Shown: positions 1 to 64,000 of the stretch, in pieces
Position numbering within the stretch: position 1 is the first letter of the stretch
How the letters are laid out: every line of letters begins with the position of its first letter
DNA from: Propionivibrio dicarboxylicus
GTDB taxonomy: Bacteria; Pseudomonadota; Gammaproteobacteria; Burkholderiales; Rhodocyclaceae
Length of the DNA: 64,000 nucleotides
NCBI RefSeq assembly: GCF_900099695.1
Contig: NZ_FNCY01000005.1
Span: 1 to 64,000 of the forward strand
Direction: 5' to 3'
Position numbers and translations under genes: made by a program
The notes under the pieces: generated by a model
Told to the model about the DNA's origin: nothing
Databases searched by the model: none
The model's input: the letters and a program-made list of their open reading frames with translations, nothing else

Positions 1-488
1 ACCGGCCCGACCGTCTCGCCGAAGGAGAGAAAGACCTCGTCCTGGATGAAGACGTTCTTGACGAAGCCCTGTTCGTCCTTGACCGCCGCGATCAGCGCCA
101 ACCCCGCGAGAATGCCCCGCGTCGCCAGCGTGACAATGAATTCAGGCAGCTCGAAGTAGGTGATGAAGAAGCCGTTCACCCAGCCGATCAGGCAGCCTCC
201 GGCCAGCGCGATCGGAATGTAGATATACGCCGGCAGTTGCGTGTAGGAAATGAAATTGATGCAGACCATCGAGGTGATGGCCACCACGGCGCCGATCGAC
301 ATGTCGATCCCCGCCGTGATCAGCACCAGCGTGAAACCGATCGCGATGATCCCCGTCAGCGACGCTTCCTGCAGCAGCGTCATGATGTTGTCCAGCGTCA
401 GGAATGCCGGCGTGATGACCGACATGGCAAGCGAGATGACCAGCAGCAAGCCGATCAGGATGAGTCGTCGTATGGCACTGACCGACAC
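1..488 (-). CDS. Ribose-type ABC transporter permease (partial, runs off left edge)
   Basis: Inner-membrane permease of the RbsC/BPD_transp_2 family, expected to move a sugar or sugar-like compound together with the binding protein encoded just upstream and an ATPase outside the window. The first 162 codons are present. They encode a hydrophobic N-terminal helix followed by the family-typical stretch LITAGIDMSIGAVVAITSMV and a loop with LPEFIVTLATRG, close to the hallmark of this family. I chose the GTG at 488 because CAGGAGA lies about 9 nt upstream. The gene follows the binding-protein gene in the same direction after a 181-nt gap that contains a strong palindrome. The substrate cannot be told from the sequence. 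Confidence 0.9.
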   Translation of the reverse strand, partial: MSVSAIRRLILIGLLLVISLAMSVITPAFLTLDNIMTLLQEASLTGIIAIGFTLVLITAGIDMSIGAVVAITSMVCINFISYTQLPAYIYIPIALAGGCLIGWVNGFFITYFELPEFIVTLATRGILAGLALIAAVKDEQGFVKNVFIQDEVFLSFGETVGP

Positions 489-631
489 GATGGGTTCTCC
501 TGTGTTTCGAGGACGTCGAAGGTGACCGGGGGCGTTCCCGGCAGCGCGTGTGCGCGCCGGGCCGCGTGTCACCGCGTCGTCGCGATGAATGCGTTCAGCA
601 TGAGTAGCGCGGCGGCGTGGGTGTCGGGCGG

Positions 632-657
632 GCGGCGGCACCGGCCGGTGCCGCCGC
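632..657 (-). other. Perfect 26-bp palindrome between binding-protein and permease genes
   Basis: Each arm is 13 nt (left arm 632-644, right arm 645-657) with perfect complementarity, and the element starts 12 nt beyond the binding-protein stop codon. In RNA it would fold as a stable GC-rich hairpin with a 4-nt loop. Hairpins at this place in sugar ABC operons are known to protect the binding-protein mRNA and lower permease expression. That role is inferred here. There is no U-run, so it is not a classic terminator. Confidence 0.6.
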
Positions 658-669
658 GTGCGCCGTGGC

Positions 670-1614
670 TTACCAGCGATCCTCGCTCTTGATCTGGGCG
701 ACCGTGTCGCGCGTGGCGGCGAACGGCGGGACGGTGATCACCTCGGTCTTGGCCGCTTTCTTCTTGGCGCCGGTCAATAGATCAAACGCATATTGCGCGG
801 CGGTGGCGCCCTGGTTGTAGGCGTTGGTGTAGGCAGTGCCGGTGATCTTGCCCTGCTCGATCAGCGCCAGCGTGCTCTTCTGCCCGTTGAAGCCCCAGAT
901 CTGGATCTTGCCAAGGCGGCCGGCGGCCTCGGCGGCAATCATCGCGCCTTCGGCCATGTTGTCATTGACGGCGAAGACGGCGTCGAGATCCTTGTTGATC
1001 TGCAGGAAGCTGTTCATGATTTCGATGCCCTTGTCCTTGATCCACATGCCGTTCTGGGCGCCGACGATCTTGATGCCGGGGAAGTTTTTCGTCATCACGG
1101 CGCGGAATCCCTTCTCGCGCTCGACGCCGGCCTGTGCGCCCGGAGGCGACTGGATCAGCGCGACGCTACCTTTGCCACCGAGCGCATTGCCGATGCGCTC
1201 GCCGACCATGGCGCCGGCGCCTTCGTCGTCCATCGTCACGCAAGCGGCATGAGGCAGCAGCGTGTCGGTATTGAGCGTGATGACGTGAATGCCCTTGCCT
1301 TCGGCCTTCCGGACGCTCGCGGTGAGCGCGGCGGCGTCGGCCGGTTGCAGGATGATGGCGTTGTAGCCCTGGTTGATCAGGTCGTCCATCAGCGTGACCT
1401 GAATCTCGGCTTTCATCTGCGCATCGAAGGACTGCAGCGTCGATCCCGGATAGCTCTTCATGACATTTTCGACGCCGGTTTTCCAGGCCTGCGTCAGCGC
1501 CTGGCCGATCGATGTCGGTACATAGCCGACTTTGTAAGCGGTTTGCGCATAGCTGCAGCCGATCGATGAAAACAGCAGACCCAGGCCCAGCAACATCAAC
1601 TTCGTTCTGTTCAT
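670..1614 (-). CDS. Periplasmic sugar-binding protein, RbsB-like
   Basis: Periplasmic substrate-binding component of a ribose-type ABC importer (Peripla_BP_4 family), 314 aa. Residues 1-24 form a Sec signal peptide (MNRTK, a leucine-rich core, then SYA before QT). The mature protein begins with YKVGYVPTSIGQALTQAW and has the family's alternating lobes, including IILQPADAAAL and DLDAVFAVNDNMAEGAM. An AA-rich hinge region precedes WGFNG. It is followed by the permease gene. Upstream, a 130-nt gap to the UPF0261 gene carries an 11-bp-period repeat. The ligand is unknown; the neighbouring aldolase, isomerase and dehydrogenase suggest a pentose, tetrose or acid sugar. Confidence 0.9.
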   Translation of the reverse strand: MNRTKLMLLGLGLLFSSIGCSYAQTAYKVGYVPTSIGQALTQAWKTGVENVMKSYPGSTLQSFDAQMKAEIQVTLMDDLINQGYNAIILQPADAAALTASVRKAEGKGIHVITLNTDTLLPHAACVTMDDEGAGAMVGERIGNALGGKGSVALIQSPPGAQAGVEREKGFRAVMTKNFPGIKIVGAQNGMWIKDKGIEIMNSFLQINKDLDAVFAVNDNMAEGAMIAAEAAGRLGKIQIWGFNGQKSTLALIEQGKITGTAYTNAYNQGATAAQYAFDLLTGAKKKAAKTEVITVPPFAATRDTVAQIKSEDRW

Positions 1615-1703
1615 TGCGACCTCCCAAGGGTGAATGGAATTTACCTCATTACTGCGTTCGTTCTACATCCGGATTGCATTGGTGCTGCGACGACAATTCC
1701 TTG

Positions 1704-1747
1704 TGTCTGATTTGTGTCTGATGACTGTCTGACGTGTGCCTGATTCA
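1704..1747. repeat. Four tandem 11-bp-period repeats, core TGTCTGA
   Basis: The heptamer TGTCTGA occurs at 1704, 1715 and 1726, with the variant TGCCTGA at 1737. The spacing is exactly 11 bp, about one helical turn. The array lies between the stop codon of the UPF0261 gene and the start of the binding-protein gene, so it is in the upstream region of the latter. The third copy contains GTCTGAC, the same core as the GntR-type site at 4567. A binding array for a regulator is the natural reading, but no protein can be assigned from sequence. Confidence 0.6.
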
Positions 1748-3007
1748 TGCCGAGTCCATCGCCAGCGCGACCGGCTGAGCTTGCAGGTAGGCCTGCAATT
1801 CGGCGGCGGCGAGTTCGCCGAACTCGGGCTGGCTGATGTTGAGATCGGCCTCGACCCAGCGGATCGAGCGCTTGAGGCCGCGACGCAGCGTGTCGATGAA
1901 GGCGGCGTCGATGGCTGCGTCATGGAGCGGCCGTCCGGGTGCGCCGGCCTCGCAGAAGCCGCGTTTCGGGATCAGCACCGTCAGCGGTCCGGTCGCCTGG
2001 TTGAGGCGTTCGGCGATGACGGTGGCAACCTGGGCGATTTCGGCGGCGCTGAGCTTGACGTGATACAGGCTGGCGTTGTGCGCGATCGATTTGCGTGCGC
2101 GCCAGTTCGACGGAAAGCTGTCGACGCCGAAGTCGGTGCTGCAACTCAGGATATCCACGGCGCCCGGTGCGACGACCTGCGGAATGCCGGCCGCCGCCGC
2201 GGCGAGCAGCCGGTCGTTGGCGCCGGCGCAGTAGCCGCCGAACACTTCCGACGAGATCTCGTGCAGCGTCAGGTCGAGCGAAGCGCCGATCACCTTGTCG
2301 GCGATGAAGTGCTCCATGGCGCGACCGCCGACGCCGGTGGCATGAAACGAGATCGTTTCGTAGCCGGCGTCTTGCAAGCGCGCTGTTGCCGCCGAGACGC
2401 CGCCGCTCGTCACGCCGAGCATCGTTGCGCCGATGACGAGCGCATCGGACGCCTCGATGCGCCGGTTGCCGTACATCGCCATGCCGACGATGGCGCCGAC
2501 GGCGTTGGCGATGACGCTGCGGGTGATGCGGTTGATGCCCGAGATGTCGGCGACCGAGTGCATGACGACGATGTCCTTGGCGCCGACGAAGGGACCGAAC
2601 AGGCGCTTGCCGCTGGCCATCGTCGACAGGATCAGCTTCGGCACGCCGACCGGCAGCGCGCGCATCGCGGTTGCCGCCATGATCGTGTTCTGGATGCCCC
2701 CGAGCGAGAGGATCGCGTCGAAGTCCTTGCGTTTGAAACATTCGGCGACGGCGATCGCCGCCGCGCTGGCCATGGTTTCGATGCGCGCGCCCTTGTCCAT
2801 GCGCGTCAGCGTTTCGAGGCTCAGGCCGGCCGCGTGCAACACCTCACCGGCCTGGATTTCGATGGCTCCGGCGCCCTCGGCAGGCTTGCCCGAGACGCCG
2901 ATATCGATGACGCGGACGGCGTGGCCGAGCGTTTCGATCAGGTTTCTGGCATAGGACACCTCGATGTGCTTGGTGTCCATTGTCGCCAGGATGGCGATGG
3001 TTTTCAT
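1745..3007 (-). CDS. UPF0261 / Tm-1-like ATP-binding protein
   Basis: A 420-aa member of the UPF0261 family, related to the N-terminal ATP-binding domain of the plant Tm-1 resistance protein. The N-terminus (MKTIAILATMDTKHIEVSYA) is family-typical, as are GGIQNTIMAATAMRALPVGVP and the region GKRLFGPFVGAKDIVVMHSV. No signal peptide or membrane segment is seen, so it is cytoplasmic. Its biochemical role is not established; relatives often sit in catabolic loci beside a TIM-barrel partner, which is absent here. It lies between the metallo-hydrolase gene (20-nt gap) and the binding-protein gene, pointing to a role in the same catabolic pathway. Confidence 0.85.
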   Translation of the reverse strand: MKTIAILATMDTKHIEVSYARNLIETLGHAVRVIDIGVSGKPAEGAGAIEIQAGEVLHAAGLSLETLTRMDKGARIETMASAAAIAVAECFKRKDFDAILSLGGIQNTIMAATAMRALPVGVPKLILSTMASGKRLFGPFVGAKDIVVMHSVADISGINRITRSVIANAVGAIVGMAMYGNRRIEASDALVIGATMLGVTSGGVSAATARLQDAGYETISFHATGVGGRAMEHFIADKVIGASLDLTLHEISSEVFGGYCAGANDRLLAAAAAGIPQVVAPGAVDILSCSTDFGVDSFPSNWRARKSIAHNASLYHVKLSAAEIAQVATVIAERLNQATGPLTVLIPKRGFCEAGAPGRPLHDAAIDAAFIDTLRRGLKRSIRWVEADLNISQPEFGELAAAELQAYLQAQPVALAMDSA

Positions 3008-3027
3008 CGTGCCGGCCCCGATCGCGC

Positions 3028-3831
3028 TCAGGCCTTCTTGCCGAGGACGATGCCCTTCTCGTAGAGCTCGATCATGGCGGCCTCATGCGTGAGCAGGATG
3101 AATTCCTGGCTCTTGGCGCGGCGCTTGATCGTCTCAATGCTGCGCCACGATTCGGTGATGTTCTCGAAGCGGGCCGGCGGCGTGATCGTGTAGTGGATCT
3201 TCGGGATCGGCTTGAGATTGTCATAGGTGAACATCGCGTCGCCGCAGCAGTGGTACTCACCGGCCTCGGTGTTGACGACGACGACCTGGTGGCCGATCGA
3301 ATGGCCCGGCGTCGGATAGACGCTGATGCCGTCGATGATTTCGGCCTCGCCGTCGAGCAGCTCGAACTTGGTGTCCTTGAATTGCGGTTCGAGACCGAGC
3401 ACCGGGTATTCGTAGGACTTGTAGTAGAGCGGAATCGGATTCATCGCGAATTCGTATTCGGCGCGCTGCACGTAGAACTTGGCATTCTTGAATTTCGCCA
3501 GGTGATAGACGTGGTCCCAGTGCAGGTGCGTGAAGATGACGATGTCGATTTCCTCGGGCGTGATGCCCATCTTCGCGAGCTGCTCATGCACGGCGTAGCC
3601 CTCGGGCTGGTAGGAGCCGGGGTGATGGTATTTGTGCGCGATCTCGGTGTTGCTCATGCCGCTGTCGACGAGGATCTTCTTGCCGGCACCTTCGATCAGG
3701 AAAATCGTCACCGGCAGTTCGGCATAGCCTTCGGTGTCGTAATAGGCATGCGTGCTGTGGTGGTAGATGTAGGTGCCTTTGTGGGTATGGGTGAAACCGG
3801 TGACGATGGCGCGGAGGGTATAGGTGTTCAT
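3028..3831 (-). CDS. Metallo-beta-lactamase-fold hydrolase, lactonase-like
   Basis: A 267-aa soluble hydrolase of the AHL-lactonase-like branch of the metallo-beta-lactamase superfamily. The zinc motif is THLHWDH, with His102, His104, Asp106 and His107. Further expected ligands are His177/His181 in PGHSIGH, Asp198 in CCGDAMF and a His in LLTHEA near the C-terminus. Members open lactone rings. Placement between a class II aldolase gene and a UPF0261 gene makes a sugar-acid lactone a more plausible substrate than a quorum signal, but that is inference. The gene follows the aldolase gene by 50 nt on the same strand. Confidence 0.85.
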   Translation of the reverse strand: MNTYTLRAIVTGFTHTHKGTYIYHHSTHAYYDTEGYAELPVTIFLIEGAGKKILVDSGMSNTEIAHKYHHPGSYQPEGYAVHEQLAKMGITPEEIDIVIFTHLHWDHVYHLAKFKNAKFYVQRAEYEFAMNPIPLYYKSYEYPVLGLEPQFKDTKFELLDGEAEIIDGISVYPTPGHSIGHQVVVVNTEAGEYHCCGDAMFTYDNLKPIPKIHYTITPPARFENITESWRSIETIKRRAKSQEFILLTHEAAMIELYEKGIVLGKKA

Positions 3832-3881
3832 GGTGTGGACCTGTGGGTGAAAAAGTGAGTTGAAGCGTTTTGAATAAGGCG

Positions 3882-4493
3882 TCAGGCGATGAGGCCGGCA
3901 TTGCGGCCGATGGCGGCGAGCCAGGCGACCTGCGCCGTTTCCTCGACGAATTCGGCGAGGTGTTCGGCTTCGGCAGCGCTGCGGCCGAGGGCGACGATGC
4001 CGTGCCCCTGCAGCACGAAGGCGAGGCGCTTGGGGTTTTCCTTCAGCAGCGCGCAGATCTTCGGAATGTCGGCCGTCGTCACTTCGGGCGTGTCGACCGG
4101 GACGACCGGGATCGGCCCCGGCAGCTTGAGCAGCGACTGCTTGGTGATCGGCGGGATGTCCTTGCCGCTCAGCGACCAGGCGATGGCATAGGGCGAATGG
4201 GTATGCACGATCGCGTCGAAATGGCTGAACTCGCGGTACAGCACGCTGTGCAGCAGCAGTTCGCGGGTCGGCGAACGATCGCCTTCGATGACACGTCCTT
4301 CGAGGTCGGTGACGACCACCGTGTCGGGCGCCGAGTCGACGAAGCTGACGCCGCTGGCCTTGACCACCATCATGCCGGTGTTGCCGATACGCACGCTGAG
4401 ATTGCCGCCGTTGCCGGTTTGTATTCTTGCGTCATAGGCGCGGCGGGCGGCGAGGATGAAGTCGGCGATGGCTTTTTCGATCAGGTCGTTCAT
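3882..4493 (-). CDS. Class II aldolase (fuculose-phosphate-aldolase family)
   Basis: A 203-aa zinc-dependent aldolase/epimerase-type enzyme. It has the phosphate-binding GNGGN near residue 27 and the TGNGGNLSVR context. His97 and His99 (IVHTHSP) and His164 (QGHGIVALG) are the zinc ligands, with Glu78 in the usual catalytic region. I start at the ATG at 4493 because AGGAGA lies just upstream; an in-frame start at 4577 would add 28 unlikely residues. It is the first gene of the leftward operon and probably cleaves a phosphorylated or acid sugar to C2 or C3 products. A decarboxylase role, as in the OtnC subgroup, is also possible. Confidence 0.85.
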   Translation of the reverse strand: MNDLIEKAIADFILAARRAYDARIQTGNGGNLSVRIGNTGMMVVKASGVSFVDSAPDTVVVTDLEGRVIEGDRSPTRELLLHSVLYREFSHFDAIVHTHSPYAIAWSLSGKDIPPITKQSLLKLPGPIPVVPVDTPEVTTADIPKICALLKENPKRLAFVLQGHGIVALGRSAAEAEHLAEFVEETAQVAWLAAIGRNAGLIA

Positions 4494-4566
4494 GGGTTCT
4501 CCTGTTGAGGCGATGTTTGGCGCGATACTTGACATGACTTGAGATATGACGAACTCAGAGATCAGG

Positions 4567-4577
4567 AGGTCTGACAA
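4567..4577. promoter_or_regulatory. Candidate GntR/FadR-type operator upstream of the aldolase operon
   Basis: AGGTCTGACAA fits the FadR-subfamily consensus TNGTNNNACNA with one mismatch (A in place of the first T). It lies about 75 bp before the aldolase start codon and about 85 bp past the gntR stop. The reverse complement shares GTTGTC and AC with the site at 5438-5450. The regulator encoded next door is the obvious candidate. Confidence 0.5.
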
Positions 4578-4662
4578 CAGAAATTAAAAGACAGTGGCGA
4601 CATGCCGGATCTCTCTTGTTGAACTTGAAGGATGCGTGGCCCGAGGGCGTCGGGATGCGTGC

Positions 4663-5397
4663 CTATTTCTTTCTTGGCTTCTGTTCCGCCTTGGCCTTCT
4701 TGGCGCTTTCGGCGACGAGTTCCTCGACGCGGCGGATGTGGCTTTCCATGACATTCGCCGCCTTGACCGGGCTGTGCTCGGCGATGGCAGCCAGGATGCC
4801 CTGGTGGAAGTCCATGACCTCGTCGTGATGCACGGATTCGCGGAGGCTCAGGAACTGATGGAAGTGCAGCGTCTGGTGGATCGAGTGGATGAACTTGACA
4901 TAAATGCCGTTGTGCGAGGCTTCGGCGACGGCCAAGTGGAACTTGAGGTCGGCGGCGAAGAAGGCGTTGTCCTTGCCTTCGCGGTGCTTGAGGATTTCGG
5001 TGCGGGCGAAGGCTTCGCTCTCGCGGATCCTGGCGATGTCGGCCTCGCTCGCATGCTCGGCGGCGAGTCGCGCCGCTTCGCCTTCGATAAGACGGCGCAA
5101 TTGCAGGATCTCGATCAGCGACTGGTCCTGGAAGAACATGAAGGTGTCGAACTCGTTGCCGAGGATGTCCGGGCTCACCACATTGACGAAGGTGCCGATG
5201 CCATGTTTGGTGACGAGAAAACCGGCCTGGCGCAGCGCTCGCAGCGCTTCGCGCACCGGTGCGCGGCTGACGCCGAACATCTCCGCCAGCTGGGTTTCCG
5301 TCGGCAGGCGTTCGCCGACCTTGAAGGACCCCTTGACGATCAGGTTCTTGATTTCCTCGGCTACCTGGTCACAGGCGTTCGTGCGGTTGATCACCAT
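4663..5397 (-). CDS. GntR-family regulator, FadR subfamily
   Basis: A 244-aa DNA-binding regulator. Residues 1-75 are the GntR winged helix-turn-helix, recognisable from GERLPTETQLAEMFGVSRAP followed by VREALRALRQAGFL. The rest is an all-helical FCD ligand domain with the expected metal-site histidines and acidic residues. The C-terminus is lysine-rich. It is transcribed in the same direction as the aldolase operon (170-nt gap) and is divergent from the yciI/rpiB pair. A palindromic site matching the family consensus lies 41 bp upstream of its start and probably serves both directions. The inducer is likely a pathway intermediate. Confidence 0.92.
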   Translation of the reverse strand: MVINRTNACDQVAEEIKNLIVKGSFKVGERLPTETQLAEMFGVSRAPVREALRALRQAGFLVTKHGIGTFVNVVSPDILGNEFDTFMFFQDQSLIEILQLRRLIEGEAARLAAEHASEADIARIRESEAFARTEILKHREGKDNAFFAADLKFHLAVAEASHNGIYVKFIHSIHQTLHFHQFLSLRESVHHDEVMDFHQGILAAIAEHSPVKAANVMESHIRRVEELVAESAKKAKAEQKPRKK

Positions 5398-5437
5398 GAA
5401 ATTCGCGTCGCGTCTCGATGTTGTTTGTGGATGTTAT

Positions 5438-5450
5438 GTTGTCTAACAAC
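5438..5450. promoter_or_regulatory. GntR/FadR-type operator between gntR and yciI-rpiB
   Basis: GTTGTCTAACAAC is a perfect inverted repeat (5-bp arms, 3-bp centre), and its inner 11 bp at 5439-5449 match the TNGTNNNACNA consensus exactly. It sits in the divergent region between gntR and the YciI/RpiB genes, placed for autoregulation and control of the rightward transcript. Confidence 0.65.
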
Positions 5451-5523
5451 TAGGCTTGGGTGTAATGTATCCGCGTTTATTTCAAAAAACAAGTCTTTCG
5501 ACATTTTCACGGAGAAGATCCGA

Positions 5524-5817
5524 ATGTTCATCGTTTTGCTCGATTATCTCAAGCCCCTGTCGGAGGTCGATCGCTTCGTCGCCGAGCACCGGGCCTATCT
5601 TAAAACACAGTACGACGCCGGCCGATTTCTGCTCTCGGGCCGGCGCGAACCGCGCACCGGCGGCGTCATCATCGCCCGTGCGGCGACACGTGCCGAACTC
5701 GAAGCCCTTCTCGCCGGCGACCCATTCTGGCGCGAAGGCATTGCGCATTATGACATCGTCGAGTTCGTGCCGTCGATGGCCAGCGCCGGTCTGGCGCATC
5801 TCGTCGACGGCGCCTAG
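5524..5817 (+). CDS. YciI-family protein
   Basis: A 97-aa ferredoxin-like-fold protein of the YciI/YCII family, beginning [20 protein letters not shown]. The conserved family His appears as EHRAYL near residue 21, with the acidic residue in [15 protein letters not shown]. Members are small enzymes or accessory proteins with few known reactions (muconolactone-isomerase-like fold). I use the ATG at 5524. The longer in-frame open frame upstream has no support and would pass through the GntR operator. It precedes the RpiB-like gene by 41 nt in the same direction and is probably co-transcribed. Confidence 0.85.
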
Positions 5818-5858
5818 CGCGGCAGCGCTGCAAAGTTTCCAACCCAGGGAGAATCCCA

Positions 5859-6317
5859 ATGAAAATCGCGATCGCCGGCGACAGCGTCGGCATCAGTCTT
5901 TCCGAAGTCCTGGCCAAGCACCTCAGCGATGTCCCCGGCATCGAGGTGTCCGAACTGAGCCGTTCGCCGGCCGGCAGCGGCGAGTATTACGCCAACATCG
6001 CCGAACGGGTGGCGAAGGCCATCCTCGCCGGCGAGTATGATCGCGGCATCCTCTGTTGCGGCACCGGCATCGGCATGGCGATTTCGGCCAACAAGGTGCC
6101 GGGCATCCGCGCGGCGCAGACGCATGACACGTTCTCGGCCGAGCGTGCCGCCAAGAGCAACAATGCGCACATCATCACGCTGGGCGCGCGCGTGGTCGGG
6201 TCGGAGCTGGCGAAGACGATCGTCAATGCCTGGCTGTGTTCCGAGTTCGATCCGAAGGGCGCGTCGGCGGCGAATGTCGCCGCCATCGACGCGCTCGACG
6301 CGTCTTATCGCCGCTAG
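5859..6317 (+). CDS. RpiB/LacAB-family sugar-phosphate isomerase
   Basis: A 152-aa aldose-ketose phosphate isomerase of the RpiB fold. It has the catalytic Cys region [16 protein letters not shown] (Cys66/67, GTGIGM 68-73) and the expected His in AAQTHD. Family members act on ribose-5-phosphate, allose-6-phosphate, galactose-6-phosphate or erythrulose-4-phosphate. The 152-aa length and the GDSVG N-terminus are compatible with the erythrulose-phosphate isomerase branch, but I cannot place it confidently. CAGGGAGAAT precedes the ATG. Together with the aldolase and dehydrogenase it supports a pentose or tetrose pathway. It is followed by a GC-rich hairpin. Confidence 0.9.
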
Positions 6318-6329
6318 TGTCTGCAGCAA

Positions 6330-6349
6330 GGCGCCCCGTGCGGGGCGCC
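6330..6349 (+). terminator. GC-rich hairpin after the RpiB-like gene
   Basis: GGCGCCCC at 6330-6337 pairs perfectly with GGGGCGCC at 6342-6349 around a GTGC loop, 12 nt after the stop codon. Only scattered T residues follow, so termination may be partial. It also lies at the end of the convergent racemase-like gene. Confidence 0.5.
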
Positions 6350-6410
6350 ATTCGCTTCAAGACATTGTCACGATACGGGCTGCGCCCCGGTTATCGATGA
6401 CGAACCGGTA

Positions 6411-7070
6411 TCAGTTGCCGAGAAGGAGCTGACGCGCCTTGATGACGCCGCGTTTCGGGCTGGTCAGGACCGGCACCTTGATCTCGCCGAGGAGCGGTTC
6501 GATCGTCACCATGCTGCCCTGTGCCAGGACGATGACATCGTTTTCCTGTTCTGCACGCTTGAGCAGGTCGATGATCAGGCGGTCGTGCTTGTCGCGGTTG
6601 CGCTCTTTCATCAGCACGTCGAGGGCGCCGTCGGCGAGGTAGGTCTTTATTTCGATGTCCTTGCCCTGCGCCGCGGCCGCGCTTCTCAGCGCCGCCGACG
6701 TCGGTTTCAGCGTTGCCGCTGCGGTGGCGGCAACGCCGATCCGGCTGCCCGCAGCGACGGCCTGTTCGGCCATGGCGTCGTCGACCATGAGGATCGGGAT
6801 GTTCACCATCTTGCGCGCGCATTCGATGCCTTCGCGCGTCGACGAACATTGGCTGAAGATCAGGTCGGCGCCGGCCGCTTCGGCGGCGACGCAGTACTGG
6901 CAGATGCGCTGGATGATCGACGGCGTGATGCCGCGGTTGCGGTTCAGCGTGTCGAGCAGATCTTCGTCGACCAGATTCGAGACCTGCGCTTCCGGGATGA
7001 TTTCCTGAAACAGGCGGTTGAACACGTCGAATGACACCATGCTGGTTTGCAGCAGTACGATCTTTTTCAT
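6411..7070 (-). CDS. Asp/Glu racemase-superfamily protein with one catalytic Cys
   Basis: A 219-aa member of the Asp/Glu/hydantoin racemase superfamily. The first catalytic cysteine is present as Cys75 in IFSQCSST. Where the second Cys is normally found, the sequence reads VIVLAQGSM, so Gln184 replaces it. A simple two-base racemase mechanism is therefore doubtful; single-Cys members of this fold include decarboxylases and isomerases. I use the ATG at 7070 because AAGGAGA is 6 nt upstream; a start at 7088 would overlap that site. It follows the dehydrogenase gene by 37 nt and is probably co-transcribed with it. Confidence 0.8.
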   Translation of the reverse strand: MKKIVLLQTSMVSFDVFNRLFQEIIPEAQVSNLVDEDLLDTLNRNRGITPSIIQRICQYCVAAEAAGADLIFSQCSSTREGIECARKMVNIPILMVDDAMAEQAVAAGSRIGVAATAAATLKPTSAALRSAAAAQGKDIEIKTYLADGALDVLMKERNRDKHDRLIIDLLKRAEQENDVIVLAQGSMVTIEPLLGEIKVPVLTSPKRGVIKARQLLLGN

Positions 7071-7107
7071 GTTTGTCTCCTTGGCCATGCGGGGTTCGCG
7101 GTTTGCG

Positions 7108-8139
7108 TCAGTTCACCAGGAATGCCTTGAGGATCTTGCCCTCGCGGTTGTTTTCCTGATCCCGGAAGGCTTGCACGCCGTCGCCCAGCGGGTATTCGTC
7201 GGTCATCACCGGCGTGATGTCGATGCGCCTTTCCTCCAGCAGTCGGAGGCATTCCTTGAAGTCCTCTAGGCCATAGACATAATTGCCCTTGACGGTGAGT
7301 TCGGTGGTGACGATCTTCTGCATATTCACGCTGACCATTTTCTGCGCATTGCCGATCCAGATGACTGTGCCGCCGATGCGCAAACAGTCGATCGAATTCG
7401 AGGCCGTCGCTTCGATGCCGACGGCTTCGATGGCGAAGTCGCACATCTTCCCGCCGGTGATTTTCCTGACCGCGTCGAGAAAGTCTTCCTGGCGCGGATT
7501 GATGCTGAAATCGGCGCCCATTTGGCGCGCAACGCCGAGGCGGTGGTCGCTGGCGTCGCAGGCGATGATGTTGCGCGCGCCGCGCAGTTTCAGCACCGCG
7601 ATCGTCAGCAGGCCAATCGGCCCGACGCCGATGACCAGGCAATGCTCGGCCTCGGCGAGTTCCCGGTCGCTCAGCTTGTGCGCGGCGCGGTAGGCGACGG
7701 CGAGCGGTTCGGTCATCGCCGCTTCGTTGTAGGACAGCGTCGCGGCGAAGGGCAGGAGGTACTTTTCGTCGACCGCGACGAACTCCGTCATGCTGCCGGG
7801 CTGGTCAAGGACGCCCATGCAGACGCCGGCCGGGCAGACGTTGACGAGGCCCTTGCGGCAGTACTCGCATTCGCCGCAGAACGGCTTCGGGAAAATGACG
7901 ACGCGCTCGCCCTTGCCGAATTTTCCCAGCGCCGGCGCTTCTTCGATGATGCCGGCGACTTCGTGTCCCATGATCATCGGCGGCAGGCGACGGCCGGTCT
8001 TTCCGAGATAGCCCTCGAAGTCGGAACCGCAGATGCCGTTCGATCGGGTACGGATCAGGTACTGGCCGGGTTTCAGCGTCGGCAGCGGGATGTCCCGCAA
8101 CTCCATGGTCTTTTCGCCGAGGTAATACAGGGCTTTCAC
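7108..8139 (-). CDS. Zinc-dependent alcohol/polyol dehydrogenase (MDR family)
   Basis: A 343-aa medium-chain dehydrogenase. The catalytic-zinc Cys is in NGICGSD and the His-Glu pair in MGHEVAG. Four structural-zinc cysteines lie in CGECEYCRKGLVNVC. The Rossmann motif is VIGVGPIGLL, followed by an acidic ACDASD typical of NAD preference. It resembles threonine/sorbitol dehydrogenases and would oxidise a secondary alcohol of a polyol or sugar acid. It is first in a two-gene leftward unit with the racemase-like gene and divergent from the LysR-type regulator. The intergenic repeats suggest it is that regulator's target. Confidence 0.9.
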   Translation of the reverse strand: MKALYYLGEKTMELRDIPLPTLKPGQYLIRTRSNGICGSDFEGYLGKTGRRLPPMIMGHEVAGIIEEAPALGKFGKGERVVIFPKPFCGECEYCRKGLVNVCPAGVCMGVLDQPGSMTEFVAVDEKYLLPFAATLSYNEAAMTEPLAVAYRAAHKLSDRELAEAEHCLVIGVGPIGLLTIAVLKLRGARNIIACDASDHRLGVARQMGADFSINPRQEDFLDAVRKITGGKMCDFAIEAVGIEATASNSIDCLRIGGTVIWIGNAQKMVSVNMQKIVTTELTVKGNYVYGLEDFKECLRLLEERRIDITPVMTDEYPLGDGVQAFRDQENNREGKILKAFLVN

Positions 8140-8340
8140 AAGACGCTCCCGCTCAAATGCCGGGATGGCCTTCCTTTACCGGCGGCTACCCACGCCGCGT
8201 CGGGTCGGGCCGTCATTCTCAATTCATGCGTCATCGTGTCGTCTCCGTCGTGAATCGGTGCTTCTAATCGCTGACTGCCAGAGTAAAATGCGCTGACTTA
8301 CTAAACAAATGAATTTTTACGTTTTTCATATACGTATTTT

Positions 8341-8392
8341 GGTATCGGTTTCGATGCGCCCGCCGGGTCGATGCCGATACCGATGCCGATAA
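8341..8392. promoter_or_regulatory. Inverted and tandem repeats in the dehydrogenase/LysR divergent region
   Basis: GGTATCGG at 8341-8348 is the reverse complement of CCGATACC at 8374-8381. In addition, CGATGCCGATAC (8369-8380) is repeated in tandem as CGATGCCGATAA (8381-8392). The elements end 19 bp before the lysR start codon. The 272-bp divergent region also holds an AT-rich stretch with ATACGTAT around 8331-8338. A LysR-type operator is the natural interpretation. Confidence 0.5.
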
Positions 8393-8411
8393 CAACGCCG
8401 GAGGTCGTCCG

Positions 8412-9377
8412 ATGGGTTCCGCCGAAATTTCCCGCCGCCTGAAAACGCGGCTCAAGACGCGGCACATGCTGCTGCTCGTCGCGCTCGATGACGCGCGCAA
8501 CATGCACGAGGCGGCGAGCCTGACGGCGATGACCCAGCCGGGCGCCTCGAAGATGCTCAAGGACATCGAGGAAATGCTCGGCGTGAGCCTGTTCGAGCGT
8601 CTGCCGCGCGGGGTGCGTCCGACCGTCTACGGGGAAGCGTTGATCCGCCATGTCCGCCTGGCGCTCGAGCATCTGGTCCAGGGACAGGAAGCGCTGGCCG
8701 CGGTCGGCGCGGGCGTGTCGGGACAGGTGACGATCGGCGTCGTCGTCGCGCCGGCGCTGACGCTCGTGCCGCAGGCGATCGCCGCCGCGAAGGCGGAAGC
8801 GCCGGGCCTGTGCATCGGCGTCGAAGTCGGTACCAGCGACGATCTCGTCGCCCAGCTCAAGCAGGAGCGGCTCGATTTCCTGATCGCCCGGATTCTCGAA
8901 AAAGAGGACGAGCCGGGCTTGCTCTACGAGGAAATCGGCGAAGAAAGCGAATGCATCGTCGCCCGGACCGGTCATCCGCTCTGTCAGCGCAAGGATCTTG
9001 CGCTCAAGGACCTGTCGACGGCGAAATGGATTCTTTCACCGCAGGGCAGCATCCTGAGAAATTACTTTGACATGATGTTCCGGCGCGCCGATCTCGAGAT
9101 GCCGTCCAATGTCGTCGAGGTGACGTCGATTGCGATCATCACCAGCCTGCTGCGGCAATCGGATTTTCTCAACATCATGCCGTCCGACGTGGCCCGCCAC
9201 TATGCGAAAACCGGCGAGCTCGCCATCCTGCCGATCGATGTGCCCTGTCAGGTCGGCGGCTACGGCATCATCTGGCATCGCGACCAGTTGCTGTCGCCGG
9301 GTGCCGCGCTGCTGATGCGTCATGTCCGCGCCGTGGCGCGGGCGATGAAGGCGGAAGAGGGCCGGTCGGCAGTCTGA
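8412..9377 (+). CDS. LysR-family regulator, GbpR-like
   Basis: A 321-aa LysR-type transcriptional regulator. The N-terminal HTH covers roughly residues 15-75 (AASLTAMTQPGASKMLKDIE, then LFERLPRGVRPTVYG). The effector domain follows, with QVTIGVVVAPAL at its first strand. The overall pattern resembles the GbpR subgroup, whose founding member controls a sugar-binding protein in Agrobacterium; that fits the sugar-transport locus here. It is divergent from the Zn-dehydrogenase gene and shares a repeat-rich 272-bp region with it. It ends 16 bp before the convergent hybrid kinase gene. Confidence 0.9.
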   Translation: MGSAEISRRLKTRLKTRHMLLLVALDDARNMHEAASLTAMTQPGASKMLKDIEEMLGVSLFERLPRGVRPTVYGEALIRHVRLALEHLVQGQEALAAVGAGVSGQVTIGVVVAPALTLVPQAIAAAKAEAPGLCIGVEVGTSDDLVAQLKQERLDFLIARILEKEDEPGLLYEEIGEESECIVARTGHPLCQRKDLALKDLSTAKWILSPQGSILRNYFDMMFRRADLEMPSNVVEVTSIAIITSLLRQSDFLNIMPSDVARHYAKTGELAILPIDVPCQVGGYGIIWHRDQLLSPGAALLMRHVRAVARAMKAEEGRSAV

Positions 9378-9393
9378 GGGCGGAGCGTCCGGA

Positions 9394-11622
9394 TCAGGCC
9401 GGTGCGCCCGGCGCTGCCGCCTGTCCGTTGCGCAGCCAGGTCAGCAGCGTCTCGAACAGCCGCTCCGGGTCGAAGGGCTTGCCGATGTGGTCGTTCATGC
9501 CGGCGTTGAGGCAGGCCAGCCGGTCCTCGGGAAAGACGTTGGCCGTCATCGCCAGGATCGGCACGACGGCGCCCTGCGGCAGCGCGCGAATGAGTCGCGC
9601 CGCCGTCGGGCCGTCGGTGTCGGGCATCTGCATGTCCATCAGGATCAATGCATACGGGGTGGCGCGCACGCAGTCGACGGCGATGCGACCGTTGTCGGCG
9701 ACGTCGACCGTCAGGCCGACGCTTTCGAGCTGCATGCGGATGATCTGCTGGCTCAGTTCGTCGTCTTCGGCGACGAGAATGCGCGCCCCCGCGAACTGCT
9801 CGCGCAGGAGTTCCCGGGCGGGACGCGCCGGTGCCTTCGTTTCGGCCGGCTTGGCACCTTCGCTTTCCTTCCTGAAGCGGGCCGTCACGGTGAAGGTGCT
9901 GCCGACGTCGAGGGCGCTGCGAACGCTGACGTCGCCGCCCATCAGCCGGGCCAGTCGGCGCGATATGGCGAGGCCCAGGCCGGCGCCGCCATAGCGCCGT
10001 GTCATCGACGAGTCGACCTGAATGAAAGGCGCGAAAAGCCGGCTCTGCTGCTCCGGCGTCAGGCCGATGCCCTGGTCGCCGACGTCGATGCGCAGCAGCA
10101 CGCTGGATGCGTCGCTGCTCGCCTCCGATGCTTCCAGCGTAATGACGCCGTGATCGGAGAACTTGACGGCGTTGTCGATGAAGTTGAGGAGCGTTTGCCG
10201 GAAGCGGACGGCATCGCCGCACAGCCTGGCCGGCAGGGCGTCGTCGATACAGGCGACGAGGCGAAGTCCTTTCGTCGCCGCCCGTTCCTCGTAAAGCGCC
10301 AGGCAATCGAGCAGCAGCGGCCGCAGCTCGAAGGGGCTTTCAACCAGTTCGATGCGGTCGGCCTCGATGCGCGAGATGTCGAGGATGTCGTTGATGATCG
10401 CGAGCAGGTGCTTCGATGCTTTTTCGCTCTTGGCGAGGAATTCGCGCTGGCGGGGATCGCTGGCCATGCGCATGGCCAGTTGCGTCATGCCCATGATGCC
10501 GTTGAGCGGCGTGCGCAACTCGTGGCTCATGTTGGCGAGGAAGGCCGTCTTGGCGCGGCTGGCGGATTCGGCGGCGTCGAGCGCGCGGGCGAGTTCGGCC
10601 GTACGCGAATTCACCAGCGCCTCGAGATTGTTGCGGTGCTCGTGCAATTCCTCGAGCATGGCCTTGCGTTCCGAGATGTCGGTGAAGGCCCAGATCGACT
10701 CTTCTCCCGAGGCCGAGAGCGACTCGCCGTCGAACTCGTACCAGCCGACCGACCCGTCCTTGCGCCGCAGGGGAACTTCGCCGTGGAAGATCCTGCCTTG
10801 TGCGAAGGCGGCCTCGGTCTCGCGGCCGAAACGTTCGTAGGTCTGGTCGTCGGCGAACACGATGCGTGTCGCTTGTCCGATCAACTCCTGTTGCGTATAG
10901 CCGACGATCCGGGCCGAGGCCGAGTTGATCCAGGTGAAGGTATGGTTCCTGAGCTTGATGAAGCTGACGATGCGACTGTTCAGGATCGCATGCTGATCGC
11001 GTACCAGCGCCTCGATCATGCGTTCGCTGGCGACGCGCTGGGTGACGTCGCTGACGACGCCGATGATCGCCCGTCGCGTGCCGATCATCAGCGTGCTGCT
11101 GTTGACCTCGATGTCGATGACGGCGCCATCGTGGCGGACGCCGCGACAGAGAAAATACTGGCCGCCGATTTCGAGATTGCTCTGGTGCTTGAAGCGTGCG
11201 AGCACGTTCGGCACTTCTTCCGGGACGACCAGCGTGGCCGGACGGTTGCGCGGAAGTTCGTCGGCCGAATAGCCGAAGATCGCGTTGAATTTATCGTTCG
11301 AGTAGCTGAGGTTACCGTCCTCGATGATGGCGATGCCGACCATCGACTGGTTGGCGAGGCCGCGGAAACGTTCTTCCGAATCGCGCAGCGCTCGCGTGAT
11401 GCTTTCCTTTTCGGCCAGCAGCGCCTGGAGTTCGGCGGTTCGTTTGCCGACCTGGCTTTCGAGCAGGATCGCCGTCTGGAAAATGCTGAAGTCGGAGTTC
11501 TGCAGGCTGGCGCTGCGTTCGACGTGATCCATCAGCGCCGTGATCGTCTTCTTCAGGCGCGCGTTTTCGGCCTGCAGCGCTGCCGCTTCGGCCGGATCGA
11601 TTCGGACGCCTTTATCGTTCAC
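9394..11622 (-). CDS. Hybrid histidine kinase, PAS-PAS-HisKA-HATPase-REC (FIST partner 1)
   Basis: A 742-aa cytoplasmic hybrid sensor kinase with no membrane segment. Residues 10-80 are a coiled coil containing ERSASLQNSDFSIFQTA. PAS domains lie at about 82-200 and 205-320. HisKA carries His367 in ANMSHELRTPLNG, the ATPase domain contains GDQGIGL and GGAGLGLAIS, and a C-terminal receiver has ILVAEDDE and LILMDMQMP. The GTG start at 11622 has CGGAG 8 nt upstream. It follows a FIST gene by 48 nt, and its N-terminal motif recurs in the kinase at 22350-23498, which also follows a FIST gene. No separate response regulator is nearby. Confidence 0.92.
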   Translation of the reverse strand: MNDKGVRIDPAEAAALQAENARLKKTITALMDHVERSASLQNSDFSIFQTAILLESQVGKRTAELQALLAEKESITRALRDSEERFRGLANQSMVGIAIIEDGNLSYSNDKFNAIFGYSADELPRNRPATLVVPEEVPNVLARFKHQSNLEIGGQYFLCRGVRHDGAVIDIEVNSSTLMIGTRRAIIGVVSDVTQRVASERMIEALVRDQHAILNSRIVSFIKLRNHTFTWINSASARIVGYTQQELIGQATRIVFADDQTYERFGRETEAAFAQGRIFHGEVPLRRKDGSVGWYEFDGESLSASGEESIWAFTDISERKAMLEELHEHRNNLEALVNSRTAELARALDAAESASRAKTAFLANMSHELRTPLNGIMGMTQLAMRMASDPRQREFLAKSEKASKHLLAIINDILDISRIEADRIELVESPFELRPLLLDCLALYEERAATKGLRLVACIDDALPARLCGDAVRFRQTLLNFIDNAVKFSDHGVITLEASEASSDASSVLLRIDVGDQGIGLTPEQQSRLFAPFIQVDSSMTRRYGGAGLGLAISRRLARLMGGDVSVRSALDVGSTFTVTARFRKESEGAKPAETKAPARPARELLREQFAGARILVAEDDELSQQIIRMQLESVGLTVDVADNGRIAVDCVRATPYALILMDMQMPDTDGPTAARLIRALPQGAVVPILAMTANVFPEDRLACLNAGMNDHIGKPFDPERLFETLLTWLRNGQAAAPGAPA

Positions 11623-11670
11623 GGGCGGTCTCCGCGAGAGTGGCAGTTGGCAGAGGCTGGGTGGCGGCGA

Positions 11671-12822
11671 TCAAGGCAATGTCCCGCCCGAACCGATCGC
11701 CACGCCGACGAAGGTCTGGTTGATGTGGATGCCGCGGTACTGCTCGCCGTAGGTCCCGAAACCGGTGACATGATGCCGCTGCAATAATTCCTCGACGCGC
11801 TGCCGGTCCGGACTGCAGGCCATTTCGAGTTTGCGGTGTACGCAGTCGCCGGCAAGGATGATCTGCGGGGTGCCGATGTCGGCGTCGATGGCGGCGAGTT
11901 CGCTGTCGAGATTGTCGGCGAGTCCGGCGCAGCGGCCGACCCGCAGGACCAGGCCATTGTCGATGGCGCAATAGAGTTGCAGCGATCCGTCGGCATTGAC
12001 CCGCTGGATCGAGCGGGCGTAGCAGACGCCGTTGATCATGGCGACCAGCGGATGTTGCATGAAGATTTCATCGGTCAGCCTGCTCACCGCCGTATCCAGC
12101 ACGCGGGCATATTCGCCGGCGGCCGGCAGGCCGTTGATCTCCTTGACGATACGCTGTTCCGGCAAGGCTTCGGTGACGACCAGCCGCTCTTCGGTCGCTT
12201 CGATGCCCTGCGTCTTGATCAGGCGGAACGGCAGATCGGTGGCGATCAGGGCGAAGACGGCACGATCGCTGCGGAAATATCCGTCGCAATAAATGGCGGT
12301 GCGGCCGAAACGTCCGCCGTCGCCGGCCGAACCGCCGAGCAGCGGGATATTGCCGAAGGCGCTTTGCATGAAGCGGACGATCGATTCCTCGCGCACCGAC
12401 AGGCCGTCGATCATCGTCCAGGCGAAGCAATGGTTTTCGTCGGCCGTGCCGCCTTGTCGTTCGAGTTGCCGCATCAGTGTCGATGTCAGCGCCTGGCAGC
12501 GCGACGGCGTCGCCGCGTGCAGTTCGTCGAGACAGCCGCAGGCCACCCGGAAATCGGCAGCGGCGAAGCTGGCGCCGCTGAGACTGTGTTCGCAATAGCC
12601 GGCGGGGCCGATTTCACCGGCGGTGGTGCAGCCGATCACCGGAACACCGGCGAAGCGTTGGCGCATCTCGGCGGCGATGGCGTCAAGGTCATAATCGCTG
12701 GCGCAGAAAAAGACGACCAGCGCCATCTTCGCTTGTGCGACGCCGGCATGAAACGCCTCGACGGCTTCGCGCGCGCCCTCGGCGCAGGATTGCGCCCGGC
12801 GTATGCTCAATTGCATCGGCAT
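11671..12822 (-). CDS. FIST-domain sensor protein 1
   Basis: A 383-aa protein with the FIST_N and FIST_C sensory domains, which are predicted to bind small ligands in the cytoplasm. Hallmarks are VVFFCASDYDLDAIAAEM, the near-invariant VIGCTTAGEIGPAGY, GGSAGDGG, and a C-terminal FGTYGEQYRGIHINQT. I choose the ATG at 12822 because GGGGGAG is 4 nt upstream; this gives the same length (383 aa) as the paralogue at 23501-24652. The two are clearly homologous over their whole length. It is the first gene of a two-gene unit with the hybrid kinase and probably its input subunit. Confidence 0.9.
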   Translation of the reverse strand: MPMQLSIRRAQSCAEGAREAVEAFHAGVAQAKMALVVFFCASDYDLDAIAAEMRQRFAGVPVIGCTTAGEIGPAGYCEHSLSGASFAAADFRVACGCLDELHAATPSRCQALTSTLMRQLERQGGTADENHCFAWTMIDGLSVREESIVRFMQSAFGNIPLLGGSAGDGGRFGRTAIYCDGYFRSDRAVFALIATDLPFRLIKTQGIEATEERLVVTEALPEQRIVKEINGLPAAGEYARVLDTAVSRLTDEIFMQHPLVAMINGVCYARSIQRVNADGSLQLYCAIDNGLVLRVGRCAGLADNLDSELAAIDADIGTPQIILAGDCVHRKLEMACSPDRQRVEELLQRHHVTGFGTYGEQYRGIHINQTFVGVAIGSGGTLP

Positions 12823-12875
12823 GCTGCTCCCCCAAGGCAACGTCCTGAACGCCAGAAGTCAGGCAAATCGTGGTG

Positions 12876-12887
12876 TTGGCGTGCCAA
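12876..12887. promoter_or_regulatory. Inverted repeat TTGGC-GT-GCCAA upstream of FIST gene 1
   Basis: Five-base arms with a 2-bp centre lie 53 bp upstream of the FIST start codon in the divergent region shared with the iscA-like gene. It could be an operator, but no regulator can be named, and a 5-bp arm can occur by chance. Confidence 0.25.
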
Positions 12888-13019
12888 ACTGTTATAAGTT
12901 ACAGGTCCAGTATAGTCGCGCTCCCGAAAGCGCGTCCACCGCTTTGGTGGGGGGCTGTATTTCGGGGGGGCGGGTTTTTTCGACGGCATATGCCAGTAAC
13001 GAGGAAGAGGATGGTTGGC

Positions 13020-13343
13020 ATGACGATGAGCTTTACCGAACGGGCGGCGGCCGAGATTCGCAATCATCTGGTGGCGCGTGGCGGTGGGCAGGGCATCCGG
13101 GTGGTCGTCGAGACGTCGGAGTGCTCCGGCCTCGCCTATCGTCTGGAGTACGTCGATGCCGGCGAGGACGGAGACCTCGTCTTCGACAGCCACGGCGAGA
13201 AGATCTTCGTCGACCCCAAGTCCCTGGTCTGGCTGGCCGGAACCGTCATCGATTTTCTCGAAATCGGCGATGACAGCGGCTTCGCCTTTATCAATCCGAA
13301 TGTCACGAGCCAGTGCGGTTGCGGCGACAGTTTTTACGTCTGA
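13020..13343 (+). CDS. IscA/HesB-family iron-sulfur carrier
   Basis: A 107-aa A-type carrier for Fe-S cluster assembly. The three cluster-binding cysteines are present: one in VVETSECSGLAY and two in SQCGCGDSF near the C-terminus. The domain fills the whole protein, matching the usual family length. I chose the ATG at 13020 because GAGGAAGAGG ends 10 nt upstream; ATGs at 13011 and 13026 are alternatives. The long open frame reaching back to 12870 crosses a G-rich leader and is not credible coding. No other isc or suf gene is nearby, so it is a stand-alone copy. Confidence 0.9.
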   Translation: MTMSFTERAAAEIRNHLVARGGGQGIRVVVETSECSGLAYRLEYVDAGEDGDLVFDSHGEKIFVDPKSLVWLAGTVIDFLEIGDDSGFAFINPNVTSQCGCGDSFYV

Positions 13344-13474
13344 GCCGCCTGTGACGGCATCAATGCGGTCGGAATAGGCGCGTGCCGCTTGAAATGATTG
13401 CCGGTTGATCGGAGAATCGGCGGCGGTCACGAACCGTGGCGCATCGCACTTCTTCTCCTCGCAGAGCGAAAACC

Positions 13475-14392
13475 ATGAATTCCTTGCAGCGCATCCATTT
13501 TTGCGGGCTCGGCGCCTTGGGCGGCATGTATGCCGCCCGACTGGCGACCGTTCCCGGCCTTGATTTGAGCGTCATTGCCGATCCGGCACGCATCCGGCGT
13601 TATGAGGACGACGGCGTCGTCGTCAATGGCGAGCGGCTGCGTTTGTCATTTCTGCGTCCCGACGATGCGGCGCCGCCGGCCGATCTCGTCATCGTCGGCG
13701 TCAAATGGCACCAGTTGCCCGAGGCGATCGGGCAATTGCGCCCCTTCGTCGGGCCCGATACCCTGATCCTGTCGCTGCTCAACGGCATCGAGAGCGAGAA
13801 GGTCATCGCCGCCGAACTCGGCGTGCAGCCGCTCTATTCCTTTGTCGTCGAGACCGATGCCGGTCGCAAGGGTCAGTGCATCGAGTACCGGACGCTCGGC
13901 ACGATCGTCTTCGGCGAGGCGCGCAACGACGAGATTTCGCCGCGCGTCGCGGCGGTGCGCGATCTTCTCGAACGTGCCGGCATCCCGTATCGCATTCCGG
14001 TCGATATGCTGCGGGATTTGTGGTGGAAGTTCATGCTCAATGTCGGCATAAACCCGACCTCGGCGATCATGAAGGCGCCGTACGGCGTCTTCCAGACGAG
14101 CGAGGCGGCGCGTGAATGCGTGCGCATGGCCTGTCGCGAGGTGCTCGCTGTCGCCGCGCCGGAGGGCATCGCCCTGAGCGAGGCCGATATCGAGGCCTTC
14201 TTTCCGATCTTCAGCCGCCTTTCGCCGGAAAAGAAGACGTCGATGCTGCAGGACGTCGAGGCCGGGCGCAAGACCGAGATCGAGATCTTTGCCGGTACCG
14301 TCGTCGCGCTGGGACGGCGTCATGGCATTGCGACGCCGGTCAACACGATGCTGCTCAACATGATCACGACGATCGAAAACAACTACCGCTGA
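13475..14392 (+). CDS. Ketopantoate-reductase-family protein (PanE/ApbA)
   Basis: A 305-aa NADPH-dependent 2-dehydropantoate 2-reductase family enzyme. The Rossmann motif is near the N-terminus (FCGLGALGGMYAARL), followed by VIVGVKWHQLPEA. The ApbA C-terminal helical domain contains LWWKFMLNVGINPTSAIMKA, with the catalytic Lys in WWKFMLN and the NPTSA signature. Starting at the ATG at 13475 puts the glycine motif at residue 9; a GTG at 13436 would add 13 residues. Family members also reduce other 2-keto acids, so the pantothenate role is not certain here. It precedes the sigma-54 regulator by 52 nt. Confidence 0.85.
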   Translation: MNSLQRIHFCGLGALGGMYAARLATVPGLDLSVIADPARIRRYEDDGVVVNGERLRLSFLRPDDAAPPADLVIVGVKWHQLPEAIGQLRPFVGPDTLILSLLNGIESEKVIAAELGVQPLYSFVVETDAGRKGQCIEYRTLGTIVFGEARNDEISPRVAAVRDLLERAGIPYRIPVDMLRDLWWKFMLNVGINPTSAIMKAPYGVFQTSEAARECVRMACREVLAVAAPEGIALSEADIEAFFPIFSRLSPEKKTSMLQDVEAGRKTEIEIFAGTVVALGRRHGIATPVNTMLLNMITTIENNYR

Positions 14393-14444
14393 GCCAGGGG
14401 GCACGGCGGGGCCGGGTCGGCCGCTTTTCTGCAAGGGATCTTCG

Positions 14445-16010
14445 ATGTCTTCGTTGTCCGAAATGAAATGCCTGCTGGCCGAAGCGGCCGAAAGCCTCGC
14501 GAACGCGCCGTCCGGCGCCGCGACGCAACGTGCCGTCGGCATCCGCCTGAAGGAATTGCTCGCCCGCTTCGAGTCGCCGACGGTCCTCGATTTCGAGGAG
14601 ATCGGCGACCATCTCTATGACGGCGTCTATCTCGCCGACGGCACCGGGCGGACGCTGTATGTCAACAAATCCTACGAACGGATCACCGGCTTGCTGTCGC
14701 ATGAAGTCGTCGGCCGCAGCGTGCAGGAATTGCTCGACGCCGGCTTCTATTCCAATGCGGTGACGCCCGAAGTGCTGCGCCTGAAGAAGCGTGTCGATTC
14801 GGTCGGCCAGAGTCTGCGCAATGGCGCGCGCATGCTGATCACCGGCAACCCGATATTCGATCGGGATGGCAACATCAAGCTGGTGGCCGTCATCGAGCGC
14901 GAAATCACCGATCTCGACACGATGCTGGTCGAGTTGGAGGCGACCAAGCACAAGATCCGCAGCGTCGAGGCCGTCGATCAGCGCCACCGGCGCGAAATCG
15001 AGCATCTGCGCAAGGACTGGTTGAATGCCAAGCTGATCGGCGAAAGCCGTCAGGTGCGCGAAATTCTCGTGCTGGTGCGGCGCGTCGCCGATTTCGACGT
15101 GACCGTGCTGATCCAGGGCGAAACCGGCGTCGGCAAGGAGATTGTCGCGACCGAGATCCAGGAGGGCAGCACGCGCCGCGACAAGCCGTTCATCCGCGTC
15201 AATTGCGCGGCGATTCCGGCGAACCTGCTCGAAGCCGAGCTGTTCGGCTACGAGAAGGGCGCCTATACCGGCGCGTCGGCCAAGGGCAAGATCGGCCTGT
15301 TCGAATTGGCCGACAAGGGGACGATCCTGCTCGACGAGGTCGGCGACATGCCGCTGGAATTGCAGGGCAAGCTCCTGCGCGTGCTGCAGCAGAAGGAACT
15401 GACGCGTATCGGCGGTTCGCGGCCGGTGCCGCTCGACGTGCGCGTGATCGCCGCGACCAACTGCGACCTGCAGGCGCTGACCCAGGCCGGGAAGTTTCGC
15501 GCCGATCTGTATTTCCGGCTCAATGTCTTCCCGATCACCATCCCGCCGTTGCGCGAACGCCCCGATGACATCGCTGTACTCACCGCGCATTTTCTCGATC
15601 ATTACAACGTCAAATATTCGAAGAAAGTGCGCATCAGCCGCGACGGCATGGATATTCTGGGCGGGTATGCATGGCCGGGCAACGTGCGCGAATTGCAGAA
15701 CGTCATCGAGCGGTTGGTGCTGATCTCGGATCAGTCGTCCATCATTGCCGGCGATTGCCTGCTGCCAATGCTGCATCCGGGTGAGGTCCGGCGCTTGGCC
15801 GAGGCGTCACCGGCGGCGACTGTCGCGAGCGAGGGGCGCTCGCTCAAGGCGATCGTCGAGGCCGTCGAACGCTCGGTCATCGAGGACGCCTTGCGTGCGC
15901 ATGGCAGCACGCGCAAGGCGGCAAAGGCGCTCGGAGTCGATCAGTCGACGATCGTCAAGAAGGCGAAGCGACTCGGTCTTTGTCTGGGTGATGACGTTTT
16001 GCATCGCTAG
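14445..16010 (+). CDS. PAS-domain sigma-54-dependent regulator
   Basis: A 521-aa bacterial enhancer-binding protein. A PAS sensor spans about residues 45-160. The AAA+ domain then shows Walker A (GETGVGKE), the sigma-54 contact loop as GAYTGA and Walker B (TILLDEVGDMP). A C-terminal TyrR/Fis-type HTH reads STRKAAKALGVDQSTIV. There is no receiver domain, so the PAS region probably senses a ligand directly. It lies just upstream of the keto-acid cleavage cluster, whose promoter region has a -24/-12 element and inverted repeats, so it is the likely activator of those genes. Confidence 0.95.
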   Translation: MSSLSEMKCLLAEAAESLANAPSGAATQRAVGIRLKELLARFESPTVLDFEEIGDHLYDGVYLADGTGRTLYVNKSYERITGLLSHEVVGRSVQELLDAGFYSNAVTPEVLRLKKRVDSVGQSLRNGARMLITGNPIFDRDGNIKLVAVIEREITDLDTMLVELEATKHKIRSVEAVDQRHRREIEHLRKDWLNAKLIGESRQVREILVLVRRVADFDVTVLIQGETGVGKEIVATEIQEGSTRRDKPFIRVNCAAIPANLLEAELFGYEKGAYTGASAKGKIGLFELADKGTILLDEVGDMPLELQGKLLRVLQQKELTRIGGSRPVPLDVRVIAATNCDLQALTQAGKFRADLYFRLNVFPITIPPLRERPDDIAVLTAHFLDHYNVKYSKKVRISRDGMDILGGYAWPGNVRELQNVIERLVLISDQSSIIAGDCLLPMLHPGEVRRLAEASPAATVASEGRSLKAIVEAVERSVIEDALRAHGSTRKAAKALGVDQSTIVKKAKRLGLCLGDDVLHR

Positions 16011-16026
16011 ATGAATTTTTTCATCT
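16009..16026. promoter_or_regulatory. Candidate upstream activator site for the sigma-54 regulator
   Basis: AGATGAA (16009-16015) and TTCATCT (16020-16026) form a perfect 7-bp inverted repeat with a 4-bp T spacer, overlapping the regulator's stop codon. It lies about 140 bp upstream of the -24/-12 element, the usual distance for an enhancer. A second TTTCATC is found near 16118, in the sequence ATATTTCATCGATAT. Confidence 0.45.
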
Positions 16027-16167
16027 GTGGCAAAACGTCCGCCGTTACTGGGGATATGACGGTTTTCACGATCGCCGAAAGGTTCGCCGGGCTCGCTGTG
16101 TCGACGAGACCGATGACATATTTCATCGATATGGATGCGGTGTATTAAGAATCAATGAGTTAGCTGA

Positions 16168-16183
16168 TGGCCGGTTTCTTGCT
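16168..16183 (+). promoter_or_regulatory. Sigma-54 promoter of the kce-like operon
   Basis: TGGCCGGTTTCTTGCT has the invariant GG at 16169-16170 and GC at 16181-16182, exactly 10 nt apart. It matches the TGGC-N8-TGC pattern of RpoN promoters. Transcription would begin near 16193, 25 nt before the first start codon. A sigma-54 activator is encoded directly upstream. Confidence 0.75.
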
Positions 16184-16218
16184 CAATGCCTCCCGCCAAA
16201 AACACAAAGGAGGATTGA

Positions 16219-17046
16219 ATGGCAAAGACCATGATTACCGTCGCCCCGACCGGCGCCTTTCCCACCAAGGAACACAACCCGGCCGTGCCGCTGACGCCGC
16301 GCGAGATCGCCGACGACGTGTTCGAATGCTGGCAGGCCGGTGCGGCGATCGCCCACCTGCACATGCGCGACGAGGAAGGCAAGGGCACGATGAACAAGGA
16401 CCGTTTCATCGAGACCGTCGGCCGTATCCGCGAGAAGTGCGACATCGTCCTCAACCTGACGACGTCCGGCGATCTCAACGCCACCGATGAAACGCGCATG
16501 GCCCACATCATCGAACTCAAGCCGGAACTGGCCTCGTATGATGCCGGCACGATGAACTGGGGGCACTCGACGCTGTTCGTGAACCATCCGGCATTCCTCG
16601 AAAAGCTCGGCCGGACGATGATCGAGAACGGCGTCAAGCCGGAAATCGAGGTCTTTGACGCCGGCATGTTCTATAACGCCGCCTATTACATGAAGCAGGG
16701 CGTCATCAAGTCGCCCGGGTACTACCAGTTCGTGCTCGGCGCGCCGGGTGGCACGGCGGCGACGGTCGAGAACCTCGTCTATCTCAAGAGCCTGTTGCCG
16801 GCCGATGCCGTCTGGTCGGCCTTCGGCATCGGCGCCGGGCACATGCCGATCCTCTTCGCCGCCTTGTCGCTCGGCGGGCATGTGCGTGTCGGCATGGAAG
16901 ATAACGTCATGTACGCGAAGGGACGCCTGGCCAAATCGAACGCCGAATTCGTCGAGCGCACCGTCCGTCTCGTCAAGGAGTTCAACAACGACCCGGCGAC
17001 GCCGACCGACGCCCGCCAGATCCTCAATCTGAAAGCGAGGGCATGA
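16219..17046 (+). CDS. Beta-keto acid cleavage enzyme (BKACE / Kce family)
   Basis: A 275-aa TIM-barrel zinc enzyme of the former DUF849 family. Members condense a beta-keto acid with acetyl-CoA and release acetoacetate plus a new acyl-CoA. Visible marks are the zinc-site AHLHMRDEEGKG, LNLTTSGD, YDAGTMNWG, PEIEVFDAGM and FGIGAGHMP. AGGAGGATTGA precedes the ATG, an excellent ribosome site. The next gene, a hydroxyacyl dehydrogenase, overlaps it by 4 nt (ATGA), so they are translationally coupled. In this setting the dehydrogenase would make the keto acid that this enzyme cleaves. The exact substrate (aminohexanoate, carnitine-derived or other) is not determinable. Confidence 0.9.
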   Translation: MAKTMITVAPTGAFPTKEHNPAVPLTPREIADDVFECWQAGAAIAHLHMRDEEGKGTMNKDRFIETVGRIREKCDIVLNLTTSGDLNATDETRMAHIIELKPELASYDAGTMNWGHSTLFVNHPAFLEKLGRTMIENGVKPEIEVFDAGMFYNAAYYMKQGVIKSPGYYQFVLGAPGGTAATVENLVYLKSLLPADAVWSAFGIGAGHMPILFAALSLGGHVRVGMEDNVMYAKGRLAKSNAEFVERTVRLVKEFNNDPATPTDARQILNLKARA

Positions 17047-17990
17047 TGATCAACAAGATTGCCGTCATCGGCGCCGGCACCATGGGGCACGGCATCGCCG
17101 AAGCCTTCGCGCTGCACGGTTTCGACGTCAGGCTCTATGACGTCGACGAAGCCCAGCTGACGAAGGCGCGCGGGGCGATCCGCGACGAACTCAACCTGCT
17201 GGTCGAGGAAGCCTATATCACCGCCGACAAGGTCGAGGCGACGCTGGCGCGGATCTCGACCTCCACCGACCTTGGCCTCACCGTGGGCGACCGCGAGTAC
17301 GTCATCGAGGCGGCGCCGGAAAAGATCGAGCTCAAGCGCGATCTGTTGCTGCGCCTGGACATGCTGGCGCCGAAAGAGGCGATTTTCGCCAGCAATACGT
17401 CGAGCCTCAGCCTCGAGTCGATGCTGGTCGCCTTGTCGCCCGAGCGCAAGTCGCGCTTCATGGTGTGCCATTGGTATAACCCCGGTCACCTGATGCCGAT
17501 CGTCGAGTTGTCATTCTTCGGTAATATGCCGGCGGAAACTTATGCCGAGGTCGAGGCGATGTACGTCGCCATCGGCAAACAGACGGTCAAGGTGCTCAAG
17601 GATGTGCCGGGACTGGTGGCCAACCGCATCCAGCAGGGGGTGGCGCGCGAAGTCTTCTCGCTGATCGAGAACGGCGTCGCCGAACCGGCGGATATCGACA
17701 AGGCGCTCAAGTTCGGCCCGGCCTTCCGCTATGCGACGACCGGCCAGCTCGAAGTCGCCGATTTCGGCGGCCTCGATATCTGGTGCGTGGTCGGCGACAA
17801 CCTGCTCAAGGAGATGGACAACGCGAAGGAAGCCAATCCGGCGCTGCGACGCAAGGTCGAGGAGGGGAAACTCGGCCTGAAGACGGGCGAAGGCTTTTTC
17901 AAGTATCCGCCTGAAGAGGTCGCCGCAATCAAGCGCCAGTTCATGCGCAAGCTGATCCATCAGCTCAAGGCGTCGTCGTTCTACGCCTGA
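17043..17990 (+). CDS. 3-hydroxyacyl-CoA dehydrogenase-family protein
   Basis: A 315-aa NAD-dependent dehydrogenase. The Rossmann glycine motif is at residues 8-15 (VIGAGTMGHG). The catalytic region reads MVCHWYNPGHLMPIVEL, with the His of CHWYNP, and SNTSSLSLESM precedes it. The C-terminal domain has VKVLKDVPGLVANRIQQG and ends with LGLKTGEGFF. Relatives oxidise 3-hydroxybutyryl-CoA or free hydroxy acids such as L-carnitine; CHWYNP in place of the usual HFFNP suggests a non-standard substrate. It overlaps the cleavage-enzyme gene by 4 nt and precedes atoE by 78 nt. Confidence 0.9.
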   Translation: MMINKIAVIGAGTMGHGIAEAFALHGFDVRLYDVDEAQLTKARGAIRDELNLLVEEAYITADKVEATLARISTSTDLGLTVGDREYVIEAAPEKIELKRDLLLRLDMLAPKEAIFASNTSSLSLESMLVALSPERKSRFMVCHWYNPGHLMPIVELSFFGNMPAETYAEVEAMYVAIGKQTVKVLKDVPGLVANRIQQGVAREVFSLIENGVAEPADIDKALKFGPAFRYATTGQLEVADFGGLDIWCVVGDNLLKEMDNAKEANPALRRKVEEGKLGLKTGEGFFKYPPEEVAAIKRQFMRKLIHQLKASSFYA

Positions 17991-18023
17991 GCGTCGCAGC
18001 AACACGGACAATGCACGCGGGAC

Positions 18024-18038
18024 CGGCGCCTGGCGCCG
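18024..18038 (+). other. Intercistronic hairpin before atoE
   Basis: CGGCGCC (18024-18030) and GGCGCCG (18032-18038) pair around one base. There is no T-run, so a processing or stabilising hairpin is more likely than a terminator. Confidence 0.35.
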
Positions 18039-18068
18039 CCCGCCTCACGAAGAACAGGAAGGTCATTC

Positions 18069-19391
18069 ATGATTAATAAAATTTTGATGTTTTTCGTCAA
18101 TCTGATGCAGAAGTATCTGCCCGATCCCTTCACGATCGCCTGGCTGATTACGCTGACCGTCATTGGCATGGCGCTCGGTTTCACCAATACCTCGGTGGTC
18201 AAGATCGTGCAGGATTGGGGCGACGGATTCTTCGGCATCCTCTCGTTCGCCATGCAGATGGCCATGGTCATCGTCACCGGCTACGCGCTGGCGGCGGCGC
18301 CGCTGGTGCAGCGCGGGCTGCAGAAGATCGCCTCGATCCCGAAGACGCAGGTGCAGATGGTCATGTTCATCGGCGTCGCGTCGATGGCCTTGTATTACCT
18401 CAACTGGGGGCTCGGCCTGATCGCCGGCGGCCTGATCGCCCGCGAGGCGGCCAAGAACAACCCGACCTATGACTTCCGCATTCTGGTCGCCGCCGCTTTC
18501 TCGGGCATCATCATCACGCACGGCGGCCTGTCGGCGTCGGTGCCGCTGCTGATCAACACCAAGGGTCACTTCCTCGAGAAGGACATGGGGCTGATCCCGC
18601 TGTCGCAGACGATCTTCCATCCGCAGGCGCTGTTCATCACCATCACTCTTGCAATCGTCATCCCGCTGGTGCTGGTGCTGATGATCCCGAAGAAAGAGGA
18701 CACGCTGACGGCCGATCCCAGCCTGTTCGAGAAGGATGCCATCGAGACGAAGAGCGTCGAGGGGACCGAGATCTCCGACAAGCTCGATACCAGCCGCTTC
18801 CTCAACTGGACGCTCGGCCTGATGGGCGCCGGCTACATCGCCTATTACTTTGGCAAGGGCGGTTCGCTCAACATCAACATCCTGATCTTCATCTTCCTCA
18901 TCCTTGGCGTCTGGGCGCACGGCTCGCTGATCAATTACGTGCGTGCCACCAACAAGGGCGCCGCGACGGCCGGCGGCATCATCCTGCAGTTCCCGTTCTA
19001 TGCCGGTATCCTCGGCATCATGAAGGGCAGCGGCCTGGTCGAGATCATCTCGAATGTGCTGCTCAACATCTCGACCTACGACACTTTCGAGCTGTATTGC
19101 TACCTGTCCTCGCTGATCATCAGCATCTTCGTGCCGTCGGCCGGCGGGCACTGGGTCGTGCAGGCGCCGATCATGCTGCCTGCCGCCGCCAAGCTCGGCG
19201 TCGAGCCGTGGAAGGTGGCGATGGGCGTTGCCTGGGGCGAGAGCATCTGGAACATCGTCTGTCCGTTCTGGGCGTTGCCGCTGCTGGCCATCGCCAAGAT
19301 CAGCATCCGCGATCTGATCGGCGTGTCGGTGCTGCTCTTCATCGTCGGCAACATCGTTGCCATCACCGGCATCATGCTGATTCCCCACTGA
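18069..19391 (+). CDS. atoE: Short-chain fatty acid transporter, AtoE family
   Basis: A 440-aa polytopic inner-membrane protein of the AtoE family. The N-terminus (LMQKYLPDPFTIAWLITL) and SAGGHWVVQAPIM with GVAWGESIWNIVCPFWALPLL are characteristic. Ten or more hydrophobic helices can be followed. The family is linked to uptake of butyrate and acetoacetate. In this operon acetoacetate is the predicted product of the cleavage enzyme, so either export or import is conceivable. AACAGGAAGG lies upstream of the ATG. A strong terminator follows the stop codon, ending the sigma-54 operon. Confidence 0.93.
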   Translation: MINKILMFFVNLMQKYLPDPFTIAWLITLTVIGMALGFTNTSVVKIVQDWGDGFFGILSFAMQMAMVIVTGYALAAAPLVQRGLQKIASIPKTQVQMVMFIGVASMALYYLNWGLGLIAGGLIAREAAKNNPTYDFRILVAAAFSGIIITHGGLSASVPLLINTKGHFLEKDMGLIPLSQTIFHPQALFITITLAIVIPLVLVLMIPKKEDTLTADPSLFEKDAIETKSVEGTEISDKLDTSRFLNWTLGLMGAGYIAYYFGKGGSLNINILIFIFLILGVWAHGSLINYVRATNKGAATAGGIILQFPFYAGILGIMKGSGLVEIISNVLLNISTYDTFELYCYLSSLIISIFVPSAGGHWVVQAPIMLPAAAKLGVEPWKVAMGVAWGESIWNIVCPFWALPLLAIAKISIRDLIGVSVLLFIVGNIVAITGIMLIPH

Positions 19392-19409
19392 CCCCCCGGT
19401 GGTGTTTGG

Positions 19410-19436
19410 GCGCCCCCGCGCGGGGCGCTTTTTTTT
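19410..19436 (+). terminator. Rho-independent terminator after atoE
   Basis: GCGCCCC (19410-19416) and GGGGCGC (19422-19428) form a perfect 7-bp stem with a 5-nt loop, followed at once by eight T residues. It starts 19 nt after the atoE stop codon. Confidence 0.9.
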
Positions 19437-19626
19437 GACGTCATGCGCACCGGCACCGGTCATGACAGAGTAATGCCCGGCGTGGACGTTGGTGTTCCCG
19501 GATCCGGCAAGTGCGTCAGGAAAGTCATCGCCTTGCCCATCATCATCGCGCATCCGCACGAGAGGTGGTGCCGTCCTTCCGTGCCGGCGGACGCTGCGGT
19601 ACGCTTGCGTTTTCGGGAGAAACGTC

Positions 19627-21054
19627 TTGCGTAGCGAATTTTCGGCAAAGCATCTGTTCATTCTGGTTGCCGTACTGGCGGCGGTCTGGGTTGCCTTCGG
19701 TCCTTTTGCAGCGAGCGTCGGTGCGCGCACCGCGCAGTGCGCCGCCGTCGTCATGGTGACGCTGGCGCTGTGGAGCACCGGCGTTCTGCCGCCCTTTTTG
19801 ACGAGCCTGATCTTTTTCAGTCTGGTCGTGGTATTCGGCCTGGCGCGGCCCGATCTGATCTTTTCGGGCTTTGCCTCGACGGCGGTCTGGCTGATCGTCT
19901 CCGGCTTCGTCATCGGTTCGGCGATCGGCGTTTCCGGACTCGGCCAGCGCCTCGCGGCGATACTGGCGCCCTTGCTCGCCGGCAGCTACGCGCACATGAT
20001 CGCCGGACTGGCGATTTCGGCCAGCCTGCTCGGCTTTCTGATGCCGTCCTCGACCGGCCGGGCCGTGGTGATGTTGCCGATCGGCATGGCGCTGGCCGAA
20101 CGCGTCGGCTTCCGTCCCGGCTCGAACGGCCGCATCGGCATCGCCGTCACCTTGGCGCTGGCGTGCAACATGCCGAGTTTCGCCATTCTGCCGGCGAACA
20201 TCCCGAACATGATCCTCGCCGGCGCCAGCGAGACGCTCCATGGCATCAGCCTGAGCTATGCCAGTTACCTGAGCCTGCATTTTCCGTTGCTCGGCATCCT
20301 GAAGTCGGCCTTGCTGATCGCGCTGGTGCTGCTGCTCTTTCCTGATCGCCTTCCCGATCGCCTGACGGAGTGCGCCGAGGCGCAGCCGAAAGCCGCCGAT
20401 CCGGCGGCGAAGGCCGGAGAGCCGCCCGTCGATGCCGGCGCGCAGCGCCGCGTCGCGACGATCCTGCTGGTCATGCTGGCCTTCTGGATGACCGACAGCC
20501 TGCACGGCATCAACGCCGCCTGGGTCGGCCTCGTTGCCGCCGTCTGCCTGCTCTTGCCGCGGGTCGGCGTGGTGGCGCCGAAAGCCTTCAATACCTCGGT
20601 CGATTTCGGCATCGTCCTGTTCGTTTCGGCCGCCCTCGGCCTCGGGGCGCTCGTCCATGACTCCGGTCTCGGCACGCTGGTCGGCAAAGGCTTGCGCTAT
20701 GTGCTGCCGCTCGAAGCCGGCCATGCCATGCTGAACTTCTATTCGCTGTCGCTGATGTCGATGCTGACCGGCCTGATCACCACGATTCCCGGCGTGCCGA
20801 CGGTGCTGACACCGATGGCGCCGGAGCTTGCCGCGGCCTCGGGGTTCAGCCTGACGGCGGTGCTGATGACCCAGGTGGTCGGCTTTTCGACAGTGATCTT
20901 TCCCTATCAGGTCGGGCCGCTGGTGGTGGCGATGCAGTTGTCGGGCGAGAAGCTCGGGCACGTGCTGAGGATCACGATTCCGCTCGGCGTCCTGAGCTTT
21001 GCGCTGATCGTGCCGCTCGATTTCCTCTGGTGGCGTCTGCTCGGCTGGATCTAG
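19627..21054 (+). CDS. SLC13/DASS-family anion transporter
   Basis: A 475-aa membrane protein of the SLC13 permease family (Na+- or H+-coupled carboxylate transport). The pattern of about 11 hydrophobic helices begins right after LRSEFSAKHLF. GFLMPSSTGRAVVMLPIGMA (first half) and TTIPGVPTVLTPMAPELAAA (second half) correspond to the two substrate-site hairpins. I choose the TTG at 19627 because GGGAG lies 8 nt upstream and the first helix follows directly; the open frame extends to 19489 but that stretch has no membrane character. It follows the atoE terminator, so it is transcribed separately. The substrate is unknown, perhaps a di- or hydroxycarboxylate. Confidence 0.85.
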   Translation: MRSEFSAKHLFILVAVLAAVWVAFGPFAASVGARTAQCAAVVMVTLALWSTGVLPPFLTSLIFFSLVVVFGLARPDLIFSGFASTAVWLIVSGFVIGSAIGVSGLGQRLAAILAPLLAGSYAHMIAGLAISASLLGFLMPSSTGRAVVMLPIGMALAERVGFRPGSNGRIGIAVTLALACNMPSFAILPANIPNMILAGASETLHGISLSYASYLSLHFPLLGILKSALLIALVLLLFPDRLPDRLTECAEAQPKAADPAAKAGEPPVDAGAQRRVATILLVMLAFWMTDSLHGINAAWVGLVAAVCLLLPRVGVVAPKAFNTSVDFGIVLFVSAALGLGALVHDSGLGTLVGKGLRYVLPLEAGHAMLNFYSLSLMSMLTGLITTIPGVPTVLTPMAPELAAASGFSLTAVLMTQVVGFSTVIFPYQVGPLVVAMQLSGEKLGHVLRITIPLGVLSFALIVPLDFLWWRLLGWI

Positions 21055-21185
21055 GGGCGCCGGAAGCGCCGGCACTATGACGTCGGCAATACGTGCAATC
21101 GCGTATTGAATCCAGGCTGGCTGTCACATACGCTGAAGGGCGTGGCCCGTTGTCTTGGGTCGGCAGCATTGCTTGGAGATTCGTG

Positions 21186-22322
21186 GTGAAGCGGTATCGC
21201 TATTTTGCGCCGGACGCCGTCGACACGCTCGGGGCCCGCCTGACGGCGTGGCGGCAGAGCGCGGCGGACATGGGCGTGTTCGTCCTGCTGGCGGAGAAGG
21301 ACCAGGGTCGGATCGGCGAGATCCAGTCGACGTGTCGCGCGCTTGGCGTCCCGGTCGTCGGCGGTGTTTTTCCGGCGCTGGTCACCGAAGGCGGGATCGT
21401 CGATCGCGGGCTGGTGGCCTTCGTTCTGGATCCGATGCCGCCGTGGTGTCTGATCGGCGATCTCGATGCGGCCGGCGACGATGCAGCGGCCCGTTTGGCC
21501 GACGAAGTCAGCGCGCGCCTGATGACCGGTACGCCCGCCACCGAACGGCCGCAGCTCTTTCTCGCCTTCGACGCCCTGATTCCCCATATCGGCACGATTC
21601 TCGACGGGCTGTACGAACGGCTCGAGAACACGGTCTCGTACAGCGGTGTCAATGTCGGCAGCGAATCCTTCGAACCGATCGCCAGCCTGTTCGACGGCGA
21701 GCGCAGCGTCACGCACGGCGTCCTCGGATTTTTCTGGCCGGCCGCGACCGAGGTCGTCGCCCGGCACGAATACACCGCGTCGCCGAAGCGCATGCAGGCG
21801 ACGACGACCTGCGGCAATTGCGTTGATACCATCGACGACCGGCCGGCCATCGAGGCCTATCGCCAACAGATCCTGGCCGAATACGGCGTGGACGTGACGG
21901 CCGAGAATTTCTACCAGCATGCCGTTCATTTTCCGCTGGGGATGGCATCGGCATTCGATTGCCTGGTGCGCATTCCGGTTGCGCTCGATGCCGACGGCAG
22001 TCTCCGCTGCGTCGGCGAAATTCCCGAGCGGACGGCCTTGCAGGTGCTCAAGGCGCCGGCGCTCGAGGATAGCCGCTGCGTCGCGGCGATCGGCGAAGCC
22101 CTGGCCGGCGGGGATGCCGCCGGCTCAGTGCTGGTGTTCTATTGCGCCGGGCGTTGCCTGCACTTCGGGCGGGAGGGCGCCGATGTCGAATTGGCCGGCT
22201 TGCGCGAACGCGTGGCGGTCGGCGGCATGTGCGGCGCGCTCAGCCTCGGCGAAATCGTCAGCGATGACGATCAGTTCGGCATGCCGCGTTTCCACAACGC
22301 GGCGATCGTCTGCATTCGCTGA
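21186..22322 (+). CDS. FIST-domain protein 3 (divergent type)
   Basis: A 378-aa FIST-family sensor, more divergent than the other two in the window. VPVVGGVFPALVTEG replaces the usual GCTTAGEI, YSGVNVGSESFEP takes the place of the GGSAGD segment, and MCGALSLGEIVSD is the FIST_C terminus. An unusual TTTCGNCVDTIDDRP insertion contains two close cysteines. I use the GTG at 21186, 7 nt after GGAG; GTG at 21183 is the alternative. It faces the FIST-paired kinase gene tail to tail, 27 bp apart, so it is not in that operon. Its partner is unknown. Confidence 0.8.
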   Translation: MKRYRYFAPDAVDTLGARLTAWRQSAADMGVFVLLAEKDQGRIGEIQSTCRALGVPVVGGVFPALVTEGGIVDRGLVAFVLDPMPPWCLIGDLDAAGDDAAARLADEVSARLMTGTPATERPQLFLAFDALIPHIGTILDGLYERLENTVSYSGVNVGSESFEPIASLFDGERSVTHGVLGFFWPAATEVVARHEYTASPKRMQATTTCGNCVDTIDDRPAIEAYRQQILAEYGVDVTAENFYQHAVHFPLGMASAFDCLVRIPVALDADGSLRCVGEIPERTALQVLKAPALEDSRCVAAIGEALAGGDAAGSVLVFYCAGRCLHFGREGADVELAGLRERVAVGGMCGALSLGEIVSDDDQFGMPRFHNAAIVCIR

Positions 22323-22349
22323 GGGGGAGGGCGATGCGTTCCCGTTCGT

Positions 22350-23498
22350 TCACGCCTGCGGGGGCTTCGGCCGGACCGGCAGGGTGATGCGGAAAGTCGA
22401 TCCCTTGCCGACCGTGCTGCGCACGTCGAAGCGCCCGCCGTGGCGTTCGACGATACCGTAGGATACCGACAGGCCCAGCCCCATTGCGGTGCCGACCGGC
22501 TTCGTCGTAAAGAACGGGTCGAAGATGCGCGGCAGCGTCTCTTTGGCGATCCCCGCTCCGTCGTCCTCGACCTCGACCCAGACCGAGTCCTCGTCGCCGC
22601 CGGTCCGCAAGGTGATCGTGCCGTGTCCGTCGATGGCCTGGGCGGCGTTACGGATCAGACTCATGAAGACCTGGTTGAGCTGGAACGGCATGCAGGTGAT
22701 GACCGGAATCCGGCCGTAGGCGCGGACGATGTCGGCCTTCGGGCGGAGTTCGTTGGTGACGACGTTGAGCGTGCTGTCGAGGCAGCGGTGCAGGTCTACG
22801 CTTTGCCATTCCGATTCGCCGACACGCGAGAAGTCCTGGAGGTCGGCGACGATACGCCGGACCCGTTCCAGTCCATCCAGGCTCTGGTCGAGCAGGATGG
22901 CGACGTCTTCGCCGAGAAAGTCGATATCGATCCGCGTGCGCAGCGCGTCGAGCGCGCTTCGCTGCGCAGCCGGCAAGGCCGGCTGTGTCGCGTGGTAGGC
23001 CTCGATCAGGGCGAGGAAATCCTCGGTGTAGCGCTTGAGCGTGCCCAGGTTCGAGGTGATGAATCCGATCGGATTGTTGATTTCGTGGGCGATACCGGCG
23101 GCCAGCTGTCCGACCGCCGACATTTTCTCGGCCTGGATCAGGCGGTTCTGCGCATCCTCGAGCTTGCGGATCAGGATGCGCTGTTCTTCCTTCTCGTGCT
23201 CGAGCGCGACCAGGGCGCGTTTGCGCTCGACGATCTCGGCCTCCATCTGCTCGGTGGCGATCTGCAGGTCGCGGTTGATCTTTTCGTTGTCGCGCAGCGC
23301 CGAGTCCAGTTGCACCGTGCGTTCCTGCACCTGCTTTTCCAGCACCAGCGCCGTCTGGAACATGCCGAACTGCGAGTTCTGCGCGCTGGTACTGCGCTCG
23401 GCGCGATTCATCAGCGCCAGATTGATCTTGTTCAGCCGCGCGATTTCAGCGCGTAGCGCCTGCTCGTCGCCCGGAGGCGTCGTGTCCGCGATCGACAT
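22350..23498 (-). CDS. Histidine kinase, coiled-coil-HisKA-HATPase (FIST partner 2)
   Basis: A 382-aa soluble sensor kinase without PAS or receiver domains. Residues 14-130 are helical and coiled-coil, with the motif ERSTSAQNSQFGMFQTA near residue 34 that is shared with the hybrid kinase at 9394-11622. The dimerisation/phosphorylation box is AAGIAHEINNPIGF. The ATPase domain has DDGAGI and MGLGLSVSYGIVERHGG. The start codon is 2 nt after the stop of FIST gene 2, indicating tight coupling. With no sensor domain of its own, it likely takes its signal from the FIST protein. Its response regulator is not in the window. Confidence 0.92.
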   Translation of the reverse strand: MSIADTTPPGDEQALRAEIARLNKINLALMNRAERSTSAQNSQFGMFQTALVLEKQVQERTVQLDSALRDNEKINRDLQIATEQMEAEIVERKRALVALEHEKEEQRILIRKLEDAQNRLIQAEKMSAVGQLAAGIAHEINNPIGFITSNLGTLKRYTEDFLALIEAYHATQPALPAAQRSALDALRTRIDIDFLGEDVAILLDQSLDGLERVRRIVADLQDFSRVGESEWQSVDLHRCLDSTLNVVTNELRPKADIVRAYGRIPVITCMPFQLNQVFMSLIRNAAQAIDGHGTITLRTGGDEDSVWVEVEDDGAGIAKETLPRIFDPFFTTKPVGTAMGLGLSVSYGIVERHGGRFDVRSTVGKGSTFRITLPVRPKPPQA

Positions 23499-23500
23499 GG

Positions 23501-24652
23501 CTAGCGCCGGGCGATGTCGCTGCCGATGGCGATGCCGGTCAGGGTCTGGTTCATGTGAACACCGCCGTATTGTTCGCCGTAGGTGCTGAAGCCGACCGCA
23601 TTGTGCTGTTGGAATACCTGCCCGACCCGGGATTTCTGTCCCTTCTGGGTGATTTCGAGATTGCGCAGGATGCAGTCGCAGGTGAGGACGGTTTGCACCG
23701 GGCCGAGCGACTCGCTCAGGCTGTCGAAGGCGGCGTTCAGGTTGTTCATCAGGTCGATGCCCTGGGCGACGCGCAGGACCAGGCCTTCCTCGATCGCGCA
23801 GAAGAAGGTCAGGCTGCCGTCGGGATTGACCTTCTGGATCGAGCGCACGTAGTCGGTGCCGTCAATGACGACGACCACCGGCGAACTGGCGAAGTGGAAG
23901 GATTTGAGATCGTCGAGCGGCACACCGATGACGCGGGCGTATTCCCGGGCGGCCGGGAGACCGTTGATTTCGCGGACGACGCGGCTTTCCGGGTCGGCTT
24001 CGGTGACGACGAGGCGCTCGTCCTTGCGCGTGAAATGCTGCGTTTTGAAGGGTTGGAAGGGGAAGGGCGTGCTGATCAGCAGCAGCGCGGCGCAGTCCGA
24101 GTGGAAGGCGCCGTCGTGGAAAATCCGGGTGCGGGAAAAGCGCTGGTCGTCCCCGGCCGAACCGCCGACCAGGGGAATTCGGCCCAGCGCAGTCTGCAGG
24201 AAGCTGGCCACCGCTTCCTCGCGCACCGACAGGCCGTCGATCAGCATGAACGCGAAGCTGTTGTCGCCGGTGGCGGCGGGGTTCGCCATTTCCAGGCGCT
24301 TGAGCTGGGTCTGCAGGAAGGCGTGGGCGCTGGCGAACTCGAAACACTTCAAATCCTGCAGCAGACCGACGACGACGCTGAACGAATCGGACGGGAAACT
24401 GGCGCCGGAAAGACTGTGGCTGCAATAACCGGCCGGCCCGATCTCGCCGGCCGTGGTGCAGCCGACGACGGGAATGCCGGCGAAGCGTCGGTTCATTTCT
24501 TCGGCCAGTACGTCGAGGTCATACTGGCTCGAACAGAAAAACAGGATGCAGCCGACGTTCTCCTGCATCACCTGGGCATGGAATTCGGCGACGGCCTGAC
24601 GCGTGTCGGTGGCGGTCGATTGGGCGGTTCGAATCGAATGATGCTCGCTCAT
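23501..24652 (-). CDS. FIST-domain sensor protein 2
   Basis: A 383-aa FIST_N/FIST_C protein, a full-length paralogue of the protein at 11671-12822 with the same length. Shared hallmarks include VVGCTTAGEIGPAGYCSHSL, LIDGLSVREEAV, LVGGSAGDDQRFSRT, EINGLPAAREYARV and FSTYGEQYGGVHMNQT. GAGGATCGCC precedes the ATG. The downstream kinase starts 2 nt after the stop. Cytoplasmic ligand sensing passed to the kinase is the likely role; the ligand is unknown. The 399-bp upstream region is AT-rich toward the divergent hybrid kinase gene. Confidence 0.9.
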   Translation of the reverse strand: MSEHHSIRTAQSTATDTRQAVAEFHAQVMQENVGCILFFCSSQYDLDVLAEEMNRRFAGIPVVGCTTAGEIGPAGYCSHSLSGASFPSDSFSVVVGLLQDLKCFEFASAHAFLQTQLKRLEMANPAATGDNSFAFMLIDGLSVREEAVASFLQTALGRIPLVGGSAGDDQRFSRTRIFHDGAFHSDCAALLLISTPFPFQPFKTQHFTRKDERLVVTEADPESRVVREINGLPAAREYARVIGVPLDDLKSFHFASSPVVVVIDGTDYVRSIQKVNPDGSLTFFCAIEEGLVLRVAQGIDLMNNLNAAFDSLSESLGPVQTVLTCDCILRNLEITQKGQKSRVGQVFQQHNAVGFSTYGEQYGGVHMNQTLTGIAIGSDIARR

Positions 24653-25051
24653 GGCGATCCTCTATGTGCGGGGGGTATGGCGTCGGCGCGGGGCCGAATG
24701 GATCGTGCGGTGCCAATGGCGTCGCCGTGTTGACTCCCTTGAGGGCGAATGGTTGCCTTGCGCGGGGAGCGGTGAGTGATTGGGGTGAATACTGGCCTTC
24801 GTGCTGAGGGTAATCGTTGGCGGTTAGATGCGCATTACCAATTTTATCATATAATACGAATTAATCATTTTATTGAAAGGCTGGTGTCGTGTGTCCTGGC
24901 CCGTCGTGGACGGACGCTGCGGTGTGCTGCGCCCAAGCCTTCTGCAAAAACTATCTGTCCGGCGTTGTTCGGGCGGATCGATATATGTTGTTTGTATGAA
25001 AAACCTGGATTGAATAACATTAGGTCAACGCCAACCGACAGGGCAAGATAA
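24653..25051. other. 399-bp divergent intergenic region, AT-rich on the right
   Basis: No credible gene. The left 140 bp is GC-rich. From about 24830 to 25030 the sequence is markedly AT-rich for this window and contains TATAAT at 24850-24855 (rightward), without a convincing -35 hexamer. It must hold promoters for FIST gene 2 (leftward) and the membrane hybrid kinase (rightward). A 91-codon open frame here (24776-25051) has no ribosome site and no recognisable features. Confidence 0.5.
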
Positions 25052-28000
25052 ATGGCAAACGAGCAGCATCCGGGATTCGCGGCCTTTCGTTTTTCGGGAG
25101 GGCGTGCGGCTTTGCTGGGCCTGGCGATGGAGATCGTCGTCGCCTATGCCGATTTTTCCACCGGGACGGCGCCCTTGTTCGAACTGTTGTACATCGGCCC
25201 GCTCTTTCTCGTCGCCTGGTATGCCAATACGACGGCCGCGCTGGCGGTCGCCGTGGTTTCCGGAATCGTTCGCGCGACGGCGCATACCGGTGGCCTGGGT
25301 GAGGGCTATTCGCTGGTGCTGCATGTCTATAACACGATCGAGGCGGTGGGGCTGTTCCTGTGCATCAGCTTCCTGGTCTCCCGCTACAAGGCGCAGCTCG
25401 TTCGTCTGATGACGGCCAACGAGCAGTTGCGGCAATCGATGACTGAGCGTAACCGGTTGCTGGCCAGCGCCGGTCAGGATGCGGGCGAGCTTTTCAGCGC
25501 GAATCGCTCGCTGGAGCAGGAGCGGACCTTTCTGCGCACGCTCATCAACACCATTCCCGAGATGATCTGGCTGAAGGATCAGGACGGTATTTTCCTGGCA
25601 TGCAACCCTGAATTCGAACGCTTTTTCGGTGCGCCGGAGAGCGAGATCGTTGGCAAGAGCGACCACCATTTCATGCCGAAGGCCTTGGCCGATTTCTTCC
25701 GGGAAAATGACCGCAATGCGATTGCGGCGGGCAAGCCAAGTGTCAACGAGGAGTGGGTAACCTATCGTAGCGACGGGCACGAGGCCTTGCTGCTGACGAT
25801 CAAGACGCCGATGTTCCGGAGCGATGGCGGCGTCATTGGCGTCCTCGGCATCGCACACGACATCACCGAGCAGCGCCGGACGCAGGAAGAACTCGAACGA
25901 CATCGCGAACGGCTCGAAGAACTCGTCGCCGGGCGCACCGAGGCACTCGATCGGGCGAACCGCGCCTTGCGCGACACGCAATTTGCCATGGACAAGGTCG
26001 GGATCGGCATCACCTGGGCGGACCCGGTCACGGGACGGTTTCTGTATGCCAACGACACCCATGCCAACATACTCGGCTACAGCGTCGAGGAAATGCTGGG
26101 TCTCGGCATTTCCGACATCGATCCGAACGTCCCCGCCGACCGGTTGCCGCAGGTGGCGGAGCAGATTCGCCGCCAGGGCGTCGTCAAGTTCGAGACCGAG
26201 CACCGGGCCAAGAGCGGCGCGCTGATTCCCGCGGAAATGACGATTTACTATCATTCCGACGAGGATGGCCAGGCGCCGCGCTACATCGCGTTCATGACCG
26301 ATATCACGAGGCGCAAGGAAAACGAGGCGGCGCTGATCGCGGCCAAACAGTCGGCCGAAGCCGCTGCCGAATCGATGGGCATATTGGTCAGGCAGCTGGA
26401 GGCCGCCAACCTCCGGCTGTCGAAGAGCGACCAACGGTTGACCGCGCTGTTCGAGATGAGTCAGAAGGCGCCCATGCTGGGCGAAATCGAACTGTTGAGA
26501 ATGGGCGTCGACGAGGCCGTGCGGCTGACCGACAGTCAGATCGGTTATGTGCATTTCGTCAATGAGGACCAGGAGACGATTGCGCTGCAGACCTGGTCGA
26601 GCGGAACCCTGGAAGCCTGTTCGGCCGCCTATGACGATCATTACCCGGTATCGGCGGCCGGTGTGTGGGCCGATACGGTGAGATTCCTGCGGCCGGTCAT
26701 TCACAACGATTATCCGGGACTGGCCAACAAGAAGGTCACGCCGGAGGGGCACGCGCCGCTGCTGCGGCATGCCGGTATTCCGGTCGTCGACGGCGGCAAG
26801 GTGCGTCTGCTGATGGGCGTCGGCAACAAGACGAGCGAGTATGACGACGCCGATGTCAACCAGTTGCAGTTGATCGGCAACGACCTCTGGTCGATCGTCG
26901 TCCGGCGCCGTGCCGAACGGGCGCTCGAGGAAGCGAGGCGATTGGCGGAATCGGCGACCGTCGCCAAGAGCGCCTTCCTCGCCAATATGTCGCATGAAAT
27001 CAGGACGCCGCTCAATGCGATCACCGGCATGGTCCATCTCATCCGTCGCTCGGGCGTGTCGGCGCTGCAGGAGGATCGCCTGAACCGGATCGAACGCGCC
27101 GGACAGCACTTGCTCGAAATCATCAACGACATCCTCGATCTGTCGAAGATCGAAGCCGGCAAGTTCACGCTCGAGGAGGCGGAAACACAACTCGGCTCGG
27201 TCATCGAGAATGTCTCGTCGATCCTCGGCATGCAGGCGCAAAAGAAGAATCTCAGGATTGTCGTCGATAACCGCTTGCCCGATCGTTGCCGTTATCTCGG
27301 CGATGCCACCCGCTTGCAGCAGGGATTGCTCAATTACGGGTCGAACGCCATCAAGTTCAGCGAGCAGGGAGAGGTCACCGTGCGCGTTTTCGTGACGGAG
27401 TCGGGGCGGCAGGCAGACCTGATCCGTTTCGAGGTCGAGGATCGCGGCATCGGTATCGAGCAAGAACGGCTGCGCCGGCTGTTTAACGCCTTCGAGCAGG
27501 CCGACAACTCGACGACGCGACGCTATGGCGGCACCGGCCTGGGGCTTGCGATCACCCGGAAGCTGGCGCAGCTGATGGGCGGCGAGGCAGGCGCCACCAG
27601 CGAAGCCGGCAAAGGAAGCCTGTTCTGGTTCACCGCCCGGTTGAAGAAGATGGAGGCGCCGACGGCCATGCCGGCGACGGTTGCGGGGGTTGCCGCCGAG
27701 CTCGTGCTCGCCCGCGACCACACGTCGGCCAGGGTGTTGCTGGTCGAGGACGAGCCGATCAATCGCGAAGTGACCCTGGCCATGCTCGAGGATATCTGGC
27801 CGGCCATCGATGTCGCCGAGGACGGCGAGGCGGCGGTTCGGCTGGCAACCGAAAGGCGCTATGACCTCATCCTGATGGACATGCAGATGCCGGTCATGGA
27901 TGGACTCGAAGCGGCGCGCCGGATTCGTCTGCTGCCGGACCGCGCGCAGGTGCCGATCGTGGCGATGACCGCCAACGTCTTTTCGGAAGACCGGCAGCGC

Positions 28001-28090
28001 TGCTTTGCCGCCGGCATGAACGATTTCCTGCCGAAGCCGGTGGTGCCCGAAGCCCTCTACGAGATCGTTCTCAAGTGGTTGCGGCTTTGA
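25052..28090 (+). CDS. Membrane hybrid histidine kinase, PAS-PAS-GAF-HisKA-HATPase-REC
   Basis: A 1012-aa hybrid sensor. Residues 15-105 hold about three or four hydrophobic helices of a MASE-like membrane domain ([17 protein letters not shown]). PAS1 follows at about 160-290 ([16 protein letters not shown]), PAS2 at about 310-435 and a GAF domain at about 465-625 ([21 protein letters not shown]). HisKA has His648 in [13 protein letters not shown], the ATPase domain has [19 protein letters not shown], and a C-terminal receiver has the phosphorylation site Asp943 in LILMDMQMP. It sits among other sensory genes with no cognate regulator nearby and may feed a phosphorelay elsewhere. Confidence 0.93.
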
Positions 28091-28263
28091 TCGGGGTCTT
28101 CCCGGTCTGATCCTGCGCCGTGCCGGCGGGCGAGCGCCGAGAAAGACGATGTCGGCGAAGCATTGAGCGATGCGTCTAGCGCCTTCGCGCCTGGCGTCTA
28201 TAGTGTGAACAACATCCCTGCGATCAATGCCGAAAGCATCCACCTGGCTTGGCGAAAACGTTC

Positions 28264-29001
28264 ATGCTGATGCGCTTCCTCCTGTTGTTTCTGCTCTGCG
28301 TCCCGGTTCGTACTGACGCGCAGGAGGTGACACGCCTCGCGACCTTCGAGTTCGCCCCCTATGTCCGCATCGACAACGGTCGGCCGGTCGGATTTTCGGT
28401 CGATGTCGTTCGCGAGGCATTCGCGCGCATCGGTGAGCCGCTCCGGATCGACGCGTATCCGGTGGCGCGGGCGATTGCCTACTACGAGGCGGGCAAGGTC
28501 GACGGCCTGTTTACGATCAAGCCGACCGAGGCGCGGCGGGCGCGGATGCTGTTTACGCGTCATCCGGTCCTGAAGCAGGATTTCGTCTTGTTCGGCTTGC
28601 GCGAGTCGGACCCGGCGTATGTCGATGACTTGAGCGCGCTGGCGGGGATGACGGTCGGTGTGGTGACCGGGCTGACCTATGGCGAGCGGTTCGCGCAGGC
28701 GGTCCGCGCCGGCGTGCTGCGGGCCGACGATGCGACAACCCTGGCGCAAAGTTTGCGGAAACTGCTGGCCGGGCGGGTCGATCTTGTCATCAGCAGCCGT
28801 GCCGTCGGCCAGCAGGCGATCCGCGATCTCGGCCTTGAGGCGCGGGTCGAGGTCAAGGGGGCGCCGGTGGAAAGCGCGTATTCCTACCTGGCGCTACAGC
28901 CGGGCATCCACGAAGATATCGCCCGTCGCTTCGATCAGGCGCTCGACGACATGCAGCGGGACGGCACGCTGCGCCGCATCGAACGCGCGCACGGGCTGTG
29001 A
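28264..29001 (+). CDS. Periplasmic solute-binding protein, amino-acid family (SBP_bac_3)
   Basis: A 245-aa exported protein. Residues 1-20 are a signal peptide (MLMRFLLLFLLCVPVRTDAQ). The mature part opens with TRLATFEFAPYVRIDNGRPV and GFSVDVVREAFARIG, the standard start of the family, and later has LAGMTVGVVTGLTYGERF and a C-terminal LDDMQRDGTLRRIER. I choose the ATG at 28264; ATG 28270 is equally possible. No transporter genes are adjacent, and it sits between a hybrid kinase and a chemoreceptor, so it may serve as a sensory binding protein rather than an importer subunit. That is inference. Confidence 0.85.
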   Translation: MLMRFLLLFLLCVPVRTDAQEVTRLATFEFAPYVRIDNGRPVGFSVDVVREAFARIGEPLRIDAYPVARAIAYYEAGKVDGLFTIKPTEARRARMLFTRHPVLKQDFVLFGLRESDPAYVDDLSALAGMTVGVVTGLTYGERFAQAVRAGVLRADDATTLAQSLRKLLAGRVDLVISSRAVGQQAIRDLGLEARVEVKGAPVESAYSYLALQPGIHEDIARRFDQALDDMQRDGTLRRIERAHGL

Positions 29002-29003
29002 CC

Positions 29004-30734
29004 TCAGGCGCCGGTGACCCGGAAGCGTGAGGCCTGACCCTTCAGTTCGTCCGCCGTGCGATCGGCCTTGGCGGCAATGCTGGCGGCGCCCTCGACCATG
29101 CAGACGGCCTGTTCGGTGACTTCGATCGACTGGCCGACCGTGTCGACGACGTTGCGCGAGTTCTCCACCTCCTGCCCGACGATGACGCTGAGCTGCGTCA
29201 TCTTGCCGACGGCATCTTCGGCGGCCTGGCGAAAATCGTTGAGCATGGCGACCGTCTTGTCGGCGGTGTCGACGCCGGCATGCGCCACCGGCGTTGCCGA
29301 TTGCATTTCGGCGACGACGTCGAGCACCTTCGTCTGTATCTGCCCGACTGTCGTCGAGATGTCCTTGGTGGCGCTTCCCGTGCGTTCGGCCAGCTTGCGG
29401 ACCTCGTCGGCGACGACGGCGAAACCGCGCCCGGATTCGCCGGCGCGCGCCGCTTCGATGGCGGCATTGAGGGCGAGGAGGTTGGTCTGGTCGGCAATCT
29501 CATGGATCAGGCTGACGATCCTGCCGACGTTCTGCGCCTGTTCTGAAAGCAATCGCACTTCGCCCGAGGATTTCTCGATGATACCGGCGATAAGGCGCAT
29601 GTCGCGCATCGTCTCGGTCATCAGGCTGACGCCGTCGACGCTGCGTTGAGCGATCGACTGCGTGCTGTTTTCCGTGTCCTTGGCCATTTCCGCCATGAGC
29701 AGCAACTGCGCCTGCATCCGTTCGACCAGGTTGCGGACCTCGTCAAACGCCGATTTCTGAGCGGCCAGGCGGCCGCTCATGCTGGAGGCATCGTTTGTCA
29801 GCGTCGACATGTCGTCGGAGAGGACATTCGAGTTGCGAATGATGGCGCTCGCCAGCGTGTTCAATTGGGAACGCATCGACTCGATCGAGGCGAGCATGCT
29901 GGCCGGCGGCGTGCGTTCGTCGCCGATAGCCGTGGCGAGATCGCCCGAGGCAATGCGGCCGATGGCGGCGAGGGCGCCGTCAAGTTCGCCGCCGATCTCG
30001 TTGATCAATGTGCGTCGCACGCGCAAGGCGACGATCAGCGTCAGCGCGCCGACGGCGAGCAGACCGGCGACGACGCCCCAGGCGATGCGCCAGTAGGCGG
30101 TGCGCAGATCGTCGATATAGACGCCCGAACCGACGATCCAGCGCCACGGCTCGAAGCCCTTGACGTAAGAGAGCTTCGGATAGAGCGCGGTGGTGACGCC
30201 GCCCGCCGGCAGGGGCTTTGGCCACTCGTAGGCGACGAAGCCCTGGCCGTGCTTGGCGACGATGCGGACGAAGGACGAGAACAGATTGCCATGCGCCAGC
30301 GGTTCGTCGGTGGCGCCGTCCGGGCTGTACATGCGCGTCGCCTTGTTGAAGCTTTCCTTGTCGAGTACCTGCCCGTCGAGGGCCGGGACCGTCGGGTGCA
30401 TGATCATCGTCGCATACGGCAGCGTCTGGTCGTTGACCCAGAGGTACTCGGTGCCCGAATAGCGGATTTTCTTCAGGGTTTGCAGCGCCGCTTTCTGCGC
30501 CGCTTCGCGCGACAGCGAACCGTCGGCTTCCAGTGCCTGGTAGTGCTGCAACACCCCCGACGCGACTTCGACGACCGAAACGAGCTGCAGTTCGCGATCG
30601 CGACGCAGGCTCGTGTCGATCAACTCCAGGAACAGCAGGCCGAGTGCGGCGAAGCAGATCAGCGAGGCGACCGGAGCGACGAGCAGGCGCGTTTTCAGCG
30701 AGCCTTGCCTTGGCGAAATCCAGGATAACAGCAT
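29004..30734 (-). CDS. Methyl-accepting chemotaxis protein with single-Cache sensor
   Basis: A 576-aa chemoreceptor. A helix near residues 15-38 ([18 protein letters not shown]) and another near 215-235 flank a periplasmic single-Cache type 2 domain marked by [18 protein letters not shown] and [18 protein letters not shown]-like linker leads to the cytoplasmic signalling domain with the tip sequence [20 protein letters not shown] then [20 protein letters not shown]. Cache_2 domains often sense small carboxylates. No CheR-binding pentapeptide is seen at the C-terminus. It converges with the binding-protein gene, 2 bp between their stops. Confidence 0.93.
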
Positions 30735-30937
30735 GGTGCATGACCCCCGTGGTTATTTCGGTTGCAGTGTCCGACGGCTTTCCTGTTCCAAGCAGCGCCG
30801 CCAGCGGCCCCTGTGTCCCGATTCAAGGGTTGGAGATCGAAATGCGTGAAAAGTTTAGGGAAATCGCTGCCGGCGCCGCCCTTTTTCGGCATATTCCATT
30901 GGATTTCGATGGGTCGCCGGCGGCGCGAAGCGGCCGA

Positions 30938-30951
30938 CCGGCAAATGCCGG
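30938..30951 (-). terminator. Short hairpin just past the hemerythrin kinase stop codon
   Basis: CCGGC-AAAT-GCCGG lies directly after the leftward stop codon. It has no T-run and is only 5 bp, so a terminator role is weakly supported. Confidence 0.3.
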
Positions 30952-30953
30952 GA

Positions 30954-32369
30954 TCATTCGCCGCGCGGCAATGTGACGCGGAAAACCGTTCCGGATCCGG
31001 GCGAACTGCGCACTTCGATGCGCCCCCCGTGTTTGCGCACGATGCCATAGGCTCTTGCCAAGCCCATGCCCGTACCGGCGCCAACCTCCTTGGTGGTGAA
31101 GAAGGGGTCGAAGATCTTGTGAATGTAATCGGGCGGAATCCCCTTGCCGTTGTCCTCAATTTCCATCCAGGCGTCATCGGTGCCACTGCCCGTCCGCAGA
31201 ATGATGCGGCCGCGATCGTGTGTGATGGCGTCGACGGCATTGTTGATGATGGCGCTCACGACGTCGGCGATTTCCGCCGACACGCAGCGGATTTCCACCG
31301 GCGCCGAGTCGTTCCGGGCCAAGGTGACACGGCCCGAGACCAGGGCCGGATGAAGGCGGGCGACGCCGTCCATGAGCACGGACAATCGGGTCCATCCCGG
31401 GACGCCGGATTCCTGGATCTGGGCGAAGGAACGAAGATCGTCGGCGATGCGGACCACCCGGGTGATCCCGTCCTGCGATTCGCGGATGAGTTCCGGGATG
31501 TCTTCCTGCAAGGACTCCAGGTCGATGCCCTTGAGTTGCACGCCGTCGCGTTCGATGGCGGCGAGCAGGGCTTTCAGGCTTGAGGCGAGCTGACCGAGGT
31601 TCGACTTGACGAAGCCGATGGGGTTGTTGATTTCATGCGCGACGCCGGCGGCCAGGCTGCCGATCGAGGCGAGCTTTTCCGCCTGGAGCAGTTGTTGCCG
31701 CACTTCGGCAAGTTGTTTGTTGAGCGTGAGCAGTTCCTCGTTGCGAAGGCGAAGATCGTGTACCGCATGGGTGAGCTTGGCGGTTCTTTCTCTTACCGTG
31801 GCTTCGAGCTGCGTGGTCAGTTCGGTCAGTTGCTGGTTGCGCTGAGAGATGATGCCGGTCAGGTTCTGCATCGCGTTGAGCAGGCTCGACGTGGCCGGGT
31901 CGGAGACGTGCGACTTTTCTTCCTCGAATGCCCGCGCCGGCGACATTCCGCCGGCGATCTTGCGCAACTGGCGGCCGACCGACTGATCGATGCCGAGGAT
32001 ATGGTAGGCCAGCCAGCTGCTGAGGAAACGCAACAGATATTCGATGGCGCTCGACGAGGAGTCGGACAGCCGGATCTTCTCCAGTTCCCAGAGGAACTTG
32101 CGGTGGAGCACCTTGTGCTGCATGACGAAGCGCGTATCGCAGACGCCGTCCATGACCTGCTCTTCGTGCGAGAAGTGCTCGCCGGTGAACGCGATCAGCT
32201 CCTCGAGCATCGCGCGCGCCTCGGCGCTGTCGGCCGAGGTGCCGTGCAAGGTCGCCACCCGGTTGATGAGATGAACGAGGCGCTGGTGCTCGTCGTCGAT
32301 CAGGTCGACACCGGTCAGGAAGCGGTCATTCCACGCGAACAGTTCGAGCGATTGGGTGGTAGCAGTCAT
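30954..32369 (-). CDS. Hemerythrin-domain histidine kinase
   Basis: A 471-aa soluble kinase. Residues 10-135 are a bacteriohemerythrin domain with the full set of di-iron ligands: DDEHQRLVHLINRV, EHFSHEEQVMD, QHKVLHRKFLWEL and YHILGIDQSVG. A coiled coil follows, then HisKA (GVAHEINNPIGFVKSN) and an ATPase domain (DNGKGIP, TGMGLARAYGIVRKHGG). Hemerythrin binds oxygen at a di-iron centre, so an O2 or redox sensor is the likely role. The kinase half resembles the FIST-partnered kinase at 22350. No response regulator is adjacent. Two palindromes lie 108-151 bp upstream of the start. Confidence 0.93.
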   Translation of the reverse strand: MTATTQSLELFAWNDRFLTGVDLIDDEHQRLVHLINRVATLHGTSADSAEARAMLEELIAFTGEHFSHEEQVMDGVCDTRFVMQHKVLHRKFLWELEKIRLSDSSSSAIEYLLRFLSSWLAYHILGIDQSVGRQLRKIAGGMSPARAFEEEKSHVSDPATSSLLNAMQNLTGIISQRNQQLTELTTQLEATVRERTAKLTHAVHDLRLRNEELLTLNKQLAEVRQQLLQAEKLASIGSLAAGVAHEINNPIGFVKSNLGQLASSLKALLAAIERDGVQLKGIDLESLQEDIPELIRESQDGITRVVRIADDLRSFAQIQESGVPGWTRLSVLMDGVARLHPALVSGRVTLARNDSAPVEIRCVSAEIADVVSAIINNAVDAITHDRGRIILRTGSGTDDAWMEIEDNGKGIPPDYIHKIFDPFFTTKEVGAGTGMGLARAYGIVRKHGGRIEVRSSPGSGTVFRVTLPRGE

Positions 32370-32476
32370 GCGGTCGATGGCGCTCCGGGCGGCAGGCCAG
32401 GGCTTGCCGGTGCATGGGGTTTCTTCTCACGCGTCGGCTCTCGTTTCGGCAGACGCAGTTCTTATTGGCCTAGCCT

Positions 32477-32520
32477 ATCGCCGGCGCCGGCGATGCGCCT
32501 ATACGTGCGCGTACGGATAG
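32477..32520. promoter_or_regulatory. Two adjacent palindromes upstream of the hemerythrin kinase
   Basis: ATCGCCGGCGCCGGCGAT at 32477-32494 is a perfect 18-bp palindrome. Four bases later, 32499-32520 forms an imperfect 22-bp inverted repeat from CTATACGT to ACGGATAG. They lie in the 384-bp gap between the kinase (leftward) and a small hypothetical gene (rightward). No other gene is seen in that gap. Operator sites or a structured transcript end are both possible. Confidence 0.45.
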
Positions 32521-32753
32521 GGCTTGGCAGTGTTGCCGCAACCGCACCGGGCGATCCGGAGCACTTGCCGGGACGTGTTCCGATCGCGGAAAAGGTCGGA
32601 TGTGATGACGACGGGGTCATGACAAAAAACTCATTTTTCCATGATTTCGGATTCGCAATAGCATTACAAACGTGGCGTGACGGCAGTCCTGCCGTTCGCG
32701 CGACGGCGAGGCGCGAGCCCGCCATGGCATGGCGATTGGAGAAAGGAAAGACG

Positions 32754-33143
32754 ATGAGCAACACTGCCGGCGCAACACAGTCTCGTGTGGGAACCTCGCG
32801 TTCCGGCGGCGATTTGGCGGTCAATGAAGGCGGGGCCGGGCGTCACGCGACGCGAGCCTTGCGGCGCGCGCGAAAACCGGCCGATGTCTTGTCGGCGCCG
32901 CGATCGAAAGCGCCGGATGCGGCACGGCAACGTCATGGACTCGGCCTCGTCGCCGCTGCTTTCGGTGCCAGCCTGAGGGTCGAGGTGCTGGAAAGCGCAG
33001 AAGGTTTCTATCTCGGCACGCGCCAGGACGGATTGCCGTTTACGCGGGAGTCGGTCGAGTATTTCCCGAGTCGTTCGGCGGCCGAGTCGGCGCTGATGCG
33101 AGGGGCATGGACGCAGCGACGGCCGGTGGCGCCGACGGCCTGA
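32754..33143 (+). CDS. Small hypothetical protein
   Basis: A 129-aa protein I do not recognise. The first 65 residues are basic and low in hydrophobic content (RALRRARKPADVLS). The C-terminal half looks folded, with SLRVEVLESAEGFYLGTRQD and EYFPSRSAAESALM. AAAGGAAAG lies 5 nt upstream of the ATG, the main support for this start. The open frame continues far upstream without stops because of the base composition, but that part is antisense to the hemerythrin kinase and not coding. It has no signal peptide or membrane segment. Confidence 0.55.
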   Translation: MSNTAGATQSRVGTSRSGGDLAVNEGGAGRHATRALRRARKPADVLSAPRSKAPDAARQRHGLGLVAAAFGASLRVEVLESAEGFYLGTRQDGLPFTRESVEYFPSRSAAESALMRGAWTQRRPVAPTA

Positions 33144-33251
33144 ACGCGTCGGATTTGTTTCGCCCCGCCGTCTCCCGTATATTCCAGTGTCGCCTGTTCC
33201 CGTCGCGAACGGGCGGTCTCTCCGGCTCAACCCCATAGACGAAGGATTCCC

Positions 33252-33875
33252 ATGGTGCCCGTGTCCGATCTCCTGCTCTTCTCAGGCGCCGCCCTGCTGA
33301 TGGTGCTGACGCCGGGGCCGAACATGATCTATCTCGTTTCGCGCTCGATCTGCCAGGGCAGAAAAGCCGGCGTGATTTCCCTGTTGGGTGTGGTCGCCGG
33401 TTTCCTCATCCACATGTTCGCCGCCGCCTTGGGACTGACCGCGCTGTTCATGACCGTGCCGCTGGCTTACGAAACGCTCAAGTGGGCGGGTGCCGCCTAC
33501 CTGGCCTATCTCGCCTGGCAGGCGGTCCGGCCCGGGTCCCGCTCGCCGTTCGAGGCGAAGGACCTGCCGATCGACACGCCGCGCAAATTGTTTGCGATGG
33601 GTTTCGTCACCAACCTGCTCAATCCCAAGATCGCGGTGTTCTATCTTTCCATCCTGCCGCAGTTCGTCTCGCCGGCGCATGGCGACATGTTCAGCCAGAG
33701 CATCGAACTCGGCCTGACGCAGATCGTCATCAGCTTCTCGGTCAATCTGACGATCACGCTGTCGGCGGCGCGCCTGGCGGCCTGGTTCAGCCACAACCCG
33801 AAATGGCTGGCGACCCAGCGCTATGTCATGGGCACGGTGCTGGCCGCGCTGGCTTTTCGGCTGGCGCGGGAGTAG
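33252..33875 (+). CDS. LysE/RhtB-family amino-acid exporter
   Basis: A 207-aa inner-membrane exporter with about six hydrophobic helices. The signature at the N-terminus is LMVLTPGPNMIYLVSRSICQ, followed by GRKAGVISLLGVVAGF. The second-half motif FAMGFVTNLLNPKIAVFYLS is also family-typical. GAAGGATTCCC precedes the ATG. Members export basic or neutral amino acids such as lysine, threonine and homoserine; the substrate here is not predictable. It stands alone, converging on the caspase-like gene with a tandem repeat between them. Confidence 0.92.
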   Translation: MVPVSDLLLFSGAALLMVLTPGPNMIYLVSRSICQGRKAGVISLLGVVAGFLIHMFAAALGLTALFMTVPLAYETLKWAGAAYLAYLAWQAVRPGSRSPFEAKDLPIDTPRKLFAMGFVTNLLNPKIAVFYLSILPQFVSPAHGDMFSQSIELGLTQIVISFSVNLTITLSAARLAAWFSHNPKWLATQRYVMGTVLAALAFRLARE

Positions 33876-33883
33876 GGGGCACG

Positions 33884-33932
33884 GGGAGTCGTGGCATGAC
33901 CCGCACACGGGAGTCGTGGCATGCCCGCACTC
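33884..33932. repeat. Two tandem copies of a 25-bp unit in a convergent gap
   Basis: The unit starting GGGAGTCGTGGCATG occurs at 33884-33908 and again at 33909-33932, with a 1-nt deletion and one substitution in the second copy. The array fills almost all of the 60-bp space between the LysE stop and the caspase-like stop. It looks like a local duplication of a short 3' element. Confidence 0.7.
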
Positions 33933-33935
33933 GGG

Positions 33936-35246
33936 TCAGCGACTGCGCGTAAAAGCCACCGGGTCACCGACGTTGTTTCTGCCGATCAGTCGCTGACCGT
34001 CGCTCGATAGCGTCATGGTGTCGGTATAGCCATGGTTCCAGACGATGACGAATTCGCGCTTGTTCGCATCGGGTCGGCGCCATTGGCAACCGATGCTGAT
34101 GATGAGAAAGCCCTTGTAGGTACAACTCCCGTCCGAAAAAATGTAGACCTGCCCGGGGGCATGCTCGGGGTTCCAGGTGCCGGACAGGTCGATCGGATCC
34201 GCGCTCTGTGCCGGCTGGGCTTGCCGCTCGCCGTCGGCGACCTCGCGTGCCGATGTTGCACTGCCTTGTGCCGTCGCCTGAGTCGTTGTCGGTGTTGCGG
34301 CGTCGCCCTGCAGCTTTTGCTGCACCGCTTTGGCCAGCGTGGCGTAGCGGCTGTTCGGGAAACGCTGCAGATACTGCTCGAAGTCGGTGACGTCGGTGCT
34401 GTGTTCGATGTTTCGCCATTGTGCGATTTCATCCGCGGCCGGATCGGTCGGAGCGGCCTCCGGTATTGGCGGTGGCGCGCTGCCGCTGCCCGGACGGAAA
34501 AAGAAATCGCCGGTCAGCGACGAGGTTTCCCACGGCGTCTGTGCGTCGCCGCTGGCGGCCATGACGCCGATCCGCACCCGTTTGAAGACGGTTTCCAGCG
34601 GCAGGCCGGGCGTCTGGATATGCTTGAGCAATTCCTGCGTGTAGAGGCCGTTGCGGTTGTCGCCGTCGGCGGCTGTCTTGCCTGGGGCGGTGGCGTAGGC
34701 GATCAGGCTGCCCTTGGGCGCGTCCATCTGCGCCAGGCCGCCGCCGACACTGCGGAAGCGACGCTCGAACGGGTTGTTGCGGCAGGCGTCGAGGATGACG
34801 ATGTTCAGCGGACTGATCGTCAGTTGGTCGAGGACGCCGTCCACATCGACGGCCTCGACGCGGACCGAGGCCTCGGACTGGATTTGCGCATCGACCGGGA
34901 TGAGGTAGTTCTTGCCCCGGACCTGCATGCCATGGCCGGCGTAGTAGAAAAGCGCGACCGTGTCGGCGCGCAATTTTTCGCCGAACTGGACGATGGCCCG
35001 ATTCATCTCCTTCTGCGGCACGTTCGTTTTTTCGATGACCTCGAAGCCGAGCTTTCGCAGCGCCGCCGCGACGTCGCGTGCGTCATTGGCCGGATTCTTG
35101 AGCGGGGCATCCTTGTAGGCAGAATTACCGATCACCAGCGCGATGCGCTTCTCGCCGGCGGCAGCTGACATGCCGGTGTTACGGGGCGGTTCGGCGGCCA
35201 CGGCGATACCAATGCAGGCGGCCAGGAAAAGCATCGGGAGTTTCAT
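33936..35246 (-). CDS. Exported caspase-like (peptidase C14) protein
   Basis: A 436-aa protein with a signal peptide (MKLPMLFLAACIGIAVAAEP) and a p20-like caspase domain at about residues 30-250. The catalytic dyad is visible: His in FYYAGHGMQVRGKNYLIPVD and Cys in IVILDACRNNPFE. GNSAYKDAPLKNPANDARD opens the domain. The C-terminal part (about 270-436) is a proline/threonine-rich linker with a short SEL1/TPR-like segment, then a beta-rich tail. I start at 35246, where the signal peptide begins; the open frame to 35852 is not credible. Bacterial caspase homologues of this kind (orthocaspase-like) have mostly unknown substrates. Confidence 0.88.
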   Translation of the reverse strand: MKLPMLFLAACIGIAVAAEPPRNTGMSAAAGEKRIALVIGNSAYKDAPLKNPANDARDVAAALRKLGFEVIEKTNVPQKEMNRAIVQFGEKLRADTVALFYYAGHGMQVRGKNYLIPVDAQIQSEASVRVEAVDVDGVLDQLTISPLNIVILDACRNNPFERRFRSVGGGLAQMDAPKGSLIAYATAPGKTAADGDNRNGLYTQELLKHIQTPGLPLETVFKRVRIGVMAASGDAQTPWETSSLTGDFFFRPGSGSAPPPIPEAAPTDPAADEIAQWRNIEHSTDVTDFEQYLQRFPNSRYATLAKAVQQKLQGDAATPTTTQATAQGSATSAREVADGERQAQPAQSADPIDLSGTWNPEHAPGQVYIFSDGSCTYKGFLIISIGCQWRRPDANKREFVIVWNHGYTDTMTLSSDGQRLIGRNNVGDPVAFTRSR

Positions 35247-35680
35247 GGCGGACTCCAGGCAATCGAGCCAGACCTTCGCTTGACTTGAGCATAGACTCAT
35301 TCGTCCGCTGGCGCTTTCTGTGCCTCCTGCCCGGACCGCCGATCCCGCAACGAATGCACGCTCGTCCGGAATGGGCGCGCGCTTCCCGTCGTCATGCTCT
35401 CCACATGACGGATCGATTCGGGTAGTATTCAGGTCAATGGGTGTCCGTGACTCACAGCGCTTTCCGCTGATTTTCTTCGTCATCACGGGCAGGTAGTCGT
35501 GCTGGTCGGGCCGCCGCACGAGCGTGCGACTGCCCATGTCTCGACGAAATGGCCGGCAGCCTGTTCGGCTGCGCCTCGAATACCCCTTTCCGCGCCGGTC
35601 TCCGCGACCGGCCTGCGCTCGGCTCCTCGCCTTCATACGCCGGCAAATCGTGCGCCGCTCCCGTCTGCCGCCTGTCTGCT
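35247..35680. other. Intergenic region upstream of the caspase-like and nhaD genes
   Basis: No gene recognised. It carries the leftward promoter region of the caspase-like gene and the start of the long nhaD leader. A perfect hairpin CGCACG-AG-CGTGCG lies at 35515-35528. Open frames crossing this region on the plus strand have no ribosome site and no membrane or domain features until the nhaD start. Confidence 0.4.
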
Positions 35681-35790
35681 GCCGCCCGGTGTGTTCCGGG
35701 TCCGGCGCCGTCGGATGCGCGATCGCGATTCCGGCAGCTACCGCTTCCTTTGTCCCACCCATTGCCACCCCTGTTTGCGGAGGATCTGTC
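35681..35790 (+). promoter_or_regulatory. Structured 5' leader of nhaD, riboswitch candidate
   Basis: Directly before the nhaD ribosome site (GGAGG, 35779-35783). Stem 1: GCCG and CCCGG (35681-35689) pair with CCGGG (35696-35700) and CGGC (35703-35706). Stem 2: GCCG (35707-35710) pairs with CGGC (35732-35735), enclosing an inner GC-rich hairpin. An unpaired-looking pyrimidine-rich segment follows, with GCAGCTACCGCTTCCTTTG and CCCACCC. Antiporter genes are known to be preceded by cation-sensing RNAs (the nhaA-I motif, a Li+ riboswitch class, and Na+ riboswitches). I could not compare with those alignments. Confidence 0.4.
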
Positions 35791-35792
35791 AG

Positions 35793-37076
35793 ATGTTGAT
35801 GTCGCTCGTCATGATTTTCGTGGTCTCCTATGCCGCCATTGCGCTGGAGCACCCTCTTCGGATCAACAAGTCGGCGTCAGCCCTGGTCGGGGCGGGACTC
35901 CTATGGACCATTTATGCGCTGGCGGGAGGTGATGCTCACCGGATCGGCGAGGAGTTGGGCGAATCGGTCATGGCGACGGCGCAGATCGTCTTCTTCCTGA
36001 TGGGGGCGATGACGATCGTCGAAGTGGTCGATGCCCACAACGGCTTTGAAGTCATCACCAAGCGCATCCGGACATCGAAGCTGTCGTCGTTGATGTGGCT
36101 GGTCGGCTTCGTGACGTTTTTCCTGAGTTCGGTGCTGGACAACCTGACCACCACGATCGTCATGATTTCGCTGATGCGCAAGCTGCTTGCCAGGCACGAC
36201 GATCGCCTGTTCTTTGCCGGGATCATCGTCATCGCCGCCAACGCTGGCGGCGCCTGGTCACCGATTGGCGACGTGACCACGACCATGCTCTGGATCGGCG
36301 GGCAGATCACGACGCTGGCGATCATGAAGTCGGTCTTCGTCGCCTCCATCATCAGCATGGTCGTGCCCCTGGCCGTGACCGCCTATTGCTTGCGCGGCAG
36401 ACTGGTTGAGGCACCCGGCTTCGATGGCGGCGATGATGGCAGGCAGACCAGCGTATTCGAACGTAATCTGATGTTCTTCATGGGAATCGGCATCCTCGTC
36501 GCCGTTCCCGTCTTCAAGACCGTGACCCACCTGCCGCCGTTCATGGGCATCCTTTTCGGTCTCGGTATCCTCTGGCTGACCGGTGATCTGGTGCATCGCA
36601 AGAAGGCCGAGGAAAGCAAACATCGCCTGACGCTGGTTCATGCGCTCAGCCGCATCGACATGAGCTCGATCGTTTTTTTCATCGGCATCCTGCTCGCCGT
36701 GGCGACGCTGGAGCATACTCATATCCTGACGTCATTGGCGCAGTGGCTGGATCTCGCCGTTGGGCGGCAGGATGTCATCGTCCTGATCATCGGCCTCGTC
36801 AGCGCCGTGGTCGACAACGTGCCCCTGGTCGCCGCGGCGATGGGGATGTACGGCCTTGAGCGCTATCCGACCGATCACTTTCTCTGGGAATTCCTCGCCT
36901 ACTGCGCCGGGACGGGCGGTTCGATCCTCATCATCGGCTCGGCCGCCGGCGTTGCGGCGATGGGCCTCGAGAAGATCCACTTCTTCTGGTACATGAAGAA
37001 GATCAGCTGGCTGGCCTTGATCGGCTATTTCGCCGGTGCGGGGGCCTATCTGTTGCAGTACCGGATGTTCCATTGA
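35793..37076 (+). CDS. nhaD: Na+/H+ antiporter, NhaD type
   Basis: A 427-aa inner-membrane antiporter of the NhaD branch of the ion transporter superfamily. It starts with two helices (MLMSLVMIFVVSYAAIALEH), and the core motifs include FFLSSVLDNLTTTIVMISLM and NAGGAWSPIGDVTTTMLWI in the first half and SAVVDNVPLVAAAMGMY and GTGGSILIIGSAAGVAAMG in the second. The D-N pairs in the two hairpins are the expected ion-site residues. GGAGG lies 9 nt before the ATG at 35793. The gene stands alone between a long structured leader and a bidirectional terminator. NhaD exchanges Na+ or Li+ for H+. Confidence 0.93.
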   Translation: MLMSLVMIFVVSYAAIALEHPLRINKSASALVGAGLLWTIYALAGGDAHRIGEELGESVMATAQIVFFLMGAMTIVEVVDAHNGFEVITKRIRTSKLSSLMWLVGFVTFFLSSVLDNLTTTIVMISLMRKLLARHDDRLFFAGIIVIAANAGGAWSPIGDVTTTMLWIGGQITTLAIMKSVFVASIISMVVPLAVTAYCLRGRLVEAPGFDGGDDGRQTSVFERNLMFFMGIGILVAVPVFKTVTHLPPFMGILFGLGILWLTGDLVHRKKAEESKHRLTLVHALSRIDMSSIVFFIGILLAVATLEHTHILTSLAQWLDLAVGRQDVIVLIIGLVSAVVDNVPLVAAAMGMYGLERYPTDHFLWEFLAYCAGTGGSILIIGSAAGVAAMGLEKIHFFWYMKKISWLALIGYFAGAGAYLLQYRMFH

Positions 37077-37142
37077 GCGGTGCCAGCCCGGACGGTGAAT
37101 GTCCCCGGGATGTTCGCCGTCGGGGTCGGTGGTCGCACAATG

Positions 37143-37171
37143 AAAAGAGGGCGCCGGAAGCACCCTCTTTT
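37143..37171. terminator. Bidirectional terminator between nhaD and sodB
   Basis: AAAAGAGGG (37143-37151) pairs perfectly with CCCTCTTTT (37163-37171). The stem has T-runs on both strands, suiting the convergent nhaD and sodB transcripts. Confidence 0.8.
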
Positions 37172-37203
37172 GTCTCGGAATTGCGTGTTGTCAGTGGCGT
37201 CGC

Positions 37204-37788
37204 TCAGCCGAAGTTCTTCTCGGCGAAGCTCCAGTTGGCGAGGCTGGTCAGGAAGGTTTCGACGAATTTCGGACGCAGGTTGCGGTAGTCGATGTAATAA
37301 GCATGTTCCCAGACGTCGATGCACAGCAGCGCCTTGTCGCCGGTGGTCAGCGGCGTGCCGGCGGCGCCCATGTTGACGATGTCGACCGAGCCGTCGGCCT
37401 TCTTGACGAGCCAGGTCCAGCCTGAGCCGAAGTTGCCGACCGCGGAAGCCTGGAAGGCCTTCTTGAACTCGTCGAACGAGCCCCACTTCTTGTTGATCGC
37501 TTCGGCCAGCGCGCCGCTCGGGGCGCCGCCGCCGTTCGGCTTCAGGCAGTTCCAGAAGAAGCTGTGGTTCCAGACCTGGGCCGAGTTGTTGTAGATGCCG
37601 CCGGCCGGCGCCTTCTTGACGATGGCTTCGAGGTCGAGGGCTTCGTATTCGGTGCCTTTGATCAGGTTGTTGAGGTTCGTGACATAGGCCTGGTGGTGCT
37701 TGGCATAGTGATATTCGAACGTTTCCTTGGACATGTGGGGCGCCAGCGCGTCGATGGCATACGGCAGTTGCGGCAGTTGGTGTTCCAT
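37204..37788 (-). CDS. sodB: Iron superoxide dismutase
   Basis: A 194-aa cytoplasmic Fe-type superoxide dismutase, converting superoxide to H2O2 and O2. The N-terminus (MEHQLPQLPYAIDALAPHMS) and FEYHYAKHHQAYVTNLN carry the first metal His. FFWNCLKPNGGGAPSG and AAGTPLTTG favour the Fe-type over Mn. The DVWEHAYYIDY motif supplies the last Asp and His ligands. I start at 37788, where AAGGAGAAACC precedes the ATG; the frame extends to 37842 without support. It follows xseA by 50 nt on the same strand. Confidence 0.95.
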   Translation of the reverse strand: MEHQLPQLPYAIDALAPHMSKETFEYHYAKHHQAYVTNLNNLIKGTEYEALDLEAIVKKAPAGGIYNNSAQVWNHSFFWNCLKPNGGGAPSGALAEAINKKWGSFDEFKKAFQASAVGNFGSGWTWLVKKADGSVDIVNMGAAGTPLTTGDKALLCIDVWEHAYYIDYRNLRPKFVETFLTSLANWSFAEKNFG

Positions 37789-37838
37789 GGTTTCTCCTTG
37801 ATGATGGCGGGTTATTCTTGTCGGCGGGTCGGGCCGAA

Positions 37839-39215
37839 TCAATGGTCCTCCGGTTCAGTTGCGTGGCTGAGCGTTTCGATGCGCGCGTCCAGCCGGCCAC
37901 TGTGCAAGCAGACAGTGATGCGTTCGTTTGGTTCCAGTTGTCGGCTGTCGCGCACGATTTTGCCGTTGGCATCGCTGACGATGCCGTAGCCGCGTGCCAG
38001 CACGGCGTGCGGATTGAGGTGGTCGAGGCTCGCGCCGAGGCGGGCGAGCGCGGCGGCGCGTTCGGCCCGGAGCTTGGCCCAGTTGCCGTGCAAGCGTGGC
38101 GGCAACGCGTCCAGCCGTCGGGCGGCGTCGGCGGTGCGCGGACGCGCCAGCAGCAGGCGTTGCGTCAGGTCGCCGAGCGCCTGTCGGCTGCGGTTGGCGC
38201 GATTCCTGAGGGCCGAGGCCAGGCGGCGCTTGAGGTTGTCGAGCGCCTCGCGCTGATTGGCGAGGCGTTGCGCCGGGTGCTGCAGGCGTCCGGCCATCAG
38301 GTCGAGGCGCTGGGCGCGTCGTTCGAGATCGCGGCGCAGCTGACGCGTCAGGGCGTTATGCAGCGCGTCGATCCGGGCGATCAGCGCGGCGCGTTCCGGC
38401 GCCGCCATTTCCGCCGCGGCCGTCGGCGTGGCGGCGCGCCGGTCGGCGGCGAAGTCGGCGATGGTGAAATCGGTTTCGTGGCCGACGCCGGCGATGACCG
38501 GTCGGCGGCTGGCGCGGATCGCCCGCGCCAGCCCTTCGTCGTTGAAAGCCCAGAGGTCTTCGAGACTGCCGCCGCCGCGGCAGAGGATGATGACATCGCA
38601 GACGTCGTGGCGGTCGGCCTCGCCGAGGGCGGCGGCGATCTGCTCGCCGGCGCCTTCGCCCTGCACCGGGGTCGGGTAGGCAATGACCTTGACGTGCGGC
38701 GCGCGGCGGCTGAGCGTCGTCAGAACGTCACGCAGGGCGGCGGCCTGCAGCGAGGTGACGACGCCGATGACGGTCGGGAACGCCGGCAAGGGGCGCTTCG
38801 CGTCGGTAGCAAACAGCCCCTCGGCCTCGAGTTTGGCTTTGCGTCGCAGGAATTGTTCGTAGAGCGAGCCGAGTCCGCTCTGTCGCATCGTCTCGACATT
38901 GAGCTGGAAATCGCCGCGCGCCTCGTACAGCGAGACCAGCACGCGAGCCTCGACGCGCTGTCCGTTGGCCGGGCGCCAGCCGAGCAACTGGACACGGCTG
39001 CGGAACATCACACAGCGGACCTGGGCCTCGGCGTCCTTGAGCGAAAAATACACATGTCCCGAGGCGGCGTGGGTGACGTTCGACAGTTCGCCCGAGACCC
39101 AGAGGAGCGGGAATGAGGATTCGATACACTCGCGTACCCGTCTGTTCAGAATCGATACCGGGATTGCGCTGTTAGGATCGGCGGGGCTTGCCGGGGAGAG
39201 GGAGGCTTCAATCAT
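37839..39215 (-). CDS. xseA: Exodeoxyribonuclease VII large subunit
   Basis: A 458-aa nuclease subunit that degrades single-stranded DNA together with XseB (not in the window). An N-terminal OB-fold covers about residues 18-115 (LLWVSGELSNVTHAASGHVY, FSLKDAEAQVRCVMF). The catalytic domain has FPTVIGVVTSLQAAALRDVL, ILCRGGGSLEDLWAFNDE and VIAGVGHETDFTIADF, which are hallmarks of the family. A long coiled coil follows, and the C-terminal end reads LARGYGIVSDANGKIV. Length matches the family. The sodB gene follows in the same direction. Confidence 0.96.
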   Translation of the reverse strand: MIEASLSPASPADPNSAIPVSILNRRVRECIESSFPLLWVSGELSNVTHAASGHVYFSLKDAEAQVRCVMFRSRVQLLGWRPANGQRVEARVLVSLYEARGDFQLNVETMRQSGLGSLYEQFLRRKAKLEAEGLFATDAKRPLPAFPTVIGVVTSLQAAALRDVLTTLSRRAPHVKVIAYPTPVQGEGAGEQIAAALGEADRHDVCDVIILCRGGGSLEDLWAFNDEGLARAIRASRRPVIAGVGHETDFTIADFAADRRAATPTAAAEMAAPERAALIARIDALHNALTRQLRRDLERRAQRLDLMAGRLQHPAQRLANQREALDNLKRRLASALRNRANRSRQALGDLTQRLLLARPRTADAARRLDALPPRLHGNWAKLRAERAAALARLGASLDHLNPHAVLARGYGIVSDANGKIVRDSRQLEPNERITVCLHSGRLDARIETLSHATEPEDH

Positions 39216-39421
39216 GCGCCAATTCTACCCGCTTGTCTTTTCATGCACATCCTGCAAGACTTTCCGGGCTGCGCCCCGGGTGTTGCCTAACACAAGCCGG
39301 TGAATAATTGCAAGGTACTGATTTTTAATCATAATTTTGGCTTGCTGATTTTTTCTGCAAAGTGTTAAAAAGCCTTTCGGCAAGAGGACTTAGCGGCGAA
39401 TCCACGGGGCTGTTCACAGAG
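39216..39421. other. AT-rich intergenic region upstream of exbB
   Basis: The 310-bp gap between xseA and exbB has no gene. Positions about 39300-39380 are very AT-rich for this genome, with ATTTTTAATCATAATTTT and several T-tracts. The segment TTGCTG with TTAAAA 17 bp later (near 39343-39371) could be a weak promoter for the exbB operon. Confidence 0.45.
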
Positions 39422-39444
39422 TTATCCACAGATATTGTGGAAAA
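39422..39444. promoter_or_regulatory. Perfect DnaA box with a second inverted box
   Basis: TTATCCACA at 39422-39430 is the exact consensus DnaA box. Five bases later TGTGGAAAA (39436-39444) is an inverted box with one mismatch. They flank an AT-rich stretch upstream of exbB. dnaA and dnaN are not nearby, so this may be a DnaA-regulated promoter or titration site rather than the origin. Confidence 0.6.
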
Positions 39445-39525
39445 GAAAATTGCCTATGACTTTAGTTAGGGGTTGCCCGGGGGGCGCCCACAGGCTAAAG
39501 TTCGAGCCTGAAAAAATCCCCGGAG

Positions 39526-40140
39526 ATGCGTGTGTTTTCGATCATTCTTGCCGCCGGTTGGCCGATCTGGCCGCTGCTTCTGGCCTCGATCATTGCCGTT
39601 GCCCTGATCATCGAGCGTCTGGTCGCCTTGCGGCGCGTCAAGGTTTTGCCGGCGGGCGTCCTGCCGCGTGCCATTGCCGAATACCGTGAAAACGGCGTCA
39701 ACGACGCCTTCCTTGTCGAACTTGAAAGCCAGTCTCCTCTGGGGCGTGTACTGGCCGCCGGCCTGCGCAACATCGGCAGTTCGCGCGAAGTGATGCGCGA
39801 ATCGATCGAGGAGACCGGCGCGGTCGTCGCGCACGAGCTCGAGCAGTATCTGACGACGCTCGGCACCATCGCTTCGATCAGTCCGCTGATGGGGCTATTC
39901 GGCACCGTCGTCGGCATGATCGAGATCTTCGGTTCGCAGGCACCGACCGGCAGCAACCCGATGCAGCTGGCGCACGGTATTTCGGTGGCGCTTTACAACA
40001 CCGGTTTCGGTCTCGTCATCGCCATTCCGAGCATGATCTTCTGGCGGCATTTCCGCGCCCTCGTCAACGGTTATGTGATCGAGATGCAGCAACAGGCCGT
40101 GCGTCTCGTCGAAGTGCTCCACGGCGAACGCAGGCAGTAG
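39526..40140 (+). CDS. exbB: ExbB/TolQ/MotA-family proton channel subunit
   Basis: A 204-aa inner-membrane protein that forms a proton channel with ExbD to energise outer-membrane transport. A hydrophobic helix spans about residues 8-28 (WPIWPLLLASIIAVALI). The two conserved later helices are in TTLGTIASISPLMGLFGTVV and ISVALYNTGFGLVIAIPSMI. The ATG at 39526 is only 1 nt after GGAG, so the GTG at 39532, 6 nt after that site, may be the true start; the products differ by two residues. It opens the run exbB-exbD-lpxK-Trm112-kdsB-adk. Downstream LPS genes make a Tol-like role possible. Confidence 0.9.
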   Translation: MRVFSIILAAGWPIWPLLLASIIAVALIIERLVALRRVKVLPAGVLPRAIAEYRENGVNDAFLVELESQSPLGRVLAAGLRNIGSSREVMRESIEETGAVVAHELEQYLTTLGTIASISPLMGLFGTVVGMIEIFGSQAPTGSNPMQLAHGISVALYNTGFGLVIAIPSMIFWRHFRALVNGYVIEMQQQAVRLVEVLHGERRQ

Positions 40141-40149
40141 GCGACCGTC

Positions 40150-40566
40150 ATGAACTTTCAGCGCCGCCGCGGTTCCGACGAACCCGAAATCAACCTCATT
40201 CCGATGATCGACGTGTTGCTGGTCATCATCATCTTCCTGATGTTGACGACGACCTACGCGAAGTTTTCGGGGCTTGAGATCAACTTGCCGACCGCCGACG
40301 CGAGCAAGCAGGCCGAGATGCCGAACGAGGTCAATGTGGCGGTGATGGCGACCGGCCAGGTGCTGGTGAATAAGTCGCCGCTGGTCGCCGCCGACGTGCG
40401 TTCGATCAGCGAGGCCTTGCGCCGCGCTGCCGGCGACGCCAAAGACCCGGTTATCGTCATCAATGCAGATGCACGGGCCACGCACCAGAGTGTGGTCGAT
40501 GTCATGCAGGCGGCACAGGGCGCCGGCTACCCGCATATTTCCTTCGCGACGCAGTCTCCGCGCTGA
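40150..40566 (+). CDS. exbD: ExbD/TolR-family energy transducer subunit
   Basis: A 138-aa protein with a single N-terminal membrane anchor (INLIPMIDVLLVIIIFLMLT) carrying the essential Asp in PMIDVLLV, and a periplasmic domain to the C-terminus (DPVIVINADARATHQSVVDV). It partners the ExbB protein encoded 9 nt upstream. Length is normal for the family. No TonB gene is adjacent. The lpxK gene follows after 18 nt. Confidence 0.93.
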   Translation: MNFQRRRGSDEPEINLIPMIDVLLVIIIFLMLTTTYAKFSGLEINLPTADASKQAEMPNEVNVAVMATGQVLVNKSPLVAADVRSISEALRRAAGDAKDPVIVINADARATHQSVVDVMQAAQGAGYPHISFATQSPR

Positions 40567-40584
40567 CCTGACCGGACCCTTGGC

Positions 40585-41625
40585 ATGAGTCGCTCCGGTC
40601 TCGCGCAACGCCTGCCGGTGCTATGGTACCAACGGCGCCCGGCGGCGGTGCTGTGGCCGCTGCTGCCGCTCTCCTGGCTTTTTCGTGCGCTGGCCGCGTT
40701 GCGGCGCGGACTCTACCGGATCGGCGTGCTGCGCGCGCAGCGGCTGGCGGTGCCGGTCATCGTCGTCGGCAACCTGACCGTCGGCGGCAGCGGCAAGACG
40801 CCACTGGTCCTCTGGCTGGTCGACGCCTTGCGCGCGCGTGGTCTTCAGCCGGGAATCATCAGCCGTGGTTATGGCGGGTCGGGCGAGGGCGTCCGTTGCG
40901 TCGATCCCGATGCACCGGCCGGCGACGTTGGCGACGAACCCTTGCTGCTCGCCCGGCGCAGCCGCGCCCCCGTTTTCGTCGGGCGCGATCGTGTCGCTGC
41001 CGGTGCCGCCCTGCTGGCCGCCTGTCCCGCCTGCGATGTCATCATTGCCGACGACGGTCTGCAGCATTACCGTCTGGCGCGCGATGCCGAGATTGTCGTT
41101 TTCGACGGTCGTGCCGCCGGCAACCGTCTGGCGCTGCCGGCCGGCCCTCTGCGCGAGCCGCTCGCCCGCCTGCGTTCGGTGACGGCGGTCGTCTGGAATT
41201 CGGCGCCGGCCGAAGCGCGTTTCGCGGTGCCGGTGCCGGCCTTCTCGATGCGTCTGGAATCGGCGTCCTTCCATGCCCTCGGCGATCCGTCGCAGCGCTG
41301 CACGGCCGAAGCGTTTCGCGGCCGCCGGCTGTTCGCCCTCGCCGGGATCGGCGATCCCTCGCGTTTTTTCGCCCAGCTGGCGGCGCTGGGCTTGAGCGTC
41401 GAGCCGCGCGCTTTTCCCGATCACCACGCGTATACCGCCGAGGATCTGGCTTTCGCACGGGACGGCGTGCTGCTGATGACCGAGAAGGATGCAGTAAAAT
41501 GTGCGGCACTCTGCGTGCCGGATGCCTGGGTGCTGCCCGTGACGGCGCACCTCGACGCGGCCCCCGACGGCCGTTCCCTGCCTGATCATATTTTGGAGAA
41601 ACTGAATGGATGCGCGTCTGCTTGA
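40585..41625 (+). CDS. lpxK: Tetraacyldisaccharide 4'-kinase
   Basis: A 346-aa inner-membrane-associated kinase that adds the 4'-phosphate to the lipid A precursor. An N-terminal membrane helix region (LPLSWLFRALAALRRGLY) is followed by the Walker A motif VGNLTVGGSGKTPLVLWL, then PGIISRGYGG and VIIADDGLQHYRLARDAEIV, all family hallmarks. LLMTEKDAVKC occurs near the C-terminus. The last 20 nt overlap the start of the small Trm112 gene. It sits with kdsB, another LPS gene, in one transcript. Confidence 0.96.
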   Translation: MSRSGLAQRLPVLWYQRRPAAVLWPLLPLSWLFRALAALRRGLYRIGVLRAQRLAVPVIVVGNLTVGGSGKTPLVLWLVDALRARGLQPGIISRGYGGSGEGVRCVDPDAPAGDVGDEPLLLARRSRAPVFVGRDRVAAGAALLAACPACDVIIADDGLQHYRLARDAEIVVFDGRAAGNRLALPAGPLREPLARLRSVTAVVWNSAPAEARFAVPVPAFSMRLESASFHALGDPSQRCTAEAFRGRRLFALAGIGDPSRFFAQLAALGLSVEPRAFPDHHAYTAEDLAFARDGVLLMTEKDAVKCAALCVPDAWVLPVTAHLDAAPDGRSLPDHILEKLNGCASA

Positions 41626-41782
41626 CATCCTCGTCTGCCCGCTCTGCAAGGCCAACCTCGAATATCGCAAGGCCGAGTCCGAACTCGTCTGCAAGCCCTG
41701 CAAGCTGGCGTTTCCGGTACGGGATGATATTCCCGTCATGCTCGAGGACGCGGCGCGTCCCCTTGGCGAAGGAGAACTGTGA
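41606..41782 (+). CDS. Trm112-family small zinc-ribbon protein (UPF0434)
   Basis: A 58-aa protein beginning MDARLLDILVCPLCKANLEY and continuing with LVCKPCKLAFPV and DIPVML. The four cysteines in two CxxC pairs form the zinc ribbon of the Trm112/YcaR family. TTGGAG is 7 nt upstream of the ATG, inside the end of lpxK, so the genes overlap. The kdsB start codon follows the stop directly. The lpxK-Trm112-kdsB order is common in proteobacteria. Its function in bacteria is not well defined; in eukaryotes Trm112 activates methyltransferases. Confidence 0.93.
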   Translation: MDARLLDILVCPLCKANLEYRKAESELVCKPCKLAFPVRDDIPVMLEDAARPLGEGEL

Positions 41783-42568
41783 ATGAGCCAGGAGACCGCC
41801 TTCAAGGTCGTCGTGCCGGCGCGTTACGCCTCCACGCGCCTGCCCGGAAAACCGCTGCTCGATCTCGGCGGCAAGCCGATGGTCGCCCGTGTCGCCGAGC
41901 GCGGTGTGCTCTCCGGGGCAGAAGAAGTCTGGGTTGCCACCGATCACGCCGATGTCATCGCGGCGGCGGAGCAGTTCGGCTTGTCTGCCTTGCTGACGCG
42001 CGCCGATCATCCGACCGGGACTGACCGTCTCGCCGAGGTCGTCGAGTTGCGCGGCTGGAGCGACGACACCATCGTCGTCAATGTCCAGGGCGACGAACCG
42101 CTGATCGACCCGGCCCTGATCGCGCAGACGGCGCGCCAGCTCGCCGAGAGCGGTGCCGATATCGCCACGGTCGGCCATCCGATCGGCGACCCGGCCGATT
42201 TCTTCAAGCCTAATGTGGTCAAGGTGGTATGCCGGGCAAATGGCGATGCCATGTATTTTTCGCGCGCGCCGATTCCGTTCGCGCGCGATCATTTCGCCCT
42301 CGAAGATGGACGCGAATCGCTGCCGGCCGGATTGCCCGCCTATCGCCATGTCGGCCTCTACGCCTATCGCGCGCGCTTCTTGCGCGCCTATGCCAAGCTG
42401 GCGCCGTCGGCGCTCGAACAGTTCGAGGCACTCGAGCAATTGCGTGCGCTGTGGCACGGTTTCCGTATCAGCGTCGTGATTTCCGACCATCTGCCGATTC
42501 CCGGCGTCGATACGCCCGAGGACGCGGTGCATATGCAGGCGTGGTTTTCGCAGGCCGGCCGTGCTTGA
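41783..42568 (+). CDS. kdsB: 3-deoxy-manno-octulosonate cytidylyltransferase
   Basis: A 261-aa cytoplasmic enzyme that activates Kdo to CMP-Kdo for LPS core synthesis. The N-terminus [20 protein letters not shown] and [11 protein letters not shown] are nucleotide-binding signatures. [15 protein letters not shown] carries the metal-binding Asp. [13 protein letters not shown] and [12 protein letters not shown] are also family-typical. GAAGGAG lies 8 nt upstream of the ATG. It begins directly after the Trm112 stop codon. Confidence 0.97.
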
Positions 42569-42586
42569 AGCGAGCGGAATCCCGGC

Positions 42587-43237
42587 ATGAGAATTGTCCT
42601 CCTCGGAGCGCCCGGCGCCGGCAAGACGACGCAGGCGCGCTTCATATCTGATGCTTTTGGCATTGCTTCGCTGTCGACCGGTGACATGCTGCGCGCGGCG
42701 ATGCGTCAGCGCACGCCACTCGGCCTGCGCATCGAGGACGACATGAAGGCCGGAAATCTCATTTCCGACGCGATTGTCATTGAACTCGCGCGTGCCCGTT
42801 TGCTTGAAGCCGATTGTCGTGCCGGCTGGATTTTCGACGGCTTTCCGCGCACGCTCGCGCAGGCCGAGGCGATGCGTGCCGAAGGCATCGATGTCGATCA
42901 TGTCTTCGATTTCGATGTGCCCGATGCCGAGATCGTCACGCGCATGAACGGGCGCCGCGTTCATCCGGCATCCGGCCGCAGTTATCACGTGCGCTTCAAT
43001 CCGCCGCGCGTCGACGGTATCGACGACGTCACCGGCGAAGCGCTGGTGTTGCGCGATGACGACGCCACCGAAACGGTGCTGCGGCGATTGGCCTTGTACC
43101 GGCGCGAAAGCTATCCGCTTGGCGCGTTCTATTCTTCGTGGGCCGACGCCGATCTCCGGGCGCCGCGTTTCACTCGCATCGACGGCGTTCGCGATGTCGA
43201 TGCCGTTCGCGCCGAGGTTTTTTCCGTCTTGTCATAA
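42587..43237 (+). CDS. adk: Adenylate kinase
   Basis: A 216-aa nucleoside monophosphate kinase (ATP + AMP to 2 ADP). It has the NMP-binding STGDMLRAAM, GWIFDGFPRT and the LID region GRRVHPASGRSYHVRFNPP of the long-form enzyme; the LID carries no zinc cysteines. The P-loop reads GAPGAGKTTQA, where nearly all bacterial adenylate kinases have GKGTQA, an unusual substitution. The C-terminal third (ALYRRESYPLGAFYSSWADA) is also divergent. It is last in the operon. It could be a diverged second copy, but nothing in the window tells. Confidence 0.9.
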   Translation: MRIVLLGAPGAGKTTQARFISDAFGIASLSTGDMLRAAMRQRTPLGLRIEDDMKAGNLISDAIVIELARARLLEADCRAGWIFDGFPRTLAQAEAMRAEGIDVDHVFDFDVPDAEIVTRMNGRRVHPASGRSYHVRFNPPRVDGIDDVTGEALVLRDDDATETVLRRLALYRRESYPLGAFYSSWADADLRAPRFTRIDGVRDVDAVRAEVFSVLS

Positions 43238-43360
43238 GTGGCCTGACAGCCTGACCGGCGCGCGAAACCTGTTCGATAAAAGCATGGTGCTCGCGCGTTC
43301 GAGTGGTGTAGGATTTAACCCGCAAACAAAATTCACGTCAGAGTCTGGATGCGTATTGAT

Positions 43361-43372
43361 CTGGTATACCAG
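43361..43372. promoter_or_regulatory. Perfect 12-bp palindrome upstream of hppA
   Basis: CTGGTATACCAG lies 60 bp before the hppA start, flanked by the partly symmetric TTGAT and TTCGAT. It resembles a dimeric repressor site, but no regulator is identifiable. Confidence 0.35.
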
Positions 43373-43431
43373 TTCGATACGTGTCCTTTCATCTATGACG
43401 ATAAGATAATTCAACTACATCGAGGAGTATT

Positions 43432-45492
<2,061 letters not shown>

Positions 45493-45551
45493 GCGGGTGT
45501 CCTGGATGACCGGGTGGCTTGTCGTCGCCCGGTTTGCCATTCTTGCGATAG

Positions 45552-45586
45552 ACAAAGCCTCCCGGAATGGGAGGCTTTGTTGTTTT
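45552..45586. terminator. Terminator after hppA, probably bidirectional
   Basis: ACAAAGCCTCCC (45552-45563) pairs perfectly with GGGAGGCTTTGT (45569-45580) around GGAAT, a 12-bp stem, followed by TGTTTT. The YbhB-family gene ends 18 nt away on the other strand and can use it too. Confidence 0.85.
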
Positions 45587-45597
45587 CGCTGCCGGGA

Positions 45598-46227
45598 TCA
45601 GATACGGACGGTCGGGTTCAGGCTGTAGATGCCGGTCAGTGACGCCTCGGCAAGGATGTGGCCGACGAGTGCGGCGCGGACCTGGGCGCCGGTGAAGGCG
45701 CCGCTCAGTGGCAGGCGTTCGATATCGAGGGCGTAGAGCGTGAAGATGTAGCGGTGTGCGATCGCATCGTTCCACGGCGGGCAGGGGCCGTCGTAACCGA
45801 AATAGTCACCGCACATGTCCGGGTCGCCGGCGAACCAGCCGGTGTAGTCGTTGATTCCGTGGCGGGCGCCGTTCCGGCTGTCCGGGCCGGGTTTTCCGCG
45901 TGCGGTGACGCCGGCCGAATACTCCCCGGCGCCGATCTCGCGGAGGTCTGCCGGAATGTCGATCAGCGTCCAGTGAAAGAAATCGACACGGGGAAGGCTG
46001 GCCGGGACGGTTTTTCCTTCCTGGTTGACGTCGTCGCCCCGGCTGGGAACGTCGGGGTCGTGGCAGACCAGCGCGAATGAGCGCGTCCCGGCGGGGGCGT
46101 CGCTCCAGCGCAGGTGCGGGTTGCGGTTATCGCTCAGGCGGGCGTGATTGGCCGGGTCAATGACGCAGAAGGCGAACTCGCCGGGGATGGCCGAGCCGTC
46201 CTTGAAGCTGCTGCTGTCGAGTCTCAT
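45598..46227 (-). CDS. YbhB/YbcL (Raf kinase inhibitor-like, PEBP) family protein
   Basis: A 209-aa phosphatidylethanolamine-binding-protein-fold protein, longer than the usual 150-180 aa. Family motifs are NRNPHLRWSDAPAGTRSFAL with VCHDPDVPSRGDD, FFHWTLIDIPADLREI, YTGWFAGDPDMCGDYFGYDG followed by PCPPWNDA, and YIFTLYALD. No signal peptide is present. CGGAGACAACGTC precedes the ATG. It follows murJ by 30 nt on the same strand. The family's function in bacteria is not established. Confidence 0.9.
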   Translation of the reverse strand: MRLDSSSFKDGSAIPGEFAFCVIDPANHARLSDNRNPHLRWSDAPAGTRSFALVCHDPDVPSRGDDVNQEGKTVPASLPRVDFFHWTLIDIPADLREIGAGEYSAGVTARGKPGPDSRNGARHGINDYTGWFAGDPDMCGDYFGYDGPCPPWNDAIAHRYIFTLYALDIERLPLSGAFTGAQVRAALVGHILAEASLTGIYSLNPTVRI

Positions 46228-46257
46228 GACGTTGTCTCCGTGGTGGGATTGAAGGCG

Positions 46258-47796
46258 TCAGACGGCCGCCTTTCGCTTGAAGTCCTTGAACCGGAAACCG
46301 GCGATGGCGAGCGTCACGAAATAAGTGATGGCGCCGAGTCCGACGACCAGCCCCAGCCGGAGCAGCCGTTCGCTCAGGTGCCAACGCAGCCAGTCGGCCG
46401 GATCGCCTGCGGTCAGCCAGAGGACGACGCCCATGGCCGCCAGTGCGACGATCAGCTTGAGGGTGAATGACATCCATCCGGGTTGAGGGGAATAGATGCC
46501 GTGGCGTCGCAGTCCGCGATAGAGCAGCGTCGCGTTGATGCAGGCGGCGAGGCCGATCGACAGGGCGAGGCCGGCGTGTTGCAGCCAGCCGATCAGGGCG
46601 AGGTTGAGCGCTTGCGTGATGCATAGCGTGAGTATCCCGATCTTGACCGGCGTGCGGATGTTCTGGCGGGCGTAAAAGCCCGGGGCGAGCACCTTGACGA
46701 GAATCATGCCGAGCAGTCCGACGCTGTAGGCGACGAGGGCGTTGCGCGTCATGAACACGTCATGCGACGTGAAGGCGCCGTGATGGAACAGCGTGGCGAT
46801 CAGCGGTACCGCGATGATCGCCAGCGCCAGTGCTGCCGGCGCGGCGAGCAATAGTGTCAGGCGCAGCCCCCAGTCGAGCAGTTTCGAGTATTCGTCGTAA
46901 TTGTCGTTGGCATGGTACTTGGCGAGCGAGGGGAGCAGGATGGTGCCGAGCGCGGCGCCGAGCATGCCGGCCGGGAATTCCATGAGCCGGTCGGCGTAGT
47001 ACAGCCACGAGACGCTGCCGGTATCGAGGAAAGACGCAAAGATGGTGTTGATCAGAAGGCTGACCTGCGATACCGAAACGCCGAGCACGGCCGGTGCCAT
47101 CAGCCGCAGGATGCGGCGCACGCCTTCGTCATGCCAGTCGAAGACGAAGCGCGGCAGCATGCCGATACGCTTGAGGCTCGGCAACTGGAACGCCAGTTGC
47201 AGCAGGCCGCCGAGGAAGACGGCCCAGGCGAGTGCGAGCACCGGTTGTTGGAAGTACGGCGCGGCGAACAGGCTCAGCGCGATCATGCTGACGTTGAGGA
47301 GCACCGGCGTGAAGGCCGGGACGGCGAAGCGGTTCCAGGTGTTGAGGATGCCGCCCGAGAGCGCGACCAGCGACATGAACAGGATATAAGGAAAGGTGAT
47401 GCGCGTGAGTTGTACGGTCAGGTCGAATTTGTTCGGGTCGGTGCTGAAGCCGGGCGCCGAGAGGTAAACCAGCAGCGGCGCGCCGGCCATGCCGATCAGG
47501 GTGACGACGAGCAGGACGAGGAAGAGCATTGTGGCGACGCGGTCGATCAGGTGCTTGGCGTCGTCTTCGCTATGCCGGTTCTTGGTTTCGCCGAGGATCG
47601 GCACGAAGGCTTGCGAGAAGGCGCCCTCGGCGAACAGACGGCGCAGCAGGTTGGGCAGCTTGAAGGCGACGAAGAAGGCGTCGGTCATCATGCCGGCGCC
47701 GAAAATGCGGGCAATGACGAAGTCCCGGACGAAACCGAGGATGCGCGATAACAGGGTCATGCCACTGACGGTGGCGAGGGCTTTGAGCAGGTTCAT
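46258..47796 (-). CDS. murJ: Lipid II flippase MurJ
   Basis: A 512-aa polytopic membrane protein of the MVF/MOP family, moving lipid II across the inner membrane for peptidoglycan synthesis. Fourteen hydrophobic helices can be followed. The N-terminus [20 protein letters not shown], then [15 protein letters not shown] and [20 protein letters not shown], is diagnostic. I start at 47796, where the family usually begins, although no clear ribosome site is seen for it or for the ATG at 47817. It is divergent from rpsT, a common arrangement in this group. Confidence 0.96.
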
Positions 47797-47882
47797 GGGG
47801 GTGTGGGTCGATGGCAAGCCGTCATCTTAGCCGCATTGTGTGTTCGACAAAAACCGCCGATCTATTCTCGTGCGGAAAATTC

Positions 47883-47911
47883 TTGCACCGCACGGTCGAA
47901 GTCTGTAGAAT
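47883..47911 (+). promoter_or_regulatory. Sigma-70 promoter of rpsT
   Basis: TTGCAC (47883-47888) and TAGAAT (47906-47911) are separated by 17 bp, a near-ideal vegetative promoter. The rpsT start codon is 46 bp downstream. Confidence 0.75.
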
Positions 47912-47956
47912 CCCGCGTTTTCGATCAACGCATTAGCTTTTTTAGGGACAACATTC

Positions 47957-48223
47957 ATGGCCAACAGCGCACAAGCGCGTAAGCGCGCCCGCCAAGCCGT
48001 CAAGCAACGCGCCCACAACGCCAGTCTGCGCTCGAGCCTGCGTACAGCAGTCAAGCGTGTGCAGAAGGCGATTCTCGCCGGCGACAAGGCAGCGGCTCAG
48101 AGCATTTATCAGGAATCGGTTTCGGTCATCGACCGCATCGCCGACAAGAAGATCGTTCATAAGAACAAGGTTTCGCGTCACAAGAGCCGTCTGTCGGCTC
48201 AGATCAAGGCGCTGGCTGCCTGA
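47957..48223 (+). CDS. rpsT: 30S ribosomal protein S20
   Basis: An 88-aa basic ribosomal protein that binds 16S rRNA early in 30S assembly. [20 protein letters not shown], then [19 protein letters not shown] and the C-terminal [20 protein letters not shown], are textbook S20. It has its own promoter with a 17-bp spacer and a 10-bp-stem terminator, so it is monocistronic. Confidence 0.98.
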
Positions 48224-48244
48224 TCACGGCTGGTTTTCAGAGCG

Positions 48245-48275
48245 AAACGGCGCCTGTGGGCGCCGTTTGTTTTTT
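48245..48275 (+). terminator. Rho-independent terminator of rpsT
   Basis: AAACGGCGCC (48245-48254) and GGCGCCGTTT (48259-48268) form a perfect 10-bp stem with a TGTG loop, followed by GTTTTTT. Confidence 0.92.
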
Positions 48276-48388
48276 GCCGTTCCGCCGGACATTATTGGGG
48301 CGTGTTTCCTGAAAAAATAGACACTTGCCTTGAATTCAGATAATTTCCTCGCTATTGATGAAATATCTCGTTGATATCGGGGCGGTTT

Positions 48389-48625
48389 ATGCAGCAATTG
48401 GTTTCGGCAAAATACTGTTTTCGCATCCGGACGCGGAACGGCGCGATCGTCGATAATCTTTCCATTTTCGGGCGGGATGAGGACGAGGCGGAACGCAAGT
48501 TGCGCCAGATCTATCAGGGCTGCGAGATCCTCGAACTGCGCCAGCAGGCCGCTGCGCTGCGCGCGGGGCCGCTGAACTACGAAGACGTCGTCGATATGAT
48601 CTCCGGCGGACCGGCGCGCAGTTAG
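48389..48625 (+). CDS. Small hypothetical protein
   Basis: A 78-aa protein I do not recognise. It starts MQQLVSAKYCFRIRTRNGAI and has an amphipathic middle (DEDEAERKLRQIYQGCEILE) that looks helical; the C-terminus is DMISGGPARS. There is no signal peptide or membrane segment. The ATG at 48389 is preceded by a weak GGGGCGG. Its last 4 nt overlap the end of the convergent parA-like gene. Composition matches its neighbours, so it is probably real. Confidence 0.7.
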   Translation: MQQLVSAKYCFRIRTRNGAIVDNLSIFGRDEDEAERKLRQIYQGCEILELRQQAAALRAGPLNYEDVVDMISGGPARS

Positions 48626-49428
48626 TGTTCCGGTGCGCCGCCGGTCGGTGCCGGTGCGGTGAGTAATTCCTTTTCCTGCAACTCGGCGTAGAGCGTCTGG
48701 TAGTCGCGGGCACCTTGGCTCGTGGCGTTGTGGGTGAAGACGTCGCGGTTGCGGGCGGGGCTTTCGGCAACCGTGACGTTCTCAGAGATGACCGAAGCGA
48801 GTACTTCGTCTCCGTAGCGCTCGCGCAGTTGCGATTCGACGTCCTCGCTCATCTTGCGGCGACGATCGCAGCGGGTCAGCAGGTAGCGCCGTTCGAGGCG
48901 GCGCTTGAGGACCGGTTCGAGGATCGCCAGCGTGCGCGTCATCTGGTCGGCCGCCTGTAGCGACAGGTAGTCGGTCGAGATCGGGATGATCAGCAGATCG
49001 CAGGCGAAGATCGCGTTGAGCGACAGGACGCCGACATAGGGGCAGCAATCGATGAAGGTATTCTGCGCCGCCTGGCCGGGAATCGCTTCTTCGAGCGCAT
49101 CGAGTCCGGTGCGCAGCTTGTTGAGGATCGCCGGCCCCTTGCCGAAGATCGAGTCGACCTTGATCAGTTGCTGGTGCGAGGGGATCAGGCGTCCGAGTCC
49201 TTCCCAGCTCAGTGTCAGCGCTTCAAGCGGCCGGACGCCCTGGAAAAAGCCGAAGAGGCTGCGACCGGCGTCAAGCGGCACCGCGTTCGGGATGTGGGAG
49301 AGGTGGCATTGCGGATCGAGGTCGAGCAATAAGGGTTGGCCCCCGGCACGAAACGTGGCGGCGGCGAGATTGAGCGTTGTCGTGGTTTTCCCGACGCCCC
49401 CCTTTTGGTTGAAGACGGCGATACGCAT
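48622..49428 (-). CDS. ParA/Soj-family ATPase (orphan)
   Basis: A 268-aa MinD/ParA-type ATPase. The deviant Walker A is at the N-terminus (MRIAVFNQKGGVGKTTTTLN), followed by LLLDLDPQCHLSH. FIDCCPYVGVLSLNAIFACD takes the place of the usual DCPP switch, and LIIPISTDYLSLQAADQM follows. There is no ParB or parS nearby and no plasmid signs, so it may position a chemosensory or other cellular complex rather than DNA. It is divergent from argD and convergent, with a 4-nt overlap, with a small hypothetical gene. Confidence 0.9.
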   Translation of the reverse strand: MRIAVFNQKGGVGKTTTTLNLAAATFRAGGQPLLLDLDPQCHLSHIPNAVPLDAGRSLFGFFQGVRPLEALTLSWEGLGRLIPSHQQLIKVDSIFGKGPAILNKLRTGLDALEEAIPGQAAQNTFIDCCPYVGVLSLNAIFACDLLIIPISTDYLSLQAADQMTRTLAILEPVLKRRLERRYLLTRCDRRRKMSEDVESQLRERYGDEVLASVISENVTVAESPARNRDVFTHNATSQGARDYQTLYAELQEKELLTAPAPTGGAPEH

Positions 49429-49476
49429 GCCGCATTGTAACGTGCCTGCACGATCTCGAATACGCCTGTTTTCGCC

Positions 49477-49505
49477 TGTACAAGCGGGCCGATTTCTCTT
49501 AGAAT
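49477..49505 (+). promoter_or_regulatory. Candidate promoter of argD
   Basis: TAGAAT (49500-49505) has TGTACA 17 bp upstream (49477-49482), a partial match to TTGACA. It lies 125 bp before the argD start codon in the region divergent from the parA-like gene. Confidence 0.4.
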
Positions 49506-49629
49506 TTCACCCCTTGCCGAACGGTTTTTTCGCTGTGCGAGTACCTTCGGTTTCATGCGTAGTTCATCATCCGGCGGCGCTAGCCGCCGTTTCAATTTAG
49601 GAAGCCCGTTCCGGGGCGCTGGGGGTGCA

Positions 49630-50802
49630 ATGTCTCATCTGATGAATACCTATGCCCGCTTGCCGGTGGCATTCAGCCATGGCGAAGGCAGCTGGGTGAC
49701 CGATGTTGACGGGAAGATTTATCTCGATGCCCTGTCGGGCATCGCGGTGTCGACGCTGGGTCACAATCATCCGGATCTGGTGGCGGCAATTTCCGCCCAG
49801 GCCGGGCGTTTGCTGCATACGTCGAATCTGTATCGCATGCCGCAGCAGGAACAACTGGCCGACAAACTGGCGGCGCTTTCAGGGATGCAGGAAGTGTTTT
49901 TCTGCAATTCCGGCTGCGAGGCGAACGAGGCGGCGATCAAGTTGGCGCGCTTCTACGGCCATCAGCGCGGCATCGACAATCCGCATATCGTCGTCATGGA
50001 CAAGTCTTTCCACGGGCGCACGCTGGCGACGCTGTCGGCGACCGGGAATCGTAAGGTCCAGGCCGGATTCGAGCCGCTTGTCTCAGGCTTCATCCGCGTG
50101 CCGTTCAACGATCTCAATGCCATTCGTTCGCTGGTCGAGCATCAGTCGGGCATCGTCGCCGTCATGCTCGAGGCGGTTCAGGGCGAGGGCGGGCTGCATC
50201 CGGCGGATGTCGAGTATCTGCGTGGCGTCCGCGCCCTCTGCGATCAGCAGGGGTGGTTGCTGATCTGCGACGAAGTGCAGTGCGGCATGGGCCGGACGGG
50301 TACCTGGTTCGGTTTCCAGCAGGCCGGCATTGTGCCGGACGTGGCGACGCTGGCCAAGGGGCTTGGCGGCGGCGTTCCGGTCGGCGCCTGTCTGGCGGCG
50401 GGCAAGGCGGCGGGACTGTTCGGTCCGGGTAATCACGGCTCCACCTTCGGCGGCAACCAGCTGGCGATGGCGGCGGCATTGACCACCTTGCACGTTGTCG
50501 AGCGCGACAATCTGCTCGGCAATGCCGTCGAGATCGGCGACCTGATCCGTCGTGGAATGACCGAGGCGCTGTCCGGTGTGAAGGGTTTCGTCGAGGTGCG
50601 CGGCCAGGGCCTGATGATCGGCATCGAACTTGACCGGCCGTGTGCCGAGCTCGTTGCGCAGGGCTTGGCAGAAGGCCTGTTGATCAATGTGACGGCCGAC
50701 AAGGTCGTGCGCCTGTTGCCGCCGCTGACTTTCAGTGCCGAAGAAGCGAGCGAACTGGTGCTGCGCCTGTCGGGCCTGATCAAGGCGTTCCTGAAGGGTT
50801 GA
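49630..50802 (+). CDS. argD: Acetylornithine aminotransferase
   Basis: A 390-aa PLP-dependent class III aminotransferase of arginine synthesis. Start MSHLMNTYARLPVAFSHGEG is typical, and LDALSGIAVSTLGHNHPDLV follows. CNSGCEANEAAIKLAR and FHGRTLATLSATGNRKVQ are signature segments. LICDEVQCGMGRTG holds the PLP Asp, and the Schiff-base Lys is in PDVATLAKGLGGGVPVGACL. I begin at 49630; the in-frame extension to 49555 does not look coding. argF follows after 14 nt in the same transcript. Confidence 0.95.
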   Translation: MSHLMNTYARLPVAFSHGEGSWVTDVDGKIYLDALSGIAVSTLGHNHPDLVAAISAQAGRLLHTSNLYRMPQQEQLADKLAALSGMQEVFFCNSGCEANEAAIKLARFYGHQRGIDNPHIVVMDKSFHGRTLATLSATGNRKVQAGFEPLVSGFIRVPFNDLNAIRSLVEHQSGIVAVMLEAVQGEGGLHPADVEYLRGVRALCDQQGWLLICDEVQCGMGRTGTWFGFQQAGIVPDVATLAKGLGGGVPVGACLAAGKAAGLFGPGNHGSTFGGNQLAMAAALTTLHVVERDNLLGNAVEIGDLIRRGMTEALSGVKGFVEVRGQGLMIGIELDRPCAELVAQGLAEGLLINVTADKVVRLLPPLTFSAEEASELVLRLSGLIKAFLKG

Positions 50803-50816
50803 GCAAAGGAGCCAAT

Positions 50817-51752
50817 ATGACGAATAGCGTTAGGTCGGTACGGCATTTTCTGCAGTTCAGCGATTTTACGCGCGAGGAATTCGATTACCTGTTCGAGCGT
50901 ACGCGCTGGATCAAGGAACAATTCAAGGCATACAAGCGTTACTGGCCGCTGGCCGACCGGACGCTGGTGATGATTTTCGAGAAGGCGAGCACGCGCACGC
51001 GGCTTTCCTTTGAGGCCGGTGTGCAGCAGCTCGGTGGCGCCGCCATCTATCTCAACACCCGCGATTCGCAACTCGGGCGCGGCGAACCGGTCGAGGATGC
51101 GGCGCAGGTGATGTCGCGGATGTGCGACGTGATCATGATCCGCACCTTCGAGCAGACGATCGTCGAGCGGCTGGCGGCGAATTCGCGCGTACCGGTGATC
51201 AACGGCCTGACCAACGAGTTCCACCCGTGCCAGATCATGGCCGACATCTACACCTATATCGAGCAGCGCGGTCCCATCCAGGGCAAGACGGTGGCATGGA
51301 TCGGCGATTCGAACAATATGTGCTACACCTGGTTGCAGGCGGCCGAGGTGCTCGGTTTCAAGGTCAATGTGTCGACGCCGGCCGGTTACGAAGTCAAGCC
51401 GGAACTCGCCGGTCTCAAGGATTGCAGCCATTTCGAGTGGTTCGCCGATCCGATGGAGGCGGCACGCGGTGCCGATATCGTCACCACCGACGTGTGGACG
51501 TCGATGGGTTTCGAAGCCGAGAACGAGGCGCGGATGCGCGCGTTCGCCGACTTCCAGGTCGATGCCGAGATGATGCAGGCGGCCAAGGACGATGCGATCT
51601 TCCTGCATTGCCTGCCGGCGCATCGCGGCGAGGAAGTCTCGGCCGAGGTCATCGACGGGCCGCAGAGCAAGGTGTGGGACGAGGCGGAGAACCGGCTGCA
51701 TGTGCAGAAGGCTCTGATGGAGTTCCTGGTGATCGGTCGGGTCGAGGCCTGA
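50817..51752 (+). CDS. argF: Ornithine carbamoyltransferase
   Basis: A 311-aa cytoplasmic enzyme making citrulline from ornithine and carbamoyl phosphate. The carbamoyl-phosphate motif KASTRTRLSFE, the FHPCQIMAD loop, DSNNMCYTWLQAA and the LHCLPAHRGEEVS segment are all in place. AAAGGAG lies 6 nt upstream of the ATG at 50817. It follows argD by 14 nt, forming an argD-argF unit with the next steps of arginine synthesis encoded elsewhere. Confidence 0.97.
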   Translation: MTNSVRSVRHFLQFSDFTREEFDYLFERTRWIKEQFKAYKRYWPLADRTLVMIFEKASTRTRLSFEAGVQQLGGAAIYLNTRDSQLGRGEPVEDAAQVMSRMCDVIMIRTFEQTIVERLAANSRVPVINGLTNEFHPCQIMADIYTYIEQRGPIQGKTVAWIGDSNNMCYTWLQAAEVLGFKVNVSTPAGYEVKPELAGLKDCSHFEWFADPMEAARGADIVTTDVWTSMGFEAENEARMRAFADFQVDAEMMQAAKDDAIFLHCLPAHRGEEVSAEVIDGPQSKVWDEAENRLHVQKALMEFLVIGRVEA

Positions 51753-51794
51753 CCGGTTTTCATTTAGCGCACGCGATGCGAAAGACGAGGGTCG

Positions 51795-52004
51795 ATGTTC
51801 GGTCTGAGTGAGGAGCAGGTGGCGGCGTTCGGCATGAGTTTCGGTGTCGGCGCCTTCATGCTCTACATGCTCTTCATCATCGGCGAGCTGGCGTGGAAGG
51901 CGCGGGCTGGGAAGATGGGAACCGCCATCCTGTTTTTCGTTCTTTCCTTTGGCATGCTCGGTTTCGTTGCCAAGTTCATCATTCAGAAATTGTGGGGAAT
52001 GTAA
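51795..52004 (+). CDS. DUF2788 small membrane protein
   Basis: A 69-aa protein with two hydrophobic helices ([20 protein letters not shown] and [17 protein letters not shown]) separated by a basic loop (WKARAGKMG). It matches the DUF2788 family of beta- and gammaproteobacteria, whose function is unknown. GAGGGTCG precedes the ATG. It lies 42 nt after argF and 2 nt before ppnP, so it is probably co-transcribed with the latter. Confidence 0.85.
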
Positions 52005-52006
52005 TC

Positions 52007-52318
52007 ATGTCGCAATTCGATAATGTCAGTGTCGTCAAGAAGGCCAACGTCTATTTCGACGGCAAGTGCGTCAGCCACACGGTGCAGTTCGCCGACGGCA
52101 CGAAGAAGACGGTCGGCGTCATCCTGCCGTCATCGCTGGTCTTCAATACCGGCGCGCCGGAAATCATGGAAGGCGTCGGCGGCAGCTGCAAGGTTCGCCT
52201 CAAGGGCGAAAGCGACTGGAAGGTCTACGGCGAGGGCCAGTCGTTCAACGTGCCCGGCAACTCCTCCTTCGAGATCGCCTGCGACGCGCCGTATCACTAC
52301 GTCTGCCACTTCGGCTGA
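52007..52318 (+). CDS. ppnP: Pyrimidine/purine nucleoside phosphorylase
   Basis: A 103-aa cupin-fold protein of the PpnP (YaiE, formerly UPF0345) family. It splits nucleosides with phosphate to free base and ribose-1-phosphate. [40 protein letters not shown] and [16 protein letters not shown] match the family across its full length. The frame opens at 51893, but the true start is the ATG at 52007, directly after the DUF2788 stop codon. Confidence 0.94.
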
Positions 52319-52428
52319 AAACCGGCGGCCAACCGGTGTCGCGACCATTTCGGGCGCACGCCGGTGGCCGGTGTACATTCATCGTCGCCCCGCGGTCCGA
52401 CGAGTCCTAACGCGAACAAGGAGCAAGC

Positions 52429-52923
52429 ATGCCCAGCTTTGATTTTTCTTCCGAGGCCGACATGGTGGCGCTGAAAAACGCCATCGACGTCGTCGGCCGA
52501 CAGATCGACGCGCGCTACGATTTCAAGGGTACGTCGGCCAAGATCGAACTGAACGAGAAGGACAAGGTGATCACCCTGTTCGGCGATTCCGATTTCCAGC
52601 TCGACCAGATCAAGGACATCCTTTTCCCGGCGATGGAAAAGAAGGAAAAGGAAAGCGTCAAACGCCTCGACGCCCAGGACGTGCAGAAGGTGTCGGGCAA
52701 CAAGGTCAAGCAGGAACTCAAGATCAAGGTCGGCATCGAGAGCGAACTCGCCAAGAAGATCGTCAAGCTCGTCAAGGATTCGAAGCTCAAGGTGCAGGCG
52801 TCGATCCAGGGCGATGCGGTGCGCGTCACCGGCGCCAAGCGCGACGAATTGCAGTCCTGCATCGCGCTGATCAATAAATCGATCACCGATTTCCCGATCA
52901 AGACCGGCAACTTCAGGGATTGA
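52429..52923 (+). CDS. YajQ-family nucleotide-binding protein
   Basis: A 164-aa protein with two tandem small alpha-beta domains, starting MPSFDFSSEADMVALKNAID and including RYDFKGTSAKIEL. KESVKRLDAQDVQKVSGNKV and KQELKIKVGIESELAKKIV lie in the middle, and the C-terminus KSITDFPIKTGNFRD is diagnostic. YajQ proteins bind nucleotides, and the Xanthomonas homologue binds cyclic di-GMP. In a window with an EAL-domain protein a c-di-GMP role is plausible but unproven. AAGGAG precedes the ATG. Confidence 0.95.
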   Translation: MPSFDFSSEADMVALKNAIDVVGRQIDARYDFKGTSAKIELNEKDKVITLFGDSDFQLDQIKDILFPAMEKKEKESVKRLDAQDVQKVSGNKVKQELKIKVGIESELAKKIVKLVKDSKLKVQASIQGDAVRVTGAKRDELQSCIALINKSITDFPIKTGNFRD

Positions 52924-52973
52924 GCGAAGGGATGTGGCGGAGGCGGACAGTCCTCAACTGCGAAACGTGATTC

Positions 52974-55900
52974 ATGGCCTCCGAAATCGTCGATAAGCCC
53001 GCAGAAGCGGAAGAAACCATCAGACCCGGCGCATTTTCCTGGACTGAAGAGTTGCGTCGCGTGTCGAACGCGGTCAGCAAGACGACGATCCGCGTCGCTG
53101 CCGGGCGCAGTCAGCTGTTCTATCTATTGCACTGGAATATCCAGGCGACGGCTTTCGGCATTTCCGTCGTCAAGGGACGCGATCCGGAAAACAGCGAAGA
53201 GTGGTGGGACTTCGACCGGGCTTTCGGCAAGCTGCCGCCCTTCGTCGGCGAGGAAGACGCGGCCATCCTGCGCCTCATCTGGGAAAGTCGCGGTTATGCC
53301 AACGGCCTGCGTGCTTTCGCGCTGACCTCGGCGACCGGCGGCGAGATCCTGCGTCGCGCATCGCTGACCGGGCGCTTGTGCCCGGCCGGTGACCGTTCTC
53401 CGCTGGCCTGGGCCGAGCCGCGGCCGGGAACGTTGCGCTGGTGTCCGGATGGTCACGGGTGTTGTGCGGCGACGCTGGCGGCGGTCCCCGAAGCGGCGTT
53501 GGTCATTCCCTTTGCCTCACCCTGGTACGTCGATCTGGACGACGGGCTGATCGGCGAATTGACGCTTGATGTCGCGCCGGAACGTCTGGCGCAGGTGCTG
53601 GCCTTGCCGCCGGTGCCGGTGACCGAGGCGGCGCGATTGTCCGACGTGCTGGCGCTGCCCGATGCCGAGGCGCAACTCTCGGTCCTGCAGGCCGGCGTCT
53701 CCCTGCGTCGCGTCGATGCGACGCCAGTGGCCGTGTTGCGCCTGCAGACCGTGCCGGTGGCCGGGCACCAAGCCTGGCGCGCCTATCCGGAAGTGCGCAG
53801 CGGCGGCATGTTCGACGCCGCCTTTCCGTCGTTCCGCTATCAGGATGTCGAACTTCGCCCGGATGAAACCCGCGATTTTCTCCGCTTGCCCGACGGCGAG
53901 ACCGTCGCGCTCGTGCGGCGTCGCGAACGCGAGCAGGCGCTGATGACCGCCTTGCAGGCGTGCGGACTCGAAAAGCTGCCGGCCGAGGTGCTGTTCGCCT
54001 ATGGCAGTCCGCCCGACGATGCCTTTGCGCTGGCGCGCGAGGCCGATTGGGATGTCTTCATGCAATCTGCCGTGCCGCGTTTGCGGGAAAGCGGCTGGCA
54101 GGTCGAGTTCGACGAAGATTTTCGGCATCACGCGCTCGAAATCGAGGCCTGGGATGCGCAACTGATCGAGTCCGACAGCGGTTGGTTCGATCTTGACATG
54201 GGGATCGTCGTCGAAGGCGAGCGCCTGCCTTTGGCGCCGCTTCTCGCCTCGCTGTTCCGCCGCGATGCGCGCTGGCTCGATTCGTTCGCCCTGCATCAGA
54301 TCGACGACGCCGAGTTGATCGATCTGATGACGCCCGCCAACCGGCGCATCCGCGCACCGGCGGCGCGCATCAAACCCCTGGCGGCGACACTGATGGATCT
54401 TTTCGAAGGACTGTCGGGTTCGGCGACGCTGCGCGTCTCGCGTTTCGATACGACGCGCTTGCGCGAACTCGGCGATACCAGTCGCTGGCAATTCCGCGGC
54501 CAGAACGATGTGCTGGCCCTGGCCGAGCGCCTGGTCGCCGCCCAAGGTGTCGGCGAGATCGTGCCGCCGGCGGGGCTCGGTCTCGAATTGCGCGGCTATC
54601 AGCGCGAAGGCGTCGCCTGGCTGCAATTTCTGCGCGAACATAATTTGTCCGGCATCCTCGCCGACGACATGGGGCTTGGCAAGACGGCGCAGGCGCTGGC
54701 GCATCTGCTGATCGAAAAAGAGGCGGGACGGCTCGACCGTCCGGCGCTCGTCGTCCTGCCGACCTCGCTAATCTTCAACTGGCGCAACGAGGCGGCGCGT
54801 TTTGCCCCTGGCTTGTCGATCCTGTCCTTGCACGGGGCTGAGCGCAAGGCGCGTTTCGACGAGATTCCGAATCATGACGTCGTCTTGACGACCTATCCGC
54901 TGCTGTGGCGCGACGCCGCCGATCTCAAACGGCATCGCTACCATCTGCTGCTCCTCGACGAGGCGCAGACGGTCAAGAACGCGCGCAGTCAGGGCGCCGA
55001 GGTGGTGCGCAAGATCGACGCCCGGCATCGCCTGTGCCTGACCGGCACGCCGCTCGAGAACCATTTGGGCGAGTTGTGGAGCCAGTTCGACTTCCTGCTG
55101 CCGGGCTTTCTCGGAACCAATTCCAATTTCATGCGCTACTGGCGTGTGCCGATCGAGAAGCAGGGCGACAACGGGCGCCGCGGACTGCTGGCCCGGCGTG
55201 TGCGTCCTTTCGTCCTGCGGAGGCGCAAGGAGGAGGTGGCGCGCGAGTTGCCCGAGAAGACGGTGATCGTGCGCAAGGTGGAGTTGTCGGGCGGTCAGCG
55301 CGACCTCTACGAAGCGGTGCGCGTGGCCATGGACGCGATGGTGCGCGAGGAAGTGGTGAGCAAGGGCTTCGGCCGCAGCCAGATCGTCATTCTCGACGCG
55401 CTGCTAAAGTTGCGGCAGGTCTGTTGCGATCCGCGCCTGGTGCGCACGCCGCTCGCCCAGCGCGTCAAGGAGCGCGCCAAGCTCGATCTGCTGATGACGA
55501 TGTTGCCCGAGCAGGTCGAGGAAGGTCGCCGCATCCTCCTCTTCTCGCAATTCACGCGCATGCTGGCCCTGATCGAGAGCGAGTTGAAGCGGATCGGGCT
55601 GAATTACGTGATCCTCACCGGCGACACCGTCGACCGCGAGACGCCGGTGCGGCGTTTTCAGGCCGGCGAGGTGCCGATCTTCCTGATCAGCCTGAAGGCG
55701 GGAGGCGTCGGTCTCAATCTGACAGCGGCCGATACGGTGATCCATTTCGATCCGTGGTGGAATCCGGCCGTCGAAAACCAGGCGACCGACCGTGCCCACC
55801 GGATCGGCCAGGACAAGCCGGTCTTCGTCTACAAGCTGATCGTCGCCGGCAGTATCGAAGAACGTATCCTGGCGTTGCAGGAGCGCAAGGCCGAACTCGC

Positions 55901-55988
55901 CGACGGGATTCTCTCCGACGATCGCGGTATCGAACTCAAGTTCGGCGAGGAGGATATCGCCGCGCTCTTCTCGCCACTCCCGGACTAA
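52974..55988 (+). CDS. SNF2-family helicase
   Basis: A 1004-aa superfamily 2 ATPase of the RapA/HepA-like bacterial SNF2 group. The first 530 residues are a long N-terminal region without motifs I recognise. Then come Walker A ([19 protein letters not shown]), [20 protein letters not shown], the DEAQ box ([15 protein letters not shown]) and [20 protein letters not shown]. The helicase C-terminal domain follows with [36 protein letters not shown] and [17 protein letters not shown]. It is not linked to restriction or defence genes, so a DNA- or RNA polymerase-remodelling role is more likely. The ribosome site is weak. Confidence 0.93.
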   Translation: [1004 protein letters not shown]

Positions 55989-56133
55989 CGCGCCCTCGCC
56001 ATTGACTTGGGGCGGGCGTCGCCGCCTGCGCTGATGCGGCTGTCAGGCAAATATTGCGGCCGAAACCTGTTTTCCTTGCCGCCGATTCATAATCCAATGC
56101 GCTTGTCAGGGGCTTTCATTTTTCAGCAAGTGT
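55989..56133. other. Intergenic region upstream of the rquA promoter
   Basis: No gene is seen between the helicase stop and the rquA start (332 bp in all). This left part carries no recognisable element; no FNR or ArcA site is evident. Confidence 0.4.
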
Positions 56134-56162
56134 TTGACCTGTAAGGCGATGACGGGGATAAT
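56134..56162 (+). promoter_or_regulatory. Sigma-70 promoter of rquA
   Basis: TTGACC (56134-56139) and GATAAT (56157-56162) are exactly 17 bp apart. The predicted 5' untranslated region is about 150 nt long before the start codon at 56321, leaving room for post-transcriptional control. Confidence 0.7.
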
Positions 56163-56320
56163 TCTGGGTTTCGCGGTTGTTGTCCCTGCTATCGTCGTTG
56201 TCACGTCGTGCCGTTCCGTCTGCATCCGTTCGTGCTTGCCCGTGCAGGTTTCCGCCTCAGGTTTCTCATTGCTTTGAATCGCTTCGCGGGTGCCTTATCC
56301 AGGAGCAGACAGGACTTATT

Positions 56321-57031
56321 ATGACCAACAATCATCCGACCCTTGCCGTCGATCCCTATTACGACGGTGTTCCGGCCTATATGACCGAGGTATATGACTG
56401 GGCGTACGTCGATCCCAAATGGGTACAAGCCCTGGATCGCAATATCGTCGTGCGCATCCTGCTGTTCCTCAACGACCAACGTCTGATGCGCGCTTACCTG
56501 AATGAGATCGAGCCGGGCTCGAAGGTCTGGCAGGTCGCGCATGTGTATGGCGACCTCGTCACCCGTGCTGCGCAGAAGGTCGGTCCGAAGGGCGCGTTCC
56601 ACCTGACCGATGTGACGCCGGTGCAGATCGAGCATGGCACGCGCAAGCTCGCCGGAATGGACTGGACGCGCGTGATGCGCGCCGACGCGGCAGAGTTCGG
56701 CGGTCACGGCGAGGGCAGCTACGATCTTATCTGCAGCTTCTTCCTGTTGCACGAAGTGCCCGAAGGCAAGAAGTTCGAAATCGTCGATAACCTCCTGAAG
56801 CAGGTGCCGCGCGGCGGCAAACTGGTCTTCGTCGATTACCACAACCCGGCCAAGTGGCAGCCGATCCGCTACATCCTGAAGCTCGTCAACCGCCTGCTCG
56901 AGCCGTTCGCCGAGGCGCTCTGGCATAACGAGATCAGCCACTACGCCAAGAATCCCGAGCGCTTCACCTGGGAGAAGAAGACCTTCTTCGCCGGCGTCTA
57001 TCAGTGCGTGGTAGTCAAGCACAAGGACTGA
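56321..57031 (+). CDS. rquA: Rhodoquinone biosynthesis protein RquA
   Basis: A 236-aa methyltransferase-fold protein matching RquA, which converts ubiquinone to rhodoquinone with SAM as amino donor. Diagnostic segments are PAYMTEVYDWAYVDPKWVQA, VWQVAHVYGDLVTRAAQKVG (the altered SAM motif of RquA) and LTDVTPVQIEHGTRKLAGMD. DLICSFFLLHEVPEGKKFEI and VFVDYHNPAKWQPIRYILKL follow. Rhodoquinone carries electrons to fumarate reductase in anaerobic metabolism. I start at 56321; the open frame back to 56177 is not coding. The gene has its own promoter and strong terminator, so it is monocistronic. Confidence 0.93.
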   Translation: MTNNHPTLAVDPYYDGVPAYMTEVYDWAYVDPKWVQALDRNIVVRILLFLNDQRLMRAYLNEIEPGSKVWQVAHVYGDLVTRAAQKVGPKGAFHLTDVTPVQIEHGTRKLAGMDWTRVMRADAAEFGGHGEGSYDLICSFFLLHEVPEGKKFEIVDNLLKQVPRGGKLVFVDYHNPAKWQPIRYILKLVNRLLEPFAEALWHNEISHYAKNPERFTWEKKTFFAGVYQCVVVKHKD

Positions 57032-57044
57032 GACCTCTTCAGCC

Positions 57045-57077
57045 AAAAAAAAGCGCGGCGCCGCCGCGCTTTTTTTT
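57045..57077. terminator. Terminator of rquA, symmetric
   Basis: Eight A residues and GCGCGGC (57045-57059) pair with GCCGCGC and eight T residues (57063-57077) around a 3-nt loop. It is a textbook terminator and works in both directions. Confidence 0.93.
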
Positions 57078-57302
57078 ATGTGCGTCGCGTGCTCGCCGGA
57101 GCTGTTCACGACTGTTCGTTCGCCAGGTCGAAACGCATTTTTCCGAGTCGATTGCGCAGACCGGCGGTGGTATGCCAATGGCACTTATCGGGGCGGTTTT
57201 GCGGGGCGGTGCGCTGGTGACGCAGTGACGATTTTTCCCGGAACCGGGAGCGGGTGCCGGAATGTGGCAAAATAGCCATGTCCTTCGGTTTTGGCAAAGC
57301 AG

Positions 57303-57983
57303 ATGATGGCGACAGGCTTATTGCGCGATAGTCGTTTTGCAAGGCGAAGCGCGTGTTCGATGCTTGTCGCGCTGGCCTGCCTGTGGGGCACGCCGGGGTG
57401 GGCTGTCGATGTCGGTGTGTCGGGCATGTTTCCCGGCAAGGCCTTGCTGGTCATCAATGGTGGCGAGCCGCGCATCGTTCCGGTCGGCGTTCGCACGGCA
57501 GAAGGCGTTCAGGTGCTGGCGATCGACGGCGACAGCGTGGCGATCGAGATCGATGGGCGTCGACGGCAGTTGCGTGTCGGCGAGAATGTCGTGCAGCGAC
57601 CGCAGGCCGACGCCAGGACGGTGGCGGTCATCACCGCCGATACCGCCGGCCATTTTTTGGCGAACGGCAGCATCAACGGAATGACGGTGCGCTTCATCGT
57701 CGATACCGGCGCGTCGCTCGTGTCGATCGGCGCATCGGAGGCGCGGCGCCTTGGCATCGATCCCTCGTCCGGATCGAGCGGTGTCGCGCAGACGGCCAAC
57801 GGCCTGACCCAGGTGTCGCGGGTCAGGTTGAAGACCGTCAAGGTGGGAGAGATTGTCCTCAATGATGTCGAGGCAGTGGTCCATGCCCAGGACATGCCCG
57901 TGGTATTACTGGGCATGAGTTTCCTGAATCGAATGGAAATGCAGCGAAATGGCGATACCATGACGCTCAAGAAAAATTATTAG
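57303..57983 (+). CDS. Retropepsin-like aspartic protease (TIGR02281/clan AA family)
   Basis: A 226-aa protein with an N-terminal hydrophobic segment (CSMLVALACLWGTPGWA) that looks like a signal peptide. The C-terminal retropepsin-like domain has the catalytic DTGA in FIVDTGASLVSIGASEARRL and the conserved VVLLGMSFLNRMEM end. Residues 35-105 form a small beta-rich region. In most relatives the domain is periplasmic; substrates are unknown. I start at the ATG at 57303, with ATG 57306 equally possible. The following coiled-coil gene begins 11 nt after the stop, suggesting one transcript with it and the Nudix gene. Confidence 0.85.
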   Translation: MMATGLLRDSRFARRSACSMLVALACLWGTPGWAVDVGVSGMFPGKALLVINGGEPRIVPVGVRTAEGVQVLAIDGDSVAIEIDGRRRQLRVGENVVQRPQADARTVAVITADTAGHFLANGSINGMTVRFIVDTGASLVSIGASEARRLGIDPSSGSSGVAQTANGLTQVSRVRLKTVKVGEIVLNDVEAVVHAQDMPVVLLGMSFLNRMEMQRNGDTMTLKKNY

Positions 57984-57994
57984 GAGAACGTATC

Positions 57995-58255
57995 ATGCCG
58001 CATCGCGAGCAGGAAATTTTGATGTTACGCCGGGAGTTGGAAATCCTGATGGGAGAGCGGCAGACCCTGTTGCGCGTCGTTGGCGCGGCCGCCGCCCTGA
58101 TCGCCAGTCTCGAAAGCAAGCACCTGCCGGTCCGGGCGGTGGAGTCCGCCGATCTGGTGGCGACCTCGATCAATTCGCTGACCGAGGACACCTTGCAGGA
58201 CGCGCTCGACGCCGTTCGCGCCGAGATCCAGGAAGACGATGACGACAGCAAATGA
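57995..58255 (+). CDS. Small coiled-coil hypothetical protein
   Basis: An 86-aa protein I do not recognise by name. Residues 1-48 are a predicted amphipathic helix (REQEILMLRRELEILMGERQ). The last 30 residues are acidic, ending EIQEDDDDSK. AGGAGAACG precedes the ATG. Its stop codon overlaps the start of the Nudix gene by 4 nt (ATGA), so the two are translationally coupled. No signal peptide is seen. Confidence 0.75.
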   Translation: MPHREQEILMLRRELEILMGERQTLLRVVGAAAALIASLESKHLPVRAVESADLVATSINSLTEDTLQDALDAVRAEIQEDDDDSK

Positions 58256-58875
58256 CGTCTGAACTTGCACTGACGGCAGAATCGGACATCGGCGCTGCAG
58301 CCGGGCAGCTCCGGCGCGTGCTGCTGTCGGTGCCGGTCGCCTGCGAATTGCACGTCGGTGATGATGGCAGCTCGCCGGAGTCCCTGACGCCGGCGTCGGT
58401 GTTGTTCCCGATTGTCCGGCGCGACGCCGGCTGGTTCGTGTTGCTGACGCAGCGTACCGACCATCTGCGCGATCATCCGGGTCAGATCAGTTTTCCTGGC
58501 GGACGGGTCGAGCCCGAGGACCAGTCGCCTGTGCACACCGCCTTGCGCGAAACACAGGAGGAAATCGGGCTGTCGTCCGAGCACATCGATGTCATCGGGT
58601 TTTTGCCGGACTACTGCACGATCACCGGCTATCGCGTCACGCCGGTCGTCGGATTGGTGACGCCGCCCTTCGAGTTGTCGCCGGACGCGCACGAGGTCGC
58701 GCAGGTCTTCGAGGTGCCCTTCGATTTTCTCATGGACCCGGCCAACCATCAGGAGCATGTCATCCAGCGCAACGGACGGCCGCGCAAATTCTACGCCGTG
58801 CCGTACCAGGACTATTTCATTTGGGGCGCGACAGCCGGCATCATCCTGTCCTTGCACCGTGCGCTGACGGCCTGA
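58252..58875 (+). CDS. Nudix CoA pyrophosphatase (NudL-like)
   Basis: A 207-aa Nudix hydrolase that would cleave coenzyme A or related CoA compounds. The Nudix box is intact: GGRVEPEDQSPVHTALRETQ followed by EEIGL. The UPF0035 motif of CoA pyrophosphatases lies before it as LTQRTDHLRDHPGQISFPGG. IGFLPDYCTITGYRVTPVVG is also family-typical. It is the last gene of a three-gene unit with the retropepsin-like and coiled-coil genes and ends 31 bp before the convergent namZ-like gene. Confidence 0.93.
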   Translation: MTSELALTAESDIGAAAGQLRRVLLSVPVACELHVGDDGSSPESLTPASVLFPIVRRDAGWFVLLTQRTDHLRDHPGQISFPGGRVEPEDQSPVHTALRETQEEIGLSSEHIDVIGFLPDYCTITGYRVTPVVGLVTPPFELSPDAHEVAQVFEVPFDFLMDPANHQEHVIQRNGRPRKFYAVPYQDYFIWGATAGIILSLHRALTA

Positions 58876-58906
58876 GGCCGCCGGGGCAACGGCGGCAGGG
58901 CCTCGT

Positions 58907-60115
58907 TCAGTAGCGCAGAAAGTCCCGCCGCCGCTCCAGCCAGGCCGATTCGTCGGGCGCGCAGAGCGCGTCGAGATCGCCCGGCGTCGCGTCGGGATCA
59001 TCCACCCATTGCCGCAGCAGCGGACTGCCGTTGATGAGATCGATGGCCAGTCGGTCGTGCTCGTATTCGTAAGGGAAATCGCGCCAGAGCGGGTAGTCGG
59101 GCATCTCGGCGCGGATCGCCTTGAAGGCGAGCGCCATCAGGCGCCAGGGATGGAAGCGTTGATGCTGGTAGCTGGCGTCCTCGACGTGAATCTGCACGCC
59201 GTTGCAGAGTCGCCCGCTATGCTTGTGGAATGTCGGCTCGAAGTGGCAGTCGCGCAGTCGGCACCCCGCCAGCCACTGCGGTGCCAGTGCGTGCATGCGG
59301 GCGATCAGGCGACGGGCGTCGAGGTCGGGGGCACCGAAGAGTTCGAGCGGTCGTGTCGTGCCGCGGCCTTCCGACAGCGTCGTGCCTTCGAGCATGACGG
59401 TGCCGGCATAGCAGCGTGCCATCGAGAGGTTGGGGGCGTTCGGGCTCGGGTTGATCCAGTTGCGTTCGCCGAGCGGCCAGCCGAAGCCGGGCGCTTGCTC
59501 CGGTTGCCAGCCGTCCATGGTAATGACGTCGCAGTCGAGGTCGAGTTTGAGTTCGGCGATGAACCAGGCGGCCAGTTCGCCCATGGTGAGGCCGTGCCGC
59601 ATCGGCAAGGGTCCGGCGCCGACGAAGCTTTCCCAGCCCGGGCGTAGCAGCAGACCCTCGACCGGCCGTCCGGCCGGGTTCGGGCGGTCGAGGATGAGGA
59701 CGCGCTTGCCATGCGCGGCGGCGGCTTCGAGCAAATAGCGCAGCGTCGTGATGAAGGTGTAGATGCGGCAGCCGAGGTCTTGCAGGTCGATCAGAAGGCA
59801 GTCGCAGTGCGCCATCATTGCGTCGGTCGGTCGCCGCACCGTGCCGTAGAGGCTGAAGACCGGGATGCCGTGTTGCGGGTCAAGATAGTCGGGCGATTCG
59901 ACCATGTTGTCCTGCTTGTCGCCGCGCAGGCCGTGTTGCGGGCCAAAGGCCGCGCTCAGGCTGAGTTCGGGCTGTTGCGCCAGCGCGTCGAGCGCATGCG
60001 TGAGGTCGGCGGTTACCGAGGCGGGGTGGGCGACGAGCGCCAGGCGCTGGCCGGTCAGCGGACGGCGCAGTTGCGGATCGTTGAGCAGGCGGTCGAGACC
60101 GAAGGAAATGGGCAT
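58907..60115 (-). CDS. DUF1343 exo-beta-N-acetylmuramidase (NamZ family)
   Basis: A 402-aa member of the DUF1343 family, whose Bacillus member NamZ removes N-acetylmuramic acid from peptidoglycan ends. FGLDRLLNDPQLRRPLTGQR opens the first domain. FGPQHGLRGDKQDNMVES, FSLYGTVRRPTDAMMAHCDC and LLIDLQDLGCRIYTFITTLR lie in the middle, then DRPNPAGRPVEG and EGRGTTRPLELFGAPDLDAR. No clear signal peptide is seen, so it may act in the cytoplasm on recycled muropeptides. It follows the DOMON-like gene by 18 nt in a leftward pair. Confidence 0.88.
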   Translation of the reverse strand: MPISFGLDRLLNDPQLRRPLTGQRLALVAHPASVTADLTHALDALAQQPELSLSAAFGPQHGLRGDKQDNMVESPDYLDPQHGIPVFSLYGTVRRPTDAMMAHCDCLLIDLQDLGCRIYTFITTLRYLLEAAAAHGKRVLILDRPNPAGRPVEGLLLRPGWESFVGAGPLPMRHGLTMGELAAWFIAELKLDLDCDVITMDGWQPEQAPGFGWPLGERNWINPSPNAPNLSMARCYAGTVMLEGTTLSEGRGTTRPLELFGAPDLDARRLIARMHALAPQWLAGCRLRDCHFEPTFHKHSGRLCNGVQIHVEDASYQHQRFHPWRLMALAFKAIRAEMPDYPLWRDFPYEYEHDRLAIDLINGSPLLRQWVDDPDATPGDLDALCAPDESAWLERRRDFLRY

Positions 60116-60133
60116 GGCGGGGCCTTCAGAAAA

Positions 60134-60700
60134 TCATGCGATGGCGGCGAGTCGGAAAGCGAAACCGTCACGGCGGTGGAAATCGGGGCGTTCGCCCGGG
60201 TGGTGCAGCGCCCAGTAACTGAGCGCGTCGTCGAGCATGTCGACGCATTCGATGACGGCGCAGAGGCCGATCTCGAGGTCGGCGGCGAGGGCGTCCGGCG
60301 GCAAGTGCGCGGCCGTCAGCGTGACGGCGAGTTCGAGGCGGCCGGCCGAGCCTTCGCTGTCGATCGATGGCGCTGTCGTCACTGGCGTGGCGGCCGGCTG
60401 GCGCGTTGCCGAAAAATCATAGACGGCCCAATGACCGGCGGGCGAGAAATTGAATTCCCGGTAAGCCGATTGACCGGCGACGGCGATGAAGGCTTCGAAG
60501 CAGGTGTGTTCCCACAGGCCATCGCGGCGCTCGGGCGATTCGTGTCCCGGTACGCGCAGGCGCGCGATGTCGCCGCGCAGGCAATAGCGGAGTTCGAGCG
60601 CGTCGGCGCGACGCGTGACGACGACGTCGAGGCTGCCGACCATGGGCGCTGGCGTGGTCGGGTGCGTTCCGAGCGGAAGATGATGAACGGTGGGATGCAT
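60134..60700 (-). CDS. DOMON-like domain protein
   Basis: A 188-aa protein matching the DOMON-like family often found beside murein genes. DVVVTRRADALELRYCLRGD opens the domain. DGLWEHTCFEAFIAVAGQSA and YREFNFSPAGHWAVYDFS are characteristic. There is no obvious signal peptide; DOMON domains bind haem or sugars, and the residues seen do not decide between them. It lies upstream of and in the same direction as the NamZ-like gene, supporting a role in cell-wall sugar recycling. Confidence 0.82.
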   Translation of the reverse strand: MHPTVHHLPLGTHPTTPAPMVGSLDVVVTRRADALELRYCLRGDIARLRVPGHESPERRDGLWEHTCFEAFIAVAGQSAYREFNFSPAGHWAVYDFSATRQPAATPVTTAPSIDSEGSAGRLELAVTLTAAHLPPDALAADLEIGLCAVIECVDMLDDALSYWALHHPGERPDFHRRDGFAFRLAAIA

Positions 60701-60750
60701 GCCGAAGGGGTCCGTGGGGCGTGCCCGCGATTTTAATCCACTTCCAATTT

Positions 60751-60803
60751 AGAGCCTATTTCGGCAGGGATCGCGGCCCGCGAGCCCTGCCGAAATAGGC
60801 TCT
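60751..60803. repeat. 53-bp near-perfect palindrome in a divergent region
   Basis: Nineteen bases at 60751-60769 (beginning AGAGCCTATTTCGG) are the exact reverse complement of 60785-60803 (ending AAATAGGCTCT). Between them TCGC/GCGA (60771-60774, 60780-60783) continues the pairing after one mismatch. It lies between divergent genes, where a terminator is not expected. A REP-like element, a small mobile element or a large operator are possibilities. Confidence 0.75.
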
Positions 60804-60878
60804 TATTCCGGCGCCTTCGTGGCGAAGCGAACAGCATAGTCGCGCGACATTTTGTCGGATGTCGCTCCGGCGCCTTCA

Positions 60879-60907
60879 TTGACAGGGGCTGGAGGCTCCT
60901 TGATACT
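60879..60907 (+). promoter_or_regulatory. Sigma-70 promoter of the PilJ-like chemoreceptor gene
   Basis: TTGACA (60879-60884) and GATACT (60902-60907) are 17 bp apart, about 75 bp before the start codon. Confidence 0.7.
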
Positions 60908-60982
60908 TGCGGTGGATCGCATGGCTTGGACGTGCCGTGACTGCGGCGACGGCGTCGCGCCGGATGCGGCAAGGAGAATCGA

Positions 60983-63139
60983 ATGGCATTTTTCGGCAGG
61001 ATTGCGGCTGTGCTTTCGCGCATGAAGGCAGGCGCGTCCTCGGAAAAAGGGGAGGCGCGTGAGGCTTGGCGCGACGCCGAACGCAGCGGCAAGACGCTGG
61101 CGATCGACGCCGCCGATCAGCGCCTGCTCAAGCCCTTGCCCTGGATCGGCCATATGCCGCCGCGTTCGCAAATGACCCTTTTGCTTGCCGTCATGATCGC
61201 CGCGACTGTCGCACTGGTGGTGCTGGCCTCGCTGGCATTCCGGTTGTCGGCGCGCTACAGCGAGATGCGTGCCGTGTCGACCGAAATGCAGATGTTGTCG
61301 CAGCGCCTCACCCGCGGCATGAATCTGGCATTGCTTGGCGATGTCGAGGGTTTCGACGTCATGGAAGACGCCTATGTGCGCTTCGGCAACAACCTGTGGT
61401 CGATCGAGGCGAAAACCGGGTTCCTCATGGAGGTGCCGGCCTCGCTCGAAACCGTCAGCCAGATCTGGATCCGGACCTTCGTGCCGGCGGCGGGAAAGCC
61501 GTCGATTCACTCCCTGCTCGATCAGAAAGGCAATCTCGTGCTGCTGGCCGAGCGGGTCAATCAAGCCAACTCGGCCGATGGCATGCTGAGCCTGCTGGCG
61601 CGCGATTTTGCCCAGGTGGCGGCGGCGCGCTTGCCGGCACGGGAATTGAGTACGGCCTATCAGGTGCCGCTGGCCGTGTCGCAGATGTCGCGCTATACCA
61701 ATAGCCTGCTGTCGGGCGAGTCCTACAATCCGGAGTGGGTGCCGCAACTGCTCAACAGCATCAAGCGCTTCCGCCAACTGGTGAACGCCTTCATTGCCGG
61801 CGATGCGGCCCTGGGCATCGCTCCGGTCGGTGACACCGATCTCGTGCGTCTGCTCCGGCGCATGTCGGAACAGAGCGAGGCATACTCGCAGTTGCAGCAA
61901 ATCGTCGAAAGAAACAACGAAGGACTCGTCGATGCGCGCGTCGCCAGCCTGGCCATTCAGCGCGACGCCGAAGTCCTGCTGATGGAGGCGATCAATCTCG
62001 CCGATTTCTACGAGCGCAACACGCAGATGCGGTTGTCGGCGATCGGCGAGGTGCTGCTGGCGATGCTGGCGTTGACGGCGCTCTATCTGCTGGTACGCGT
62101 TTTCAACCAGGAAACGGTGCGTCGCCGTCTCGCTTCCGAGGCCGAGAACAAGGCCAACCAGGAGGCCATCCTGCGCCTGCTCAACGACATGGCCGATCTC
62201 GCCGATGGCGATCTGACCGTACGGGCGATGGTGACCGAGGACCTGACCGGGGCGATCGCCGATTCGATCAACTACACGATCGAGGAATTGCGTTCGCTGA
62301 TCATTGAAATCAACCGAGCGACCGAGCAGGTGACGCGCACGACGAGCGAGGCGCAGCGTATTTCCCAGGAGCTTCTCGACGCCGCCGGCAAGCAGTCGAG
62401 CGAAATCGAGAACACCAACCGCACGGTCAGTCTGATCGTCGATTCGATCCAGGGCGTGTCGGCGTCGGCGGCCGAGTCCTCGAAGGTTGCCAATGCGTCG
62501 CTGGCGGCGGCCGAGCAGGGGGCATCCGCCGTCGATAATCAGATCCGCGGGATGGGCGAGATTCGCGTCCAGATCCAGGAGACGGCCAAGCGCATCAAGC
62601 GACTCGGCGAATCGTCGCAGGAGATCGGCGAGATCGTCGAACTGATTTCGGATATTACCGAGCAGACCAATGTGCTGGCGCTCAATGCGGCGATCCAGGC
62701 GGCGGCGGCTGGCGAGGCCGGACGGGGCTTCTCGGTGGTTGCCGAGGAAGTGCAGCGACTGGCCGAACGCTCGGGCGAGGCGACCAAGCAGATCGCGGCG
62801 CTCGTCAAGACAATTCAGGCCGATACGCGTGATGCGGTGGCGGCCATGGAGCTGTCGACGCAGGGTGTCGTCGAAGGCGCGAAACTCTCGGACGCGGCCG
62901 GTTCGGCGCTGTCTGAGATCGGCAAGGTGTCGGGCGAACTGGCGCGGCTGATCGAGTCGATTGCGCGCGAAACCGAGGATCAGAACCGCCTCGCCGAGTG
63001 CGTCAACGCCTCGATGCGCGACATTCTGGCCATCACTGAATTGACTTCGCGCGGGACGAAGTCCTCGGCCGAGACGGTCGGCCAGTTGTCGACGCTGGCG
63101 GCGAGCCTGAAGGGCTCGGTCGCCGGTTTCAAGATCTGA
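60983..63139 (+). CDS. PilJ-like methyl-accepting chemotaxis protein
   Basis: A 718-aa chemoreceptor of the type IV pilus (PilJ) kind. A first membrane helix lies at about residues 64-88 ([20 protein letters not shown]) and a second at about 350-375. The periplasmic part between them contains PilJ-type helices ([20 protein letters not shown]). A HAMP segment ([20 protein letters not shown]) leads to the signalling domain with [20 protein letters not shown] and [20 protein letters not shown]. Unlike pilJ in Pseudomonas, no pilGHI or chpA genes adjoin. It has its own promoter downstream of the 53-bp palindrome. Confidence 0.92.
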
Positions 63140-63154
63140 ACGTCGGTCAGTCGT

Positions 63155-64000
63155 TCAGGTCGATTCCTCGTTGAGGTGATTGGCCCAGGCGAAGGCTTCG
63201 GCCAGCGCCGTTTCGAGTTGCTGCGGCCGGATCGACGGCAGGCGGTCGAGCGCTTGCTGGACGATGGCCGGATCGAGTTGCTCGGTCGCTTCGACGAGTT
63301 GGAGCAGCAGGCCGAGCGGGCCGCCTTTGTTGATCAGTGCGTCGCTGACCCGCGGTGCCACCGGCAGTTGCGCGAGGATATCGGCGATCGCCATGCCGAG
63401 CAGCGCCGGCATCAGCGACATGATGCCGACCATGAAGGCCTGGTCGGAAAATTCGCGGTCCTTCGTCTGCAGGTGCTCGGCGAGCAGTTCCATCAGGCGA
63501 CCGCGCGTTGCCGCGAGTTGCAGCAGCGGGCTGCCGGTCTTGACGCCGCCTGCCTGCGGGTTCGTATAGACGAGCAGTTGCAGCCAGCGCTGGATCTGCC
63601 GACGTCCGAGGATGGTGATGGCGTGGCGCAGCGAGGTGACGCGCGTCGCCAGGCCGCAGCCGACCGAGTTGGTCAGACGCAGCATGTTGACGGTGAGGCC
63701 CGGTTCGAGCTTGAAGGCGTTTTCGATTTCCGTGGTCTCGGCATCCTGCATGACGAGCGCCAGCAGCTTGAGCAGGATCACCTGCGAGGGATTGAGCTTG
63801 CGTCCGCTGATGATCGTCGGCTTGGCGAAGAAATAGCCCTGGAAGTAATCGAATCCGAGTTGCTGGCAGACCGCCAGCTGTTCGGCTGTTTCGACCTTTT
63901 CCGCGAGCAGCTTCTTGCCATGCTGTTTGAGTTGGGCGACGAGTGGGGCGAGCCGCTCCGGCGGTGTGCCGAGCAGGTCGACCTTGATGATGTCGGCATG
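63155..64000 (-). CDS. EAL-HDOD signalling protein (partial, runs off right edge)
   Basis: The last 281 codons of a YuxH-like protein. The visible N-terminal part is the end of an EAL domain (IIKVDLLGTPPE, LLAEKVETAEQLAVCQQLGF and DYFQGYFFAKP). The C-terminal part is an HDOD domain (LLKLLALVMQDAETTEIENA, LRLTNSVGCGLATRVTSLRH, FMVGIMSLMPALLGM). EAL domains break down or bind cyclic di-GMP; in YuxH-like proteins the catalytic site is often degenerate, but the part that would show it is outside the window. It converges on the PilJ-like gene, 15 bp between stops. Confidence 0.9.
   Translation of the reverse strand, partial: HADIIKVDLLGTPPERLAPLVAQLKQHGKKLLAEKVETAEQLAVCQQLGFDYFQGYFFAKPTIISGRKLNPSQVILLKLLALVMQDAETTEIENAFKLEPGLTVNMLRLTNSVGCGLATRVTSLRHAITILGRRQIQRWLQLLVYTNPQAGGVKTGSPLLQLAATRGRLMELLAEHLQTKDREFSDQAFMVGIMSLMPALLGMAIADILAQLPVAPRVSDALINKGGPLGLLLQLVEATEQLDPAIVQQALDRLPSIRPQQLETALAEAFAWANHLNEEST

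Follow-up and report, generated by a model that had tools for sequence, protein, structure and literature searches.

A Li+-I riboswitch that may regulate a distant nhaD gene through a leader open reading frame in Propionivibrio dicarboxylicus

Introduction

In the 64,000-nucleotide stretch of Propionivibrio dicarboxylicus DNA analyzed here (the window), nhaD is preceded by a long leader, which raises the question of which element of this leader could regulate the antiporter gene and how its signal could reach a start codon so far downstream. A preliminary description had placed a structured leader RNA built of two GC-rich stems at 35681-35790 (the flagged segment), and regarded it as either a known cation riboswitch or a candidate new class. 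One known class found next to antiporter genes is nhaA-I, for which the original motif paper is reportedly Weinberg 2017. According to the main text of a later study, this class is now named Li+-I, and in-line probing and reporter assays showed that Li+ switches gene expression on; nhaD is listed as an occasional partner, with one triple array lying ahead of an nhaD gene, and the authors suppose that most Li+-I switches govern ribosome access to the adjoining gene (PMC9646797). The same text describes two relatives of this class: Na+-I (DUF1646), with a consensus similar to that of Li+-I and common gene partners including nhaD, and Na+-II, comprising rare nhaA-I variants (PMC9646797).

Results

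A Li+-I aptamer lies well upstream of nhaD

An Rfam scan of the whole window revealed a single RNA family at its gathering threshold, nhaA-I, and this aptamer was also the sole RF03057 match in the genome at E ≤ 0.001 (Table 1). It lies on the same strand as nhaD and ends 162 nt upstream of the flagged segment and 274 nt upstream of nhaD. The alignment contained the features of the class, namely a GGGUG 5′ end, P1, a CAGGU linker and a P2 with a UGGUCGGGCCGCC loop, with one gap in P2 giving one marked non-standard pair, and a monovalent cation transporter, NhaD, is encoded downstream as expected of nhaA-I. Judged by these features, the element is a Li+-I (nhaA-I) aptamer, for which selective Li+ binding and activation are predicted from the class. 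The preliminary description, in expecting a cation riboswitch before nhaD, was thus right about the class and wrong about the position, since the aptamer sits outside both the flagged segment and the range proposed for an Rfam check (35640-35795); the element (44 bits, gathering 37) is no candidate new class, and the link to nhaD is not new, this partnership having been published.

The related Na+ classes were also considered. Among the Rfam matches with E ≤ 10 in 35380-35800 there was none to Na+-I (DUF1646), for which the model library presumably includes a model, and nhaA-I alone reached gathering score window-wide. The hallmarks of Na+-II are a C replacing the common U at the specificity position and a terminator platform. 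As read in the Rfam alignment, the P2 loop letters of the window are those of the nhaA-I consensus, and the terminator scan returned three intrinsic terminator sites versus 2.1 expected, one of them within the P1 loop. A promoter scan of 35240-37220 returned no site of the promoter types that it covers.

The gene call itself held up well. NhaD matched TIGR00775 with an E value of 4.7e-121, but with 404.5 bits, under the model cut-off of 577.1, and passed the NF038006 cut-off of 80 with 147.7 bits. Divergent from the nhaD leader is a gene on the minus strand (33936-35246) for a caspase-domain (Peptidase_C14) protein, with a weak PADLOC "caspase" match.

Table 1. Features of the nhaD leader and gene (window coordinates).
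Feature	Position	Strand	Description and evidence
nhaA-I / Li+-I riboswitch aptamer (RF03057)	35439..35518	+	cmscan 44.0 bits, gathering 37, full model 1-55
Predicted alternative hairpin	35487..35535	+	Breaks the aptamer; GGGCAG/CUGCCC pairing just before the leader AUG; candidate ligand-free state; from the MFE fold of 35437-35560
Leader ORF, ATG start, 87 codons	35536..35799	+	Start 18 nt past the aptamer; TGA at 35797-35799
C-rich, G-poor spacer, rut-like	35536..35792	+	C 0.39, G 0.28; candidate Rho-sensitive region if untranslated
Flagged segment	35681..35790	+	Read as 3′ codons of the leader ORF, not as a separate RNA element; z −1.01; 68/110 identity with G105
Shine-Dalgarno GGAGGA of nhaD, within the leader ORF	35779..35784	+	Anti-SD duplex −9.5 kcal/mol
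ATGTTGA, overlap of nhaD start and leader stop	35793..35799	+	Sequence reading
nhaD, NhaD-type Na+(Li+)/H+ antiporter, 427 aa	35793..37076	+	TIGR00775, NF038006, CitMHS PF03600

The flagged segment resembles ordinary sequence within an open reading frame

The letters quoted in the preliminary description are present (GCAGCTACCGCTTCC at 35734-35748), and 35681-35706 and 35707-35738 can each be drawn as a GC-rich hairpin. Their stability is nevertheless that of shuffled sequence: the segment had an MFE of −41.4 kcal/mol versus a shuffle mean of −38.0 (z −1.01), with 32 of 200 shuffles equally stable, and the fold of the entire leader (35430-35830) was also ordinary (z −0.91). None of the 4227 Rfam models produced a match overlapping the segment in a search of 35500-35900 with E values up to 10. 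Conservation was examined against G105, the sole same-genus genome with the motif among the genomes searched, whose NhaD is 97% identical. Ungapped identity was 85/109 in the upstream stretch, 77/80 in the aptamer, 18/20 just after the aptamer, 110/142 over the initial portion of the leader, 68/110 in the flagged segment and 276/298 in early nhaD, so that the flagged segment ranked last among the six stretches. The idea that the two stems form a regulatory RNA element of their own, or define a new class of riboswitch, is largely refuted by the ordinary fold, the low conservation and the Rfam result; the spacer that would have to contain such an element also ranges in length from 60 to 334 nt across loci, and we give this explanation next to no weight despite the two drawable hairpins.

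Nor did the segment appear to be plain untranslated leader, since it falls within an open reading frame that extends from 35536 to 35799. We infer that it is part of the relay proposed below and not a ligand-binding RNA.

The leader ORF connects the aptamer to the nhaD start

The start codon adjoining the aptamer is the ATG of this leader ORF, which by position only is placed like the starts of genes directly following other nhaA-I aptamers, and its stop overlaps the nhaD start; thus, the two marks of a translational relay, an upstream ORF beginning beside the aptamer (35536) and a stop overlapping the downstream start (ATGTTGA at 35793), are both found. An alternative in-frame GTG at 35524 would extend the ORF to 91 codons. 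The Shine-Dalgarno sequence of the leader start is weak (−3.4 kcal/mol) in comparison to the strong one of nhaD. Because nhaD has a strong site of its own, coupling of the leader stop to the nhaD start need not be obligatory, and this combination of sites makes strict coupling less likely than Rho shielding or reinforced re-initiation.

The sequence of the leader peptide appeared to matter little. Between the window and G105, the one close pair compared, the leader ORFs differ without gaps by 22 substitutions at first codon positions, 28 at second and 25 at third, and this equal spread suggests that the open frame is kept and the peptide is not; the peptide looks to be without apparent conservation in this pair. 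The window peptide had no Pfam match, and leader ORFs lacked the GC3 signature of coding sequence, with GC of 0.68/0.60/0.66 by codon position versus 0.59/0.40/0.82 in genes. It is therefore very improbable that the peptide acts as a sensor or has a function of its own, as an arrest peptide or small protein would: the presence of leader ORFs in the 25 matching loci described below would be in keeping with such a role, but their lengths range widely, from 14 to 102 codons, and the even substitution pattern and the Pfam result also speak against it.

Leader ORFs end at the next gene start across many nhaA-I loci

For comparison, nhaA-I loci were collected from overlapping samples of the window's family (22 of 150 and 50 of 395 genomes), order (21 of 399) and class (7 of 369), together with the best 80 of the nhaD loci listed in named records. 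All six nhaA-I loci found by pattern in the named records exceeded the Rfam cut-off. The distinct nhaA-I/nhaD loci numbered 20, to which four more (L157, L178, L180 and L182) were added to make 24. Four of these are direct, with nhaD starting 17, 18, 24 and 28 nt past the aptamer (L096, L182, L157 and L019, respectively), and 20 have a long spacer.

In the nhaD set, where the leader start was taken as the first ATG or GTG 10-25 nt past the aptamer, 16 of the 18 long-spacer loci had a frame ending between −25 and +10 nt relative to the nhaD start, and in 15 the distance was no more than 7 nt. Dinucleotide-preserving shuffles of the spacers gave an expectation of 7.1 of 18 (P 5e-8), which is high because the shuffles keep the spacer length and hence both the frame and the stop contributed by the first nhaD codons; the other two frames gave 5 of 36. 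A wider set that included other genes was composed of 32 long-spacer loci from 80 nhaA-I loci, after 31 direct genes were set aside, and used a start rule preferring 17-20 nt within 11-25 nt. Here 25 of 32 leader ORFs ended at the next gene start, 24 of them within 7 nt. The expectation was 12.4 for a fixed frame (P 3e-10) and 6.7 for a random one (P 7e-14), and the other frames gave 11 of 64. Restricting the set to one locus per genus and gene family left a median of 19 of 25 (P at most 3e-7).

The seven misses were L005, L011, L018, L072, L143, L150 and L174, with L011 a match under the start rule of the nhaD set. L104, from Dechloromonas sp. CZR5, fell outside the wider set through the script pattern; it is a match in the nhaD set and is included in the start-site count below. 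Loci not counted were L144 (no start codon at the site, which would be a miss), L159, L162, L168 and L171 (ambiguous main start, broken gene or contig end), L022, L151, L155 and L184 (weak matches lacking a matching gene), L179 (the same locus as L072), and L017, L164, L167, L173, L177 and L181 (no GGGTG, before a Cys-rich protein). The closely similar leaders of L005 and L007 come from two genera; the 102-codon leader ORF of L007 ends 5 nt before the gene, and that of L005 is shortened to 62 codons by a frame-changing difference.

A deeper search of a further family, with the motif in 56 of 171 genomes, gave 53 new loci, of which 43 are direct (gene start mostly 17 nt past the aptamer), nine were tested as long-spacer loci and one (L238) was left out. 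This family had been sampled earlier as L137, L141, L143 and L145, none of which is among the 53. Six of the nine matched, with L199, L207 and L230 the misses, versus 3.5 expected with the frame fixed (P 0.03), 1.6 with the frame random (P 7e-4) and 0 of 18 in the other frames; the main starts of L187, L192, L196, L235 and L236 were chosen by eye after the sequence had been seen, which favors the relay reading. Taken alone with the frame fixed, the later nine loci are weakly significant. Two more families (four and five genomes) contributed no new locus.

Leaders of this type were not limited to nhaD: genes for an unclassified protein, for PF00999 exchangers and of the Na_H_antiport_3 family also have them, in several cases with an ATGA overlap. 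At three loci (L021, L138 and L175) the start of the following gene is nearly devoid of a Shine-Dalgarno sequence.

Comparison to nhaD genes lacking the aptamer showed that such ORFs also arise by chance. An ORF of at least 23 codons ended within 7 nt of nhaD in 23 of 79 aptamer-less loci, versus 17 of 20 aptamer-bearing ones, and among these 17 L019 is a direct gene. ATGxTGA was also present at 36 of 79 aptamer-less nhaD starts, so that the first nhaD codons themselves account in part for a leader stop at this position. An Rfam scan of 34 of the about 80 aptamer-less controls found no RNA family at gathering score; the remainder were classed as aptamer-less by the core pattern alone.

A start codon recurs about 18 nt past the aptamer

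Because both start rules were limited to 10-25 nt, the start positions of the matching loci (13-20 nt) are bounded by construction, and the site was also examined by an unbounded count. Of 42 long-spacer loci, 33 earlier and nine later, 31 have an ATG or GTG 17-20 nt past the aptamer, whereas background 4-nt windows at 25-60 nt contain one in 2.3 loci on average and in 5 at most; the later loci alone gave seven of nine. Directly regulated genes start 17-37 nt past the aptamer, with a median of 19.5 (30 offsets entered by hand, L154 omitted). This shared position suggests that the same site serves either a gene or a leader ORF.

These results bear on the simplest alternative, in which an ordinary Li+-I switch with a long 5′ UTR reaches nhaD by another route and the leader ORF arises incidentally from GC-rich sequence with few stops together with the ATGxTGA at the nhaD start. 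The 12.4 of 32 loci produced by fixed-frame shuffles alone, the unconstrained peptide of the window/G105 pair and the strong Shine-Dalgarno sequence retained by nhaD are all compatible with it. We nevertheless consider it unlikely, given the excess of 25 of 32 over the 11 of 64 in the other frames, the start codon at 17-20 nt and the recurrence of the layout, ATGA overlaps included, before other genes.

Spacer composition is consistent with a contribution from Rho

Long spacers were richer in C than in G, with a mean C>G skew of 0.188 (18 spacers) versus 0.009 in the regions preceding 80 nhaD genes that lack the aptamer (P 1e-7), and the skew of the spacer was above that of its own gene in 31 of 32 loci. 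A control within the family had a skew of 0.08 (13 loci), indicating that the contrast is partly one of lineage and is smaller inside the family. The genome encodes a Rho RNA-binding domain.

This composition raises the possibility of attenuation by Rho only, with the leader ORF a mere ribosome shield over a rut-like region and nhaD translated independently from its own Shine-Dalgarno sequence, which is strong in the window and in several relatives. A pure shield need not stop exactly at the next start, yet 24 of 32 leader ORFs do so within 7 nt, and at L021, L138 and L175 there is almost no Shine-Dalgarno sequence from which independent translation could begin. On balance, we view Rho-only attenuation as a possible explanation but not a probable one.

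A proposed relay from Li+ to nhaD

We propose that the Li+-I riboswitch controls the distant nhaD gene via the leader ORF, a reading that we put at roughly 70%, with the mechanism inferred from sequence and comparison. In the absence of Li+, the leader start would be closed by pairing with aptamer sequence, and binding of Li+ would release it, as in the published Li+-I switches of the ON type. Ribosomes would then translate the leader ORF, and nhaD would be turned on by re-initiation at the overlapping stop and start, by covering of the C-rich RNA against Rho termination, or by both.

A candidate for the closed state is the alternative hairpin predicted to break the aptamer (Table 1). The MFE fold from which it derives is no more stable than shuffles (z 0.20). 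Of 64 loci, 34 have CCC immediately ahead of the controlled start, and a partner-swapping test between the 5′ GGGUG of the aptamer and the bases before the controlled start (CACCC) gave a weak signal (P 0.02) in 64 of 80 loci, 15 having been left out by choice and one having no P1 match.

More generally, the aptamer may act as a module that controls one start about 18 nt downstream, either that of an antiporter or that of a leader ORF for an arbitrary peptide, with the signal then carried over 60 to 330 nt to antiporter and other genes by stop-start overlap and Rho shielding. Such a relay would occur in the window's order (Burkholderiales) and in some Alphaproteobacteria (L057 and L065, the latter from Paramagnetospirillum caucaseum SO-1), and orthologous nhaD genes would have acquired or lost it. 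We judge this broader version to be somewhat better than an even bet. Gain or loss between orthologs would mean that a distant gene can acquire the riboswitch without a new expression platform.

Variant nhaA-I loci

Several loci departed from the common pattern. The six loci set aside for lack of GGGTG in their 5′ halves (L017 and its like) match RF03057 and precede a roughly 157-aa protein that carries KPCSKCKGEM close to its N terminus and in L017 had no Pfam match; these loci may represent an aptamer variant that has a different ligand or gene program. A subgroup of L159, L187, L192, L196 and L230 has GGGTTT 5′ halves. Within it, L230 lies upstream of a relative of the L016 antiporter, and the leader ORFs of L187, L192 and L196 end 4, 10 and 4 nt beyond the next start, respectively, with downstream genes matched by no search. 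At L165, nhaA-I is followed by a 14-codon leader ORF (ATGA overlap) and then a protein with no Pfam match in its first 260 residues. In L235 and L236, both from one genus, the order is nhaA-I, a 34-codon leader ORF, an ORF of about 105 aa (ATGA overlap) and an nhaA-like gene, a layout that is a possible three-part relay.

Discussion

The aptamer and the partnership of nhaA-I with nhaD are already known, and in both the antiporter partner and the listing of nhaD the published Li+-I examples are like the locus described here (PMC9646797). The published view differs in that control is exerted at the adjoining gene, whereas in the window the adjoining start is that of the leader ORF and the antiporter is 274 nt away (PMC9646797). 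In the Li+-I literature searched, the main text of that paper included, we found no upstream ORF, leader ORF, coupling or Rho, the word "leader" occurring in the main text only within a reference title (PMC9646797). Apparently new is the anatomy between aptamer and nhaD, a proposed leader-ORF relay for Li+-I for which the evidence is comparative.

Leader ORFs have a comparable part in Rho-controlled leaders of the mgtL and corL type, where their translation decides Rho termination within the leader. In contrast to these, the translation signal in the window would come from a Li+ aptamer, and the link to Rho is drawn here from composition.

A precedent is ppe2 of Mycobacterium tuberculosis, for which a B12 riboswitch has been shown to open or close an upstream ORF (uPPE2) whose stop overlaps the ppe2 start, ppe2 expression requiring translation of this ORF (PMC11260477). 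Both loci thus have a short upstream ORF beside a riboswitch and a stop overlapping the main-gene start (PMC11260477). The two differ in ligand and aptamer; ppe2 is under an OFF switch with experiment-backed termination-reinitiation, whereas the window would have an ON switch by class (PMC11260477). In addition, ppe2 is without its own Shine-Dalgarno sequence, in contrast to the GGAGGA of nhaD (PMC11260477).

If the proposed relay is correct, it would explain how a Li+ aptamer regulates a gene hundreds of bases away with no obvious expression platform there, and it would add a further independent riboswitch-upstream ORF relay beside the M. tuberculosis case. Orthologous nhaD genes with and without a leader ORF would offer a natural comparison. 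Annotation that looks only for an adjoining gene or a terminator would misread such leaders as empty UTR.
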